A stretch of 64,000 nucleotides of DNA from Nothopassalora personata (lineage: Eukaryota; Ascomycota; Dothideomycetes; Mycosphaerellales; Mycosphaerellaceae), in contig CM066287.1 of NCBI GenBank assembly GCA_033816765.1, forward strand, positions 2,728,001 to 2,792,000. Reading direction: 5' to 3'. The notes under the pieces are model-generated. The model worked only from the letters and a program-made list of their open reading frames with translations, did not search any database and was not told the origin of the DNA. Below, piece after piece: positions 1-64,000 of this stretch. How positions within the stretch are numbered: the stretch's first letter is position 1; each line of letters opens with the position of its first letter. The translations under genes and the position numbers were made by a program.

Positions 1-435
1 TTAATCAAGACTTTTGTGTGATATCTCAGATCTTCGACAGTCTTTGACGTGAGGTTCTGTTGGCATCATCGTCTACTCGGCCGTCGGCCGCGTGGTGGTG
101 ATGAAAATCCGGCGTGATAATCTGGTGACTATTGCTCTTTCTGAAGTTTTTGCAGCAAGATCTTCAGTCTCCACATTCATCCATTTCTGCAGAATCTATA
201 TACAAAGAACTCTGAACCCTCTAGATCTTTCACTATGCCAATCAACAATTCTCTCTCTCTCTGTCTCTCTCTCTCTCTGTTGACGGTCCCATCTCGTCTC
301 TTCCATCTAGGAATAATGCCATATTCAGTAGTGTCATCAAGCTCATATCCAAAAGCACAAAAACAAAAAAAACCCGCCAAAACATCCCAATGCCCATGCC
401 ATGCCATGCCATGCCATGCAATGCAACGCATGCGT
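1..435. other. Intergenic DNA with two microsatellites
   Basis: No supportable gene. Positions 249-278 hold a CT dinucleotide run interrupted by two CTG steps, and 391-425 hold a five-base CATGC repeat. This is the 3' flank of the minus-strand ADAM gene, whose stop codon is at 436-438, so its transcript end and terminator should lie here. Confidence 0.6.
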
Positions 436-3068
436 CTATGCATATCTCACATTATTCGACCTCTGCTGATACGGCGGCGGCGGCGCAGGCGGAGGGACCC
501 AACCATCGTTATTCTGACTCTCATTGAACCATCCCTGACTTGGGTGTTGCTGCATAGGAGGTTGATGACCTCCTCGTGCGGCCCCGCTCATGACAGGACC
601 GTTCCATCCTTGCCTACCAGAAAAAGGAGAACCTGTTAGCTTCATGCTTTTCCCCTTCATGCGAAGCATGGGAATAGAACAAGGTTTGGGGAAACTTACC
701 AGCCTCCCGGAGGAGCAGCAGGGGGCCCTGATGCGACCCGCTTCACGCCGCGACGGCGTCGCTTACAGCAGTGGAAGAGACAGCCGAGAATGGAGAAGAG
801 GAGGAGACCACCTATTGCGGAGCAGATTCCTATTACGAGGGCTTTGTGGTCGTCGATCCAGGATTTGATCTGACCGCCTGTTGTCGCGCCTTTGCATTGT
901 CCCTGTATTGAGAATTGCGTCAGTGGGAACAAGGGTGAAGATACGGACCACTGCAAAGTTGATCTTACATTTGTACAACGTCCACCACCGCCGCACTCGG
1001 TGCCGTCTAGGAAGTTCTGTTGCAGGCCGTAGCACACTCCTGTTCCAAACTCTGGACTAGCACAGCTGATCGCGCATCCGGAACTGCCGCATGCGTAGGT
1101 GTCGTTGCCGCGGGTGTAGCTACCCATTACTGACTTGCATTGCTGGTCTCGGCTCGTGCATTGTCCGGAAGCGCATTCGAGACCATTGCCACAATCGGTG
1201 CCGTCAGGCTTCGTGCTATCTTCGGGGCATAGAGCTCCAGTACCTGAGCAAGTTTCCTGTGGATCACAATCGCCAGTGCTTGCTCGACAGACTGTTCCGG
1301 CGGAAGCGAATTGGCAGTTGCGGCAGCAATCTTCGTTGGCGTCGTCACAGACGGAGCCGCTTGTGAACTTGCATGTGGTTGGGTCACAGCACGAGTCCTG
1401 CCCGCATGCATCTGTGCCACCACAATCGCAGTCCTCTCCTGCCTCCACGATACCATTACCGCATTGCTGTCCACTGATGGTGGTCACGCCTCGGTTGTCT
1501 GTCAAGCACTGGCTGTTGACCGAGTTGCGACCGAGTGCACCGCAAATGTTGCCAATGGAACATGGACTGAAGGTGTTCACGCCACGCGAGGTGGATGGAT
1601 TCATGATGTACCGCTCACCAGCATCGCAATTGTCAGCGGTGAGCGGACAACACTGTTGCGAGTTCACAATGTTCGAATCGGCACAGGTCGAGGATGTGCA
1701 GTCGTGGACAGCTCCAAAAGTATGGCCGGTCTCGTGGGCGATGACCTGCCACTCACTGGATCCTTGAGTCCGGATAACGACGTTGGCACCAGCGACAGTC
1801 TCAGTGCCATTGCCGCCACTCTGGCCATCACCAGTGACGCTTCCGTTGGTCGTGATGGCTGTTCCGACACAAGCCTGTCCCAGCCAGGCAAGTCCAACAG
1901 CAGTCTGGGTGGCGCAAGTACTGAGCAGTGTCCAGTGACTGTTTGTGTCTTTTTGGTTGCCACGCCAGGCCGAGAATAGGTTGAGACGATCCTGGATGTC
2001 AACATTGTCAGAGCAGGCTTGGTTCCACTCGGTCGCAGGGTTCGGTGTCCCGGGACAGTTGGCGTCTGAGAGGGTCAAGTTCTGAAGACCGAGCGAAATG
2101 TTGAAGGCGTTCTCCCAGATGCCAGAGGCAGTGTTCATCTGCTGGATCACGTTTTCACGGGCAGACTGGGTCGAATTGAATGCTGCTGTGTACGTGCAAT
2201 CAGTGGCAACGCCCACCAGGGCGACCTTCCGAGTGCTTGGACATCCAGCAGTATTTCCTATATTGCTTGACAAATTGACACCGGCACTGTTCCCGCCACT
2301 CGTGCTGTCGATTTGCCGTTTGAAGATGTTCGAAAAGTCCATGAAGCCGTACGACTTGTCGTCCAATGAACGCTTCCTCTTCATCGCCATGTACACAGGG
2401 TGATCGTCGCGGGTGTTGAACGTGAGTCGATCCGCAGCGCAGGACCCGAGGTCATCGCCTACGCTGCGACGTAACTCATTATGCTGACGGTAGTGCGCGG
2501 CATCGTCCAAGATATCAGAGTCTCTCCAAATGACCAGATACTCCTCCGAGCTGTCCACCTCCGGATCCATCGGATGCCGTGTCCGCATGAAGTTGGCCGA
2601 AGTCTCAATGTGATGGTTGTCGTGGTTCACCGAGAAGGCTCCCTGGAAGACAGGCTGTGCACCATCCTGCGTCACGGCTATACGAGCCCAGCCAACACGC
2701 TGCCATTTGTTCTGTCCAACGCTCGGCCTTTGCGCCCATGCAACGCCCTTGAATACTCTATGGCCCAGCCTGTCCACGCCTTCCCGGCGCTTGACGGTCC
2801 CATCCGGCGCAAGATATGTAACAGTCGTATCCTCACCCAGGATATCGTGGTTCGGTTCTAGTTGGAGTTTGATATGCACGTCGTCGCGAATGTTGAAGCT
2901 GAGGTCGAAATCGGATAACGCCGTCAGCCGGCGGTTGTGCGTATGTATCGTGGCATTCTGTACAGCGGAGAGCGCGCCTATGGGGTTCCGGATAGTCGAG
3001 CTGGCACTCGCGAGTGGTGAAAATAGGGACGCGGTCAGCGAGAGGAGGGTGAAGGGGAGGAAGTGCAT
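436..3068 (-). CDS. ADAM-family metalloprotease (metzincin plus disintegrin, membrane-anchored)
   Basis: Zinc-dependent membrane protease of the fungal ADAM family, which acts on extracellular or secretory-pathway proteins. The zinc site HETGHTFGAVHD begins at residue 445. A Cys-rich disintegrin-like block starting CGNGIVEAGEDCDCGG follows, then a Cys-rich stretch, one membrane segment (VIGICSAIGGLLLFSILGCL) and a basic, then Pro/Gln-rich, cytoplasmic tail. I start at the ATG at 3068, which gives a signal peptide; the longer frame begins with TTG. Two introns are visible. The one at 903-968 is 66 nt, in frame and stop-free, so retention would add 22 residues to the Cys-rich domain. The one at 614-699 separates the membrane exon from the last exon, which adds about 58 residues ending NNVRYA. 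The family assignment is secure; the substrate is unknown. Confidence 0.9.
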
Positions 3069-4050
3069 GTCGAGGGCAGCGCCTGGCAGAGGCAATGGTG
3101 TAACCGGTTACTCCCCATGCGCAGCGGCGCGAAAGCCGAGGTCGACGACGTAGGGATTCTGGGATTTTGGATGTACGAACGATTTGGTATCGCGAGCGAG
3201 CGTCAAGGTCGGTTGTATCCAAGAGCAACGGTAGGGAATGTGTACTGTCTTTAGTGAGAGACGTGAAAGGCGGCTGGAGAGTGTAGGGTTCGTGGTCGTG
3301 GCTGTGGTCGTATGGCGAAGCGAAACCTTGTGTCTGCCCAGAGATTCGGCTCACTTTCTCCGTGCCTTGCCGTACCAAACGACCAGAATTAGATACATCA
3401 AACTTCTTCTTTCACATCTTCAGAAACACACTACTACACCACTACACCACTACACCACTACACCACTACACCACTACACCACTACACCATCCTGCAGACC
3501 TCCCATTCCAGCTCCCTTTGCGGAAGCAATTCTGTGCGAGCCGCAAGCTCTCCCGACCACGAATCACAAACAGCCGTCTTGTCAAAAGGCTGCCGAAGAG
3601 CACATCCACACCTCGTGTTGCAAGCCAAGCAACTCCCAAGACCAAATTGCGTATACCTCTCGAAAGACTCTGCCATCTGGTTGGATGCCACAGTGACTCA
3701 TCCGCATACATCTGCTCTACTGGATCTTAACTCCGGCGCTGTGAAAAGTCATGATCTCACCTCACCTCTGAGGTGTACGTACATTGTTCTCTTGGGAGAC
3801 CTTTATGTGACGCGTGCAGTAGCACATGGCACTGCAAGTTGGTTTGGCTGTGAGATATTCACAGTTGCATGGACGGCCGAGGGCAGGAGCCGATTACCGT
3901 GTGTGCGCCTGATGAAACTCGTTCTTCGTGCACTCCGCGAGGCGCGGCCGCGCTACGTGGTCCCTCAGGGAATAAGCAGGCACGTGGCCAAGCTACGCTG
4001 CTGACGGATTGTCATCTGCACGATATGCTCGTGCTATCAATGCTATCGTA
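3069..4050. other. Intergenic region between ADAM and AAA genes, with an 8-bp minisatellite
   Basis: Upstream region of the ADAM gene and downstream region of the AAA ATPase gene. Positions 3433-3488 are seven tandem copies of the 8-base unit ACTACACC. Open frames that cross it are translations of the repeat and have no recognisable domain. I see no gene here. Confidence 0.6.
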
Positions 4051-7000
4051 TCAAGGTGGAGGTGGCGGCCGCACGAGTGCAGCGTTTTCATCCACCATGC
4101 CTGCGTCGCCAGTGCCGAAGCCATACGTCGTTTTCTTCTTCCTGCCCTTGCGGTCCCCATACTGTTCGTCGAACTTGCGAATGGCCACCAGTGAGCCCAT
4201 ATCCTCACTGATCGATGCACTAATTTCCCTGATCGCCTTTTCGAAATGTCGCGAGGAGAGCGTGCGCTTTTCTGGCAACTTGAAGTCTTTTTCGTCTTCT
4301 TTGCTGCTTGCCAGCTCGTTCTCTTCTCTTACACATGCCAATGCAGCGGAGACACACAGATTCTTGAGGTCGGAGCCGCTGTACAGTGGTGTTCGTTCGG
4401 CCAAGGAAGGAAGACTGACGGTATCGTCCAGCTGTTCGTCCTTGAGGTGGATGCCCAGTATCGACTCTCGGTCTTTCGCCACTGGCAAGTCGACCAGGAT
4501 TCTGCGTGGGAGTCTTCTCAGTACAGCATCGTCCATGTCGAAAGGTCGATTGCTCGCTACCATAATAAACACATTGTGAAGGTCCATGCCATCCCACTCG
4601 CGTAGGAATTGGTTGATGATCTCGCGGTGGGTGTTCCTGTTGCCGGCACTGCTGCGGCTACCGAAGATGGCATCTGCCTCGTCGATAAAGACGATGCAGG
4701 GAGATAATTTTTTCGCTAAGCTGAAGACAGCCTTGACCATCTTCTCGCCTTCTCCAACATACTTCTCGTAGATTTGGGCTCCACTGATGTCGAGAACGGT
4801 CGCTTTTGATTCCTTGGCGACTGCTTTGGCGAGCAAGGTCTTACCAGTTCCGGGTGGGCCGTACAGCATCAAACCAGGCAGTCTGTCAGCAGCCAGGACG
4901 CCATACTTGAAGGCATCTGGCCTGAGCAGCGACAGCGAAGTCATCGTCTTCAATGCATCGATAGTCTCGGGAGTGGCGTGCACTTCTTGGAAGCCGGTTT
5001 TGATGTTCTGAGGATCAACCACGCCGCCAAGTAGACGGCTCTCGTGAGAATTGCAAGTTCTCTTGAGCTTATTGATGCGAGCGGTTCCTTTCTCGGCATC
5101 TTTCTGATTGCGCTGTTTTATGTTTGCCTCTGCTTTGGCAGCATAGGTGATCTTCTTCATATTGTGGTCAGACCATGCGCGGTGAGCACGGTCTGCTTTG
5201 GAGGTAATAAAGGCAGCGAGCCCAATGTGACTGGCGTTCACCACTTCAGACTTGGCATGCTCTTGCGACAAACCAATGGCTGTCAGTACAAGCCGTTGCA
5301 CCTGATCGAACGCCAGCACTTTCTGGCCCATCACGCGACTCCCAGCAAAGGTGAGCTGACGAAGAGAACTCTCCGAGAACATGTCTACCTCATCAGCAGG
5401 GCGCAGTCGACGCATCATGGACTGTATATTGCGTATGTTGATCTCGAGAATTCGGCGGGACGTCGAGTCGGTCGTGCCCTCCAAAGCAAGACTCTCAGGC
5501 TTAAGCTTAGCCTGCTCTTCCTTCGCCAGGCTGAAGAAGGGTGGAACGACTAGTGATCGGAATTCCGTCTTGTCTGTGTCTTGACCAAAGTTGGCAAAGC
5601 TGCCACTGCCTACATCTTGCGCAGTGGTGCCCACTATGATAATCTCCTGGCCGGCTCTTCGTCGTTTCTGCACCACTCGGACCAGATTACGGACAATCCC
5701 ATCACCCACGCGGGCGTTGCAAACATCCTTCAGATCTCGAACATGCACGATTGTCCTCGCTGCTGGGGTGACAGATTCCTCGGTTGCACTGCTTGGGACG
5801 CCAGCTTCGAGCTTCAGGGGACCTTGGGAGCCTATCTGTTGATCAACGTGGCCAGCAATGAGACCAGCAACATCAGGTAGCCAGCAACCCGGACTTGATC
5901 GCCACGCTCGCCATAGCGCTTGATATGAAAGATCAGCCGCTGACAGGCTGGCCTTGACATCTCCCTCAGGCAAGCTTTGCTTCAGACGGTAGCGCATATT
6001 GTCATTACTCGAAGGCGGCTGCTTCTCACGCTTTAGCGCCGGCGCGTCCAGTAGAGAGTTGAGAAGCGCCTGGAGTCGTGTCTCATACCAAGGGGCATCT
6101 GTGCCACCAAGAGATCTGAAGGGTCTTGTTGGAGCGTGTTTCATCTTCGCATCCATATTGATGCCGATAGGAATCGCAATTCCATTAATCTTACCGAGAA
6201 CTTTGCTTCCGTCAGGACTCTTCAATACGACATGTCTCAAGCGCTCTATCAAATTGTTCAATGGACCTGGGAGGGAACCGCTACCATCGAGCCCATTGGA
6301 CTCGTCGTCGTCTTCTTCTTCATCCTCGTCGAATTCATCATCCTCTTCTTCCTCGACAAATCTGCTGGGCAGAGCTTGATTCGACGTGTAGCCATCGAAT
6401 ACATCGTACGCGAGATTTGAGAATGAGCCGACGGCATCGGACGTGGCATCAACGTAATCTGCCGTCAAGTCTGCGAAGTCGTTGGCATCGATGCGAATGA
6501 TGTTTGAGCGTGTGATATTTGCAAGGTCATCGACTATACTGTCCATTTGGTCGTGCGAGTCAGAGTCAGGACATATCAGAGACAAATCGACGCGTGATGC
6601 TGCAGTAGACGAGACCTGCGCAGCTTGCGAAGATGCCAAGAAGCCGGAGATGATAGCCATTTCGGCCTCAAGAAGTACCCAACGTAGGAGAGCATGCGGA
6701 TTGATGTCGTTGTAGGCCTCATTGGGGGGCGACGTAGAGATGGTGGACAATCTTGTCTTCGCGGTGTCCTTGGGTAGCGTCTCGGGCTGAGGTGCAGCAA
6801 ACTTGCTGTCGAAGAAACTCTGTTCCAAGATCTTCTTCTTCGGTGTGGCAGCCTTGCCTGGTTGGAGTTCGCCAGGCCAGGCCTCATAATATGGCACGGT
6901 GAATAGCGCATGGCCAGTCTCTTTGTCTACGCATCTAAGGACTTGGGCATTCTTCGCTGTACGATTCGGGCCTACTGTGTCATACTGTAGCTTGACGTTA

Positions 7001-7359
7001 TGATCCAAGAACCACTGAGGAATCGCAGGCGGTTCCGGAGGGTCTGGCGCATGATTCCCCCTTCGTCTTCTTGGTCTTAGCAAGCCAGCCTTGCGCATAG
7101 TCTCGGTAGTCTTCGGCTCTGCATCTTGCTCTGTTGTCGCTGGTGGATCTGGCTGCTTCCTTTGCTCCTCATGTCGTTGCTCTGTAGACGGTGGAGGCGG
7201 ATGGTCGGAGGGAGGACTGGGTCTGCGTGCATCGTTCTGGCACGGCTCACGTCTGCTGAAGCATCGAGCATGTTCTTTGGGAAACAATCGCGACAGAGAG
7301 GCGCACCTTACCCGACTGTTCTGTGTCAGGCGGGTGCCTTGACGCGTGACGCTTTTCAT
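4051..7359 (-). CDS. Large AAA+ ATPase, probably mitochondrial (Msp1/katanin-like clade)
   Basis: ATP-driven unfoldase or remodelling enzyme with one C-terminal AAA module. Walker A is GPPGTGKT at residues 834-841 and Walker B is IVFIDEAD. The sensor-1 segment is VASNRPFDMDD and the arginine-finger region RRLPRR; the pore-loop region reads YEKYVGEGE. The sequence resembles Msp1/spastin-type ATPases more than classic two-ring AAA proteins. The first 800 residues are fungal-specific and include an acidic tract (EEEEDDEFDEDEEEDDDE). Starting at the ATG at 7359 gives an Arg/Ser-rich, acid-poor leader (MKSVTRQGTRLTQNSR) typical of a mitochondrial presequence. An in-frame ATG at 7524 is possible but adds an AT-rich stretch that looks like 5' UTR. 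The substrate is unknown, and a short 5' intron cannot be excluded. Confidence 0.85.
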   Translation of the reverse strand: MKSVTRQGTRLTQNSRVRCASLSRLFPKEHARCFSRREPCQNDARRPSPPSDHPPPPSTEQRHEEQRKQPDPPATTEQDAEPKTTETMRKAGLLRPRRRRGNHAPDPPEPPAIPQWFLDHNVKLQYDTVGPNRTAKNAQVLRCVDKETGHALFTVPYYEAWPGELQPGKAATPKKKILEQSFFDSKFAAPQPETLPKDTAKTRLSTISTSPPNEAYNDINPHALLRWVLLEAEMAIISGFLASSQAAQVSSTAASRVDLSLICPDSDSHDQMDSIVDDLANITRSNIIRIDANDFADLTADYVDATSDAVGSFSNLAYDVFDGYTSNQALPSRFVEEEEDDEFDEDEEEDDDESNGLDGSGSLPGPLNNLIERLRHVVLKSPDGSKVLGKINGIAIPIGINMDAKMKHAPTRPFRSLGGTDAPWYETRLQALLNSLLDAPALKREKQPPSSNDNMRYRLKQSLPEGDVKASLSAADLSYQALWRAWRSSPGCWLPDVAGLIAGHVDQQIGSQGPLKLEAGVPSSATEESVTPAARTIVHVRDLKDVCNARVGDGIVRNLVRVVQKRRRAGQEIIIVGTTAQDVGSGSFANFGQDTDKTEFRSLVVPPFFSLAKEEQAKLKPESLALEGTTDSTSRRILEINIRNIQSMMRRLRPADEVDMFSESSLRQLTFAGSRVMGQKVLAFDQVQRLVLTAIGLSQEHAKSEVVNASHIGLAAFITSKADRAHRAWSDHNMKKITYAAKAEANIKQRNQKDAEKGTARINKLKRTCNSHESRLLGGVVDPQNIKTGFQEVHATPETIDALKTMTSLSLLRPDAFKYGVLAADRLPGLMLYGPPGTGKTLLAKAVAKESKATVLDISGAQIYEKYVGEGEKMVKAVFSLAKKLSPCIVFIDEADAIFGSRSSAGNRNTHREIINQFLREWDGMDLHNVFIMVASNRPFDMDDAVLRRLPRRILVDLPVAKDRESILGIHLKDEQLDDTVSLPSLAERTPLYSGSDLKNLCVSAALACVREENELASSKEDEKDFKLPEKRTLSSRHFEKAIREISASISEDMGSLVAIRKFDEQYGDRKGRKKKTTYGFGTGDAGMVDENAALVRPPPPP

Positions 7360-7713
7360 TCGAGAAGAGGAGTTAGGTTGATGTGAGATGCAAACATTGA
7401 TTAGACCCTCGATCCAAAACCAGATACTCATTGGCTTAAGTGCGCTTATCGCCGGATTATTTTTTCGCCCTCGTATAAACAACTGCTCGACGCTTTCTAG
7501 GAAGCTTCGAACAATATGAGACATTGTATCTGCAAAGGTGGTTATGGACAGGGACGTAAGAAGTCCTCGCAGTCTGGCTAGCAGACGGGTATCCAATGTC
7601 GACCGGTTCTAGTAACACGGCACAGCTATGGGTATCTTTGTCATGATCACAGACCGTGGGCTAGTGTAAGGCAGTCATTTATCACCTCTGATACAACGAG
7701 CTAGTTGCAGTAT

Positions 7714-9034
7714 CTAGTGCTTTCCGTTTGCGAAGCCATTCGAGAACTTTGGGCCTACAATCACCTTCTCAAGCGCTTGGAACATATCTGCCTTGAGGTC
7801 CTCCGCATCTTCAACACCACAAGATACTCGGACCAGATCCTCGAACACGCCTGCAGCCTCTCGCTGCTCCTTGGGAATTCCAAGATGCGTCATTGAGGCA
7901 GGAACTTCGACTAGTGACTGTGATAGATTAGTTAGCACAAAGCCGAAGCGTACTTGTGTATCACAATCTTACTTCAATACCGCCCAAGCTCTCGGCCAAA
8001 GTGAAGATCTGCGTAGCTTCACAGAAACGATCGGCCGCTTCTTTGCCCCCTTTGATCCGGAATGACAGCATGCCACCGCCCATACCATCACGGTGCTGCT
8101 TAATCGCCACTTTGCGCTGCCTGTGCGAGTTCAGACCTGGGTAGTTGACGGCTACGACGTGCGGGCTCGCCTCAAGTGCCTCGGCCAGAATCTGAGCGTT
8201 CTTGCTGGCCTCACGAGCACGCAGGTGCAAAGTCTTGACACCTCGATGTGCCAGCCAGCAGTCGAATGGACTAGGTACAGCACCAATCGCATTCTGCAAG
8301 AACTTCAGACGCTCAAACAGATCGTCTGAGTTGAAAGCCGCCACACCCATCAGGACGTCTGAATGACCGTTTATGTACTTGGTCACACTGTGGACCACAA
8401 TGTCTGCGCCGTGCTCAAGTGGATTCTGCACGTACGGCGACATGAATGTGTTGTCCACGACCACCATGATCCCGCTCTTGTGTGCAATGTCTGCAATGGC
8501 TCGGATGTCTACCAGTGAAAGTGTTGGATTCGAAGGCGTTTCGATCCAGATCAACTTCGTCTCGCTCGTAATCAGCTCCTCAATGTCGAGCTCTATGCTG
8601 GGCGTGAAAGTGACCCTGACGCCATGCGCAGATGCGACTTTCGTAAAGTATCTGTGCGTGCCACCGTACACATCTGAGACGGAAACAACATGGCTACCAG
8701 CAGCCAGACTCTGGAGGATCGTTGCAGTAGTCGCCGATCCGGAGGCGAATGCCAGTGCATACTTGGCCTTCTCCAACGCGGCTATCGACTCTTCAAAGTT
8801 CCATCTGTTCGGATTGGACGATCGCGTGTACTCGTGGTCGCCAATGGGCTTGCCGACTGAGCTCTGCGCGAATGTTGTGCTCAGCGAGATTGGCGCAATG
8901 ACTGCGCCGGTGGAGGGGTCATGGTGCGATCCGGCATGCACGGCGAGGGTGCCGAACTTGTGGACTGGTGAGGGTGCCCGTGGAGGAGTGTCGATCGGGG
9001 CGTGACCGAGGCCGTTGCTCGCTGCGACTGTCAT
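7714..9034 (-). CDS. CYS3: Cystathionine gamma-lyase (PLP-dependent)
   Basis: Cleaves cystathionine to cysteine, 2-oxobutyrate and ammonia, the last step of reverse transsulfuration, in the cytosol. It is a fold-type I PLP enzyme. The cofactor lysine is K219 in SVTKYINGH, the N-terminal motif YTRSSNPNRWNFEESIAALE is present, and VVVDNTFMSPYVQNP carries the PLP-ring aspartate. The SLGGIE/SLVEVPASMTH junction is the family C-terminal signature; it is split by a 55-nt intron at 7918-7972, after which the exon runs to the stop at 7714. The joined product is 421 residues, normal for the family. Cystathionine gamma-synthase and beta-lyase are relatives, but the C-terminal signature and length fit gamma-lyase best. 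Confidence 0.85.
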
Positions 9035-10463
9035 GGTCGGCGACTGTGAAGGCGTGGCGGGCGGCAGCTGAGAGCGCTTTCAGACTACTTTTGTCGCGCA
9101 CGCCGGCAGCGATGGTGGGTCGAGTAGATTGTGAGGTATTGCTTGGTGTAGCGTATATCTATGGCGGTGGTATGGTCGTGATGTATATGCGTAGGAACCC
9201 GACTTGATTACAAATAAAGAGAGCGACGAGATGAGGTGAGCGGCGTACGAAGACAATATCTATCGTGCACCACGGCGTTCTGAATGGCGTGCTCACAAAT
9301 AAGTTTGATCTGCATCATCGAGGGCGCTGAAGAGTCGGCGATGTGCCGAAGGGTGATCGTACCGAGAAATCATGTCTGGTAATATGATAGCCTCTTGTTC
9401 ATCAAGATGAAAGCACTTTTTGGCCTGCTCAATGTACAATGGTACAGTACAACGCTATTTGAAGATCGTGCCTAACAACCATGCAGATGTCCCGCATGGG
9501 CGACGACTTCACGTCCGCATGCCGATGCCCGAAGGAAGCTAGATCAGCCCTACGATGCATTGTCTCAAGCACGCCATCTGTACAGCGTCTGTGAGCAGCG
9601 GGGTCACATTTCGATTTTAGCTGCCATCCTGGGTTTTGCTAGGATTAACGATCGACGCGGGAACAGTTTTGTAGTATTAGCATACTATAACGACAAAACT
9701 ACAGGGACGTCGCAGCAAATATCCATTTGGTGCAGAGTGTTCGCGAAGGCCAGCTCTCTCGATCCGTCCAGTCGATATTTGCCTTGTCTCTGCGACAACG
9801 TCGCTGTCGCTCTGAAAGCACCCAATCCCAGAGGTTGTTTGGGTGCTTTGATCTATGTGGGGCGAGCTGAGGTGGCTTGACGAGTGCGAGAAAGGATGAC
9901 TTTGAATTGATAGAGATCACGAATGTGTCACCTACTATCTTCATGAGCAGAACGGTTGCCAAGTCACATAATGTGGCCCCTTCGGAATGGAGATGAGTCT
10001 GATCACGATGGGACCAATAGGACAGGTCATACGCCTGTTGCGAAAGGTGGTTGGTGGTACCATAGCGTTAATCCGTTCGTCGTTGAGCGCTCGACATCGT
10101 TCTATGCAGTCGTTGCTCTATGCTAGAGCCAATGTGCGCGCTGAGTCCTGGATCGCCCCGGATGGCTGCAGGTGGCTGCATTGTGACCGCAACGAGCACA
10201 TTCGCAGCAAGTTAATGAATGTGCCTTCGTCCCTGTATTAGCGAATAGCAGGCACTGGCAGGCTTGTGTGGACGTCTAGTAAGCTCCGATCCTCCCAAGA
10301 TCGACATGCGGCAACCTGTGCGTCCATCCGAACCAGCGAATCGTTTTGCTCAAGTCCCTGAAAGACGACGCATGGTTGGAGCAGAAGTGCTATGATGACG
10401 TTGATGAGTGGAGGGTCTTCTTACTCGATTCCTTGTTTAGCCAAACTCGATGGACGACGTTCA
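9035..10463. other. Intergenic region upstream of CYS3
   Basis: Contains the CYS3 promoter and 5' UTR next to 9035. The rest is ordinary-composition DNA with only short, unrelated open frames, the longest 106 codons near 9560-9880, with no recognisable domain. I see no gene, RNA or repeat. Confidence 0.5.
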
Positions 10464-10495
10464 CAGAGGAGGGGGGGCACGATCCACTAAGTAGC
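10464..10495. repeat. Left terminal inverted repeat of the AT-rich block
   Basis: Begins CACAG-type at the composition boundary and contains an 11-base core, CACGATCCACT, at 10478-10488, followed by AAGTAG. It is the inverted counterpart of 14319-14348. Confidence 0.7.
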
Positions 10496-10889
10496 TACTC
10501 TACCTCTAACTTTATGTTCTCTTTTCTTACTATTTTATCTACTATCTCTTTATATATATATATGTATATATATATTTCCGCTGTTAGTATAGTTGTTATC
10601 CTAAGATTGTTAAGTATACTATAATATTATAATATATATAAAATACTAGTTAAAAAGTAAGCTATGTACCTATAGAAGTAGGCCTAAATCTCCTATATTA
10701 CGGTTCTAATTTAGAGCTAAAGAATCTAGCTAATTAGACCGATATAGCTAGTAGATACTTCCGCTTAAGAAGTACTTATGTTCCTATATAATTAAAACTA
10801 AGGAACTAAGAGAGTAACTCTAAAAATTTAATCTCTCTAATCTTAGTAATTTCTATAATTACGAGAGAGTAGAGAGAGTAGATGCTCTA

Positions 10890-11035
10890 TCTCTTTTATA
10901 TTTAGGAATATAGAGAACCTCTTATAGTTTTAATATATTTAACTTACTATTTAATGTTACTATTTAGAATATACTATAATCTAATCTCTATCTTATTGTT
11001 TCTTAAGCCTCTATAAGACTAAGATAAGTACTACT
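10890..11035 (+). repeat. Direct repeat, left copy (RIP-diverged)
   Basis: Shares an alignable stretch with 13705-13850, for example TATTTAGGAA...CTTATAGTT.TAAT...TTTAACTTA in the same order and spacing. Differences are mainly C/T and G/A. It may be one of a pair of LTRs or solo copies of one family. Confidence 0.5.
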
Positions 11036-11404
11036 TTATTACTCTTCCTAAACGTTATATTAGCCTAAGACTAAATTTAATTAAGCTTAGTCTTCTAATC
11101 TTATAATATTATAAGGTTATACTAAACCTAATAACTTTAAATGCCCTCTATAATAGGAGACTAATAGAGTAAATAGAAATACTTGCTCCTAGTAAAGTAA
11201 GTAGAGTCTAATAACCTTAGACCGTAAACAATACTATTAATATCTTAGCTACTTACATAGATAATAATACTCTTAAGATTAGTAAGCTAGACTTCTACTA
11301 TAGTAATTAAGACAAGTTTAATACTTATATTACTTAGCTATAGGGCTAATAAACTTATAGAAGAGCTCTAGATAATTATTTCTAAACTAAAGAAAGTTAT
11401 AAGA

Positions 11405-11580
11405 GAATATTATAAGATATAGTATACCTACAACCTCTAGTTATAGATAAACTAATTCTTACCTTTCTTCTATAAACACATTATACGTCGCTTAAAATAT
11501 ATATATACGTTATGTACGGTCGCTAAGCTAGGCGTAACCGTATATATTATATAAGAGGGTCGGCTATAGACTACTCTTAT
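11405..11580 (-). repeat. Copy of an LTR-like repeat, minus orientation
   Basis: Reverse complement aligns over about 175 bases with 12730-12915 and with the region ending at 55165. The shared landmarks, in order, are a TATACGG-type start, a GACGCG/GACGTATAA-type middle, TAGTTTATCTA, and TACTATAT(G/C)TTA. The copies differ mainly by transition mutations. Confidence 0.6.
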
Positions 11581-12729
11581 AAAAGTTAATAAAATAGTAA
11601 TACTTCTTTAGAGATCTACTTATCTAATACCCGAGGTAAGGCAATAGCCCGTAATATAAGATATAAGACACGACTACCGGGTACGCGGCGCGCTACCGTA
11701 GTAATATATTCAACCTTTATCTTAAATACTAAGCTTTACTCGCGATCTTTTAAAGAGTTTCTACATCGGGGTACGACAGGGCTTTTCTCTTTCTATTTTT
11801 AAATCTAGTTGTAGGCTATAACCCGTGTTATATAGTCTTAGACTTATATAGCATGTTAATAGAATAATTGATTAATTAAATTTTGGAAATCTAGGAAATA
11901 TTTTAGTAAGTTCTATAATATTATAATAGTTATCTATAGTTTAATCTATAGAATAGATCTATTATAGAAGTAGTAGGCAGTATTGATTAATAGTAATTAC
12001 TAGTTTATAATAATTTTCTATAAGCTAGTTAAGAGTTATAATACTATGTAGAAGAGTATCTTTCTAACAATTACTATAACTCTACTTCTAAGAAACACTA
12101 TTAAGATGTTCCATATGGAGTAATAGTATAAATAGCAAGTATATAAATTATAATACGCTATATACTATGTTAGTAAGAAGATTTAGCTAAAGAAGAACTA
12201 GAAGCTAGAGATACTAAAGAATATATTAAGCTCTACTAACTAGATAGAGCTAACTTATTACTATAAGTTTCTATTTAGGCTAAAAAACACTACTATCTAA
12301 TTATAGAATACTACTAGTACTACTAGAAAGATCTAGTATACCCTACTCTACTATAGAATTATTATAAAGACCTTTATAAACTAGAAAGTAGAATATAGTA
12401 TAGCTAATTATAGCCTTATTAATAAGACTATTAATCTCTCTAGAATCTAGCTTATAGCTTAAGATCTTACTAATATCCTAATAGTTAATCTAATTCTTTA
12501 AGAAGATATACTAGACTAGGTAACTATAGCTCCTTAAGATATTAATATTTAGAGACTTAATATAGATAGTAGTACCTCTAGTAAGCTCTATTTTATAAAG
12601 AAACTTAGTTCTACCTATAAAGTTATAAAGAAGTACTAGGAGAAGTTTTAAAAGATACTAGTCTATATCTATATAACTATCTATAATCTAAGTAAGTATC
12701 TTACCTAGTCTAAGTATAAATCTAACTAG

Positions 12730-12915
12730 CTAGCTATAAGCGTAGCCTATAGGTCATCCTTACATATAATATACGGCTATGCCTAGCTTAGTAAGCCGTA
12801 CATAATACGTATACATATATAAAGCGACGCGCAATATGTCTATAGAAGAAGGTAATATTTAGTTTATCTACGACTACGAGGCCGTAAGCGTACTATATGT
12901 TACGATATTTCCTTA
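12730..12915 (+). repeat. Copy of an LTR-like repeat, plus orientation
   Basis: Inverted relative to 11405-11580 and parallel to the copy at 54971-55165. GCCGTA(C/A), GACGCGC, TTTATCTACGACTA and TTACGATAT landmarks align. CpA and TpG sites of the 55-kb copy are TpA here, as RIP would produce. Confidence 0.65.
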
Positions 12916-13704
12916 TACTAGCTAGTATAGATTCTATAAAGACTACTCTATAGTAACTCTAGAAGAAGTATAAGAAACCCTTCTATCTTCTCTCTAGATA
13001 AAGAAATAGCTCGCTCTATAAAGATTAAGAAAAAGAGTAGAATCTTTTCTCTAAAATATAATTATTATATAATACTAGAGAAGGATTTAAGAAAATATAG
13101 ATAGAAGAGAAGAAGAACTAACTAGAGTAGTACTTAAGATATAATATTTATTCTATAAAGAACTCTATTAAGTAGTAGTAGAAGAATAGATCTATCTAGC
13201 CTTAACTAATATTAATAGTTCTAGAGGTACTATCTATTTCTTTAATATCTAATAGTCTAGAGTAGATATTTAGTAATATTATATTTATTATTACTAATAG
13301 AAGAGCTAGGATTATAGATAGAACTAATAACTCTATCGCTACCCTTAAGAGCTAGATTAGAAATAGAATCCTTTTAATAGATAAAAAACTAACATAGGTA
13401 GTTACTTAAGAACTATAGTAAAAAATAGAGAATAGTAAATTCTAGCTTTAAAGTATTAAGTCCTTCCTCTAGGCTAACTTATTACGGTTTTAAAGAACGA
13501 GAGAAAGAGAGTCCCGTAAGATACGTGCTAGGAATATAGAAACTAGAAGATAAGGTCCAATTGCTTAGACCTCTAACGCGATTAGGTTACGTACGCGACC
13601 GTAGCAAACCTACATAGTTGAACACGTAAAGCTAGGCGACTAGACAACTAGACGACCGGTTAACTAGTTGAATAGTCGACTATAGAGCTAAGATATAGTA
13701 ATGT

Positions 13705-13850
13705 CTCCTTTGTATTTAGGAACGCTAGAAACCCTTATAGTTCTAATGCGTTTAACTTATGTTACTATCTTACTAATTAGAATGCACTCTTATCCTAATT
13801 ATTTATCTTCGCTTAGCTCGCTTTAGCCTCTCTAAAGAATACCGCTACGT
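13705..13850 (+). repeat. Direct repeat, right copy
   Basis: Counterpart of 10890-11035, with less C-to-T change. The two copies are about 2.8 kb apart in the same orientation, as expected for LTRs of a degraded nested element. Confidence 0.5.
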
Positions 13851-14318
13851 AACTTAACTTATCTCTCTTTTAAGACTAGCCCTAGAACGAGACATAATAT
13901 AACTATCTTACCCTAGAAGATAATTTTAAGGACACTAATAATACTAAAGACCTATAGAAGATAGTAGATAGAGGAAATTTTTTAAATAAGCTTAAAGAAG
14001 TAGTCTAGATACTATTAATACTACTCTAACTACGTTACTATTTCTAAACTAAGTCTACTAAGTCTACTTTACTAAGTCTCTATCTAGACTTAGACTTATT
14101 AAGTAACTAAGTAACTAGACTAGACTAGACTTAGCTTAGTATTAAAATTTTATAGACTTAGCTTAGTTAGACTTGCTTACTTACTAAGAGGACTTAGTTT
14201 AGACTTACTTAGGGACTACGCTAGCCTAAATTAATCGAGACCAATTAACTGGCGATAAGGCAATACGAAGGCTATATGTAGTAATAGATAGGTTGAATCT
14301 ATACGTAGGGTCTGGAGC

Positions 14319-14348
14319 CCACTACTCAGTGGATCGTGTCACCCCCTG
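14319..14348. repeat. Right terminal inverted repeat of the AT-rich block
   Basis: Contains AGTGGATCGTG at 14328-14338, the exact reverse complement of the left core, flanked by CTACTC inward and CACCCCCTG outward. Confidence 0.7.
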
Positions 14349-14473
14349 TGCTTTAACCCGTAAGATCTGTCCTTTACACGAAACCTTTCTCTCGTTTGAG
14401 CGTCCTACTTTTGGCCACTGAGGATATACCAGACGACAGGCCAAATACGCAATACCTTAGCCAAGACTCTGCG

Positions 14474-15964
14474 ATGATGCCGCCGGTGAGGACTATACAA
14501 TGGCTAGCGGCTCTAACACTCGTATCGACATGCGCCTACTTTCTGCTAGTCCCACCGTGGCCTAGTGGATTACGTGTGTCACCGGAGAAGATGGTGCTTC
14601 CTGGAGAGACGCCAAAGAATATCACGTTGGATGCCGAAGTGCTCAAGATCCTGGACGTACCCGCTACCTTCATATATTCGCGACATTGCCTGGTGGCGCG
14701 GGAGCAAGCTGGCCTTGGACGGCAATCGCTCATCAAAATCAACGACAACCTATTTGAGGCATCGAGAACGACCCAAATCACGCTTGAGGAAGACTTTGTT
14801 TCCGATCCAGAGACTCAGAGCATATTCCCACAGTGTCAGATCGCAACTCTGGTGGATGTGCCAGAATTCTGGGTTACTTATACAACTTCGAACACTAGCG
14901 CTCTCATGTTGGGAGTGGCTACCACGTTGGAACGAGTCAGAGAAAGTCTTCCGACATTTTCTCAATGGCTGTCGCATACTGGATCGCCTCTTGTAGTCCT
15001 TTTGGTCGACCAGCCGAACCTGGAGGATCAGAGAGAGAAGATAGAGATAGTGGCGACCGAAGCTGAGGCTCTGAACATAGAGCTCATATTCGAACCGTAC
15101 CACAGCATATTCACACACGATAGCGAGGGACTCAAGAATTTTGGACTCGCCACCGTGCTTCACAAACAGCGGAGACCGACCACACAATGGTTCGGAATAA
15201 TTGATGACGACACCTTCTTTTTCTCGCTGCCGCGAATGCTGGAGGCGCTCGCCCCATACGATCCAACAAGACCATGGTACATTGGTTCTCTAACAGAAGG
15301 CCATACTCGAGTAGCCCAAGAAGGGTTCAAAGCATGGGGAGGAGCAGGCTTCTTCGTTTCACCGCCACTTATGCAGACTCTCGCGGAGAATGCTGCAGAC
15401 TGCACGCCCTTGGATAGGTTCTTTGGCGACATGCTCTGGCGTGATTGTATCTTGAAAGTCACTTCTCCGACAGTCCACCTGACTGAGCTGCGGGGATTGA
15501 ATCAGATGGACCTGTGGAATGATCTTTCCGGTTGGTACGAAGCGGGCTTCAATCCGATTCTTACAGTTCACCACTGGAAAAGCTGGCATTTCTTTCCAAT
15601 AGCTACTGCTCACGTAGTCGCAGACGTGGCGGGGCCTGATGCTCTGTTGCAGCGCTATCAATTTGGCAACAATACCATCTTCACCAACGGCTATAGCATC
15701 GCTGAATACCCATATGGCCTGCCCGACTTGAACCTGGTCGAGCTCACTATGACGGAAGATGTCAATGTTAAGAGGCCACCCGAGAAGCTCGAGTTCCACC
15801 ACAGTATGGGCAACACTCGCCCTGCGCTGGAGCTCGGCAAAGAGAAGATCAGTTGGAAGTTCCTGCATGCCGTAAAGGTTAGTGACGGCCTTGTGCGCCA
15901 ATTCTATGTCAAGAAGCAGGACGACGACGTCAGTGTCGTGGAGATTGACTGGACTCATGCTTGA
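14474..15964 (+). CDS. Fringe/GT31-like type II membrane glycosyltransferase
   Basis: Predicted Golgi glycosyltransferase that transfers a sugar from a nucleotide sugar; donor and acceptor are unknown. A short cytoplasmic tail and a single membrane segment (WLAALTLVSTCAYFLLV) are followed by a lumenal domain. That domain has the metal-binding DDD triad in WFGIIDDDTFFFS at residues 244-246 and the fringe-family GGAGFFVS motif about 60 residues on. Conserved late features include a Trp/Cys-containing DMLWRDCI and HHWKSWHF. The frame is open from a TTG at 14396, but the first ATG is at 14474, giving 496 residues. Its promoter must lie within or across the edge of the AT-rich transposon block, only 126 bp upstream. 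It is followed by a second glycosyltransferase on the same strand. Confidence 0.8.
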   Translation: MMPPVRTIQWLAALTLVSTCAYFLLVPPWPSGLRVSPEKMVLPGETPKNITLDAEVLKILDVPATFIYSRHCLVAREQAGLGRQSLIKINDNLFEASRTTQITLEEDFVSDPETQSIFPQCQIATLVDVPEFWVTYTTSNTSALMLGVATTLERVRESLPTFSQWLSHTGSPLVVLLVDQPNLEDQREKIEIVATEAEALNIELIFEPYHSIFTHDSEGLKNFGLATVLHKQRRPTTQWFGIIDDDTFFFSLPRMLEALAPYDPTRPWYIGSLTEGHTRVAQEGFKAWGGAGFFVSPPLMQTLAENAADCTPLDRFFGDMLWRDCILKVTSPTVHLTELRGLNQMDLWNDLSGWYEAGFNPILTVHHWKSWHFFPIATAHVVADVAGPDALLQRYQFGNNTIFTNGYSIAEYPYGLPDLNLVELTMTEDVNVKRPPEKLEFHHSMGNTRPALELGKEKISWKFLHAVKVSDGLVRQFYVKKQDDDVSVVEIDWTHA

Positions 15965-16757
15965 GTGAGCCAGCGGCAGAACTGCGAAGATGAAACATCA
16001 ACCAACCTACAATCTATAAGTCGGCCAATTTCGAAGCTGAGCTCATCGTTGTTCGCTTGGTCGGCCATCGGCTGCTCGCAAAGACAGTGGCGATACGTAG
16101 GGGCGTGATCTCCATTCGCTCGTAGTAGGTGGTCACGATGAGGATAGATTCAGTTGTATGGAAACGGAGAGCGAGAAAGAAACAGAGAAGGGGGGGGGAA
16201 CGAGTGTACAGTGGTGCCGTTGCAGTGAGCCCACTTTGGCATTTGACGATACTCAGCATGATACAGGCATGCATTTGAGCGTTCTCGCGGCATTGGCCCA
16301 GGCTTTGTACTTAGCGATATGTTCATACTATTATCACCATTGTGATTGATGGTGAAATGCCACGATCTGAGGCCAATCTTCCATAGCGTGGGTCGTACAC
16401 GCGTATAACCAAAGTTTCACCATTTATTAGCCGCATTTTGTGGCTCACGTCCCAGTCTACCACAGCGTACACCCTGCTCTTCTGTTCTTGCCATTCTTTG
16501 TCGACATCTTGACTGATCTCGCGCTGCACAGTTGAGCAAGGGGCACGTTACATACGGGCTTGGAGTCGAGTCAGCGATCCAATACGAATCGCGAGACAGC
16601 CATCAGCTCAGCTGCTTAGCTGAAAAGGAGGTCGCGAGTGGTCAGCCCGCAGCGTGTTGCCCTTCTGATGCGCTTCTCAGCGAACTGCTGATGACAAGAT
16701 CTTTCATCCACCGCATGGCCACAGTTTGAGAAGTGGCAGGTAACGGTGCGCGACAAG
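15965..16757. other. Intergenic region between the two glycosyltransferases
   Basis: Contains a nine-G run near 16190 and the GT90 promoter. Short open frames here show no domain. I see no gene. Confidence 0.5.
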
Positions 16758-18047
16758 ATGTCTTGGCTTCCCAGATCGAGGGCGCTGCTCTTTGCGGCGG
16801 TATTGCTCTATGGCACATTATACTTCCTGCGACAATGGCCTGGCTCGGCGTCTATATCTACGACACCGCCGGCGACGGTGCCTCATACACACGCGAGCAA
16901 CCCGACGAAACCAACAGACTGGACCTTCCGAGCCGACCGCGACCGAAACAACCACTCCTTGACCTCCGACCAATGCTTCCGAGCCTTTCCCGATCTATAT
17001 GGAGAAATCGATCGATCGCGGGCGTATTGGAAAAATCGACTGGGGAATGCGAAGATCACGGAGGAGAACTACGGCTTGCAGTGGAGTAAGGACGGTGGCT
17101 TGCGCGCAATGATCTGGGACGGCCAGCTGTATATCCTAGAGTCTCGCGGGTTGAACCATTTCTTGCACTGGAAAGAGCGATCGCAGGCGACGCTGCACAA
17201 TATCCAGCGCGCCATCACCAGCTCACGAGAACCCATACCCAATATCGAATTCAGCATTAAGATCAACGACAATATCGAGCTGACGGACGAGCATCCGAAC
17301 GCTACAGTGTGGAACTTCAACCGCAATGTCACAGACAAGACCATGGAGCAGGTCTGGCTCATTCCAGATTTCAATTTTTGGAGTTATCCTCGAGTAGCAT
17401 CTTCATATGGAGAATATCAGAGGCAGGCCATCGAGATTGGGGACAACTACAACTCGAAGACACCGAAGCTTGTCTGGCGCGGCACAACGGACTTCAACCC
17501 AGAGATTCGACTGAAGCTCATAGAGCAGAGCGAGGGCAAGAGCTGGTCCGACGTGCACAGGGTCGCGGAAGATGTACATGATGAGGAAGCGACCAAATAT
17601 CGCATTACGATGCCAGACCACTGCAAGTACAAATTTGCAGTACATACAGAGGGCACAACTTGGTCTGGACGGCTTAAATACCTCCTCAGTTGCCACTCGA
17701 CCATTCTGATCCACCCTCTTACATTCACTACACATCTCTACCACCTGCTGGAACACGAAGGCCCGAATCAGAACTACGTACTGGTCGACAAGGCTTGGAC
17801 AGAACTACCTGGGAAGATAGATGAACTGCTGGCGGATAACGCAAAAGCGAAGAAGATTGCTGACAACGCGGCAGCCAAGTTCAGAGATCAATACTTGACT
17901 CCTGCTGCGCAAATGTGCTATTTCCGGCACTTATTCAACGTCTGGTCGGAGATGACACCAGCTCCAAGCCCATTCAAGTACACAACGCACGCGGATGGCT
18001 CGGAGAGCAAGGAGTGGCGTGGAATGGCATATGAGGAATATGTGTAA
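16758..18047 (+). CDS. GT90 (CAP10-like) glycosyltransferase, type II membrane protein
   Basis: Member of the CAP10/GT90 family, whose characterised members (cryptococcal capsule xylosyltransferases, animal POGLUT) transfer xylose or glucose in the secretory pathway. The ATG at 16758 gives 429 residues; the longer frame starts with GTG. A hydrophobic anchor (ALLFAAVLLYGTLYFL) is followed by a Thr/Pro stem and the catalytic domain. The family hallmark TEGTTWSGRLKYLLSCHS is present, preceded by KLVWRGTTDFNPEIRLKLI. WLIPDFNFWSYP and HLYHLLEHEGPNQNYVLVD also match the family pattern. No intron is needed. It is adjacent to the GT31-like gene on the same strand, so the two may act on the same glycan; that link is inference. 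Confidence 0.88.
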   Translation: MSWLPRSRALLFAAVLLYGTLYFLRQWPGSASISTTPPATVPHTHASNPTKPTDWTFRADRDRNNHSLTSDQCFRAFPDLYGEIDRSRAYWKNRLGNAKITEENYGLQWSKDGGLRAMIWDGQLYILESRGLNHFLHWKERSQATLHNIQRAITSSREPIPNIEFSIKINDNIELTDEHPNATVWNFNRNVTDKTMEQVWLIPDFNFWSYPRVASSYGEYQRQAIEIGDNYNSKTPKLVWRGTTDFNPEIRLKLIEQSEGKSWSDVHRVAEDVHDEEATKYRITMPDHCKYKFAVHTEGTTWSGRLKYLLSCHSTILIHPLTFTTHLYHLLEHEGPNQNYVLVDKAWTELPGKIDELLADNAKAKKIADNAAAKFRDQYLTPAAQMCYFRHLFNVWSEMTPAPSPFKYTTHADGSESKEWRGMAYEEYV

Positions 18048-18426
18048 GTGATCAGGAAGGATAAGTCGTGAGTCAACCATTAACTATCATCACAGATTTT
18101 GGGATAAAAGCTACAATGAATGAGCGTCTCCGATTGTTCTAATATGCACCAGGCGATCTCATGCGTCGCGCCATGTACCGTACAGGAAGCATCTTGGGAG
18201 CGATGTTTGGATAGATTTCAGCAGGGCGTCAGGAGTTCAGACAGCTATGCAAGATGTCTAAAGCATCCGTAGCATTGATAACCAAGAAGATGTGCTCGTT
18301 ATGGCCGCTACCACAAGCTTGGAACCTGACCACGACTTCTTTTCACAACGATGGTTGCTGACTCAGGCCCGCTCCTCACAAGCAATATTCGAGCGCTGTT
18401 ACTGTCGACTATCCATGACAACCAAC

Positions 18427-19092
18427 ATGGCGCAAGTCCCGACCATTGACCTTCTACTCAATCTCGCAGCTGAGAGACCCAACACAGTGCTAGAATCGCT
18501 GCAAGCACACCCAGAACTGGCCTCGAAACAGGATGCTCACGGCTATAGTCTGGTCCACGCAGCCGCCTCATATGGCCATGACGAACTGCTCAGAGCTCTG
18601 ATTCGTACTTACAACGTGAATCCAAATATCACGGACGAGGATGGCGAGACCGCATTGTTCAGTGTGGAAGATGTTCGTTTGGCAAAGGAACTTATCGAGC
18701 TCGGCACAGACCCGAGTCTCAAGAATTCTGAAGGTCAACTGGCTGTCGAGAAGCTTGATGATGACGATGAGCAGCCCGCTGTTGCGGAGTATCTAAGGGA
18801 ACTGGGTGCTGGAGGTTCTGATGCCGCCACGAACGGTGCTCAGACAGACGGCGTTCATCCGCCGCCACCTGTCCCCGGCGGCATGCAGGTCAATTTAGGC
18901 ACAATGCGTGCTGATGAGGCTGGGGAGGCGCCAGACCCGGAGTTCAGGAGACGAATTGAGGAGCTTGCGGCTCGACCTGATTTCCAAGATGAGGCTGGTC
19001 AGGCAGAGCTTCGACGACTGGTAGAGGACGCCATTTCTGGTGTCACACAGGATGGTCAGGCTCCTCCGAGTAGTCGTCGACGGGTGAACTGA
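18427..19092 (+). CDS. Small ankyrin-repeat protein
   Basis: Predicted soluble scaffold or chaperone-type protein of about 221 residues. Two to three ankyrin repeats are visible: HGYSLVHAAASYGHDELLRA, DEDGETALFSVEDVRLAKEL and a weaker NSEGQLAVEKL. A Gly/Pro linker and a helical C-terminal region rich in Glu/Arg (FRRRIEELAARPDFQDEAG) follow. The start at 18427 (MAQVPTID) has a good context (A at -3, G at +4). In-frame ATGs at 18301 and 18415 would extend it, but the added residues do not look conserved. The family is fungal-wide; no partner can be named. Confidence 0.8.
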   Translation: MAQVPTIDLLLNLAAERPNTVLESLQAHPELASKQDAHGYSLVHAAASYGHDELLRALIRTYNVNPNITDEDGETALFSVEDVRLAKELIELGTDPSLKNSEGQLAVEKLDDDDEQPAVAEYLRELGAGGSDAATNGAQTDGVHPPPPVPGGMQVNLGTMRADEAGEAPDPEFRRRIEELAARPDFQDEAGQAELRRLVEDAISGVTQDGQAPPSSRRRVN

Positions 19093-19879
19093 GGAAGCAG
19101 ACATCTGCTTATGCGCTCAGGCACGACGAACGTTGTACACACCTAGCCGACCTCTGTTTGGAAACCCCGAGCACTCTCGCTCGTGGCTGCAGTCTTTGGC
19201 CGCTCTAGTGACGTTCAGTCACCACAACGCAGCCAAGTCGAGCCAGCGCTTTAAAATCCCAGCCTCGTAGCAAACGCCATGCGGGTATATGCAGTCAGAC
19301 GCTGGAGCAGAAATCATCACGTCCTCTTGGCAACAACCCTCACGGCAAGGAACCTCCTCGCATACCTCGCATACTCCAAGTGCGCCTACAACTAACTTAG
19401 TTCACAAAACAACATGTGCCGCATCGATAGAATTCTTCCAGCAATGTTCCATGCATTCCAACGGCCCAATCACGAAGACTCACGATCTCCTGGCCCTCTC
19501 GCGCAGTATCGTCCCGAATGCCTAATCGTACTTCGTGCGGGGTTTCTGCATTCACGCGCACGACGCTACTTCGCTACCAGAGTTTCCTCTCCGCGCGCAA
19601 AGGGAGATTGGTTGGTCTGGGAAGCATGTTGCAACGTTCATGATGGTCAAGGTCCGTTCAGGCGGCATCTGCATGTCTGTACTCTGGCAATTGACGGCGT
19701 GAGGAACGTGCGTACATCAATTGCATTCATCCAGTCCATTCCTCTTTCTTTCCTGTTCTCTGATCTCCCTTTTCTGCGTGGTGCAGCCTACAGGGTGTAG
19801 AGCATTGATTGCCGCCCTCGGATTGATGTACGATTGCAGAGCCTGCTGTCAATAGCTCGGTGCCGACGACGCCGCCATC
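19093..19879. other. Intergenic region upstream of the MFS transporter
   Basis: No domain-bearing frame. It holds the promoter and 5' UTR of the transporter that starts at 19880. The pyrimidine-rich stretch at 19738-19775 is unremarkable for a fungal promoter. Confidence 0.5.
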
Positions 19880-22028
19880 ATGGCGATCTTCAAGAAAATG
19901 AGCCTCAAGATAGGCAATACCACAAGAACTGAGGCATCAAACCTAACACTTCGTCAATCAATCTGTTCGTTGCTCGAGTCAGGCTTCCATCGTCTACGCG
20001 ACTGACCAAGGCCCAGATCCCCTTTGCCTAGTAACGATCCTCTTCTTCCTCTGGGGTACGACACATCCACTACTCTCAGCACTTCGCCATACTTACACTC
20101 TCCCAGGTTTCTCCTACGGCCTCCTCGACACCCTCAATAAGTGAGCGAGCTGAAGAGTGCTAGGCACCTACCGATATCTGAGACATATGCTAACCTTGTG
20201 GCCTTCGCTTTCACCAGGCACTTCCAGAACACCTTAGGTATGTCTTTCCAGAGGCCAGAAGGCATCGTTTGTCTGAGACCAGCACGCGGCATCCTCAGTG
20301 CAGTAGCAGCTGCTGACATACGGCCGCGTGGTGTTCGAGTGTGGCTAACGCCCTCCTTTTTAGGTATAACCCGCGCCCGCTCCTCAGGACTGCAAGCTGC
20401 CTACTTTGGTAAGTCCCAAGGATGGAAAGCATCGACTGTCTGAGACCTGCGCACGGCGCCCCCCGGCTCAGCAGCAGTTGCTGAGGCACTGCCACGTGAA
20501 CCTCGAGTGTGGCTCACGCCCTTCTTCTTAGGTGCCTACCCTTTGGCAAGTTTGGGCCACGCAAATTGGCTCCTGCGACACTATGGGTATAAGATTGTCT
20601 TCATCTGGGGGTTGTTTCTTTATGGGGTCGGGGCACTGATCGCTTGGCCTTGGTGAGTACGAGCCAGTATGGAGGTTGCCTGTGCTGACCGTTGGTTCCA
20701 CTTCACAGCATCCTCTACCGCTCCTTTGGTGGCTTCTGCGCCGCGATCTTCGTCATTGGCAACGGCCTTGGATCCCTCGAAACCGCAGCGAATCCATACA
20801 TCACAGTCTGTGGGCCTCCAAGATATGCGGAAATGCGAATCAATGCTGCGCAGGCATTCAATGGCATTGGGACTGTGATTGCACCGGTCTTGGGGAGTTA
20901 TGTGTTCTTCAAGGACACTGGGGATAGTACGGAGAGCCTGAGGAATGTGCAGTGGGTGTACCTGGCCATTGCGTGTTTTGTGTTCTTGTTGGCCGTAGTG
21001 TTCTATTTGTAAGCGATGAACACGTTCGAGAGAGCGAGTTGCTGCTGACGTTGTGAGCAGCTCGCCGATACCTGAGATTACGGACGCCGATATGGAGTTC
21101 CAAGCCCAAGAGACACATGCGAATGCTGCGGGTCAACAGTCGTTCTGGAAGCAGTATCGCTTATTTCATGCTGCGTTTGCTCAGTGAGTAGTCCACCTGG
21201 GCGAAGAAGAAGAATGCTGATGCTGATTGGAGACCAGATTCTGTTATACTGGAGCCCAAGTTGCCATTGCGAGTTACTTCATCAACTTCGCTACAGAGGC
21301 GGGCTGGTCCAGTGCAGCAGGTGCCCAACTATTGGCTGGTGCGCAGGGTGCCTTCGCTCTGGGCAGATTCGCAGGAGTGGGAATCATGAAATACGTTCGT
21401 CCTAGATGGGTATTTCTGGTCTACCTCAGTCTGTGAGTAGATTCTCTCTTTGTGGCGGTTCTTGGCTGACACGCTTATCAGGTGCATCGTCTTCATCTCG
21501 CCCTCGATTGGACTGCATAACAATGCCGGCATCGCGATGCTGTACTTGACATTGTTCTTCGAGAGTATTTGTTTTCCCACGATCGTGGCATTGGGGATGA
21601 GAGGACTGGGAAAGCACTCCAAACGAGGCTCCGGATTCATTGTTGCCGGTGTCAGTGGTGAGTCGCTTTGGTGTTGCGTACCTTCGTATGTCTAGAACGT
21701 CTGCTGATCTGGTGTCCTTCGAGGTGGTGCTGTTGTGCCCCCGGCGTTGGGAGGAGCTGCAGATGCATCTAGCACGGCAGCAGCAATGTCCGTTCCATTT
21801 GCATTCTTCGTACTGACGTGGACATACTGCTTTGCGGTGAACTTCGTGCCTGCATACCGCGAGCCGATTGACATGCTGAAGGACTCCACATTGGCAGTGG
21901 AGACGGAAGCAAAGGACGAAGAAAGTGGCAGCAATGGTGAGCCACAAGTCGGTGAGCCAGAGAAGGGTGCTGTCACACATGTCGAGGGCAATACAGAGGA
22001 GCTTGGCGAGATTCGAAAGGCCGAGTAG
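19880..22028 (+). CDS. MFS transporter of the fucose-permease (FucP-like) family, 11 exons
   Basis: Integral plasma-membrane transporter, probably a proton-coupled sugar symporter; the substrate is unproven. The exons I can join are 19880-19964, 20017-20055, 20107-20140, 20218-20237, 20364-20408, 20532-20652, 20709-21008, 21061-21183, 21238-21432, 21482-21657 and 21724-22028. They total 1,443 nt with all phases compatible, giving 480 residues. TM1 reads LVTILFFLWGFSYGLLDTLN, the FucP-type signature, and NGLGSLETAANPYI matches the family's conserved TM4 segment. A long hydrophilic Glu-rich tail follows the last helix. The gene is unusually intron-dense at its 5' end: six introns fall in the first 775 bases, two of them related to each other. 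Each junction is GT-AG. Confidence 0.85.
20238..20363 (+). repeat. Introner-like element, copy 1 (intron 4 of the MFS gene)
   Basis: A 126-nt GT-AG intron sharing long identical blocks, in the same order, with the 123-nt intron at 20409-20531: TGTCTGAGACC, AG(T/C)AGCAG(C/T)TGCTGA, CGAGTGTGGCT and ACGCCCT before CTT-TTAG. Related introns at two positions of one gene are the definition of introner-like elements. Confidence 0.8.
20409..20531 (+). repeat. Introner-like element, copy 2 (intron 5 of the MFS gene)
   Basis: A 123-nt intron separated from copy 1 by a 45-nt exon. It has the same block order and spacing as copy 1, with scattered substitutions and a small length difference. Splicing both restores the reading frame GITRARSSGLQAAYFGAYPL. 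Confidence 0.8.
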
Positions 22029-22197
22029 TGTAAGACAAGTACATGTAGTGAATAGGTTCATGATGATGGCCATTGGCACGTGCACTACGCATCGCTAGCG
22101 TGCTTCCGTCAAGCTCAAGTGCATTCCTCAGGTTAACGTTATGTTTCCGGTTGTATTCACCCAACTTCACTTCCTCTACACTCACCGCTTCACTGAA

Positions 22198-25100
22198 ATG
22201 GCGCCGGCCGCACGTAGACAGGCTGCTGGCGTGAGCAGCGTTAAAAAGGCGCCGCCCGCCCGCAAACCTCGTGCGATACGACAAGAACCGCCAGCCTCCG
22301 AAGACTGGAAGTTCATATCACGCGAAGCATCGACCCGCGAAGACACAAACGACCAGGAGAACGAGACGCTCGACTTTGACTTGGACTGCCGGAATGGAGA
22401 CACGATAGTAACGGGTCACGAGCTGGCCAACGTAGACGAAGCGATCAGTCCACTGCGCGAGATGGCCGAGCGGGTGGGCGCCGAGGTCGAGGCGTTTGCA
22501 GAGCGACTTGATCAGTTCCTCGACAAATTGCCGACGCGCAACAAGTTCGACGCTGTGCTGGAGCTGGTGGATCAATACAAGGGCATTGCAGAGTATACGG
22601 CGACTGTGCTTGAGGAACATCATGAGCGAGCGGCGAGACAGCAACTGCAAAAGGAATGGCAAGAGAAGGCTAACATTTCCATGCAGACGGCAGCGTTTGG
22701 CACAACGTCGAACTCTGCTTCTGGTACCTCGACATCCGGCAAGGCGGCAGAACACGTCAAGCAGCTGCGACAGTGGCAGCAAGAGGCCGACATCTGGGAG
22801 CTGTTCCGCATCATGCTTGAGCTACATCACAACGATGATGCCCGAGCTGTGCAGCAGGAGAAAGAAGACCAGTTGCGGGCACTCGGTGATGTGCATCGCT
22901 TCACGCCCGAGAAAGACATCTGGGACCGCTTTCTGGTGGATAATGATTTGGCTAAAGAGCGTTCGATGGTGAAGCGATGGCTTGAGCAGACCGCAGATCA
23001 CCAAGAAAGCGATATTTCAGGCATCATGGAGGAGCTGGAGAAGAAGGCCGGCGTGGGAAAGGGACTGTGGTCGACCGGGTTAATGCATACACGCGCGAAG
23101 ATCAAGGGCGAGAAGAGGTTGCGACCCTGGCCGACCACGCCTGGTGCCGCCTTGCCTCACATAACACGCGCAGATGACGGTGCGCCACTGGTCACCCAGC
23201 TGGACCCGGACGCGACATCGCGACAAGGCCGCACTACCGAGAAGAAGGACGCCTTCTTCGAGCGGGCCATGTGGATTGCGTGCTGGGAGATGTTGAGGCG
23301 AGGACAGTCCTGGCAAGAGATCAGCGACTGGTGCAAGACGCGAGATGAAGGCTGGCGTGCGCTCAGCATGGGCAAGGTCGATCCATCGGGGGCTCTTTCA
23401 ACAAGCACGTGGCGGAACATGTGTTATTTGGCGTCTACTCAAAATACTGGCGACTCCAACGATTTCGAAGCCGCTGTCTATGGCTTGCTTGGTGGAAACG
23501 CCATTCCGGCACAGAAGGTGGCAAGAACCGTGGACGAAAACCTCTACGTCTACTACAGCGCAGCATTGATCCGGCAATTTGATCTTTACCTTGAGATGCA
23601 TTACCCTGATAGAGGCCCGAAGAAGACGCGACCCTCTGCGGACCTAGCGAAAGACCTAGAGGCACAGATCGTCGACCTGATCATGCAGCTGCGGAAGAGA
23701 TCCACCACAGGCAAAGAAGCGGTATCCCCGATGAAGATCATCGAAAGCTATTTGCTTGCCAACGATATCGGCAGTTTGATCCACACTCTAGGCTTTGCAA
23801 TTGCTTACACAGCCCGTCAAAGAGGCGAGGCGGACAAGATGATTCTCGACCTACAGCCATTCTGGCAAGAGAACAGTAATCAGCCGGAAGCGGAAGTCGC
23901 GCTCAATCCACAGACACTACGGATCGCGACACATATGGGCATCATGATCCGCCAACTGGCCGGCGAGATGGCCAAAAAGGAGAACAAGGAGCGCGAGGCC
24001 GAAGAGAACGTCTACGTTGCTTACATACAAGCTCTTCGCGCAGCCGGCAAGCGTGAGCTCATTCCGCTGTATGTGTCGAAGCTGCATGCCAGCCGATATA
24101 TCGTCACCATGGCTGAGATTCTTGAAGACATTACTTCTGAGAAAGAGCAAGATGTCATGCTCCGGCTGATGCGACAGTACGAGCTTGACATCATCAGGAT
24201 CCTGAACGAGCATTCGCAGTTCCTGATGGACAGGTACATGGCGACTACACTTGAACCTCGAGCACGTCGACCAGCGAAGATCGTGGAGAAAGTCAACGAC
24301 AATCTGCTATATCCTGGCCAGCGCATCATTCATGGTTTCTTTCCCGAGGTTCCTGAAGAAGGAGATCAAGCCATCGTGCGTAGTCTGCGATGGTTTAGTC
24401 TCGTCGAAGGATACTGGCAGGACACATTTGCCGCGCTTTCGTTCGCACTTCGCAAGTGCTTGGGTGTGTACAGCCCATTGAATTGTCTTCCTTTCACTGC
24501 TAATCAATTCTAGTCTCCGGCCGCCTGGCTTGCGCTCTCCACATCGTCAAGGAGTATCCTTACGAGACCGTTGCCTTCCGCAAATCATACCAGGTCCTGG
24601 GCAGGTCCATCAACCCGTTCGACTACGAAGGAGAGCCACCCTGCCAAGCAAGCAAATGGGAGGCTCTCAAGCGCACATCACGTTGCTACTACGAGCTGGA
24701 GCTTCTCGTGGAGGCCATGGCAGCTCTCGCTGAGTGGCGTCGTAAAGAAGCCGAGTACACACACAAGACTCTCAGAATGTCGGCAGCGCCCCCGACCCTC
24801 AAGACAGCAAAGGACTACGTCGATCTGACAATGGCTGAGGTTCTGACGCGCAACCTTCTCATCCACCCGATTGGCCTCGACGAAGAGAAAGATCTTAGAA
24901 TTGTACGCCGTGAGTACATCCCTGAGATGGTCATCGCCTACAACACGGTTCTCCACAGCGCAGGATCTCTAGTCTCGCGCAAACACCTCCTCCAGAGTAT
25001 GGACCTAAGCGTCACTGTTGCGAATGATCAGAATGGGCTTAGCAAGTGCATTTTAGAGGCTGGGAGGATGAAGGAACTTGTGACGTCTTTCGCGCAGTCG

Positions 25101-25235
25101 AGCAAGGCGATGTTGATCTTAAAGGCGGAGGGCAAGCCATGGAGGCCACTGAAGGATAGAGAGGGAAAGGACTTGGGAATTTGGGAGATCGGACCGCAGG
25201 GAGGAAGCGCACAGGATCAAGATGTCGAGCTCTAG
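22198..25235 (+). CDS. NUP84: Nuclear pore protein Nup84/Nup107
   Basis: Alpha-solenoid scaffold subunit of the Y-shaped (Nup84/Nup107-160) complex of the nuclear pore, needed for pore assembly and mRNA export. One 50-nt intron (24464-24513) joins two exons of 2,266 and 722 nt into 995 residues. The protein is almost wholly helical. It carries the family segments WLEQTADHQ, AMWIACWEMLRRGQSWQEI, and, across the intron, LRWFSLVEGYWQDTFAALS continuing into GRLACALHIVKEYP. I start at 22198 (MAPAARRQ), which has a better context than the upstream ATG at 22141. The basic N-terminal segment is probably disordered. Length and motif order fit Nup84/107; no other family was a good match. Confidence 0.82.
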
Positions 25236-27661
25236 GAGAGCAGGCGGAAGTGGTCAGGTGTGACGCAGAGTGTGCATCAGGAGCACAGTTTACTCTAGTA
25301 CAGGGATGCAGGCTTGCAGGGTGAACTACGAGGAAGTATGATCAACGATTCGGAGATCCACCAGCCGCCTCGTCATGTTGGAGCTCAATTTTCTGCTTCC
25401 ACCGACGGGTGTCATGTTCGAATGAATGGTATGGAAAGGGCGCCTGTGCCGTTCTCGAGGCGAAGCGTGAAAGTATCGTCCAGTGTATACTGCTCGAGGT
25501 CCATGCACGCAAGACTGACGTGTCGTGAGCGGAGCTCGCTCGCAAAGCATAATGAGGTGGATGGATTGTTGATGAAGTGTCTCACCATGGGAAGCTCGCC
25601 TCGCAACAAGATATACTGCCACTGGACCGCACGGAAACCTCAACGATTTTCGCAACACCTTTCGAGCTTCATGCAGCGACGTCTGATTTGAGGTGAGACA
25701 TCATATGCGTGCCGACAGCTCCGGTCGGGCTCGTGTTAGGTGGTGGGCTAGGCCGGCGAGTAGAGACCTGGCCCAGTACACCACCCCTCATGTATCTGCA
25801 GTCACAAAGTGTGCTTTGCCCGCATATTGTTTGCATCATGTGACTTCGCACTGTCCAGTCAGCGCTTCGAGGCGCGTGATGGTTCTCACATAGTTACCGG
25901 CGCCTAGCATAGATTTTGACGTACGGGCAGCATGAGACGGCACGGCTCATCGTAGTTCGCCCGTTGATCTGATTATCACGAGTACAACGTCACGGAAATG
26001 CAGTACTTGTTGAGTCAGTCGGTGATATGGACGCTTCCGACAATGAGACAGGCCGTGGGGAGCGCGCTGGCGAACGTCATTCCAACACTATGTGCCGCAG
26101 GGCAGATGAATGGCCGCATGCTCTTCTGCAAGATGTAGGAGTCAACTACATTACCTGTAAGCCAGATCGGGCCAGATTGCTTTTCTGTGAATGAGTAGAC
26201 GCCAGGAAGAGGAACTGCGGAAGTTTTCGAGCACCACTCATTCTGCGATGCGTCCAATGAGCTAGTGAAGATGGCCGTCTTGTTTTCGAACATCCTTGGC
26301 GTGACAGCCGCCCGAGCTCTTCTTTTAGGTGCCACGTGAGCTTGATAGGAAGTGTGATCTAGCGGCCCGGAGGCAAGCGACCGCGGCTCTGAAGGAGTGA
26401 AATGCCACGGACCGCGACGTGGGAAATGGACACTGGAGCAGCTCAGCCCAGACTGATCTTGGTCAAGCTGTAGTACACTGCGCCGCTGCGTTCAGGCAGC
26501 CCTCACGAAGATAATCTGTTGGTGTAGAACACGAAGGAAGGCTGCTGGGCAAGTGCGATATTGCCGACGTACAGTAGACCGTGCTTGTGCACATGCCCAC
26601 TGGTGGCCCCTTGCACAATGACTGACGACTCACGACGTTTTTTTGCCACCTACACCCTCTCATTCGCTTACCTGTATGCATGCCGCATGCAAGTCTATAG
26701 CGCTGCGAGCTCGCATGTCGCTGATATCCTTGCCCGTACGCTCCATGCAGGCGTCTGGCTTCCTGTCGCGGACTGCCACCGGCCTCAGGACATCTGATGC
26801 ACTTCAGCTCGGCGGCAAATGCATCGCATGAGGCCTTAAGGATTGCTGGACGCGCTGCGGTATTGCGTGTCGGTCTCGTTTCTCCTTCTTCCCCCTTCTC
26901 CTTCTTCCCTGCTGACACCATCTCTTCACTATCTGGATCTACACACTGCCACCCAAGGACCGACCGGCAACAGGACGCGCATCAGAAGCCACGCTTCCTT
27001 CCATTTTCCATCGTCATTCCAACAGCAACATTTGGCTTTTTGCTAGCCGAGAGACTTGGCTCCTAGCCGCTGGCTCTCCCGCGTCGTGTTCGATCCACCA
27101 CCAGTTTCTCCACAGCACATCGACCCTGTGTGTGGTGTAGCAGCCGAAAACGATCGACTTTATAATTACACTCGCATGCCCGCCACAGACGCCCAATGCT
27201 AGCAGAACACGTCGCACAGCAATCCTGGCACGCCTGTGGCCAGTGGCGCAAACTGTTCTAGCTGGACCAGCCTGTAGCGGCGTTTCCGGCAGCCGGCCAA
27301 CAAAGAGCTGCGGGACAGTGGCTGTGCGTGCGTCAAGCCGAGCCTCAGTCTACTACAGCACGACGTGCTACACTTCAAGGTGCCGAACACTTTTATCTCT
27401 GGTCTCGTGCTTGCTGTTCTTGGTTTATTTTCCTTACTGTAGTCGGAAGCGCTGGACGCTAACGACATCGACCGTAATAGCTTACACCTGCGCCCGGGCG
27501 ATGACACGAGCCAAGAACTAGCATTATAATCGACCCCGAACACGACCACACGACGCTCGTGCGCACGGCAGATGTCCTAATGAGCTGCGTGCAGCGTAAC
27601 ACGCGAGACGCACATAATACTGGCTTGACGGGTGTGTTGCGTGGCGACGCAGGCACCCGCC
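25236..27661. other. 2.4-kb intergenic region between NUP84 and the large disordered protein
   Basis: No frame with a recognisable domain on either strand. The longest candidates are 106 codons (minus, 26015-26335) and 152 codons (minus, 26463-26921), with no conservation I recognise. The last few hundred bases probably form the 5' leader of the gene starting at 27662. A regulatory ncRNA or a spliced small gene cannot be excluded. Confidence 0.45.
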
Positions 27662-30600
27662 ATGTCATCTTCACAATCACACTTTCGACGGCATCCAGAT
27701 CGAAACGATACTGCTGCACAGGATCCGAAGAGCAACAGTCGCGTACCAACCAAGAACGCTGCAGGCGAGCATGGCAAGCCGAGCAAGGCGGTACAGAATG
27801 TATTGAAATTGGCAAAGAAATCCAGTCGGAGTATGACACCTTCTGAGCCCACCAAGAGTAGCACAACGAGAACGGCGACACCGGCCACAGCTGTGACACA
27901 GAATGTCAATAGTTCTGGAGGAAGGATCTCTGTTACACCATCGGGTGTCACTCAGGCATTGGCGCCGCCGAACCTACGAACACCGTCTCTCGTGTCGGGA
28001 TCATCTATCTCGACATTCGACAGTCCGCGGTCTGCTTTGCGGCGCAAGCCATCTGGAGCTATCGACAAGTATGCGGCTCAGAAGCGCTCAAATATGGCTG
28101 ATGGTGTAAATGGTGTACCTACAGCTATCCACGTACATGATCAGGCCGGTCGAGATGTGTTTGAAGACACCGTTCTGGGTATTACCATACCACCCTCGAA
28201 TGCATATGAGCAGGATCCCGCTGGAGTGCCCCACGGATATCACGGCCCAGAAATGATGCGCGACTTCACGCCACCTGTCCCGAGCCTCTATGCGCCGTCC
28301 GCGACTCCCTCGACGAGATATACCGAGTCCCCGTTCAGCCATGTGCCCACGCCCAGTTCAGCCTCGTCGTATTCGCCAGGTCTGGTCTCAACCAGCGAAT
28401 CAGGGTCGCGCGCCCGGCAAGGAAGCGCAACTTCACTGACACGGAAGCCGACCACCGGTCAGACAGCCCAAGGCGATGGACTGCGTCCAGGGTTGCAGCC
28501 TGTCCGTGAGGACTCGACATCGGCATCCAACGCTACCTTTCGCCAAGGCAACAAGCTATCCAAGCAAAGACCGCATAAGCAGTCAGTAGCGTCAGCTGCT
28601 TCTGTATCAACAAAGGTGAAGGATGTGCAAAGATCGCCACCACAAGGACAGCAGTCCACGACCTCAACAACAAAGCAGTATCCCGCAGTGCCGCCTGAAT
28701 TGGCACATTTGAATGTGGATTTATCGACTGCAAAATCACCGCCGCAGAAATCAGCGCAGCCTGTGCGACCAAGTAGAGATAATACACCGAACATTCCCGG
28801 CATGCGTGGCGCATCACCTGTTATCCAGAGCGACCTCCCCAGACTTTACACCACTTATCACAAACGAACGCCCTCCCAGGAAACACCGGTATCTCCAAGC
28901 TCGTCTAGCTTCAAGTCACGCTTTGGTTTCTCCTCGAGATCCTCATCTCGCAATGAGTCTCCTCGCATTGACTCGGCCATCTCGCCATCTCCTGCATCCC
29001 GTCGATTTCATCGTGGTCAGACACCAGAGATACCATCTGCAGAGGGCACCAATCTGCAGAGAAAGGACTCACCGGCTCTCGCACAAGGGACCAGCCCAGC
29101 AAAGACTTCACGCTTCGGCATCTTCCATCGCAAGTCGAAAGACGCCAAGCTTGCAGAGAAGCCCAAGCGTCAGTCCCTCAAAGGTCCTGCAGCGGGTACC
29201 GGTCACGAAGGCTATGGCCGATTCGGCGCACGTGGCCGCAGTGGCAGTGGAGCGAGCAGTGCAGGGTTCCGCTCGCCTAGTACAGACAGTGGCACTAGCA
29301 GTATGGCTCCCACTGCCCGACCTCCTCCGCCTAGGAGAATGACTAGCTCGGGAAGCAAAGAGGAACCGATACTTGACGACTTCCTCGCACAACGGCTGAA
29401 GCCCGTCATTCTCCGAGGCAGTGGCAGCACATTCAGCAACACACCTTCAAGCTCGGACTTACGTGAATCCCGCCTTCAACCTGCATCATCGAAGTCATCT
29501 TCGCTGGACAGCTATCCGAGGCCGCGTCTCCTACCTTCTGCTATGCGCCAGGGTAGTCAATCGCCTACCAAGAGAGGCTCTTTTGGCAGACGTAGACCCT
29601 CTGATAGTTCTGAAGACGACGTAGCCGCTCGCTACCCGATCTTGGCTGCTCGTCGGTCTTTGGCACGTACATCATCGGTTGGAAGCAAGTCGCAAGTGCG
29701 TGTGCCACCCCTTATTGACACGACTGTGCCACCACATCAAGCGTCATTACATAGCTACGATGCTGAGCTAACCGCCTGGCCGCAGACGGACAGCTCACTG
29801 CCATCCAACGAAGATGCATTTCATGGCAAAGAAGGTCTTTGGTTGCGGTCGCCACCTGCAGAGTCTTCTTTTCGACCTGCGAAGAAGTTGAACTTCTTCC
29901 AGCGCATGGCGACTCCTCGCTCCAAGGGGAAGGAACGCGAGCTCCAGCATCCCAGCATGCCAGAACACGCTGCTCACCAATCTCCCTATCGAGCTGTGGC
30001 ACATTACGCTATGGCGAGCTCAGTTGAATCTATCGGACTTGACGAGGTCGAGCGCATAGCCCAAGAGAACGAGACCTCGGCGGAGGACTCGATGTCCGAG
30101 CACAGGCCTTCTAAGGTCGTGCCCTATGAAGGACGGCACTTCAGTCTTCTGCCTTCGCCACCTACTAGGAGTCACAGTGAAGATTCCGATTTCAGCTCGA
30201 AGCATATTCTTCCGAAGATCATGGTGCAGCGGCAAGAGTCCACAGAGTCGCCGGAGATACTGCGCGCCCAGTCTGCCTTCCAGCATCAGACTGCTCAAGT
30301 TGTGAATATGCCAAAATCATCTGACAAGTATCACGCTGGGATTATGGACGCACAACGGTCTGAGCCTGCCAATGCTGCCGCACCTCGCGGCTCTTCAGAT
30401 GTTGGTCGTGACTCTTTGAATACACCTGAGATGACTGGAGATTCTCAAAGGCAGCCTCGCCTTTCACCTGTTGGTCGTATACCAGCAGTAGTCTCGAAGA
30501 GAGATCGTGATCGCAAGCCGTCTGACATATCGTTCTCAAGGCCCTTCGCGCGCACTCAGCCTCGACCAAGCGTCAAGCCTCCAGGCTCGGTGTATAGTCA

Positions 30601-32428
30601 GATCCGGGAAATGGCCAGTACTATCGAGTCTGGCTCTCAGCCGATCTCAAGCTCAAGCACAGCAACCTCAGCTGAGCAAAAAGAAAGCACCTTCACAGAT
30701 CCACCAAGTATTTCTACCGCACGCACCAGCGTGGACTTGCACAACATCGGCAGCGAGTTATTCGCCTCCCAAGACCGCAAGAACTCCGAGCAGTCAAATC
30801 TATTCTACTCTACCAGCTCTGGAAATCCGAGCTGGATGCCCGCCTTGCACACTCAAGCACCTGAAAAGGAAGATGTGTGGAATGAATACGACGATTTCAT
30901 GGATGAACACATGCCGCTCAAGACGCCTACACTGAAGACTCCTACAACAGGCTCTTCTCTCGGCGCGCCTTTTCAATACTCCAGCATGCTGTTTGATGGC
31001 GACAATGGTGCGTTGGTCACTCCCGCACTCTACCAGTCACCACCTTATGGTCGACTCCCACCGCCGCCTGGACTTGCGGAAACTATAACAACGGTCTTGA
31101 CAGTCCCACAACAGGTCTCGCGCTTCTTGCAGCCGTCGGTGTCACCACTGGCGACGCCTGACACGCTATACGGCCTCATCGGCGGGTACGGAAATCGTAG
31201 CACCAGCACACTGTTTACACAGGACCGAACAAGCACTCCGGAAGGCCCTAGTGTACAGCAGCTCCCAAGGTCGAATCTCCGTGACAGCATGGCGTCTTCG
31301 ATATACAGCCGCGGTTCCGATCACTCTAGAACAAGCTCTTTGCCTGAAGGTACCCAACGTCACTCGCAGTCAAGTCTGATACCTGGTCCACGGAACAATA
31401 GCGATGCGCAGCTTCGTGCCATCGCAGAAATGCCAGGAGGAGATCGACAAGGAGCATCTTCAAGTCTTAGGATCGGTGCACTCATGACCAGCAAGTGGCT
31501 GTCATTTGGAAGGGTGCTCTTCAGTCCTGCACACAACGAGGTTCGATTTGCTGAGGATCCGAGAGTTCTAGTCGTCGATGGGTTGAGCAGTGACTGGTCG
31601 TATTACATCGCCATGTCATATCCGGATGCAAAAGTCTATAACATGACACCCAGCATGCCAGGCTCTCCGTCATTCTCGTGGCCAGACGAGGACCAAGTGC
31701 CTCCTCCAAATCATCACCAGATACCCATGGTCAACATCGCTACTCCTTTCCCGTTCCCTAAGGGCTTCTTCAAGGCAGTCGTGTTCCGCTTCCCGCCAGC
31801 AACGACCGAACAGTCCTATGCAGCTTGCATCTCCGAGAGCAAACGTGTTCTACAGCCTGGTGGATACCTAGAATGCGCAGTACTCGATCTCGACCTCATC
31901 AATATGGGGACCAAGGCCCGAGGAGCAGTACGAGGTCTGAAGACGCGAATGCAGCATCGAGACCCTCAGGTGTGCTTGCGTAACCTGAGTGACATACTGG
32001 TCCGAATGATGGGCCGTCGCGGCTTCGATGCCGTTCAGTGCTGCATTGTAGGTGTTCCTGCCGCCGGACGCATTCCACGAAGTCAGGATATGAGCAGCGT
32101 CGAATCAGATTCCTCCGGTAAAGCCATCTGGCAACGCGAAGCTCGAAGCGGCAAGAGCCAAGAGCCCAAGTTCTCTGATTTGCTTGAAGATGCAGGAAAG
32201 AGTCAGTTCGGCAAGAACAATGACGAAATCATTACCAAGATGGTGGCGAAAGTAGGCCGTTTCTGGTACTCCAGCTGTTATGAAAAACCTCTCCTCCCTG
32301 CAGACCAGAGCATCTGGAGCGACCCGAAGTTACTGCGAGAGTGCGAGAGACAAGGCACCAGCTTCAGGCTGTTGATCTGCCACGCCCAAAAGCCTCTTCA
32401 AACCCGCAGACGCACAGTCAGCGTCTGA
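27662..32428 (+). CDS. Very long disordered protein with a C-terminal methyltransferase-like domain
   Basis: Single-exon protein of 1,588 residues. Residues 1 to about 1270 are Ser/Pro/Thr/Arg-rich and low in hydrophobics, with many SP and RxxS sites suggesting heavy phosphorylation (for example SRFGIFHRKSKDAK and PTARPPPPRRM). From about residue 1273 a folded domain begins (SKWLSFGRVLFSPAHNEV). It contains RVLVVDGLSSDWSYYIAM in the place of methyltransferase motif I, FPFPKGFFKAVVFRFPP, and SESKRVLQPGGYLECAVLD, the usual post-motif LKPGG segment. The Gly-rich SAM loop (GxGxG) is replaced by DGLSSDW, so catalysis is doubtful. The start is the ATG at 27662; the longer frame starts with GTG. Its function is not known to me; a signalling or polarity scaffold is a guess. 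Confidence 0.75.
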   Translation: MSSSQSHFRRHPDRNDTAAQDPKSNSRVPTKNAAGEHGKPSKAVQNVLKLAKKSSRSMTPSEPTKSSTTRTATPATAVTQNVNSSGGRISVTPSGVTQALAPPNLRTPSLVSGSSISTFDSPRSALRRKPSGAIDKYAAQKRSNMADGVNGVPTAIHVHDQAGRDVFEDTVLGITIPPSNAYEQDPAGVPHGYHGPEMMRDFTPPVPSLYAPSATPSTRYTESPFSHVPTPSSASSYSPGLVSTSESGSRARQGSATSLTRKPTTGQTAQGDGLRPGLQPVREDSTSASNATFRQGNKLSKQRPHKQSVASAASVSTKVKDVQRSPPQGQQSTTSTTKQYPAVPPELAHLNVDLSTAKSPPQKSAQPVRPSRDNTPNIPGMRGASPVIQSDLPRLYTTYHKRTPSQETPVSPSSSSFKSRFGFSSRSSSRNESPRIDSAISPSPASRRFHRGQTPEIPSAEGTNLQRKDSPALAQGTSPAKTSRFGIFHRKSKDAKLAEKPKRQSLKGPAAGTGHEGYGRFGARGRSGSGASSAGFRSPSTDSGTSSMAPTARPPPPRRMTSSGSKEEPILDDFLAQRLKPVILRGSGSTFSNTPSSSDLRESRLQPASSKSSSLDSYPRPRLLPSAMRQGSQSPTKRGSFGRRRPSDSSEDDVAARYPILAARRSLARTSSVGSKSQVRVPPLIDTTVPPHQASLHSYDAELTAWPQTDSSLPSNEDAFHGKEGLWLRSPPAESSFRPAKKLNFFQRMATPRSKGKERELQHPSMPEHAAHQSPYRAVAHYAMASSVESIGLDEVERIAQENETSAEDSMSEHRPSKVVPYEGRHFSLLPSPPTRSHSEDSDFSSKHILPKIMVQRQESTESPEILRAQSAFQHQTAQVVNMPKSSDKYHAGIMDAQRSEPANAAAPRGSSDVGRDSLNTPEMTGDSQRQPRLSPVGRIPAVVSKRDRDRKPSDISFSRPFARTQPRPSVKPPGSVYSQIREMASTIESGSQPISSSSTATSAEQKESTFTDPPSISTARTSVDLHNIGSELFASQDRKNSEQSNLFYSTSSGNPSWMPALHTQAPEKEDVWNEYDDFMDEHMPLKTPTLKTPTTGSSLGAPFQYSSMLFDGDNGALVTPALYQSPPYGRLPPPPGLAETITTVLTVPQQVSRFLQPSVSPLATPDTLYGLIGGYGNRSTSTLFTQDRTSTPEGPSVQQLPRSNLRDSMASSIYSRGSDHSRTSSLPEGTQRHSQSSLIPGPRNNSDAQLRAIAEMPGGDRQGASSSLRIGALMTSKWLSFGRVLFSPAHNEVRFAEDPRVLVVDGLSSDWSYYIAMSYPDAKVYNMTPSMPGSPSFSWPDEDQVPPPNHHQIPMVNIATPFPFPKGFFKAVVFRFPPATTEQSYAACISESKRVLQPGGYLECAVLDLDLINMGTKARGAVRGLKTRMQHRDPQVCLRNLSDILVRMMGRRGFDAVQCCIVGVPAAGRIPRSQDMSSVESDSSGKAIWQREARSGKSQEPKFSDLLEDAGKSQFGKNNDEIITKMVAKVGRFWYSSCYEKPLLPADQSIWSDPKLLRECERQGTSFRLLICHAQKPLQTRRRTVSV

Positions 32429-34375
32429 TCGACACGACAGATGTCCATGCAGACATCATACACCATGAACCTCACCACGACGACACGAAAATCCAAGAAC
32501 GCATTACTAGATGGCTGGACCTAATCTGGGAACCATGATCTTCGATATTGACCTATTGTGACACATTTTGAGCGTTCTAGCCAGCGTTTGCCGTCTCTCA
32601 TCTCTGCTTTTATCTTTTTCTTCCTCATATTTCGCAGCATAGCGATCGGACGGAGACGCATTGGCCTCACGGCCCAGGGCTCACGCCCTTGATATTTGGG
32701 TGTTGGTCGGTTTGAAGATATGGTCCATGGACATACCACGATCTGACATGACGACGGAATATGGAACGAGTGGATGTAGTTCAGAGAATCAGTGAGGTGG
32801 AAATAATTCAGATGCCTATATCTTTGCTACAGTATTATCTAACCTGGTGCTTGCAACGTTTCATGTTCACACATGTCGCCTAGTCATTACACTGGTTCGG
32901 TATTGCTGTCACCTTCAGAGTAGTAGAGAGACTGGGATGACATCTTGGTTTGCGCTGAGACAGTTCTTCTACAATGCGACATGTCATTGTTCGCTCATTG
33001 TTAGTGTGTACTCGTCAGCTAAGTGGGCTTCTGGGCCACAATTATCCCAAAGCGCGAGTCAGGCGAATCACGAACTCGGAGTGAATGTCGGCAAGGCTAC
33101 CTAGTGATGCTACCCACTACTCTCTTTCCTAAACATCTTGACGCATATCTTTGTCTCGTGCATGTTGTTGCTCGCCAGATGCTCCAGTGACGCAGCATGT
33201 GATGCCGACGGCCCCGAAGCATTCACCTTTCTAATAACGCCAAGCCACCGCGCTAGAACCAGAGCAGTGCCGGATGCGAGCCGAACGACGACACATCTCA
33301 ACGTTGTGCTTTTCTAGCAGATGCAGAGTCATCGTCCATTCACACCTTCAGCGCCCTAAACGCACTTGCTCCGATCATATTGCTGTAAGCAAACGACCTC
33401 GACGATATAGGCCATGGCAGACTCCACGCAAACACCAGTCCACAACCTGATCGCATCGCGCCTCAAGAGAAATCTAGAAAGCTGCGCACGAGTCTGCCAT
33501 CAACGAGCGTACCATCGCCGACGATGACCCTGTATGAGGAATAGTAGCATGCGCACAGCAGGCAAATACCGATCCTCGTCAAGCCGGCCTTACCAAACCT
33601 GATCCCGACGTGAGCGTCATGCTCTGCAAGACTTTGCAATGTACTTCAAGGTCAAATCTTCGTTGACAAGGAAAGAAAGGTCATGCTGGGGCAAGCCGAA
33701 CCGTGACGGAAGAGAGAGTGGTGTTACTGCCCAGACACTGACAACTATTGTATGGCATTTCCGGCAGTGTTTCGGCAGACTGGGCAGAACAGGTGTGAGG
33801 GTGAAACCAGTGCTCTGACTCAATCAGCGGCGAACGATACGACTCAGCTGCTCGGAGGATCGATCGTTGGTATCTGCGGACCTGAGGGACATTTTCGCCG
33901 TAGCAGATTTTTCATCGACGGCCTTCGTGCTTTACCTCCGTCCTTCCTCCTCCTGCCAGACGGAGCTATAGCGGATAATCGTATACCTGCTGTTCTCCAA
34001 GCCAAAAGATTCTGACCCTTACAGTCGCACTCATCACGGCGGTATTGCCGGTTCGTCCCAATGATTCGCGATTGTTCCGGCGTCCTTGAGCCACTGCTGC
34101 CTGCACTTTAAGTGCCCCAGCTTCCCCCTCTCTGCCTGTGCCTCTCCTTTCCATCAACACCTTCACTACCTGTCTCACCATCATCTGGATGATAAGGGAA
34201 GCCGGCGAATTCCTCGTCCGATGCCGCGGACGGGACGCAGCCAGCTGCCGTTGCGGCGGCTTGCGCTTGCTGATGCTCGGTCTCTAGTCCTGCAGACAGA
34301 TTGCACTAAGGTCTCCTCCGTCCGACTCCGATCTTTCGCACGACGAAACGACGTACTCCTTTGTGGTAAACTATG
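32429..34375. other. Gene-poor intergenic region
   Basis: Short frames only, none with a recognisable domain. A 36-codon frame starting at 33417 (MADSTQTPVHN) has a reasonable start context but nothing else to support it. I see no repeat or RNA gene. Confidence 0.45.
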
Positions 34376-34659
34376 CATATAATTCTCCGATGTTAGAGAT
34401 AAGTATATAGATAGTAACGTGCTATCGATCGTATATAAGGGTACATAGAGGTCTCGTCGCGTTCTATAGTAAAGAAGTCGAGGTATACTCGAAATCGCCG
34501 AGTTTACCAGTAAATTTATCGATTGTAGCTAAAGGTACCCTACCCTATAGGTATAGTAATATAGCTCTACGGAGTAGGCTTTATAGGCTTAGCGAAGTTA
34601 GACGAGCCGAGAGAGAGAGAGTGCAATTATCTCGAGTTATAGAGCTGCTCGAAGGATGT

Positions 34660-35097
34660 TTACTGGTAAAGTACTCTTATAATATCGTCACGAAAGGGTT
34701 TAAGTTTTGGTGCAAATCTGTGAAAGAGGGAGACTTTTGCGTTAGTATTGTAGCTCATTTGCAGCTTCACCAATACAGAAGAATTCTTACGATCAATATT
34801 CGCCGATGCCAGAGCCGCGACTTCGAAGAATTCGTTTGTGCCAGTCATGCATGTCGTCCTGCTTAGGTGTTCTACCTAGGTCGCTCGGAAGCTCACCCTG
34901 GAGTATCGATAAAGTTTCGGGGGGCCTTTGTAGTCGACATAGCATTCCAAGAAACGAGCTTCGAACTTATAGAGCTCTTGCTTAACTTCTTGGCACCACT
35001 TTTGCAACTCTGCGCGATCAACATTAGATACCGCATGCCTTGGTATATCCGACGGTAGTATGAACCTCCGCGGCCGAACATCCACCCGACCTATTGT
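34660..35097 (-). pseudogene. Decayed short gene in RIP-like DNA
   Basis: Reading the minus strand, a frame opens right after a TAA at 35098-35100 and runs to a stop at 34660. It is interrupted once, by a TAG at 34876-34878. Around that stop the frame still looks coding (ELQKWCQEVKQELYKFEARF before, TNEFFEVAALASANIDRKN after). The surrounding 34380-34620 segment is rich in TA and poor in CpA. A CAG-to-TAG change fits RIP. I do not recognise the protein; it could be a relic of a small host gene or a TE-borne ORF. Confidence 0.4.
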
Positions 35098-35099
35098 TT

Positions 35100-36265
35100 A
35101 GATCAGCAACTGCGCTTAGGATGCACTGTCTGCATAGTCGACTAAGCTCGGATTCGACGTTACGTCGACGATGCTCGTTTACACGCCGCTTTTATGAAGC
35201 AGATTCACTGACAGATCTCAACCTGGCAATGTATGCTGGCGTATTTGCTCAACCTTTGGATTTGTATATGGGCTGTTCTGCCAACACAAGTCGGGCTGTC
35301 GCGACGTCAACTTCTGTTCGATGCCCTAACGGTTATTATCGTAGGAGAGCTCTTCTCGTGTTGCCATAACGTCGAAGGTGGTCGACGAGGTATACTGGCA
35401 GTGGTACTGCTGCGTCTACGACTCGAGTTTCGATGCGGTCGAAGGGTACGTCTGCCTCTGAGATGAGCTCGCGTCAGCTGCTGTGGAGCTCTTGAGTCAA
35501 CCGCCGTTCACGATCTAGGACGGCCTACAGCAGCTGGCCATCCATGTTCCGATCGTGCTCAGACACAGCCAATATGGCACCGACTTGCAAGCCGAAGGCT
35601 GCTTCCTCGCCTCGAAGATCCTCAACGCTTGCATACACGAGGGCCATTCGCTCAAGATGTTGAATATAGTCTGATGCAGTCCATCTTACTTCACGGGTTT
35701 TGTGACGAGGTCATAGCGGCGTTGTGATCTAGTCAGCAGGACAAGATCTGTGTTTCCGGATGGCGCCAGATGGGCTGATTCGAGCTATTGATCTGCCGAC
35801 GAAGTGTCTCTACCTGCACAGATGCGAGAATCGGGGAGCAGAGGGCGTGGCACTTGACCCAGTGCGTGTCGCCAAGCTCGGTAGTTCTTCCAGGTAGACA
35901 GAATTGCAGCCCACGGAGGCATCATAGTATCGCAAACAAAGGTGCCACGACCCTAGCCAAAGGCTTTGTTCACTCGGAGCACCGATATTCAATAGCAGCC
36001 TGTGAAATCTTTCTGTAATACTGGAAAACGTCGTGGAGATGTGAGCTCCGCTCGGGCCTCTTTAACAGTGGCAAACGACCTCCATTGTTCGCCCGGAGGA
36101 CGGTAAAGCGCATGAGTGCCTGCGAACAGAGTGACATAGAAATCGTCTGCGCGAGTAAACACTCGGACGAATCTCCATCCGTGGATGTGCGAAGGCTCAT
36201 CAACGATTCGTGATAGCAGTCGGGCGTTTCGGAGACAGAAACGTTTCGTTGACACGATGTCATGA
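35100..36265. other. Intergenic region downstream of the lectin gene
   Basis: No supportable gene. The part nearest 35100 continues the mildly RIP-like composition; toward 36265 the composition becomes normal. The 136-codon minus-strand frames that overlap the lectin 3' end are out-of-frame shadows of it. Confidence 0.45.
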
Positions 36266-37255
36266 TCATGGTTCCGATCCGGTACTGCTTCGAGGCCTCG
36301 TATGATTTGTAGCTCCCAGCGCGATCCAGTGCGCTGAAGCTGCATACAAGGTGGATTCGTCCCAAGTCTCCAATGTCCATCGAAACCCTTCCTTAGCAAC
36401 TTCGCTGATGACCAGCTTGATCCTCAGATCAGCATTCCCAGCGGCGTCAATCATGTTGATCGCGGCAATGATAGTAGGCGGCGTCGCAAATCGCTTCTTG
36501 AACTTGACGGAGGCCGTTGTCACCGCTCGAGGATTGGTCCTCTTTCGGACATGGTTGGTGCTTATGCGTCCGCTTTCGACGTTCCTCTTGCTTTTGGGGA
36601 ATGCGATCCAGCACAAGGCGGCTCCAGGCATGTGGCCATTGTCCCAGGTATTGAGATGGGCAAGGAAGCTCTCCTTGTTGATCTCGTCTGCGAAGGCTCG
36701 GATCTTGTAGTCGTAATCACGTCCGCTGCTCAAATCCAGGCGATTCAGCCAGCACACCACTTCTGGAGGCTCTGCAAACGGCTTCGGAAAGAAGAATGCT
36801 TTCGCATGCTTCTGCTGCAGCTGCGACTTAGATTTGCGAGGAGAGCCGCTAGCAAAAGGGTCCACGGACTTCGAGGGACTCGCAGTAGCCGTATCGAACT
36901 GACCAAAGACACAGTCCTTCGCATCGGCTTTATGCTCTATCCATACGATACTTGCTTCGAACAGCTGGCTAGAGCCCCACGTCTCTATGGCGATTTGGAA
37001 TGTCTCTGCGGAGAAGTCGTTCGCTACGATGTTAGCTCTGACCGACCGCTCGCTGCTGATATCAAGGCTGCTGAAGCCGGCAGCGAGGTTCGGTGGCTCT
37101 TTGTAACGGCCTTGTGGGAGCGAGATGAGCCTGCTGGTTGAGAGCGTTGGCTCGGACTTGGATCTGACTTCGCTCGTGGAGAAGACGCCATTATCAGGAC
37201 CAGCTTCGGCAAGGTGGGCTGACCGAGGCACTGGGAACAGCTTTGGAGCAGGCAT
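36266..37255 (-). CDS. Protein with three tandem H-type lectin domains
   Basis: Predicted carbohydrate-binding protein of 329 residues with no signal peptide and no membrane segment, so probably cytosolic or non-classically secreted. Three H-type lectin repeats are visible, each ending in the family's W-containing strand: FQIAIETWGSSQLFEASIVWI, FLAHLNTWDNGHMPGAALCWI and FRWTLETWDESTLYAASAHWI. The second and third keep the F-x-x-P-P-x-(I/V) entry (FAEPPEVVCWLNRLD, FATPPTIIAAINMID). H-type lectins in snails and Dictyostelium bind GalNAc, but binding here is unproven. The open frame begins with GTG at 37375; the first ATG is 37255. An upstream spliced exon is possible because the frame stays open upstream. 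The gene diverges from the DUF1772-like gene across 645 bp. Confidence 0.8.
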   Translation of the reverse strand: MPAPKLFPVPRSAHLAEAGPDNGVFSTSEVRSKSEPTLSTSRLISLPQGRYKEPPNLAAGFSSLDISSERSVRANIVANDFSAETFQIAIETWGSSQLFEASIVWIEHKADAKDCVFGQFDTATASPSKSVDPFASGSPRKSKSQLQQKHAKAFFFPKPFAEPPEVVCWLNRLDLSSGRDYDYKIRAFADEINKESFLAHLNTWDNGHMPGAALCWIAFPKSKRNVESGRISTNHVRKRTNPRAVTTASVKFKKRFATPPTIIAAINMIDAAGNADLRIKLVISEVAKEGFRWTLETWDESTLYAASAHWIALGATNHTRPRSSTGSEP

Positions 37256-37899
37256 TGTGGGTGGCCGTTCGAAGTGCAGGGTGGGAAGGAGTGGGAAGTA
37301 GTCTTCGGCAGTCTTGATGCTGCTGTACGTGGTGGACGGACGAGGTGTCTGTCTTTCCGGCGAGATGGGTTTCACGTCTCGGGAACAGTGCCCGGGACGG
37401 TACTTGCCAACACGAGGAAGACATCTGTGACATGACCATCAGCGCTCATCCAGCTGCGCGTGCAGGTCGTGGCACCCTCGTGTTTGAAGCTAGGGAACCT
37501 CGGGAACGCCCTCCCGTTTCACATGTGGCTGTGGCGCAAGATCAACGTCATTGCGGAACTCTCTTGTCGCACAGTCGAGCCACAGCACTCAACGCGTCCA
37601 ATGCTTCTCCTTCCACGCGACCGTCGGCGATCTGTTGTTGTAAGCGTCCTCACCCAATCAATTGTCAAGCGCGACATGGATCAGTTCTCGAAAGCCGGAA
37701 GGCGCGAAGCGAACGTGAAGTGGCTGCTCTTGCGCAATTGGCTGACATAGCTGTTGCATCATCTTCCTGATAGTATTGTTTGTTACATGTATCCCGCAAC
37801 GGTCTCGTTGTGAAGCAACGCACGTCGAGCAAGCCTCACACCGGGACCCAACATCTACCAAACCAACCAACCAACAACACATCACAAACGAACCACAAC
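37256..37899. other. Divergent promoter region between the lectin and DUF1772-like genes
   Basis: Serves a minus-strand and a plus-strand gene. A CCAA-rich tetranucleotide run (AACCAACCAACCAAC) lies at 37861-37876, just upstream of the plus-strand start codon. I see no other gene here. Confidence 0.5.
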
Positions 37900-38611
37900 A
37901 TGGCTGGACGCGGCGCCTTCTACACCGACGACTTGGGCACGAGCTTGCGTGTCGCCCAGGCCATCGGACTCACGTCCACTGCTTTCCTGGCGGGTGAGCG
38001 CCATGTACTGCGTGCCCGCAAATACAGAATACCGCTGACGGGATACCTCACAGGCAAGACATTCGCAGCCAGCGTAGGCACCACGCCAGCCATCCTCAAA
38101 GCCCCAGCACCACTCCTCGCAAAGCAATGGAAGCAGCAATTCGACGTCGACAAGGCCATCGCGCCAGTCATTAGCATCTTCTCGGCCACCGTCTTCGGCT
38201 ACATCTCCTTCAGAGGTACACATCATGACCGTCTCTGCCTTCCCCACCGCTTCCCTAACACGATTTATAGATAACGCCTGGACCAAGACCTCGATCCTCT
38301 ACGCCACCGCTTCCGGCCTGCTGCTTTCCATCGTCCCGTACACCTTCCTCCTTGGCGAGCCCATCAACAAGAAGCTCGAGCAGAAGGAGCGTAGCCTTGC
38401 AAGCGTCTCGCTCACAGACGACAAGGCCGAGGCAGGCGTTGCAAAGGAAGACAGTGTACACGCCTTGGTGGATAAGTGGGCGACCGTCAACTTCGGCCGT
38501 TTCGCTATTGCAGCCATTGCCGCGCTCTCGTCCACTTGGGCCGCCATCGACCGTGCTGAGGTCGTGCCTGCCGCTGTCAGCTTCGCATCCGGTGCGGATC
38601 GCGTACGGTAA
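37900..38611 (+). CDS. DUF1772-like small integral membrane protein
   Basis: Two exons (37900-38215 and 38271-38611) joined by a 55-nt intron give 218 residues. About four hydrophobic helices are visible: VAQAIGLTSTAFLAG, IAPVISIFSATVFGYISF, SILYATASGLLLSIVPYTFLL and GRFAIAAIAALSSTWAAI. A polar loop carries EPINKKLEQKE, and LVDKWATVNFGRF precedes the last helix, matching the W-x-x-x-N-x-x-R pattern of DUF1772. Some relatives are anthrone oxygenases in polyketide clusters, but no polyketide synthase is nearby, so a general membrane role is more likely. Its 3' end converges on KMT6 with 258 bp between stops. Confidence 0.72.
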
Positions 38612-38869
38612 GCGTGAGGCATTGAGGCATAGAGACATGGAGAGAGTGGGGACATGCTGTAGTGGGAAAGGAAGCCATCATGTAACCACAAATCACAGGC
38701 GCGGGGAGCTATGCCGCATCCGAGATCATGATTATGGCGGGCAAAAGCCACGGGCTCTCGGCTAGACGGGGAAATGAAGCCCACACTCAGCTTCTTTTTG
38801 TAGTATGAGTTGCATTTAGTATTGAAAATTACTTCATACGAGCGAATGTATGCCCTGAAATATGGGATT

Positions 38870-41800
38870 TTAAGAGCGAGGAAGCCGAAGCCTTCCGCGG
38901 CCACGAACCTCTATTTCCTCCTCATTCGACCCTGATTCCTCGTCTTCAGCCTCTTCTTCGAAGCTTCCTTCCGACGGCAACTGGAACTCATCGTCCTCCG
39001 GCTCATCAGGGTCATTATCCTTGACGTCATGAAGCATAGGGTCCTGAGGATAACCGTCCAGCTCAGGCTCGTCCACATCACGGCCTGCTTGCCGTCGACC
39101 GCTGAATGCCATATCCTCCTTGGGGATCTCGAAATCCTCAGGTGGGAGCACTTTCTGTACCCGACCTGCACCAGGCCGAGCATCGCCTCGTGGTCCAAGT
39201 TGCTGCTTAGGATTCAGCTTTCCCCCAGCCGGTCGTCCTAGGAGCCTCTTAATCTTGGATGCTGGACGGGCACGCACGTTGCCCATCTCATCCTCCTCCT
39301 GCTCCACGTCAGGGAAGTCAAAGACAAGCCCCGCGTTGCGAACGTGAGGCGCGGCCTTGCTCTGCTGGCTCTGCTTTCTGCTCGTTTTGCCGCCCAGTTG
39401 GTCTTGTGGAAACTGCGGGCCATAATCGAAGAACAGCTCTTCTCCGGCGGCAATTGGTCGATTGCCATACAGCGCGATGCGATGCACTGCGTTGACCATA
39501 ATGATGCGTGGGTAAATATTGGCCTTGGTCCCGGGAGCATGGTTGATGAAACGCGTCCTTGTGCCGAAGTACGTACTGTCGATCTCCTGGGTGTTGTTGA
39601 GTGAAAACAAATAGCTCAGCTTCTGGTGTTCGTACACTGCTCCTCTCCGGTCTGCTTCGTCCTTCTGGATGATCTCGCCCCTGTACTCGCCGACAAATTC
39701 GTGTTGCTGAATGGGCTCGCATGCGTATAATCCGAGCCCATGCACACCGCTGTCGCCCAGTATGGTGTGCTTTGCAACTCCACGCTGCATATTGGCATTG
39801 CGGCATCTGCCGACTAATACATGGTCATTGTGTCTATACACAGGGTCCACCACGTCGCATACTCCGCATTCGCCACAGAGATCCGGATCACACTCTCTGC
39901 CGTGCTGGAAGCATGCACACGCATCCGACTCGAAGCAGACTAGTCTGTGACCTGACTTGCTCTTCTCGGACGCACAGTTGCAACCTTGAAACTTCCTCAA
40001 ACAACCAGGCGAACATGCACAAGTCTTCTCGCAGGGAATTTGATTCTCATAGCAAGAGCATTTCGCAGTTGTGCAAGACTCCTTAGGATGATAGCAGCCG
40101 TAGAATGGACCCCGTACATCAGGTCGAAACTTGAGGCTGGCATTGGGACCGGTTTGCCAATAGGCCACGGAGCGTCTGTCTTTTCCCGAGCCTGGCGCGT
40201 CTTGTGTCTCCAAGGATGGCGGAAATGTAACTCTGGTTCGCTTATTGATGTCTGGCGGATGAACAATGTCCGTCTCGACAGCGTTTCCTTCCTCACTGCC
40301 ATTCGTGCTTGCCTCGTCACCGTTACTGGGCGAAACGTCTGTATCCTTGATTTCTCCGTGGTAGGGGCAGTCAAAACGCATACACACTCTGCACGTGAGT
40401 TTCGCCATCTCGGGGGGTTGATGCTGTTTCTCGAGAAGGGCATTCGTGAAGGCAGACCTTCGGACGACATGCCAGAGGCTCATCTTAAGCAGCTTCTGGA
40501 AGTGATCGCAAAGCAAGGCTGCTTTCTCAATGTTCTCCTGCTCAGGTTCTGGTAGGCTGGACACGAGCGCGCTCCAGCGAGGGCTAGTCCTGAAAGCACT
40601 CTCACAGAACTCGTTCCTTCTCTCAAGTGCCTGATTGGCAGGCGAATGTCTTTCGAGATTCGGCAAGGGATTCTGGTGCAGCAGGAAGTAAAGGATCTCG
40701 GACCATGTGCAACCGAGCTCTTCTAGCATGTCTTCGGCATAAGGAGCGGAAGTATCTGCTCTTGCCAAGTCCAGTAGCTTCTTCTCGCGACCAACAATGT
40801 CGAGGCTGTATTGCGCTTCGAGGCTCGACGCGTTCTCCATGGCAAAACCGTCTCCAAAGTAAGGCCAGTGCTGAAGCGTCGGGTCATTATGGGCAAGCAA
40901 GTTGTTCTTGATGCTGACATAGTGCGAGTAGCTGGGCACATCTTGGGCAGATGTAGATATAGGCTTGTAATGAAGGGCCCACTTTGTCTGAACCTTCCCA
41001 ACCTCTACACTGAACTTTGCATAGGTACCGTCCAGTTTTTTCGAGGTTGGAGCTTTCGTGACGTTGACCAGTGTCATTGGCTGCATCTTGCTGAACACGT
41101 CCGTAGGCTTTTCTTCGTCAAGGGGCGGTCGGGTTTCGGCCGAAAGTCTCGCTCGTCGTAAGGTCGTTCGCGCCCAGTGCTCATTGTCCTGCTGCATTTC
41201 ACCGATATAGTAGCCCACAACCTGCTCTACACGAGTCGACGGGCTCTGATTGGGTAATGCAGGTACCTTGCCGGAGCCTACTGCATGACCACCCAGGGCC
41301 ATGAGTTGTTCTCGCCTCACTGCACTGGACACATCTGTCGCAGAATGCCGCATGACGTGAGTCTTCGGCTGGCCTGTCTCTTGGTGGACCAAATCGCTCC
41401 TTTTATCAATGACAGCCTTGCCGTCCGTCTGTCGAGCCTGCCGTTGTGTCGGCGCTTTGAGATTTACAGCCGTTGGTTCCCGCCCTTTGCCAAATGAAGA
41501 ACGATCAGGATCATTAGCACCTGACACACTCGAAGATAGTGGAGTAGTCTTCTGCGCCCTGATCCACTGCGGACTTTGTTGCAAGTTTGTCATTGTCACT
41601 GTTGAAATGGTTGTGACTTGCCGCAGTGCTGTCTCGACTTCAGGCTGTTTTGGAGTCCTCTCGCGAGAGAGGCTGTTCTCTTCACTCGTCGTCTCGGAAG
41701 GAGACAAGGGATACGCAGGTGTTGGCTTCCTCGCCGGGCTTTTCGCAATTGCTCCTATTCCATTCGAAGATGTTGGCTTACGCGCGGGACTCGTCGTACC

Positions 41801-43303
41801 ATTAGTGCTTCGTGGAGACGTCAGACCGCCGCTACTGTTGACATGCTTTGCTATCGAGAGCTCTTCCTGATTGTCTCCGGTTGCAGCCTCATGGCGCTGA
41901 AACTCGGCAGCGGTCGACTGGCGTACCAGTGCATCCTGGCTGTTATCTATATCATGCTTTGACCGAGACGCGTGCCCGGGTAAGGTGTCTGCAGGTTGGT
42001 TCAAAAAGTGGTCCGTTATGATGCCATTGGTCGCCATGGGCCTGCGTTTTCGCGGAGTGTCTGGATCTGAAGGAGGATGCCTCGGCGCTTCAGTATCTAG
42101 AGCTCTCTCGCTGTTTGCAGGCGACCCAGGAAGGCTTTCAGGGATCTCGAAACCACGGTTTGCGGACGAAGATCTGGCAGGTGTTAATGAAATGCGACGA
42201 CCCTCCGCTGGCTCGCCTCTATTCGACGGTGACCGAGTTCGACCCTTCGACGAACGGGTGATAGAAGAATCACTAGCAGCAGTAGTGCGCGTGCCGTCAC
42301 GACCTTCTGATACACGCCTTTGAAACTGCTCCAGAATACTTAATCTCTTCTCTTCCTGCGAGACCGAGGCGCGTCGGCCACTTGAGGGAGCAGTTCTTTT
42401 GATTGCGATAGCCTTAGACGGGGACCCGGTCCGGGAATCTTCAGTAGACGGATGAGTGGAGAAGGTATCGAGTTGTCCTCGCGGTCGCAGCGACTCGTCA
42501 ACAGACTCATCCATAGTCAAGTCGACAACAGAGTTTAAAATCGCTTGGCTCGACCTTGAGTCGGAAAGTGGCTGCTTTTTGCTTCTCACAACTTCGTTAA
42601 GCTGGAATTTGGCGCGCTTCTGTGCGCTCGAAGGGTGTGCAGGCCATGCACCTTCATGAGTTGCGCTTGAGCCGTAGAGGGGTCGCCCTTCGAACTTCTG
42701 CTTTTTCCTCTCCGGCAAATGACTTCTCGATAGCGGATCGTCCTCCCGCAATCGCTTTCTTTCCAGCACGCTTCGATCTGAAGATGCACCCGTCCGGGCT
42801 GCCGTCACATACGGCTTACGATTGATGTTGTCGATGATCGAAGAAGGCCGAGAAGACTCTTCTGGTTCGGTAAAATCGATGACCGTTCTTGCTTTGCCAT
42901 TTTCGATGGTGTGCTTATGCGATCGAGCCCGATCTTGTGAGCCAGTAGAGCGGGGAGGAGAGTTCTGGGTATCCGATCTGCCAGATTCCGAATTGAGTGA
43001 CAACTGGACACTTGATGCAAGATCAGACCTGTTACTTTTAGCTGTACGAGGCTCCAGGTGTGATGGCCGAGTCTGTGGCGATTCCGGGTGGGAAGCGAGA
43101 TCTCTGGAGACCAGGAAGCTTGGACGAGATTGCTGTGAATCTGTGTCTCTCGGGCGCCTGCTAGATATGCCAGTGCCAGCGGCTTTCGAAAGGGCCCTGG
43201 TTGGCAGGGTGGGTGCCACATATCTCGTGGCGTTGTGCGTGGACACTTCATCATCGGACAGACTCAAGTCAATGATTTCGTTTTGGCGCCCGACGCCCGC
43301 CAT
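38870..43303 (-). CDS. kmt6: H3K27 methyltransferase, E(z)/KMT6 (PRC2 catalytic subunit)
   Basis: Trimethylates histone H3 lysine 27 as the catalytic subunit of PRC2, silencing facultative heterochromatin in the nucleus. The protein has 1,477 residues. A long Ser/Arg-rich disordered N-terminal half is followed by a helical region, then the Cys-rich pre-SET/CXC domain from about residue 1068 (YGCYHPKESC...CSCYENQIPCEKTCAC) and the SET domain at roughly 1170-1290. SET motifs are GLGLYACEPI, FVGEYRGEII, RFINHAPG, HRIALYGNRPI and EELFFDYG. The C-terminal tail is acidic. The usual NHS of the SET knot reads NHA (residues 1254-1256), and four extra residues sit between it and the following Asn. The CXC plus SET order separates it from Set1, Set2 and Clr4-type enzymes. 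Confidence 0.9.
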   Translation of the reverse strand: MAGVGRQNEIIDLSLSDDEVSTHNATRYVAPTLPTRALSKAAGTGISSRRPRDTDSQQSRPSFLVSRDLASHPESPQTRPSHLEPRTAKSNRSDLASSVQLSLNSESGRSDTQNSPPRSTGSQDRARSHKHTIENGKARTVIDFTEPEESSRPSSIIDNINRKPYVTAARTGASSDRSVLERKRLREDDPLSRSHLPERKKQKFEGRPLYGSSATHEGAWPAHPSSAQKRAKFQLNEVVRSKKQPLSDSRSSQAILNSVVDLTMDESVDESLRPRGQLDTFSTHPSTEDSRTGSPSKAIAIKRTAPSSGRRASVSQEEKRLSILEQFQRRVSEGRDGTRTTAASDSSITRSSKGRTRSPSNRGEPAEGRRISLTPARSSSANRGFEIPESLPGSPANSERALDTEAPRHPPSDPDTPRKRRPMATNGIITDHFLNQPADTLPGHASRSKHDIDNSQDALVRQSTAAEFQRHEAATGDNQEELSIAKHVNSSGGLTSPRSTNGTTSPARKPTSSNGIGAIAKSPARKPTPAYPLSPSETTSEENSLSRERTPKQPEVETALRQVTTISTVTMTNLQQSPQWIRAQKTTPLSSSVSGANDPDRSSFGKGREPTAVNLKAPTQRQARQTDGKAVIDKRSDLVHQETGQPKTHVMRHSATDVSSAVRREQLMALGGHAVGSGKVPALPNQSPSTRVEQVVGYYIGEMQQDNEHWARTTLRRARLSAETRPPLDEEKPTDVFSKMQPMTLVNVTKAPTSKKLDGTYAKFSVEVGKVQTKWALHYKPISTSAQDVPSYSHYVSIKNNLLAHNDPTLQHWPYFGDGFAMENASSLEAQYSLDIVGREKKLLDLARADTSAPYAEDMLEELGCTWSEILYFLLHQNPLPNLERHSPANQALERRNEFCESAFRTSPRWSALVSSLPEPEQENIEKAALLCDHFQKLLKMSLWHVVRRSAFTNALLEKQHQPPEMAKLTCRVCMRFDCPYHGEIKDTDVSPSNGDEASTNGSEEGNAVETDIVHPPDINKRTRVTFPPSLETQDAPGSGKDRRSVAYWQTGPNASLKFRPDVRGPFYGCYHPKESCTTAKCSCYENQIPCEKTCACSPGCLRKFQGCNCASEKSKSGHRLVCFESDACACFQHGRECDPDLCGECGVCDVVDPVYRHNDHVLVGRCRNANMQRGVAKHTILGDSGVHGLGLYACEPIQQHEFVGEYRGEIIQKDEADRRGAVYEHQKLSYLFSLNNTQEIDSTYFGTRTRFINHAPGTKANIYPRIIMVNAVHRIALYGNRPIAAGEELFFDYGPQFPQDQLGGKTSRKQSQQSKAAPHVRNAGLVFDFPDVEQEEDEMGNVRARPASKIKRLLGRPAGGKLNPKQQLGPRGDARPGAGRVQKVLPPEDFEIPKEDMAFSGRRQAGRDVDEPELDGYPQDPMLHDVKDNDPDEPEDDEFQLPSEGSFEEEAEDEESGSNEEEIEVRGRGRLRLPRS

Positions 43304-44058
43304 CGACGTGATATTGTCGGCGCAAAAGATAAGCGTGTCAATGCCGGGGCCGCGAGGTCGTGTTTATATCGCCCAAATCGGGTCCTTGAAAGGTGGACGC
43401 GGAAACGCCCATCTGTTCTGTTGATGTCGCTGACGGGTGAGTTGTGTAGAATGCCTGTGAGAGTAACGTATGACACGCGCTGCTGCATGAAGGATCAGTC
43501 AAAGCTCGTGCTACGCACATAACAGTGAGACGTACGAAGCAGCTCGTCTGCTGGCAACGTCCGAAATAAGTACGCGCCACATGCGCGCGTTATTGATAGA
43601 CAATGGTGGTAGTTGCCGTTCAGATTGTCGCGGAAGTCGCGTGTGACTCCGGCGCCCTTCGGAACGCTTGCTGTTCGGACTGTATACCTCTTTCTCCGCA
43701 AACAAAATAAAGAAAGCGAGGTCTGCGACAGTGTAGGTGGAGGTGAAGTTGGTGGATAATAAACTCAACTGTACAACGAATGAAACGCAAGGATGCGGAG
43801 TCCGTGCCGTGCCTCTCCATCTGGCGCGCAGTCCCACCAAAGCCCACTGTTGTCCGGGTGACTCAAATAAAGACTTGATGAGCACTACCTAAGTTGAGTC
43901 AAAGTGCAGTGTCATATGGTAAAGACTTCTACATTGGGAATGCACCACGACTTCCGGCACATTGATGAACATGCTGACAAAAGTGACAGGAATCATCGAG
44001 GCATGTTGGATTACTGTCTCGAACTCACAAAATACGACGACGCCATGACAATGCCTAG
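43304..44058. other. Intergenic region between KMT6 and the cytochrome b5-domain gene
   Basis: Upstream region of KMT6 and downstream region of the next minus-strand gene. Short frames on both strands show no domain. No repeat seen. Confidence 0.5.
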
Positions 44059-45000
44059 CTAGTCCATATCTTCTAGCGACGACTTGCCATAATTTTCAGG
44101 TACGAGAACTCCCACCAAACATGTGCTCAGCATGTTCTCCCAGTTCACCCAAGGATGCACGTCCATGAAGAGCTTAGTACCATCACGGCCAGCAGCCTTC
44201 ATGAGCTCCGCTTCACCACCTGGGTGGAATGGAAGGTAAGGCGTGATGTTGTATACCTTCCCCTGCCAGCTGCTCCACGCCGGCTTGCCTTTCCTCCCCG
44301 TCATCGCTTTCAATTGACTGGGTGTGACTCGCTGAAAGCTGCTGACACCGCTAATATTGCCGCTTTTCGTCAACGTTGCCCAGTCCATTGGTGAGTGGCC
44401 GGGCGAAAGAAGTACTTTGCCACGTGGGTTTGGTGTCTTCACTGCCCCGTTTGGCGAAAGGCCACTGCTCACACGCTGCTGGCTGCCAACGGGAGGGCCG
44501 CGATTTGGCAAAGGCCCCGTAGTCGGCACACGGAGCGCCGCTGCTGCTGGGCTTGCCCTTTCAACAGGGACAGGTCGTGCTGGGGGAGCCATGAGACCGA
44601 GACTGCTTTTCATGGGTGGCTTGGGTGGCGGAGGCATAGCTGATGCGCGCTGAGCACTATTTGCTGCGGGAAATGATGGTATTGGTGGCTCAGCGTTGGC
44701 TTCTGGCTCGTCGTCATGATTGTTGCCACTGAGGGTGAACGTAGGGACTTCTAGGTCAGCCTTTGATGGCTCGGCTTTCGGTGTTGTCTCCTCATCGATA
44801 TCCTGATGTGGCGTGCCTTGCTCGTAATCCTTTGGCGCATTTGCGCCGTCGGCATGTTGCTTGCTAGTGTCTTGCGCATTGTTGTCTTTCTGTCGATCAG
44901 TGGCGAGCCAGCCAGTTATGCAGTTTCGTAACATCTTCGAGTTATAGTAAAGGAGATATAGGATGCCCAAGAGCACAGCTCCGATTGTCAAAAGACCCAT
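44059..45000 (-). CDS. Membrane-anchored cytochrome b5-like heme protein
   Basis: Electron-carrier type protein of 313 residues. An N-terminal membrane anchor (LLTIGAVLLGILYLLYY) is followed by a Pro/Ala-rich, partly charged linker of about 190 residues and a C-terminal cytochrome b5-like heme domain. The domain has YNITPYLPFHPGGEAELMKA, where HPGG supplies one axial histidine. The second axial position is probably the His in FMDVHPWVNWENM. The spacing and the HPWVN form resemble the Ncb5or-type b5 fold rather than soluble cytochrome b5. There is no reductase domain, so it must pair with a separate reductase. It is divergent from the small mitochondrial gene at 45299. Confidence 0.85.
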   Translation of the reverse strand: MGLLTIGAVLLGILYLLYYNSKMLRNCITGWLATDRQKDNNAQDTSKQHADGANAPKDYEQGTPHQDIDEETTPKAEPSKADLEVPTFTLSGNNHDDEPEANAEPPIPSFPAANSAQRASAMPPPPKPPMKSSLGLMAPPARPVPVERASPAAAALRVPTTGPLPNRGPPVGSQQRVSSGLSPNGAVKTPNPRGKVLLSPGHSPMDWATLTKSGNISGVSSFQRVTPSQLKAMTGRKGKPAWSSWQGKVYNITPYLPFHPGGEAELMKAAGRDGTKLFMDVHPWVNWENMLSTCLVGVLVPENYGKSSLEDMD

Positions 45001-45298
45001 GCTTTGGTTCTAGAGAATATCATCTGCGTCCGGATTTCTCAGTAGGCGCCGGCGACTACGGCGGAGGGTGGCGATATCGAGTGGCCGTAAAGGGTTCATC
45101 TTCTGCACACTTCAGCTGCACATTTCTGGATGCTAAATGCCTTCTAGGTGAGCGCCAGTCCCGTAGGTGGCTGGCTGTGCATGTGATGTGAAGGAAGTCG
45201 GTTGATAGCAGTCACTGTTCCGGGTCTCATAGTGTCGGCCGAACTTGCCCGCAGCGTCACATTCGTGCCACATTTTATACGTCTACAATCCAACCAAG

Positions 45299-45739
45299 AT
45301 GATGCCGAGAGCAATCCTCCTGCGCGCTTTGCGCCAGAATACAACTGCAAGACGCACAATACAAACACCCACATGCCCCAAACGAATTGCTCCACCAACG
45401 ACCCGCAGCGCGTCCCACGTTCCATTCCAAACCGTCAGATGGCTGTCCTCAAAGTCTGTCGCAGATGAAAAGATCGAGGAAATCACAGAACTTTACGCTA
45501 CCGCTCAAGATGAATTCGAAATCGCCTACGAAGGGACCGAGATGGTCTCTGTCTATGCCGAGGATGACCGGAAAGCTGCGAGAGAGGAGTTGACGAGAGT
45601 GCAAGCAGCATACAAGGCAGTCGTCGAAGGTGGCGACCAGGAGCTGGCTGAGGAAGTTCAGAGACGCATAGGCCAACGCATACGAGAACTCGAACAGGGC
45701 GTTGCCGCGATGGAGGAGCGGGCCTTGAATCAAGATTGA
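45299..45739 (+). CDS. Small protein with a mitochondrial-type leader and a helical C-terminal half
   Basis: About 146 residues. The N-terminus (MMPRAILLRALRQNTTARRT) is rich in Arg and free of acidic residues, as in a mitochondrial presequence; a second basic stretch ends near VRWLSSKSVADE. The rest is highly charged and predicted helical (EELTRVQAAYKAVVEG, AEEVQRRIGQRIRELEQG). I do not recognise a named family. Tandem ATGs at 45299 and 45302 are both usable. Codon use matches neighbouring genes, and the frame is intact, so I treat it as real. Confidence 0.6.
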   Translation: MMPRAILLRALRQNTTARRTIQTPTCPKRIAPPTTRSASHVPFQTVRWLSSKSVADEKIEEITELYATAQDEFEIAYEGTEMVSVYAEDDRKAAREELTRVQAAYKAVVEGGDQELAEEVQRRIGQRIRELEQGVAAMEERALNQD

Positions 45740-46135
45740 ATCAAGCACTTGAACATTCAGGAAGAGACCCAGAAGTACGAGAAGATGCGGGCGAAAATCG
45801 ATATGAGTATACTTGGGCGGACTACAGGCTTGCATGAGCATCAGCATCAGCATCTACGGCAGCCAGCCTTGATGACAACGATACACACTTGTTTGGCGTT
45901 TCTGTCAAGCCACAACGCGAGTGGCAAGGCGTCTGTCATAATAAAGATCCGATTTGCGGTCAGATCGCAAATATTGCCCATTGCCGGGGACGGAAGCACA
46001 TTTCTCATGGGTAGAAGACCGACTGTTGTACAATGCTCTGAAGTGTACAGAGGGACTGGTGGGATCGGATTACGCTTACTAAGGATTCACTCCATATGCG
46101 AATATGCACATCATCAAACCAATACCAGGTCATGC

Positions 46136-48332
46136 TCATCGAAAGCTGTTGTCCTTATGCCTGAAACCAGTCTTCTCGTCTAAGCTCTCAGAGCCGTGCT
46201 CGCCAATGCTACCACTCCGCACAACCTCTTCCAGTCCGATCTCGCGGTTGATTTCTTGCATACGCTCGTGATCGGCAGCAGCAAAGCCCACGGATCCGAA
46301 GAGGACATCCATCTCCTCTAGGGACAGGCCCTTGGTCTCTGGAAAGGCGAACCAGATGAACGCCGCACCGAGGAAGGTCAAGATGCCAAAGAAGAGATAT
46401 GTCCCGTACGTCATGCCGGTCAACATATCAGGCGTGACCTGTCCAACGATGAAATTATTCATCCAGTTCGATGAGGCTCCAAGGGCAATGCCATAGGGTC
46501 GTTGAGAGATTGGCCAGATCTCACTTATCACAATCTTTTCGACGTGTTAGTGTATCCCTACGCAAGTCATTTGGGAGTGCTAGTCATCCATAGTGTCATC
46601 ATGAGACATGCGTGTCTCACGAAGCGTGAGGTATGCCTTACAAACTTACCCACGCGCAAGGGCCCCAAGAGTATCCGAAGAACACCACGAAGAGCCAAAC
46701 CATCGCCACCGCGGCCCAGCCTGCTGCTGAGTGAGACTCCCAGGAGCTTTGGTTCTTGGCGACAATGACTGCGATGATGATCTACCCAGAGAGAACAATG
46801 TTAGCTATACTGGAGGAGCGCAGGCACATCTCAATTAGCGGATGCCTTCGACTTTACACTTACGTGACAGGTGGCCATGCCGATGGCTCCAGTTACGAGG
46901 ATAGGTTTACGGCCTAGCTTGTCAACGTATGCTACAGCTGGAAAGGTGGCCAGCCACATTGCGATACCAACCACGCCTGTTGCGAGAAGCGAGGTAGTGT
47001 TACTGGACAAACCCAGCCCAGCGAAAATCTTTCGATACGCGAGTCAGCGCACAGGTCAACCTGGAAACAGAAAGTCACATCGCTATAGGCATCTTTGTTA
47101 TACTGACCTGAGGAGCATAGTAGAGGATGGCGTTGATACCTGGCATCTAGCGTTAGTCTGCTAGTACAACCTCTTGGAAGTCAGACCAGACTCACCAGTC
47201 CACTGCTGGAAGAACATGGTAACGGTTGCAAGCACAACACGACGGAACATCGGCACCGTCTTGAACAGAGATCCAATGGCGATAAGTTGCAGCTTGATCG
47301 TGTTCCAGGCAGATCCGTCCGCCAGGCTGGGAAAGCGCTCTGCAATCGACCGCTTCTCAAAGAGCGACTGAGCCTTGATCTCAATATACTCCAGCTCGAT
47401 CAATTCATGGTCTTGTGGGAGCCCTCGGAGACTTGCAAGCGTCTTCCTGGCTTCTGCTTCCCGGCCGTGGTGCTCAAGCCATCTTGGAGAGAAAGGCATG
47501 GATATCATACCCACACCGAGGAGGACCGCTGGGACAAGTTGCAGAGCCAGGGGGACGAGCCACGCCGCATCGTGCTGGCCTTCTCCGGTACCGCCGATGT
47601 AGTTGGCCCCGTAGTCGATCCAGAAACTAACCATTATACCAGTCGTGATTGCGAGCTGCTGAAGGCCAACGAGGGCGCCACGCACTATGGTTTTGTTAGC
47701 AATGGATCCACTTTATCGCCAAGGATATCAAGTACCTTCTGGAGGAGCAACTTCTGCGTTGTACATCGGCACAATCATCGAAAGCGAGCCGACACCCATA
47801 CCTGTGACGAAACGTCCGCCGAGGATAGCGCTTGCTCCAACGCCTGTCACTGCAGTGCACTGGACAACGACTCCGATGATGAAAATGGCCGTGTTGATGA
47901 GGATGGCATACTTGCGAGACAAGATCTCAGCAAGCAATCCGGAGTACAAACAACCGACCCAGGCTCCAAGTTCGAGAATAGCAGTAAGCCAGCCTTTCCT
48001 CGTTTGGTCCTCTGTCCACACTCCCATGTCTGTGCCGATGTCAGCCTCTGGCAGTCTCGTATCGACCATCACACACACGGTTGTTGAAGGAGGTCATAGT
48101 GAGGACACCACTGAACACGCCTTGATTGTAGCCTGGATATGGTCAGCAGAGCATACAGCGTCTGTGAAGACATTACCAGACCATAGAGAAGACCTCCAAG
48201 ACAAGCAAAGCACGCGATGCCGAAGACTCTGGCATTCTTTACGAGCGCTGCTGGCCCAGAAGAGCCTTGTAGCGCCTGTCTCCTTTGCAAAGCCGCTTGG
48301 TCGAACTGCGAGCCACCGCCGACTGGAGCCAT
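46136..48332 (-). CDS. MFS sugar transporter (SP family), several introns
   Basis: Twelve-helix proton/sugar symporter of the plasma membrane. Exon pieces in order include the N-terminal tail and TM1 (FGIACFACLGGLLYG), then GVWTEDQTRKGWLTAILELGAW, SRKYAILINTAIFIIGVVVQ and GRFVTGMGVGSLSMIVPMYNAE. These are followed by VRGALVGLQQLAITTGIMVSFW, FSPRWLEHHGREAEARKTL, MFFQQWTG, DKLGRKPILV, SEIWPISQRPYGIALGASSN and the terminal PETKGLSLEEMD. The (R/K)XGRR-type and PESPR/PETKG-type sugar-porter motifs are present in modified form. I count at least six introns; the last, 115 nt at 46535-46649, is supported by restoring CAWIVISEIWP. The substrate cannot be assigned. It lies next to a beta-xylosidase gene, which would suit pentose uptake. 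Confidence 0.82.
46603..46630. other. Two overlapping hairpins inside an intron of the sugar transporter
   Basis: GAGACATGCGTGTCTC (46603-46618, 6-bp stem) is followed, sharing three bases, by CTCACGAAGCGTGAG (46616-46630, 6-bp stem, 3-base loop). Both are perfect stems in the middle of the 115-nt intron. Confidence 0.5.
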
Positions 48333-49556
48333 GATGATGAACTCTTACGCTCGCAGTGATAGATGATTATGGATAAGCAAAGGTGTTGGTGAGATGGAGA
48401 ATGAAGATGTTGGAAGACAAGGTTACCGCCCTTGGCGGGTCTTCGCTTCTACTCAAAGCCCTTGTCGACTACACATGTAGCAGGGCTCTCGACTGCAGGA
48501 TTTATCCACGTGCGAAGCCATGCGACCATCACGGTGTGAGCTGACGAAAGCGTAGCACCAACGGCCATCTGGAACACAGTACCAACAAACGCTCTCGGCT
48601 AAAGCTAAGAGCCTTTCCTACGCGAAGGAAGACGCTATGCTGCTGACTTATCGTCTTGAGGTAGCATGAAATGCAGCAGCATCGATATAACCTTCGAACA
48701 GCACAAGGGCTAGACAAGGTCAGGGCAAAGGTAGAGGCCACGGCTTGTGGTTGGAGCAAAGTGGTATCGAAGCCAGCGCGAGAATGCGGATGGACAGTCC
48801 CCCAACATACAGAATCAGGGCAAAATGGAGTCGTTCCTCTGTACATGCAGCTCGGGAGCTGGATCGGAAGCATTGAGCCTGTAGTGCAGTCTGCACCACC
48901 AGTCCGGTACGGCCCAGGTTCTCCACATTGCTCCCCACAAACTCCACGCTACATTCAGGCTGAATGCGACTACGGCTCTCGGATGCAATACCGACGATCA
49001 TTTAACGAACGGCGGTATAACATCATGTTCGAAACTTGTGAGACGATGTTTCGCAATAGTCAGAGAGTGTGCGTACCTCATACATCGCCGCTAACACGAG
49101 TTGAGCAGCTCATGCTTCGTTATCGTGGCTGATACAGACCAGGAAGGTAGTAGGTGAGCGTGGCGAGTCGAAGCCGCAGGCTCTTCTTGAGCTCACTCCT
49201 TATTACCTATACCGACGTTGTCTTCAGGTATTTCAACAGCACAGACGGCACTTTAAGATATCACATGTCGCTGCCAGATCTGCTGGAGATGTGCTAGGGA
49301 GAATTCCGGCTGAATTGCCGATCTAGAGAGGAGCAAGCCAATTGCTTCTACTGACCTCCTCTCCAGCATCAAGCCATTCTTTGTCCCGAAGGACCCACTT
49401 AGAGGCATTGCTTGAGTGGTGGAAGGTTCAGCGAGAAGGTATCGACGTAACCTTGAAGAGGATATATGAAGTGTTCCTATTCAGAACAGTAGGTCGTCAG
49501 TACAGTAGGTCGACTCTGCCATCAAGCAGCTTTCGGTCTACTCTCGTTCGGTCATC
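48333..49556. other. Intergenic region between the sugar transporter and the beta-xylosidase
   Basis: Shared upstream region of two divergent genes, both plausibly sugar-responsive. I see no reliable gene; frames of 114 to 153 codons around 48529-49132 have no recognisable domain. A search for XlnR- or CreA-type sites would be reasonable, but I do not call individual sites. Confidence 0.5.
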
Positions 49557-52108
49557 ATGGGGGCCTTCTTCATTACTTCTGCCGTAGCATTGGCATCCTC
49601 AGCTGTTGCGCAACTAGCAGGTCGAGGTTTTCCTGATTGTGAGAATGGACCGTTGAAGAACAACACCGTCTGCGACACTACATCCGATCCATTGACCAGA
49701 GCCACCGCTTTGATCAACGCCTTCACACTGCAAGAGAAGCTCAATAATACCGTAACTCAAGACTAGGCACCTTAATGCATGTTAGACATCGGCTGACCAG
49801 GTATCTTTTGCTCCAAGGGCTCGACATCCCCTGGAGTTCCTCGACTTGGGCTGCCAGCCTACACCTGGTGGCAAGAAGCGCTTCATGGCGTTGCAGATTC
49901 GCCCGGTGTGAATTTCTCAGACTCTGGACCCTTCCGCTACGCAACCTCCTTCCCACAGCCCATCTTGATGGGGGCTGCATTCGACGACGACTTGATCCGC
50001 GATGTCGCAACAGTCATCTCTACTGAGGCACGAGCTTTCAACAACGACGATCGGGCCGGGTTGGACTTTTGGACACCTAACGTAAGCAAGCTCCCTATCT
50101 TGAACTCCAGTCGAGCTAACGTTGTCACCCCAGATCAACCCTTTCAAGGACAGTCGATGGGGACGTGGTCAGGAAACGCCTGGAGAAGATCCATATCATC
50201 TTTCCAGCTACGTTGCTGCTCTGATTGAAGGCTTACAAGGCAATCGAGACGACAAGTACAAGAGAGTGGTCGCTACCTGCAAGCATTTCGTGGCTTACGA
50301 CATGGAGAACTGGAACGGCAACTATCGTTACCAGTTCGACGCACAGGTCAACCAACAAGACCTGGTGGAATACTATATGCCAGCGTTCCAGACCTGCGCC
50401 AGAGACTCGAACGTGGGCGCTTTCATGTGCAGCTACAACGCTCTGAACGGTGTGCCGACATGTGCAGACCCGTGGCTGCTCCAGACCGTCCTACGGGAGC
50501 ACTGGAACTGGACGTCGGAGCAGCAGTGGATTACATCGGATTGTGACTCCATCCAGAATGTCTACCTTCCTCACGAGTATAGCTCGACTCGGGAAGAAGC
50601 TGTTGCTTTGTCGATTAAGGCTGGAACAGATATCGATTGCGGAACGTACTACCAGGAATTCCTCCCTGGAGCGTATGAGCAGGGCTTGATCAATGTCACA
50701 GACCTGGACACTGCTTTGATACGTCAATATTCGTCCCTCGTTCGTCTTGGCTACTTCGATGGCGACGCAGTTCCGTACCGAAACTTGACCTGGGACGACG
50801 TTTCGACGCCACACGCGCAGCTGCTAGCTCGCAAAGCTGCGGTAGAGGGCATCACGCTGTTGAAAAATGATGGTCTGTTACCACTCAACATCAACAACAC
50901 TACTAGCATCGCCTTGATCGGCCCTTGGGCCAATGCCACCGAACAGATGCTCGGTAACTACGACGGCGTTCCTCCCTATTTCCACTCACCTCTCTATGCT
51001 GCTCAGCAGACTGGAGCGACTGTCAACAGCGCACCCGGCAGCCCGCTCGATCCAACGACAAACTCATGGCTCAACGTCTGGGCCGCTGCGGACAAGTCGG
51101 ACATCATTATCTACGTTGGTGGCATCGACAACTCCGTTGAGGCCGAAGAAATGGACCGTGTCACCATAGCCTGGTCCGCGCCTCAACTTGATATTATTGG
51201 ACAGCTTGGCACGTACGGCAAGCCTGTGATTGTGCTTCAGATGGGTGCGGGACAACTAGACGGTTCCCCACTAGTCAGCAACCCGAACATCTCAGCGCTA
51301 CTATGGGGCGGGTACCCTGGACAAGACGGTGGTGTTGCCCTGTTCGACATCATCCAGGGCAAAGAAGCACCAGCGGGACGTCTTCCTACAACCCAGTACC
51401 CGGCCAAGTACACCTCTCAAGTTCCAATGACCGACATGACACTTCGCCCGAACAGTAGCACCGGCTCGCCAGGAAGGACTTACATGTGGTACAACGAGAA
51501 ACCTATCTTTGAGTTCGGATAGCAAGTACACACCATCCTGGCATCAGACCCCTCTGCTAACATGACTTCACAGCGGCCTCCACTACACCAACTTCACCGC
51601 CAACATCGAGTCCTCTCCGCCAAGCACATACGGTTCCAACTCCACCGCAGTTACCTACGACATCTCAACCCTCACCAACAACTGCACAACCTCCTACAAA
51701 GACCTCTGCCCCTTCACAACTTTCCCCGTCTCCGTCACAAACATCGGCAAGACCAAATCCGACTACGTGACCCTAGGATTCCTAGCCGGTACTCACGGTC
51801 CCGCTCCACACCCAAACAAGCGGCTCGTATCCTACCGGCGCCTTCACAACATCACAGCTGGCGCATCCCAAACAGCGCAGCTCAACCTGACGCTAGGCAG
51901 CCTGGCGAGAGTTGATGAGATGGGGAATAAGGTGCTGTATCCAGGAGAGTATGCTCTGCTTATTGATACGCAGCCGCTCGCTATGGTGAACTTTACGTTG
52001 ACGGGCGAGGAAATGATGTTGGATGCGTGGCCACAGCCGCCCGCGAGGACGTCGCGGCCGAAGGATTATTTTGTGGGTGGGTATGGCAGTGAGCAGGTGC
52101 TGGGATAG
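49557..52108 (+). CDS. xlnD: Secreted GH3 beta-xylosidase
   Basis: Releases xylose from xylo-oligosaccharides outside the cell, completing xylan breakdown. Exons 49557-49751, 49818-50081, 50134-51521 and 51574-52108 total 2,382 nt and encode 793 residues, normal for the family. The signal peptide is MGAFFITSAVALASSAVAQ. The GH3 N-domain includes TSPGVPRLGLPAYTWWQEAL, INPFKDSRWGRGQETPGEDP and KHFVAYDMENW. The nucleophile Asp lies in WITSDCDSIQ (D289), which keeps the SDC form seen in fungal xylosidases. The C-terminal domain ends with a fibronectin-III-like module. The third intron must start with GC (GCAAGT) to restore FEFGYGLHYTNF. Alpha-arabinofuranosidase activity is a possible side function. 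Many NxT/S sites suggest glycosylation. Confidence 0.88.
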
Positions 52109-52618
52109 ATCGGTAGAGAACATCAGAATGAAGAGATAGATGGAGATACAAGTGGTGTACGAACCGTTCCTGTGTCCTAGCAGTCGTGTGAGCTTGTTGA
52201 ATCACCACTGGATCCGGCCTCATTATAACAGACTGTGGGTTTTGCCCAGTGAAGGTGCCTTCGTAGGCTGATGAGTGATCTGATCGATGATACCTGGCTT
52301 CCTTGCCATGTCTCGCATCATTCAAAGCATGCCTCGCGTCATTTACAACAATCTTTTACCGGAAACCTGAAGCATCCAGATAAGCACTTGTAGCGTGGTC
52401 GGTTCGGCCCTGATGGCCATATTTTCACATCTTATCAAGGTATATAGCACAATGCAGCTTGCTCCCTCCTTCGATGCTGTGCTTCCCTCGCCTTCAAGCG
52501 AAAACCCAAGATGACCATGCGGTCACACACCCAACGCCTCCGCTTGGTGTATCTCGAAATAGTATTACAGTCGCTGCCTTCTCGTTGCTCCGATGCGTGG
52601 CTACCCAAGCACGTCTCT
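52109..52618. other. Short convergent intergenic region
   Basis: 3' flanks of the plus-strand xylosidase and minus-strand RPB3. No gene or repeat seen. Confidence 0.5.
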
Positions 52619-53769
52619 CTAATATCGTGATTGTCCGTAAGGTGTCGCTTGCCCATAGACACTACCCGCTCCGCCGCCGTACCCAGGTGTTTGCCCACCG
52701 TACATAGGATCCTGCGCTGGTTGCCCTCCATAGGCTGAAGCGGCACCGTATGCAGTCTGACCGCCATGGATCGTTCCTGCACCACCGCCGTATGGTTGTT
52801 GTGGGCTCAACCCACCGAAGCCGTTCTGATCATCTGCGCCTGCGTCCAGATCTCTGATTATCCCTGCCAATTTGGCCTGCAAGATACGAACTGCTGAGTG
52901 CAGGACTTGGTCTGGCGGCATGACACCTGTGCCTTCTAGATCGATGTAGAACTTGCTTGGCTCGGCTTGATAGTTGAATGGCTCACCCTCGGCAGGCTTC
53001 TCTTCCCATTGTCCGTTCTTCTCTGGCTCCGGCCACTCTGCCTTTGCGTCCGTCTCGTACCACAGCGTCGTATGCCGCAGCTTATTCCAAGGGTCATATT
53101 CGAATCCTATCGCTGCTGTCGGTGCCCATTTCGCATGCTCCTTTGCGATCCCCTTCTTTGCTACACATTTCAGCTTCAATTGCTGGCCTTTCCGTAGTTG
53201 ACATATCAAGGGTCCCTGCATTTGTGGGTCGCTGAGGATAGGCGAGCCTCGTGGTGGAAGATCGTCTGATGAGCTGCCGTTGGCACCATTTGGGCGACCA
53301 CCATAGCCTGCTTGTGATTCCACGAAGAGGTCCCGCGCGAAGACTTTGAGGTTCTGATCGCTGTTCCGGTTGGCTACGTTGAGGCGCAGGACTACGCCGC
53401 AGTTGTCGCAGTAGTCGTCGCATGTGCAGTCGCGGAAATCGACCATGTCGTCGATGCCTTTTGTGCTGAGCGGCACGAGGCCTAATCTGTGTGCGATGAA
53501 CTCATCGGCAAGGACGGACGTGTTCTCCTCGATCTCGACGAGCTCGACGGCGATGGTGGGCACTTCGGTCAGCATCACTCGCCGCAGGGAGTTGGCGAAG
53601 GCGAGACTGGTGTTGGTGAGATTGAACTTGATCGTTGTCGCATCCGCCTGCACAAGTCAGTGAGGTGCGCATACAGTGTCGCCACGTCCGCCTGTCTTAC
53701 ACTCCGTATTGTCACCTTTGGGCCAGAGTCCTCGGCGTCAATGCCGCCGTACGCATCATACGGATCCAT
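52619..53769 (-). CDS. RPB3: RNA polymerase II subunit Rpb3
   Basis: Alpha-like subunit that pairs with Rpb11 to start assembly of RNA polymerase II in the nucleus. Exon 1 (53701-53769) encodes MDPYDAYGGIDAEDSG through VTIRS. A 53-nt intron (53648-53700) follows, and exon 2 (52619-53647) completes 365 residues. The alpha-subunit core reads SLRRVMLTEVPTIAVELVEI and ADEFIAHRLGLVPL. The Rpb3 zinc loop is DCTCDDYCDNC, and YIDLEGTGVMPPDQVLHSA is the dimerisation helix region. A Gly/Tyr/Gln-rich tail of about 90 residues (YGGQTPGYGGGAGSVYG) extends beyond the yeast protein and is probably disordered. Its promoter abuts transposon DNA that begins near 54050. Confidence 0.92.
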
Positions 53770-54264
53770 CTTTGTTCTCTCGAGATCGTGCGCTGGTCTA
53801 TCGAATGGGCTATGCGTGGATGTTCGGCGTTGTGGTTGATGTTCGTGGATGTCTGAGGCTTGGCGTCTACGATGGTGTGTTGGAGAGAGCCGGAGGAAGA
53901 AGATGTGGGTGTCGTGGTTGGTGACGAACAATGCACTACTTCTACCTCGCGTTGTTCGAGGATCTTCGTCGCGCCGGATCTTGCCGTCTCACGCGAAGCA
54001 AGGCATTCTGTGAAACTAGTGGAGATGGAAGTTTGGAACTAGGGTATTAAGTCTGGAAATCAGGGTATGAAAAACCATGTTTATTACAAGTAGTGGCACC
54101 CTTAAGGTGCTTATATAAGTCTTCTTTTGATAAGAGGCCCTTAATCCCTGTAATTCAGGTGCCTAATCTCATTTCCTAAGAACAAGTAATTACTATACTC
54201 AATTAGGTTATATTACCCTTAAAACCTGCTACCTATGCATTATCCTGGCGCTTTACACACCCCC

Positions 54265-54966
54265 TTACTCTATATAGGAACTAAGTAGAGTGATCTTGGC
54301 GCTAAGGACCTTTATATCCTTTATAACCTTGTTTATGTTATCCTTAACTTTATAGATAAGGTCTTCGATAACTCCCTCCTAACTAGTAAGAGTACCCTTT
54401 ATCTTCTTTTTCGGGGTTTCCTCTTTATTAGTTTCTTCGTCTTAGGGTGCCTCTCTCTTCTTAGAGGCTATTCCCTTCTTTAGAGTAGACTTGATTATGC
54501 TCTGTTAAATACCCTAAAGCAGCTTAGTAAGGTTATTAATGTTGTAGGTAGGTATATAATCCTTATTTCCTAGAGTGGTACTCTTATACTAATCTAGGGA
54601 CTGCTTGCTAATTTCTACCCTAGAATCGTGACTAAGGTCGCTACGGATGCCTAAGAATTGCTTAATAAGTCTAAGGATAGGCTTAAAGGCCTTATTTTTC
54701 TCTCTAAGGTTAAATTTAGGGAGGCGAGGTTTTCGTCCTTTAGCGAGGGTACTAAGTGACCTATAGACGTAGTTTCGGATTTGGCTCTTCTACTTAGAGT
54801 CCTTATGCGCCTTATTCTAAGCCTTTTACTTGTCCTCTAATACCTCTTTTGTAGGGGTCTTCTTTACCCCGTACTTCTTTCTTAGGCTACTATACGGCTT
54901 AGTATCGGACTCGTAGCCTATCTCCTAGCTCGCCTTAAGGAGTCGTTAGAATTCTTTAATAGACAT
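54265..54966 (-). pseudogene. RIP-inactivated 234-codon ORF of an unidentified mobile element
   Basis: One minus-strand frame runs from ATG at 54966 to a terminal TAA at 54265 with no frameshift. It is broken by ten internal stops, five TAA-or-TAG pairs by type, and no TGA. This is what CAA/CAG glutamine codons become when C is changed to T before A. Between stops the frame still reads as a very basic, charged protein (for example SSLRKKYGVKKTPTKEVLED, IEDLIYKVKDNINKVIKDIK). I do not recognise the family; it could be a transposase accessory ORF or DNA-binding protein. The flanks 54058-54264 are AT-rich and TE-like. Confidence 0.6.
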
Positions 54967-54970
54967 AGAG

Positions 54971-55165
54971 TGTAAGGGGCAGCCTAGTAGCTAACCCTTA
55001 TAAGTAGCCTTACATGTAACATGCGGTCGCGACCGGCTGCTAAGCCGTACGTGACACGTATAAGTACACCTTACGACGCGCGATGCGTCTTAAACAAAAG
55101 GCAAGAATTAGTTCATCTACAACTAGCAGGTCGTAGGCGTACTATACATTACGATATCCCCTTAA
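54971..55165 (+). repeat. Degraded LTR of a plus-strand retroelement
   Basis: Bounded by TAAGGGG near the left end and CCCCTTA at 55158-55164, a perfect 7-base inverted pair. The interior aligns with the repeats at 12730-12915 and, inverted, 11405-11580. It sits immediately upstream of a gag remnant in the same orientation, as a 5' LTR would. The outermost TG...CA cannot be confirmed on the right. Confidence 0.5.
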
Positions 55166-55261
55166 TAGTTCTAATTCTTCTCTTCGTTACAATCTATACA
55201 CGCTATAGAGTCCGAACGCGACGATAGCAGCGCTACGCCTACGGCTCCCCTAAGCCCTAGG

Positions 55262-55851
55262 GCCTAGTAATAAGCGAGGCGTACAGCCTTAGTCGTAAGG
55301 AGGGATGCCCTTCGGGTAGAGGTTAAGGAGAAGGAGATATAGAGGGAGATTAAACAGTTAGAGATCTTGCGGGACGTAAGCGTGCCGCCGGCGGACCCTT
55401 AGGGCGAATCCGGCGGAGAACTATCCCCTACTCCCCCTCCCCCTCCTCTATCTATAGTAACTGACGATAATATCGTAGCTCGAGGCGCGGTCGTATCGCA
55501 TACGACACGTTTGCGTCTTAAAGAACCTACGCCTTTTAGAGGGGACTCGATTAAGAAAGTACGGGTATTCCTAAGGGAGCTCTCTCTTATCTTTGCCCTC
55601 TTAGGCGGCACGTATACGACGAACGAGTTAAAGGTCCTCTATACGGGGTTATGTACCTAAGCAGAGAGGCAAGTAAGCGATAGCACGCTAACTATAGCGT
55701 CCTTAACCTTAAAGGGTATATATACTAGGACTTTAAGAAGTTCTATCGAGACGTATACGGTAATCCTATAAACCGCGTGCTTAACGTAATGTTAGAGTAT
55801 AAGGCGGTAAAACAGAAGGACAACTAGATAGTACGTTAGTTTACGACTAAG
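55262..55851 (+). pseudogene. Broken Ty3/gypsy-type gag fragment
   Basis: The plus strand shows a decayed frame with several TAG/TAA stops and one frameshift near 55735. Readable pieces include an acidic/basic N-terminal part, a Pro run and KEPTPFRGDSIKKVRVFLRE. After the shift, DFKKFYRDVYGNP and LEYKAVKQKDN follow, which resemble the gag capsid core. Positions of several stops fit lost Trp or Gln codons. The fragment is cut off at 55851 by insertion of the chromovirus; the remainder should lie beyond the window. Confidence 0.5.
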
Positions 55852-56043
55852 TGACACGAGGCCTACGAGTGTAAGAGGGAAACGTAGGGTGTAGGGAATA
55901 GAGACGTAGTTAGACGAAGTATCTAGAGGTAACGCGCGAAGTACGAAAGATAAAGCAAAGCGCCGAGGCGTCGCGCTAGCGCCGGGAGATCACGTGACCC
56001 TGATCACGTGACCGAACATCCAAATCAAGGTCGCTTCGTGACA
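55852..56043 (-). repeat. 3' LTR of the chromovirus
   Basis: 192 bp, bounded by TGACACG on the left and CGTGACA on the right, so the element strand reads TGTCACG...CGTGTCA, a 7-base terminal inverted repeat. It contains two ATCACGTGA/GATCACGTG palindromes near 55990-56012. The pol frame ends inside it at 55976. Confidence 0.88.
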
Positions 56044-59000
56044 GTACCCCCCCCTCCACGAGACGAGCTCCTGCGACGTCGTTCAGGCTATTGCGTTGCG
56101 TGCCAGTTGCACTTGCGTGCTTGCTGGTATTGCTTGTTCGCTGCTCATCATATGACGGCTGACTGCTGGTGTGCGAGTGTTGTTGCATGGTCTCACCCAT
56201 TGAAGAGGTAGGCCGCTTTGAAGAACTTCCATCCAGCCGAATGCCTTCTGCGAGTGAGTAGAAAGGAGGCGTGGACTTCGTAGGCGGTGTGGCGTCTCCG
56301 GAGATCACTGCGAGACCATAAACTGAGACGCTAAATACGTGCGCCATGAACTCATCGTCAACCTCCGTAGGTCGTGGCTTGTCTGGGTATGCGCGGTGAA
56401 ATTCTTGCACCAGCTCCTCAGCACCTGGCAGCAGTGAGGTGTATGGGCGTTCGCTCATTGTGCCGTCCTTCCACAAAACCTTGTACCAGACTTTGCGGTA
56501 TTTTATCCTTGAGTCAACCACCTCTTGAACTTCCCATTCAGTCGATTCTTTACCATCTCTTACTATTTCGAGCGGCGGCGGCGGCGGCAGGTGCTGTCCA
56601 GGCAGCGGGTCTTCGGGTGCGCGGCGTAGGAGACTCGAGTGGAAAACATCGTGGAGGTGGGCGAGATCAGAGTTAGGTGGGAATCGCAGGCGGTAGGAAC
56701 GGCGCCCAATAGGCTCGACGACTTCGAAGGGACCGAATGCTTTACTGTCGAGTTTCTTGGATGGTCGTGTAGTGCGGATGTTGCGTGCGTCGAGGAAGAC
56801 TTTGTCGCCCTTTTGGAAATTTGGTGCGGGTGCACGTGCCACATTAGCTTGATCCGTGTTCTTGGCTTGGGTCCAAGCGTGCTCCGCTCGCATTTGCTCG
56901 AGCACGGCCTGTGTGAATTGCTCAAAGTCTCTGAGGTTGTCTGCAAAGGTGTCGGCTGCATCAAGCTGTTTCACCTTGTCTGCCGTGACTTGTGGACGGG
57001 CTTCAGATGGCTTCACATTCATCCCTAAGCTCGGGTGCCTTCCTGTGTTCGCAAAGAATGGTGTAACGCCTGTGCTGGCAGCTACATGGTTGTTCATCGC
57101 GAATTCCGCGGTCGGCAGCCAGTTAACCCAGTCGTCCTGGAGATAGTTACTGAAAGCTCGCAAGTATTGCTCTAACGCTTGGTTAGTTCGCTCCGATTGA
57201 CCGTCGGTCTCTGGGTGGAAGGAAGTTGACAGGTTTTGTTTGATGCCGAGCCGCTGGCAGAGTCGTTCCCAGAAGGCGCTTACAAACTGCGTCCCGCGGT
57301 CTGACACAAATATTTCTGCGACGCCGTGATGGGGCATAATGTAATGGTAGTACAGGTCAGCTGTGTGTTCTGCATCCATACGGTCCGTAGGGATGAAGTG
57401 CACCTGCTTGGAGAGCATGTCTGTTACTGTCAGGATATTGGTGTATGTCTTGCCATCTCTGCGAGATTTGCTAGGCGGCAGGTCGACTATGAAGTCCATG
57501 GCGACGTGTTTCCAGACGTCCGGTGGTGTACGATGGGCGGAGAGCGTCCCTTGGTACCGTGAACGAGACGGTGTTGATCTCCTACAGATGTAGCAGTTGC
57601 GCACGTATTGGGTGATGTCTTTCTGCATGAAAGGCCACCATAGGTCATGGCGTAGAATCAGTTCGTGTGTGCGTGCCATGCCTTGATGCCCAGCAAGAGG
57701 CGCGTCATGGTAGCTCTGCACTATCTTTGTGCGTAGGTTGCGGTATTCCGGCACAAACAGCCTGTTGTTCACGTACAGCCTCCCGTCTTGCATGCGGCAC
57801 TCTGAAGCTGTAATCTTGCGCTGTTGCAGAAACTCAGACGTCTTGCGGTCGCGGAGATCTTTCTGAAGGCGCTTCATACGCATGCTGAAGCGTGGGTCCT
57901 TGTAAGCTGTATTGAGCATTGAGAGCACGTTGTCGTCCGAGTCTGCTGGTTGCTGCAACTCCGGCCAGTCTTCCTTGGGAGTGTCTGGCTCGTTGGGCGT
58001 TGGCTGGTCAGGGACTGTCGCCAGATCTGACCCGTCTTCTAGCGCTTGTTCAGGTGCCTTATGCTCGTCATCTTTTGGGACTTCGGGGATGTTCGCATTC
58101 TCGTCGTCCGCATTCTCGTCGTTCGCTTTGTTGGCCAGCCTAGCGCTTCGTCGAGGTTCTGTAGGCGGGTCCGTGGTGATTGCGAATGCGGAGACTATAT
58201 CCAGGTTATCCGGCTTCAAGATGGTTTGTTCGCGGTACTGTGTCCGTGCATCAATCCCTTCAGGCAGGTCTTGGGAGCGTCTCGTCAGGCTGTCCGGTTT
58301 GGTGCCCTGGACGCCCGGTCGATACGTGATCTTGAAGTTGAATTGTGACAGGAACTCGGCCCACCTAGCCTGGCGCTGGTTGAGTTGCTTCGTGGACATA
58401 AACCACTCCAGGTTCTTGTGATCTGACAGCACTCGGATGGGTTTCTGGTCATCCGCCTCTGGCACTAGTTCGTACTGCCATTCTTCGAACGTCTTGACAA
58501 TAGCGAGCAGCTCCTTGTCGTAGATGTCGTAGTTGCATTCTTGCGGACTCATCTTCTTGGAGAAGTAGGCTATCGGCTTGAGCAGAAACTCGCCTTCCTT
58601 CTCCGGATCTGGGTGCTTCTGGGACAGAACGCCTGCAGTTACGTAGTCTGACGCATCCGTCTCAATCCAAACTTCCAGTCCTGGTTGGAAGTGTGCCAGG
58701 ATTGGTGCTGAGACGAATCGCTTCTTCAGCTTATCGAATGCTTGCTGGCATCCCTCGTCCCACTGCCAGGGTGTATCTTTCTTTGTCAGTGCTGTGAGCT
58801 TGCGCACGACTCTTGAATACTCATAGATGAAGCGTCTGTAGAAACCACTGAACCCGAGGAACGCAAGGACGTCCTTGACGTTCCGGGGTGTCTCCCAGTT
58901 CTGGATTGCTTCAACCTTAACTGGATCCATCTCGATACCTTCGGTAGTGACAATAAGGCCAAGGTACTTGATCTTCTTGACGAAGAATTCGCTCTTGTCA

Positions 59001-60964
59001 ATGTCGATAGGCATACCGGCTTCGCCTACTTTCTTAATGACTGCTCGTACGTGCTGGACATGTTCTTCTTCGCTGTCGCTGTAGATGAGAACATCGTCAA
59101 GATAGACTGTGCAGAACCGATCGAGGTACTCTCGCAGTACTTCATTGATTCGTCTCTGCCAACTGCTTGGCCCGTTGCAGAGCCCGAACGGCATAACCTT
59201 GAACTCGTAGAGGCCATATCTTGTGATGAAGGCTGTCAGCCATTCCTGTCCATGCGCAATGCGAAGGTTGTTGAATGCTGCTACGATGTCGAGTTTCGAG
59301 AACATCTTGGCCTTAGCCAGACGATCCAGGGTTTCTCGGATCAAAGGAATAGGATATCGGTCCTTAATCGTGAGGGCGTTCAATGCTCTGTAATCGACGC
59401 ATACGCGCAGTCCACCACCAGGCTTCTTGACAATGAGCAGTGGTGATGCGCAGGGCGACTTGCTTTCTTGCAATGAACCGTTTGCAAGGCCATCGTCGAG
59501 AAACTTCCGTACCACGGCCAACTGCTCAGCATTCATTGGGATCATCTTGCGATAAGGCGGTGTAGTACCTGGTTTGAGCTTAATCTCATGGTCACTAGGA
59601 CCATGCTCAGGCAGTACAAACTCCGACTTGTGCTTGAAGTACAGAGCTAGATCCTTAAGCACTGCTGGCAGCTTTTCTTCTGGGTTCGACTTCTTGCACG
59701 CTGTCATGAAGCGTTCCCAGTCCTCTGGCGCCATCGCGAAGCATGAAAGTTGTTCTCCCTCCCCCCCAAACGGATCTTGCGGTGGCGGCTTATCGGGTGG
59801 TTCGGGTGGGACGTCGTCAGGTGGTGGTGTTAGGTCTTCAGGCCAAAGGGCAAAGAGCTGATTGTCCTTATCCTTTGACATCTTCATGAACGCTTGCGCA
59901 CTGACGATGTCGATATCATCAGAGCTGTGAAAGTCAGGGTCGACGTTGTGGGTCTTGCCGCGACGATCTATTGTTACGACGCAGACCAGACTTCTGAAGT
60001 TATGGTTCAAGCAGCAGTTCGTGCTGTTGAAGGTCATTGTCCTGTTCTTGAAGCTGATCTCGGGGTCATGTTGTTCTAGCCATGACATTCCGATGACGAT
60101 GTCATATGTGTCAAGGTCTGTAACGTAGTACAGATCCTGGTCGCGATGTGCTCCGACGTCCAGGGTGACGAGGACTGCATGTGTTATCATAGAGCGTTCC
60201 CAGTCCTCTGGCGCCATCGCGAAGCATGAAAGTTGTTCTCCCTCCCCCCCAAACGGATCTTGCGGTGGCGGCTTATCGGGTGGTTCGGGTGGGACGTCGT
60301 CAGGTGGTGGTGTTAGGTCTTCAGGCCAAAGGGCAAAGAGCTGATTGTCCTTATCCTTTGACATCTTCATGAACGCTTGCGCACTGACGATGTCGATATC
60401 ATCAGAGCTGTGAAAGTCAGGGTCGACGTTGTGGGTCTTGCCGCGACGATCTATTGTTACGACGCAGACCAGACTTCTGAAGTTATGGTTCAAGCAGCAG
60501 TTCGTGCTGTTGAAGGTCATTGTCCTGTTCTTGAAGCTGATCTCGGGGTCATGTTGTTCTAGCCATGACATTCCGATGACGATGTCATATGTGTCAAGGT
60601 CTGTAACGTAGTACAGATCCTGGTCGCGATGTGCTCCGACGTCCAGGGTGACGAGGACTGCATGTGTTATCATAGAGCGGTGCCCGTCCGCAAGTCGCAA
60701 ACGCTTAGGTTTCGCAAGAGGGATAAGGTCAAGGTGATGTGTGCGCACGAAGTTGTTATGGATGAAGAGGTCTGTTGCGCCTGTGTCGATCAAACTTTTT
60801 GCATTATGAGGTCCTAGTCTACTGTGTACCTTTGCAGAGCATACAAGGTGTTTGCCCTGTCTAGGCTGGACAGTGACGTTCTGGATGCCTCCTGCTGTCT
60901 CGGCACAAGACAGTGCAAGTTCGTTGTTGTCATAATCGTCATCTCTTAGGGTGCAAAGGTTCAT
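55976..60964 (-). CDS. Chromovirus Pol polyprotein (protease, RT, RNase H, integrase, chromodomain)
   Basis: 1,662 codons from the first ATG, though translation probably enters from gag by frameshift at 61027-61033. Order: retropepsin with LIDTGATDLF at residues 58-67; a duplicated 161-residue segment (about 97-257 and 258-418) carrying the C-terminal protease strands (IVIGMSWLEQHDPEI); reverse transcriptase with YLDDVLIYSD at 621-630; RNase H (WIETDASDYVTAGVLSQ); integrase with an HHCC zinc finger and the catalytic segments MDFIVDLPPS, FVSDRGTQF and HPETDGQSERTNQ; and a chromodomain-like module (WYKVLWKDGTMSERPYTSL). A Ser/Thr-rich tail of about 130 residues ends inside the LTR. No internal stop or obvious lost catalytic residue. 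Chromodomains of this class direct integration to marked chromatin. Confidence 0.92.
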   Translation of the reverse strand: MNLCTLRDDDYDNNELALSCAETAGGIQNVTVQPRQGKHLVCSAKVHSRLGPHNAKSLIDTGATDLFIHNNFVRTHHLDLIPLAKPKRLRLADGHRSMITHAVLVTLDVGAHRDQDLYYVTDLDTYDIVIGMSWLEQHDPEISFKNRTMTFNSTNCCLNHNFRSLVCVVTIDRRGKTHNVDPDFHSSDDIDIVSAQAFMKMSKDKDNQLFALWPEDLTPPPDDVPPEPPDKPPPQDPFGGEGEQLSCFAMAPEDWERSMITHAVLVTLDVGAHRDQDLYYVTDLDTYDIVIGMSWLEQHDPEISFKNRTMTFNSTNCCLNHNFRSLVCVVTIDRRGKTHNVDPDFHSSDDIDIVSAQAFMKMSKDKDNQLFALWPEDLTPPPDDVPPEPPDKPPPQDPFGGEGEQLSCFAMAPEDWERFMTACKKSNPEEKLPAVLKDLALYFKHKSEFVLPEHGPSDHEIKLKPGTTPPYRKMIPMNAEQLAVVRKFLDDGLANGSLQESKSPCASPLLIVKKPGGGLRVCVDYRALNALTIKDRYPIPLIRETLDRLAKAKMFSKLDIVAAFNNLRIAHGQEWLTAFITRYGLYEFKVMPFGLCNGPSSWQRRINEVLREYLDRFCTVYLDDVLIYSDSEEEHVQHVRAVIKKVGEAGMPIDIDKSEFFVKKIKYLGLIVTTEGIEMDPVKVEAIQNWETPRNVKDVLAFLGFSGFYRRFIYEYSRVVRKLTALTKKDTPWQWDEGCQQAFDKLKKRFVSAPILAHFQPGLEVWIETDASDYVTAGVLSQKHPDPEKEGEFLLKPIAYFSKKMSPQECNYDIYDKELLAIVKTFEEWQYELVPEADDQKPIRVLSDHKNLEWFMSTKQLNQRQARWAEFLSQFNFKITYRPGVQGTKPDSLTRRSQDLPEGIDARTQYREQTILKPDNLDIVSAFAITTDPPTEPRRSARLANKANDENADDENANIPEVPKDDEHKAPEQALEDGSDLATVPDQPTPNEPDTPKEDWPELQQPADSDDNVLSMLNTAYKDPRFSMRMKRLQKDLRDRKTSEFLQQRKITASECRMQDGRLYVNNRLFVPEYRNLRTKIVQSYHDAPLAGHQGMARTHELILRHDLWWPFMQKDITQYVRNCYICRRSTPSRSRYQGTLSAHRTPPDVWKHVAMDFIVDLPPSKSRRDGKTYTNILTVTDMLSKQVHFIPTDRMDAEHTADLYYHYIMPHHGVAEIFVSDRGTQFVSAFWERLCQRLGIKQNLSTSFHPETDGQSERTNQALEQYLRAFSNYLQDDWVNWLPTAEFAMNNHVAASTGVTPFFANTGRHPSLGMNVKPSEARPQVTADKVKQLDAADTFADNLRDFEQFTQAVLEQMRAEHAWTQAKNTDQANVARAPAPNFQKGDKVFLDARNIRTTRPSKKLDSKAFGPFEVVEPIGRRSYRLRFPPNSDLAHLHDVFHSSLLRRAPEDPLPGQHLPPPPPLEIVRDGKESTEWEVQEVVDSRIKYRKVWYKVLWKDGTMSERPYTSLLPGAEELVQEFHRAYPDKPRPTEVDDEFMAHVFSVSVYGLAVISGDATPPTKSTPPFYSLAEGIRLDGSSSKRPTSSMGETMQQHSHTSSQPSYDEQRTSNTSKHASATGTQRNSLNDVAGARLVEGGVLSRSDLDLDVRSRDQGHVISRR
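56044..56057 (-). other. Polypurine tract of the chromovirus
   Basis: On the element strand GGAGGGGGGGGTAC sits directly before the 3' LTR, the expected place for plus-strand DNA priming. It marks the LTR boundary at 56043. Confidence 0.75.
59713..60195. repeat. 483-bp tandem duplication within pol, copy A
   Basis: Matches 60196-60678 at every base I compared. Both outer junctions and the middle carry the same 4-base AGCG (59710-59713, 60193-60196, 60676-60679). Being 161 codons long, it keeps pol in frame. Confidence 0.9.
60196..60678. repeat. 483-bp tandem duplication within pol, copy B
   Basis: Second copy, adjacent and in the same orientation. Sequence diverges immediately outside both copies, so the unit is sharply bounded. 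Confidence 0.9.
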
Positions 60965-61014
60965 CTCTTCTTCATGTTCTTCGTTTGAGCAAGGCTTAGG
61001 GTCGCGACTTGACT

Positions 61015-63675
61015 CTAAGCCTGAGCATTTCCCTGGTCGGGGGCTGCTGTTGGTGCTTCGGTGGCAAGGGCGGCGAGGCGAGTAGTGTCGCCCACACCAT
61101 GCTGACGGCGGAACTCGTCGACGCTCATCTCTCTAGTAATGAGGTTGCTGAAGTCCCAATTGCCCTTGTTGTAGTGGAAGGGGCAAGCTGGATCCTGTGG
61201 CAAGACGTGCGTACGGTCGGTACGACGACAGCGCCAGCATTGGCCATTAGCTGCCATTGCTTCCTTCTGTTCCTTGGTCAATTGACCGACCACTTTCCAA
61301 GAGGCAGGCAGGATGCGGGTAACTGGCTCGCTGCGCTTCTTGTTCTTTCGCTCGTTGCCGGTCTCGGTGTTGGATGTGGTCATGGCGGCATTACCGATGA
61401 TGGTAGTGTTGCCTAGTGCGCTGCCACCGCGGCCACGGGTGTTGCGGTTGCCATTGCCATTGCCTGTAGGGGGAGCCGGTGCTTCGGGCTTGTACATCTT
61501 GATGAGCTGATCACTCTCCTCGAGATCGTAGCCAGCTTGTTGGAACTCGGCGAAAGAGTCACCACGCTCCTTCTTGAGCTCGTTCTGCCACTTAGGTGTG
61601 AGACGTGTCCACAGCTTGCGGGATGACATCTCTTCTCCTGCCTTCAAACATAGAGTCTTGTACTTAGTGACAAATGCGGTGAAGGTCTCGGTGTTCACCA
61701 TCTTCAGGTTGGCGAGCTCTGCTTGCGCCTTCTCTACTGTGTCCTTGTCACCGAACTGCTTGTCGAGATCTGCCCACATCTGTTCCAATGACTCCCAAGC
61801 TTCGCTGTTGATGTTGGCGTCCGTGAAGTCGAAAGGGAAGCCGGAAGTGCGGTCGCGGACGTAATCGAGGATCTCGAACATGGGCGTGCTCTCATCATAA
61901 GACGCGCGAATCTTACCATCCATAGCGATCTTCCAGTTCTTGTACGGTGGCTTGCCGTTGTTGTCGAACTTCTCGGGGTGATCGCGCTTTGTTTTGGACT
62001 GGTAGAAGTACGAAGAGGACGTTGACAGCGCAGGTGTTGGGCGAACACTCCGGTTGATGCCCGGGGCAGGAGTGCGAATGCCGGTCTCACGAATAGTGCG
62101 ACCTCCGTCTCCGTTGCCGAACAGTCCACCGTTGGTGCTGTATGCGTTTTCGACTTGTGGGGTGGTGCGACGGCTCTCACGAAGGCCTGTACCCTTAGCA
62201 GGCTTAGGTGCTGCACCGGTAGCGCCGACCTGTGCTTCCAGCTGCGTGATGCGATCTGCCATCTGCTTAATGGTGTTGTCACGTTCGTCGATGTCGTCCA
62301 TGAAACCGTCACAGTCGGTCTCCGCGGACTTGAGGTTGGCAAGGTGGATTCTGGCTTCTTCCTGTGCCTGCTTCAGCTTCTCATTCAGGTCCTCGATCTG
62401 ATCTGCTGCGGTGTCGAGCTTGCCGACCGCAGTGTCGTTTTCTTGGCGAAGATCAGAGATCTTGCTATTTAGATTCTTGACGATCTTCCTGTGGGTAGCC
62501 TGGTCCTGGTTGTAGACGTTCTCGAGCTGTTCGTAGTTGTCCTGAATTTCCATGAGCGTGGCGCCCATATCCTTAAGGGCCTGCAGCCAGGTGTTTGGGT
62601 GCTTCCGCACTTTGGAGATGAAGTCGTTCGCGGTGACTGCCCGATAATCCTCCGCTTCGTAGTAGTCGGTGTTGTGGTTGACGAAGTTATTCATGTCGAT
62701 GTAGTCCTCTTCCGGTTCTTCTCGCTCTGCCGCGGACTCCATCTGTTGTAGCGGACTCGGTCCCACCTTAGCCTTCACAGGCTTCGGTGCTGGCAGTGGT
62801 GGTGTCGGGGCGCGTGGTGGTAGAACCGGGTAGGACACCGATGGCTTTGGACTCGCTCGACGGCTTTGGCGTTCTTGAGGTTGAGACTGAGAACGACCGA
62901 TAGTATCTTGGGAGTATGCACCCGGGACTTGGGATGCAATCCTCGATGTAGCGGACATGAGCGAGCTGTCGAGCTCTTGCTCTGTTCGTGTCGTGAAACC
63001 GTGGCGGTCACGGTCACGGTTGATGGGTGATGGGCGACGGCCTGGCACAGTCGAAGGCAACGCCGCTGCTTGTCGCTGCAGGCTTCTGGACTCGCGGGAG
63101 GCTGGAAGAGCTGCTGCTGCGCTTCTGACAGCGGCTACTCGAGTAGCCCACTGAGTTGCGGTGTTGTCATAGTCTGGGACTCCTGACTTGGACTCCTCAA
63201 ACAACTTCTGCATGTCCTGGAGCTTGAAGATGCGTGTAGCTACATCTTCTTCGTCGTTGAATTGGGTTTCACCTGTCGCGTCTAGCTCGCGCAGGTCGAA
63301 CATGCCTTGAGGCAGTTGGTATGACGAATTGGTATCGAGATCATCCTCATCTTCATCCTCGATCTCGTCCTCCTCGGGCTCATCGTCGATCTCATCTTCT
63401 TCGGCCTGCACTGTCACATGCGGCTGTCCTCCAGACTGAGGTGGTGACTTCGGCGACTCGACGACAGGTGCATCCTGCGTCTGCTCTTCCTCGCCGTTCA
63501 GGCCATGCCGCCTCAGTGCTTCCTCGCTCTTGTGCTGCCGCAGGGCTTGCCGCCCTCGGAGCCTAACTTCCTCGATTTCGGCGTCTCGAGTCTTGGTTGA
63601 TTCGGGGTGTTGTTCTTGATGTCTCTTCAGTGCTGCGGCGATGGCGTCGCCGGGCTCGTTGTCGTCTGTAGTCAT
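61015..63675 (-). CDS. Chromovirus Gag polyprotein, unusually long
   Basis: 886 residues, longer than most Ty3/gypsy Gag proteins. Residues 1 to about 350 are charged and disordered, with a strongly acidic run (about 90-110) and many Pro/Arg/Ser. A coiled coil follows at about 380-470, with heptads through LRQENDTAVGKLDTAADQI. Next comes a Gly/Arg linker, then the capsid-like gag core (FDFTDANINSEAWESLEQMW, ELANLKMVNTETFTAFVTKY). Near the C-terminus a noncanonical zinc knuckle, CWRC at 813-816, then H823 and C831, has C-x2-C-x6-H-x7-C spacing instead of C-x2-C-x4-H-x4-C. The frame ends just after the slippery site that leads into pol. Confidence 0.85.
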   Translation of the reverse strand: MTTDDNEPGDAIAAALKRHQEQHPESTKTRDAEIEEVRLRGRQALRQHKSEEALRRHGLNGEEEQTQDAPVVESPKSPPQSGGQPHVTVQAEEDEIDDEPEEDEIEDEDEDDLDTNSSYQLPQGMFDLRELDATGETQFNDEEDVATRIFKLQDMQKLFEESKSGVPDYDNTATQWATRVAAVRSAAAALPASRESRSLQRQAAALPSTVPGRRPSPINRDRDRHGFTTRTEQELDSSLMSATSRIASQVPGAYSQDTIGRSQSQPQERQSRRASPKPSVSYPVLPPRAPTPPLPAPKPVKAKVGPSPLQQMESAAEREEPEEDYIDMNNFVNHNTDYYEAEDYRAVTANDFISKVRKHPNTWLQALKDMGATLMEIQDNYEQLENVYNQDQATHRKIVKNLNSKISDLRQENDTAVGKLDTAADQIEDLNEKLKQAQEEARIHLANLKSAETDCDGFMDDIDERDNTIKQMADRITQLEAQVGATGAAPKPAKGTGLRESRRTTPQVENAYSTNGGLFGNGDGGRTIRETGIRTPAPGINRSVRPTPALSTSSSYFYQSKTKRDHPEKFDNNGKPPYKNWKIAMDGKIRASYDESTPMFEILDYVRDRTSGFPFDFTDANINSEAWESLEQMWADLDKQFGDKDTVEKAQAELANLKMVNTETFTAFVTKYKTLCLKAGEEMSSRKLWTRLTPKWQNELKKERGDSFAEFQQAGYDLEESDQLIKMYKPEAPAPPTGNGNGNRNTRGRGGSALGNTTIIGNAAMTTSNTETGNERKNKKRSEPVTRILPASWKVVGQLTKEQKEAMAANGQCWRCRRTDRTHVLPQDPACPFHYNKGNWDFSNLITREMSVDEFRRQHGVGDTTRLAALATEAPTAAPDQGNAQA
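61027..61033 (-). promoter_or_regulatory. -1 ribosomal frameshift site, GGGAAAT
   Basis: In the gag frame the heptamer is read G GGA AAT, the canonical X XXY YYZ form. It lies three codons before the gag stop (61015-61017). Slipping back one base enters the pol frame, which is open from here to the first pol ATG at 60964, so a Gag-Pol fusion is possible. Confidence 0.7.
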
Positions 63676-63818
63676 GATCGCGGGCGATTGGCAGATCGGG
63701 TCGCGAAAGGGTAGGTAGGTGTGTCGGTAGTTATAGTAGTCGCTGTCGCAGTCGGCAGCGGCGGTACTTTCCTGATGTTTCTGCAGCGCAGTGCATGTAG
63801 ATAATCGGAAAGAAGGGT

Positions 63819-63830
63819 GGTCTAACTAAC
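63819..63830 (-). other. Putative primer-binding site
   Basis: GTTAGTTAGACC on the element strand, immediately after the 5' LTR. Nine of its bases (TAGTTAGAC) are complementary to GTCTAACTA inside the LTR (55907-55915 and 63886-63894), the arrangement used for self-priming by Tf1/sushi-type elements. A tRNA primer is the alternative. Confidence 0.5.
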
Positions 63831-64000
63831 TGACACGAGGCCTACGAGTGTAAGAGGGAAACGTAGGGTGTAGGGAATAGAGACGTAGTTAGACGAAGTA
63901 TCTAGAGGTAACGCGCGAAGTACGAAAGATAAAGCAAAGCGCCGAGGCGTCGCGCTAGCGCCGGGAGATCACGTGACCCTGATCACGTGACCGAACATCC
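63831..64000 (-). repeat. 5' LTR of the chromovirus (partial)
   Basis: Identical to 55852-56021 over 170 bases; the remaining 22 bases are expected just beyond the window end. Confidence 0.88.

Follow-up and report, generated by a model that had tools for sequence, protein, structure and literature searches.

Introns 4 and 5 of a transporter gene in Nothopassalora personata almost certainly belong to a family of introner-like elements (ILEs), and in about half of the copies compared the first four bases recur at the start of the next exon, in a manner specific to each locus. We judge insertion at a staggered cut, accompanied by a 4-bp duplication that supplies the 5' splice site, to be the best explanation overall for this family (family I), and we hold this view with moderate confidence. 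The origin of introns is a long-standing question, and a four-base, locus-specific match in family I is a new point that would surprise a specialist.

The host gene lies within the window, by which we mean the whole 64-kb stretch of DNA that was analysed. Its product matches the Pfam family PF07690 (MFS_1; 1.6e-22) and the L-fucose-proton symporter of PDB entry 3o7q (3.3e-51), and its best protein relative, at 91% identity, is a Fulvia fulva protein named 'L-fucose-proton symporter'. The gene was originally predicted to encode an MFS protein, and these matches place it in the fucose-permease type. Intron boundaries were set by splice motifs and reading frame, which gave the following features.

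19880..22028, + strand: host gene for an MFS transporter of the L-fucose:H+ symporter (FucP) type, with ten introns by frame and splice motifs
19880, + strand: ATG of the host gene
19965-20016, + strand: intron 1, read by eye
20056-20106, + strand: intron 2, from splice motifs and frame
20141-20217, + strand: intron 3, from splice motifs and frame
20238..20363, + strand: intron 4, assigned to family I of introner-like elements, 126 nt, GTATGT...TTTTTAG, family HMM score 115
20238..20241, + strand: upstream copy of the proposed 4-bp duplication (GTAT), which opens the 5' splice site of intron 4
20364..20367, + strand: downstream copy of the proposed duplication (GTAT), the first four bases of the 45-nt exon
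20364..20408, + strand: 45-nt exon separating introns 4 and 5
20409..20531, + strand: intron 5, assigned to family I of introner-like elements, 123 nt, GTAAGT...CTTCTTAG
20532..20535, + strand: first four exon bases past intron 5 (GTGC), with only GT in common with the intron start
20653-20708, + strand: intron 6, from splice motifs and frame

These coordinates agree with the lengths first proposed for the two introns around their 45-nt exon, and all six introns said to crowd about 775 bases at the 5' end of the gene could be placed, from 19965 to 20708. Introns 4 and 5 are longer than seven other introns of the gene (49-77 nt). The consensus of seven relatives' transporter proteins runs ungapped across both junctions.

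The two introns were originally noted to share blocks in the same order, and this holds: two ungapped blocks align with order kept, one of 65 nt at 78% and one of 44 nt at 75%, and the introns are related along their length. A 19-nt paired block, CGAGTGTGGCTNACGCCCT, has two matches in the 64 kb when up to three mismatches are allowed, compared with a shuffle mean of 0.09, and none of 100 shuffles reached two. Other blocks are not rare alone; TGTCTGAGACC (up to two mismatches) has 17 matches where 22 are expected, with both exact copies lying inside introns 4 and 5, and the CAGYAGCAGYTGCTGA block (up to three mismatches) has five where 3.2 are expected. The likeness of the two introns is far from chance.

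Searches of the genome (54.5 Mb in 40 contigs) recovered many further copies, as the original prediction had anticipated. DNA searches with intron 4 and intron 5 as queries found at least 11 and at least eight places, respectively, each including the query itself, and a consensus query found at least 41, with both introns of the MFS gene among them; these three counts are lower bounds, and 40 of 53 candidates were scored in the consensus search. A pattern representing a 24-nt core (up to three mismatches) occurs at 51 places and its reversed control at none, with six of the 51 falling in copies of one repeat. A profile built over family loci gave 74 unique matches, partial ones counted. Several copies reside in recognisably different genes, including those for Ldh_2, P450 and MFS proteins. 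The family is therefore dispersed among distinct host genes, and the earlier assignment of both introns to ILEs stands on this dispersal and on the 51 core places versus none in the control. The idea that introns 4 and 5 are ancient occupants of conserved positions, resembling each other through chance or shared constraint, is barely credible. No support for it was found in these searches, the dozens of copies elsewhere in the genome refute a chance or constraint origin of the likeness, and two paralogues in the same genome lack both introns.

These two paralogues were found by protein search, and their exon is unbroken across both sites.

C5:4362384-4362644: empty-site paralogue 1, 45% identical
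C1:886952-887176: empty-site paralogue 2, 44% identical

Empty sites in paralogues are weaker evidence than empty sites in orthologues. Just upstream in the second of these fucose-permease paralogues, we also observed a short element-derived intron of about 59 nt (L122; C1:886835-887000), and its site differs from those of introns 4 and 5 in the MFS gene.

The original prediction described introns 4 and 5 as copies of one another and suggested a recent or local gain, and neither part of this suggestion is supported by comparison with the rest of the family. With the first four bases omitted, the two introns are 0.729 identical, which ranks 167th among 351 pairs whose median is 0.724. A tree of 27 copies is star-like with few supported forks, and introns 4 and 5 are not sisters in it; intron 5 pairs weakly (84/84) with a copy elsewhere, and intron 4 pairs with none. 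With an identity so close to the family median and no pairing in the tree, we conclude that they are very probably two independent insertions. A tandem duplication or gene conversion within the MFS gene would account for their being neighbours with blocks in common, but is disfavoured by the pairwise ranking and by the tree, and we regard it as highly improbable. As to age, the 27 copies diverge from their consensus by 7-24% (median 16%) and the closest pair among them is only 88% identical, which points to a burst in the past and not to ongoing activity. A pattern for the 5' end of the element (up to three mismatches) matched only one place in the genome, so no group of young full-length copies came to light.

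Two family matches were found at seven of 42 three-kilobase loci, so paired insertions in one gene are not special here. Besides that of the MFS gene, six three-kilobase loci (L019, L021, L022, L028, L029 and L063) each show a second, weaker match within about 1.2 kb, which suggests that some genes gather family introns.

For comparison of intron starts with flanking exons, 35 candidates were chosen by rule, and the test set comprises the 27 whose downstream exon starts with GT. Seven candidates were left out because this GT is missing (at least three of them have a misplaced end or are of another kind), and one (L070) because its tail is of another kind. Family I copies end in ...CTTCTGTTTAG or a sequence near it. 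A further group of 20 remaining copies with usable 5' ends, which overlaps the 35 candidates in seven, consists of family II, 14 copies whose tail is longer (for example CTTCTGTTTGGGCAG), and of six copies that end much as family I does and lack GT.

The first four bases of the intron equal the first four bases of the downstream exon in 13 of the 27 copies, compared with an expectation of 3.2 (p = 5e-6); in this count four donors were set by hand, and two of them, in L036 and L039, give a match, with the L036 donor chosen on the basis of that copy's MFS-like spliced protein. A generic rule that sets donors without reference to the exon gives 11 matching copies of 27 where 2.9 are expected (p = 4e-5). 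When every 4-mer close to the 5' end was admitted and all 35 candidates were included, there are 14 matches against an expected 5.4 (p = 2.5e-4), and the same window scan shows no significant excess of 3-mers, 5-mers or 6-mers (p = 0.15, 0.22 and 0.36). Among 357 register pairs scanned in the 27 copies, only the register (0,0) stands out. Positions -1 and +5 show no excess of matches in these copies, and thus the match is four bases long. Bases tested singly show a weaker excess, with p = 0.013 at base 3 and p = 0.052 at base 4; base -5 reached p = 0.044 among 18 positions tried.

The matching tetramers are GTGA in seven copies, GTCA in three, GTAT in two (intron 4 is an example) and GTAC in one. 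Within the 13 matching copies, tetramer and element similarity are not associated (p = 0.34), which indicates that the tetramer goes with the site and not with the lineage; its inheritance with the element was rejected on this basis. The two least diverged copies (7.4 and 7.5%) both have the donor GTCAGT and each precedes an exon that begins GTCA. Taken by origin, the four-base match is probably a 4-bp target-site duplication.

The 20 remaining copies contain no four-base matches, partly by construction, as their exons seldom start with GT; the fair control is the register scan, in which no register pair of 357 reached three matches in this group. Among six 5'-truncated copies that have a family I 3' end (L072, L101, L106, L113, L122 and L123), only one is followed by an exon that starts with GT, a result that counts against the duplication.

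Under the route that we favour, family I would be a non-autonomous introner-like element that once multiplied through the exons of this genome. The element proper would correspond approximately to GT(C/A)AATCC...CCTTCTGTTTAG and would enter a staggered cut made at GTNN by a putative enzyme, after which filling in of the four-base overhangs would leave GTNN on both flanks. The upstream GTNN and the element's own GT would together form a 5' splice site of the type GTNAGT, GTATGT or GTACGT, and the 3' AG would be brought by the element itself. Splicing, which we predict to operate in vivo, would then remove the element and one GTNN and so restore the mRNA exactly. Insertions at GTNN may be those able to survive in exons, and we propose this as the reason that downstream exons mostly start with GT, as observed for 27 of 34 candidates that are full-length and of the family I type (L070 omitted); GT makes up 5.4% of flank dinucleotides. 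If the duplication model is correct, GTNNGTNN is not expected at element-free orthologous sites.

An exact match is absent from 14 of the 27 copies, including intron 5, which starts with GTAA and precedes GTGC and is thus without an exact duplication. A second route or a later change of donor is therefore possible for these copies. All 14 have G or C at base 4 of the exon, and their donors are mostly GTAA. Later repair of the donor explains them poorly, because in 11 of the 14 the intron copy would have had to change twice and because the one-step donor GTGA is found in none of the eight non-matching cases that precede GTGC or GTGG. The non-matching copies are also not clearly older than the matching ones (p = 0.25). 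These 14 copies are better explained by a second, seamless route or by template switching at GT than by donor repair.

If template switching led by microhomology produced the entire family, a broken strand ending in GTNA would prime on the GTAA of the element and be copied through, with the switch falling at GT only if base 4 differs, and the match would reflect priming and not a staggered cut. This scheme predicts the split seen at exon base 4, where matching copies have A or T (12 of 13) and the others G or C (14 of 14), and it explains the presence of GTAA in many of the latter. However, at base 3 the sequence of 10 of the 13 matching copies departs from GTAA, which would require priming across a mismatch, the two GTAT and one GTAC copies do not fit priming at A4, and priming would not be expected to yield a constant length of four. 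We consider template switching improbable as the source of the match.

The model favoured in print for fungal ILEs, as related in two papers (PMC8469720, PMC9860276), is reverse splicing. Applied to family I, an excised intron would be reverse-spliced into transcribed DNA in front of a GT, seamlessly, with its own GTAAGT donor and with no duplication. Consistent with this are the 14 donors of 27 that do not copy the exon and are mostly GTAA, the 20 remaining copies without a duplication in the register scan, and a surplus of copies that appear to be in the sense orientation, since a crude codon score classified 16 of the 27 as sense, four as antisense and seven as unclear. On the other hand, a seamless route offers no reason for the locus-specific match at bases 3 and 4 in 13 of 27 copies (p = 5e-6) or for GT at the start of most downstream exons, and the 5' exon ends in AG in only two of 27 copies. 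RNA folding is also no better than that of shuffles (mean z -0.51, with one copy of 27 below -2). On balance we find the seamless route unlikely, and the staggered cut with duplication remains our preferred reading of family I.

The ordinary folding scores were repeated in a separate run, in which six of six copies fell within about one standard deviation, and an alignment of 12 copies revealed two-sided change in only two of 20 pairs and yielded a covariation term of 0.29. RNA structure was accordingly rejected as a driver of the family. With the intron removed, 22 of 27 copies have a frame open for at least 20 codons to each side in the sense direction; the antisense direction is also open in 16 of 27, so this count alone is weak evidence for the sense strand. 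The codon score called L036 antisense, yet its spliced protein is MFS-like in sense. Six spliced proteins were compared with Pfam, and the junction lies inside a continuous match in three of these (Ldh_2, P450 and MFS; L018, L031 and L032), with L018 being the one copy among the three that has the four-base match. In L019, the junction is at the edge of a dynamin match, and the other two of the six proteins matched no Pfam family. One family I copy on the minus strand (L003; C10:1044407-1044519) has no normal donor (GTTACC), and its right-hand sense frame is short and its antisense frame longer. This copy may be antisense or may not be spliced.

Comparison of the consensus ends of family I revealed no perfect terminal inverted repeat, and a local alignment of these ends is not significant (499 of 2000 shuffles). 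There is a near-terminal inverted repeat of 8 bp, ACAGAAGG/CCTTCTGT, in which 76% of cells are paired compared with 35-57% when the repeat is slid, and the pair is conserved with little compensatory change. No intergenic family copy was established by a strand and coding-context test that is itself weak, and this absence is odd for a plain DNA transposon.

The ILEs of Fulvia fulva and Dothistroma septosporum, which van der Burgt and colleagues are said to have described in 2012, are the natural point of reference. Family I resembles these elements, which occur in close relatives of its host, in that both are dispersed, sequence-similar, long spliceosomal introns in unrelated genes, and also in the occurrence of ILE pairs within a gene, fast decay and several families per genome. 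Collemare 2015 (PMC4457414) lists four genes with ILE pairs in relatives, and later papers describe fungal ILEs as lacking target-site duplications and as having predicted stable folding. Family I, likened here by description, differs in its four-base locus-specific match (13 of 27) and its ordinary folding. Among the papers listed by searches of the open-licence literature, no title or abstract opening claims fungal introners with duplications.

Gozashti 2022 (PMC9860276) treats the introner families of ascomycetes as having neither terminal inverted repeats nor target-site duplications, and judges duplications by this kind of within-locus match. A locus-specific duplication of fixed length is the trait expected of introners of the duplication type, and family I shows a match of this kind in register (0,0), over four bases, in 13 of 27 copies, with the other 14 lacking it. 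The same paper describes introners of Symbiodinium microadriaticum whose 4-bp duplication lends the 5' splice site, with the 3' splice site held by the element. This is the arrangement that we propose for family I; the Symbiodinium elements have clear terminal inverted repeats, in contrast to the near-terminal 8 bp seen here.

Repeated fungal introns with short near-terminal inverted repeats are also represented by the [D1,2] sister stwintrons of Xylariales (Fekete 2025, PMC12403724; PMC8469720). These stwintrons are two nested introns and are inserted seamlessly, and the authors found no sign of target-site duplication in 288 of them. Family I copies, unlike stwintrons, look like single introns followed by coding sequence. 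In three clear cases the AG is followed by coding sequence and the spliced protein runs on without a break, which speaks against family I being [D1,2] stwintrons.

Ascomycete introners have been reported (PMC9860276) as an outlier without the marks of DNA transposition, and for this reason they have carried much of the case for an RNA-based, reverse-splicing route. We put forward only tentatively, and at somewhat below an even chance, the broader proposal that ascomycete introners, or one family of them at least, move through DNA by cut and fill, with a constant stagger of 4 bp and a 5' splice site taken from the duplicated exon, and that no duplication accompanies the insertion of related copies that have their 3' half in common with this family in the same genome. 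If this were true, one ancestral sequence would have used, or switched between, two insertion chemistries. The occurrence of one family with a four-base duplication and of related copies without it in the same genome would make the choice of route testable in existing genomes.

Several related groups came to light. Family II (L067, L099, L054, L075, L103, L068 and others) has a 3' half in common with family I and a longer tail such as TTTGGGCAG; no duplication is shown by this group, and two of its 14 exons start with GT. A third group seems to share the 3' half and to have another 5' half (TGCACGACGCGCCTCGCTCCAC), as if it were a mosaic, and the pattern for this 5' half (up to three mismatches) occurs at 43 places, such as C3:2442816-2442837 and C4:1715160-1715181, with no matches for the control. 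Finally, six dispersed copies of a repeat (L061, L062, L064, L065, L069 and L071, around base 1500) carry an identical 24-nt piece of the element's 3' part followed by ATTTAGGT. Two copies checked have no open frame longer than 94 codons. The six copies are 94-96% alike in their main alignments, have a GC content of 42-44% and contain internal tandem repeats.
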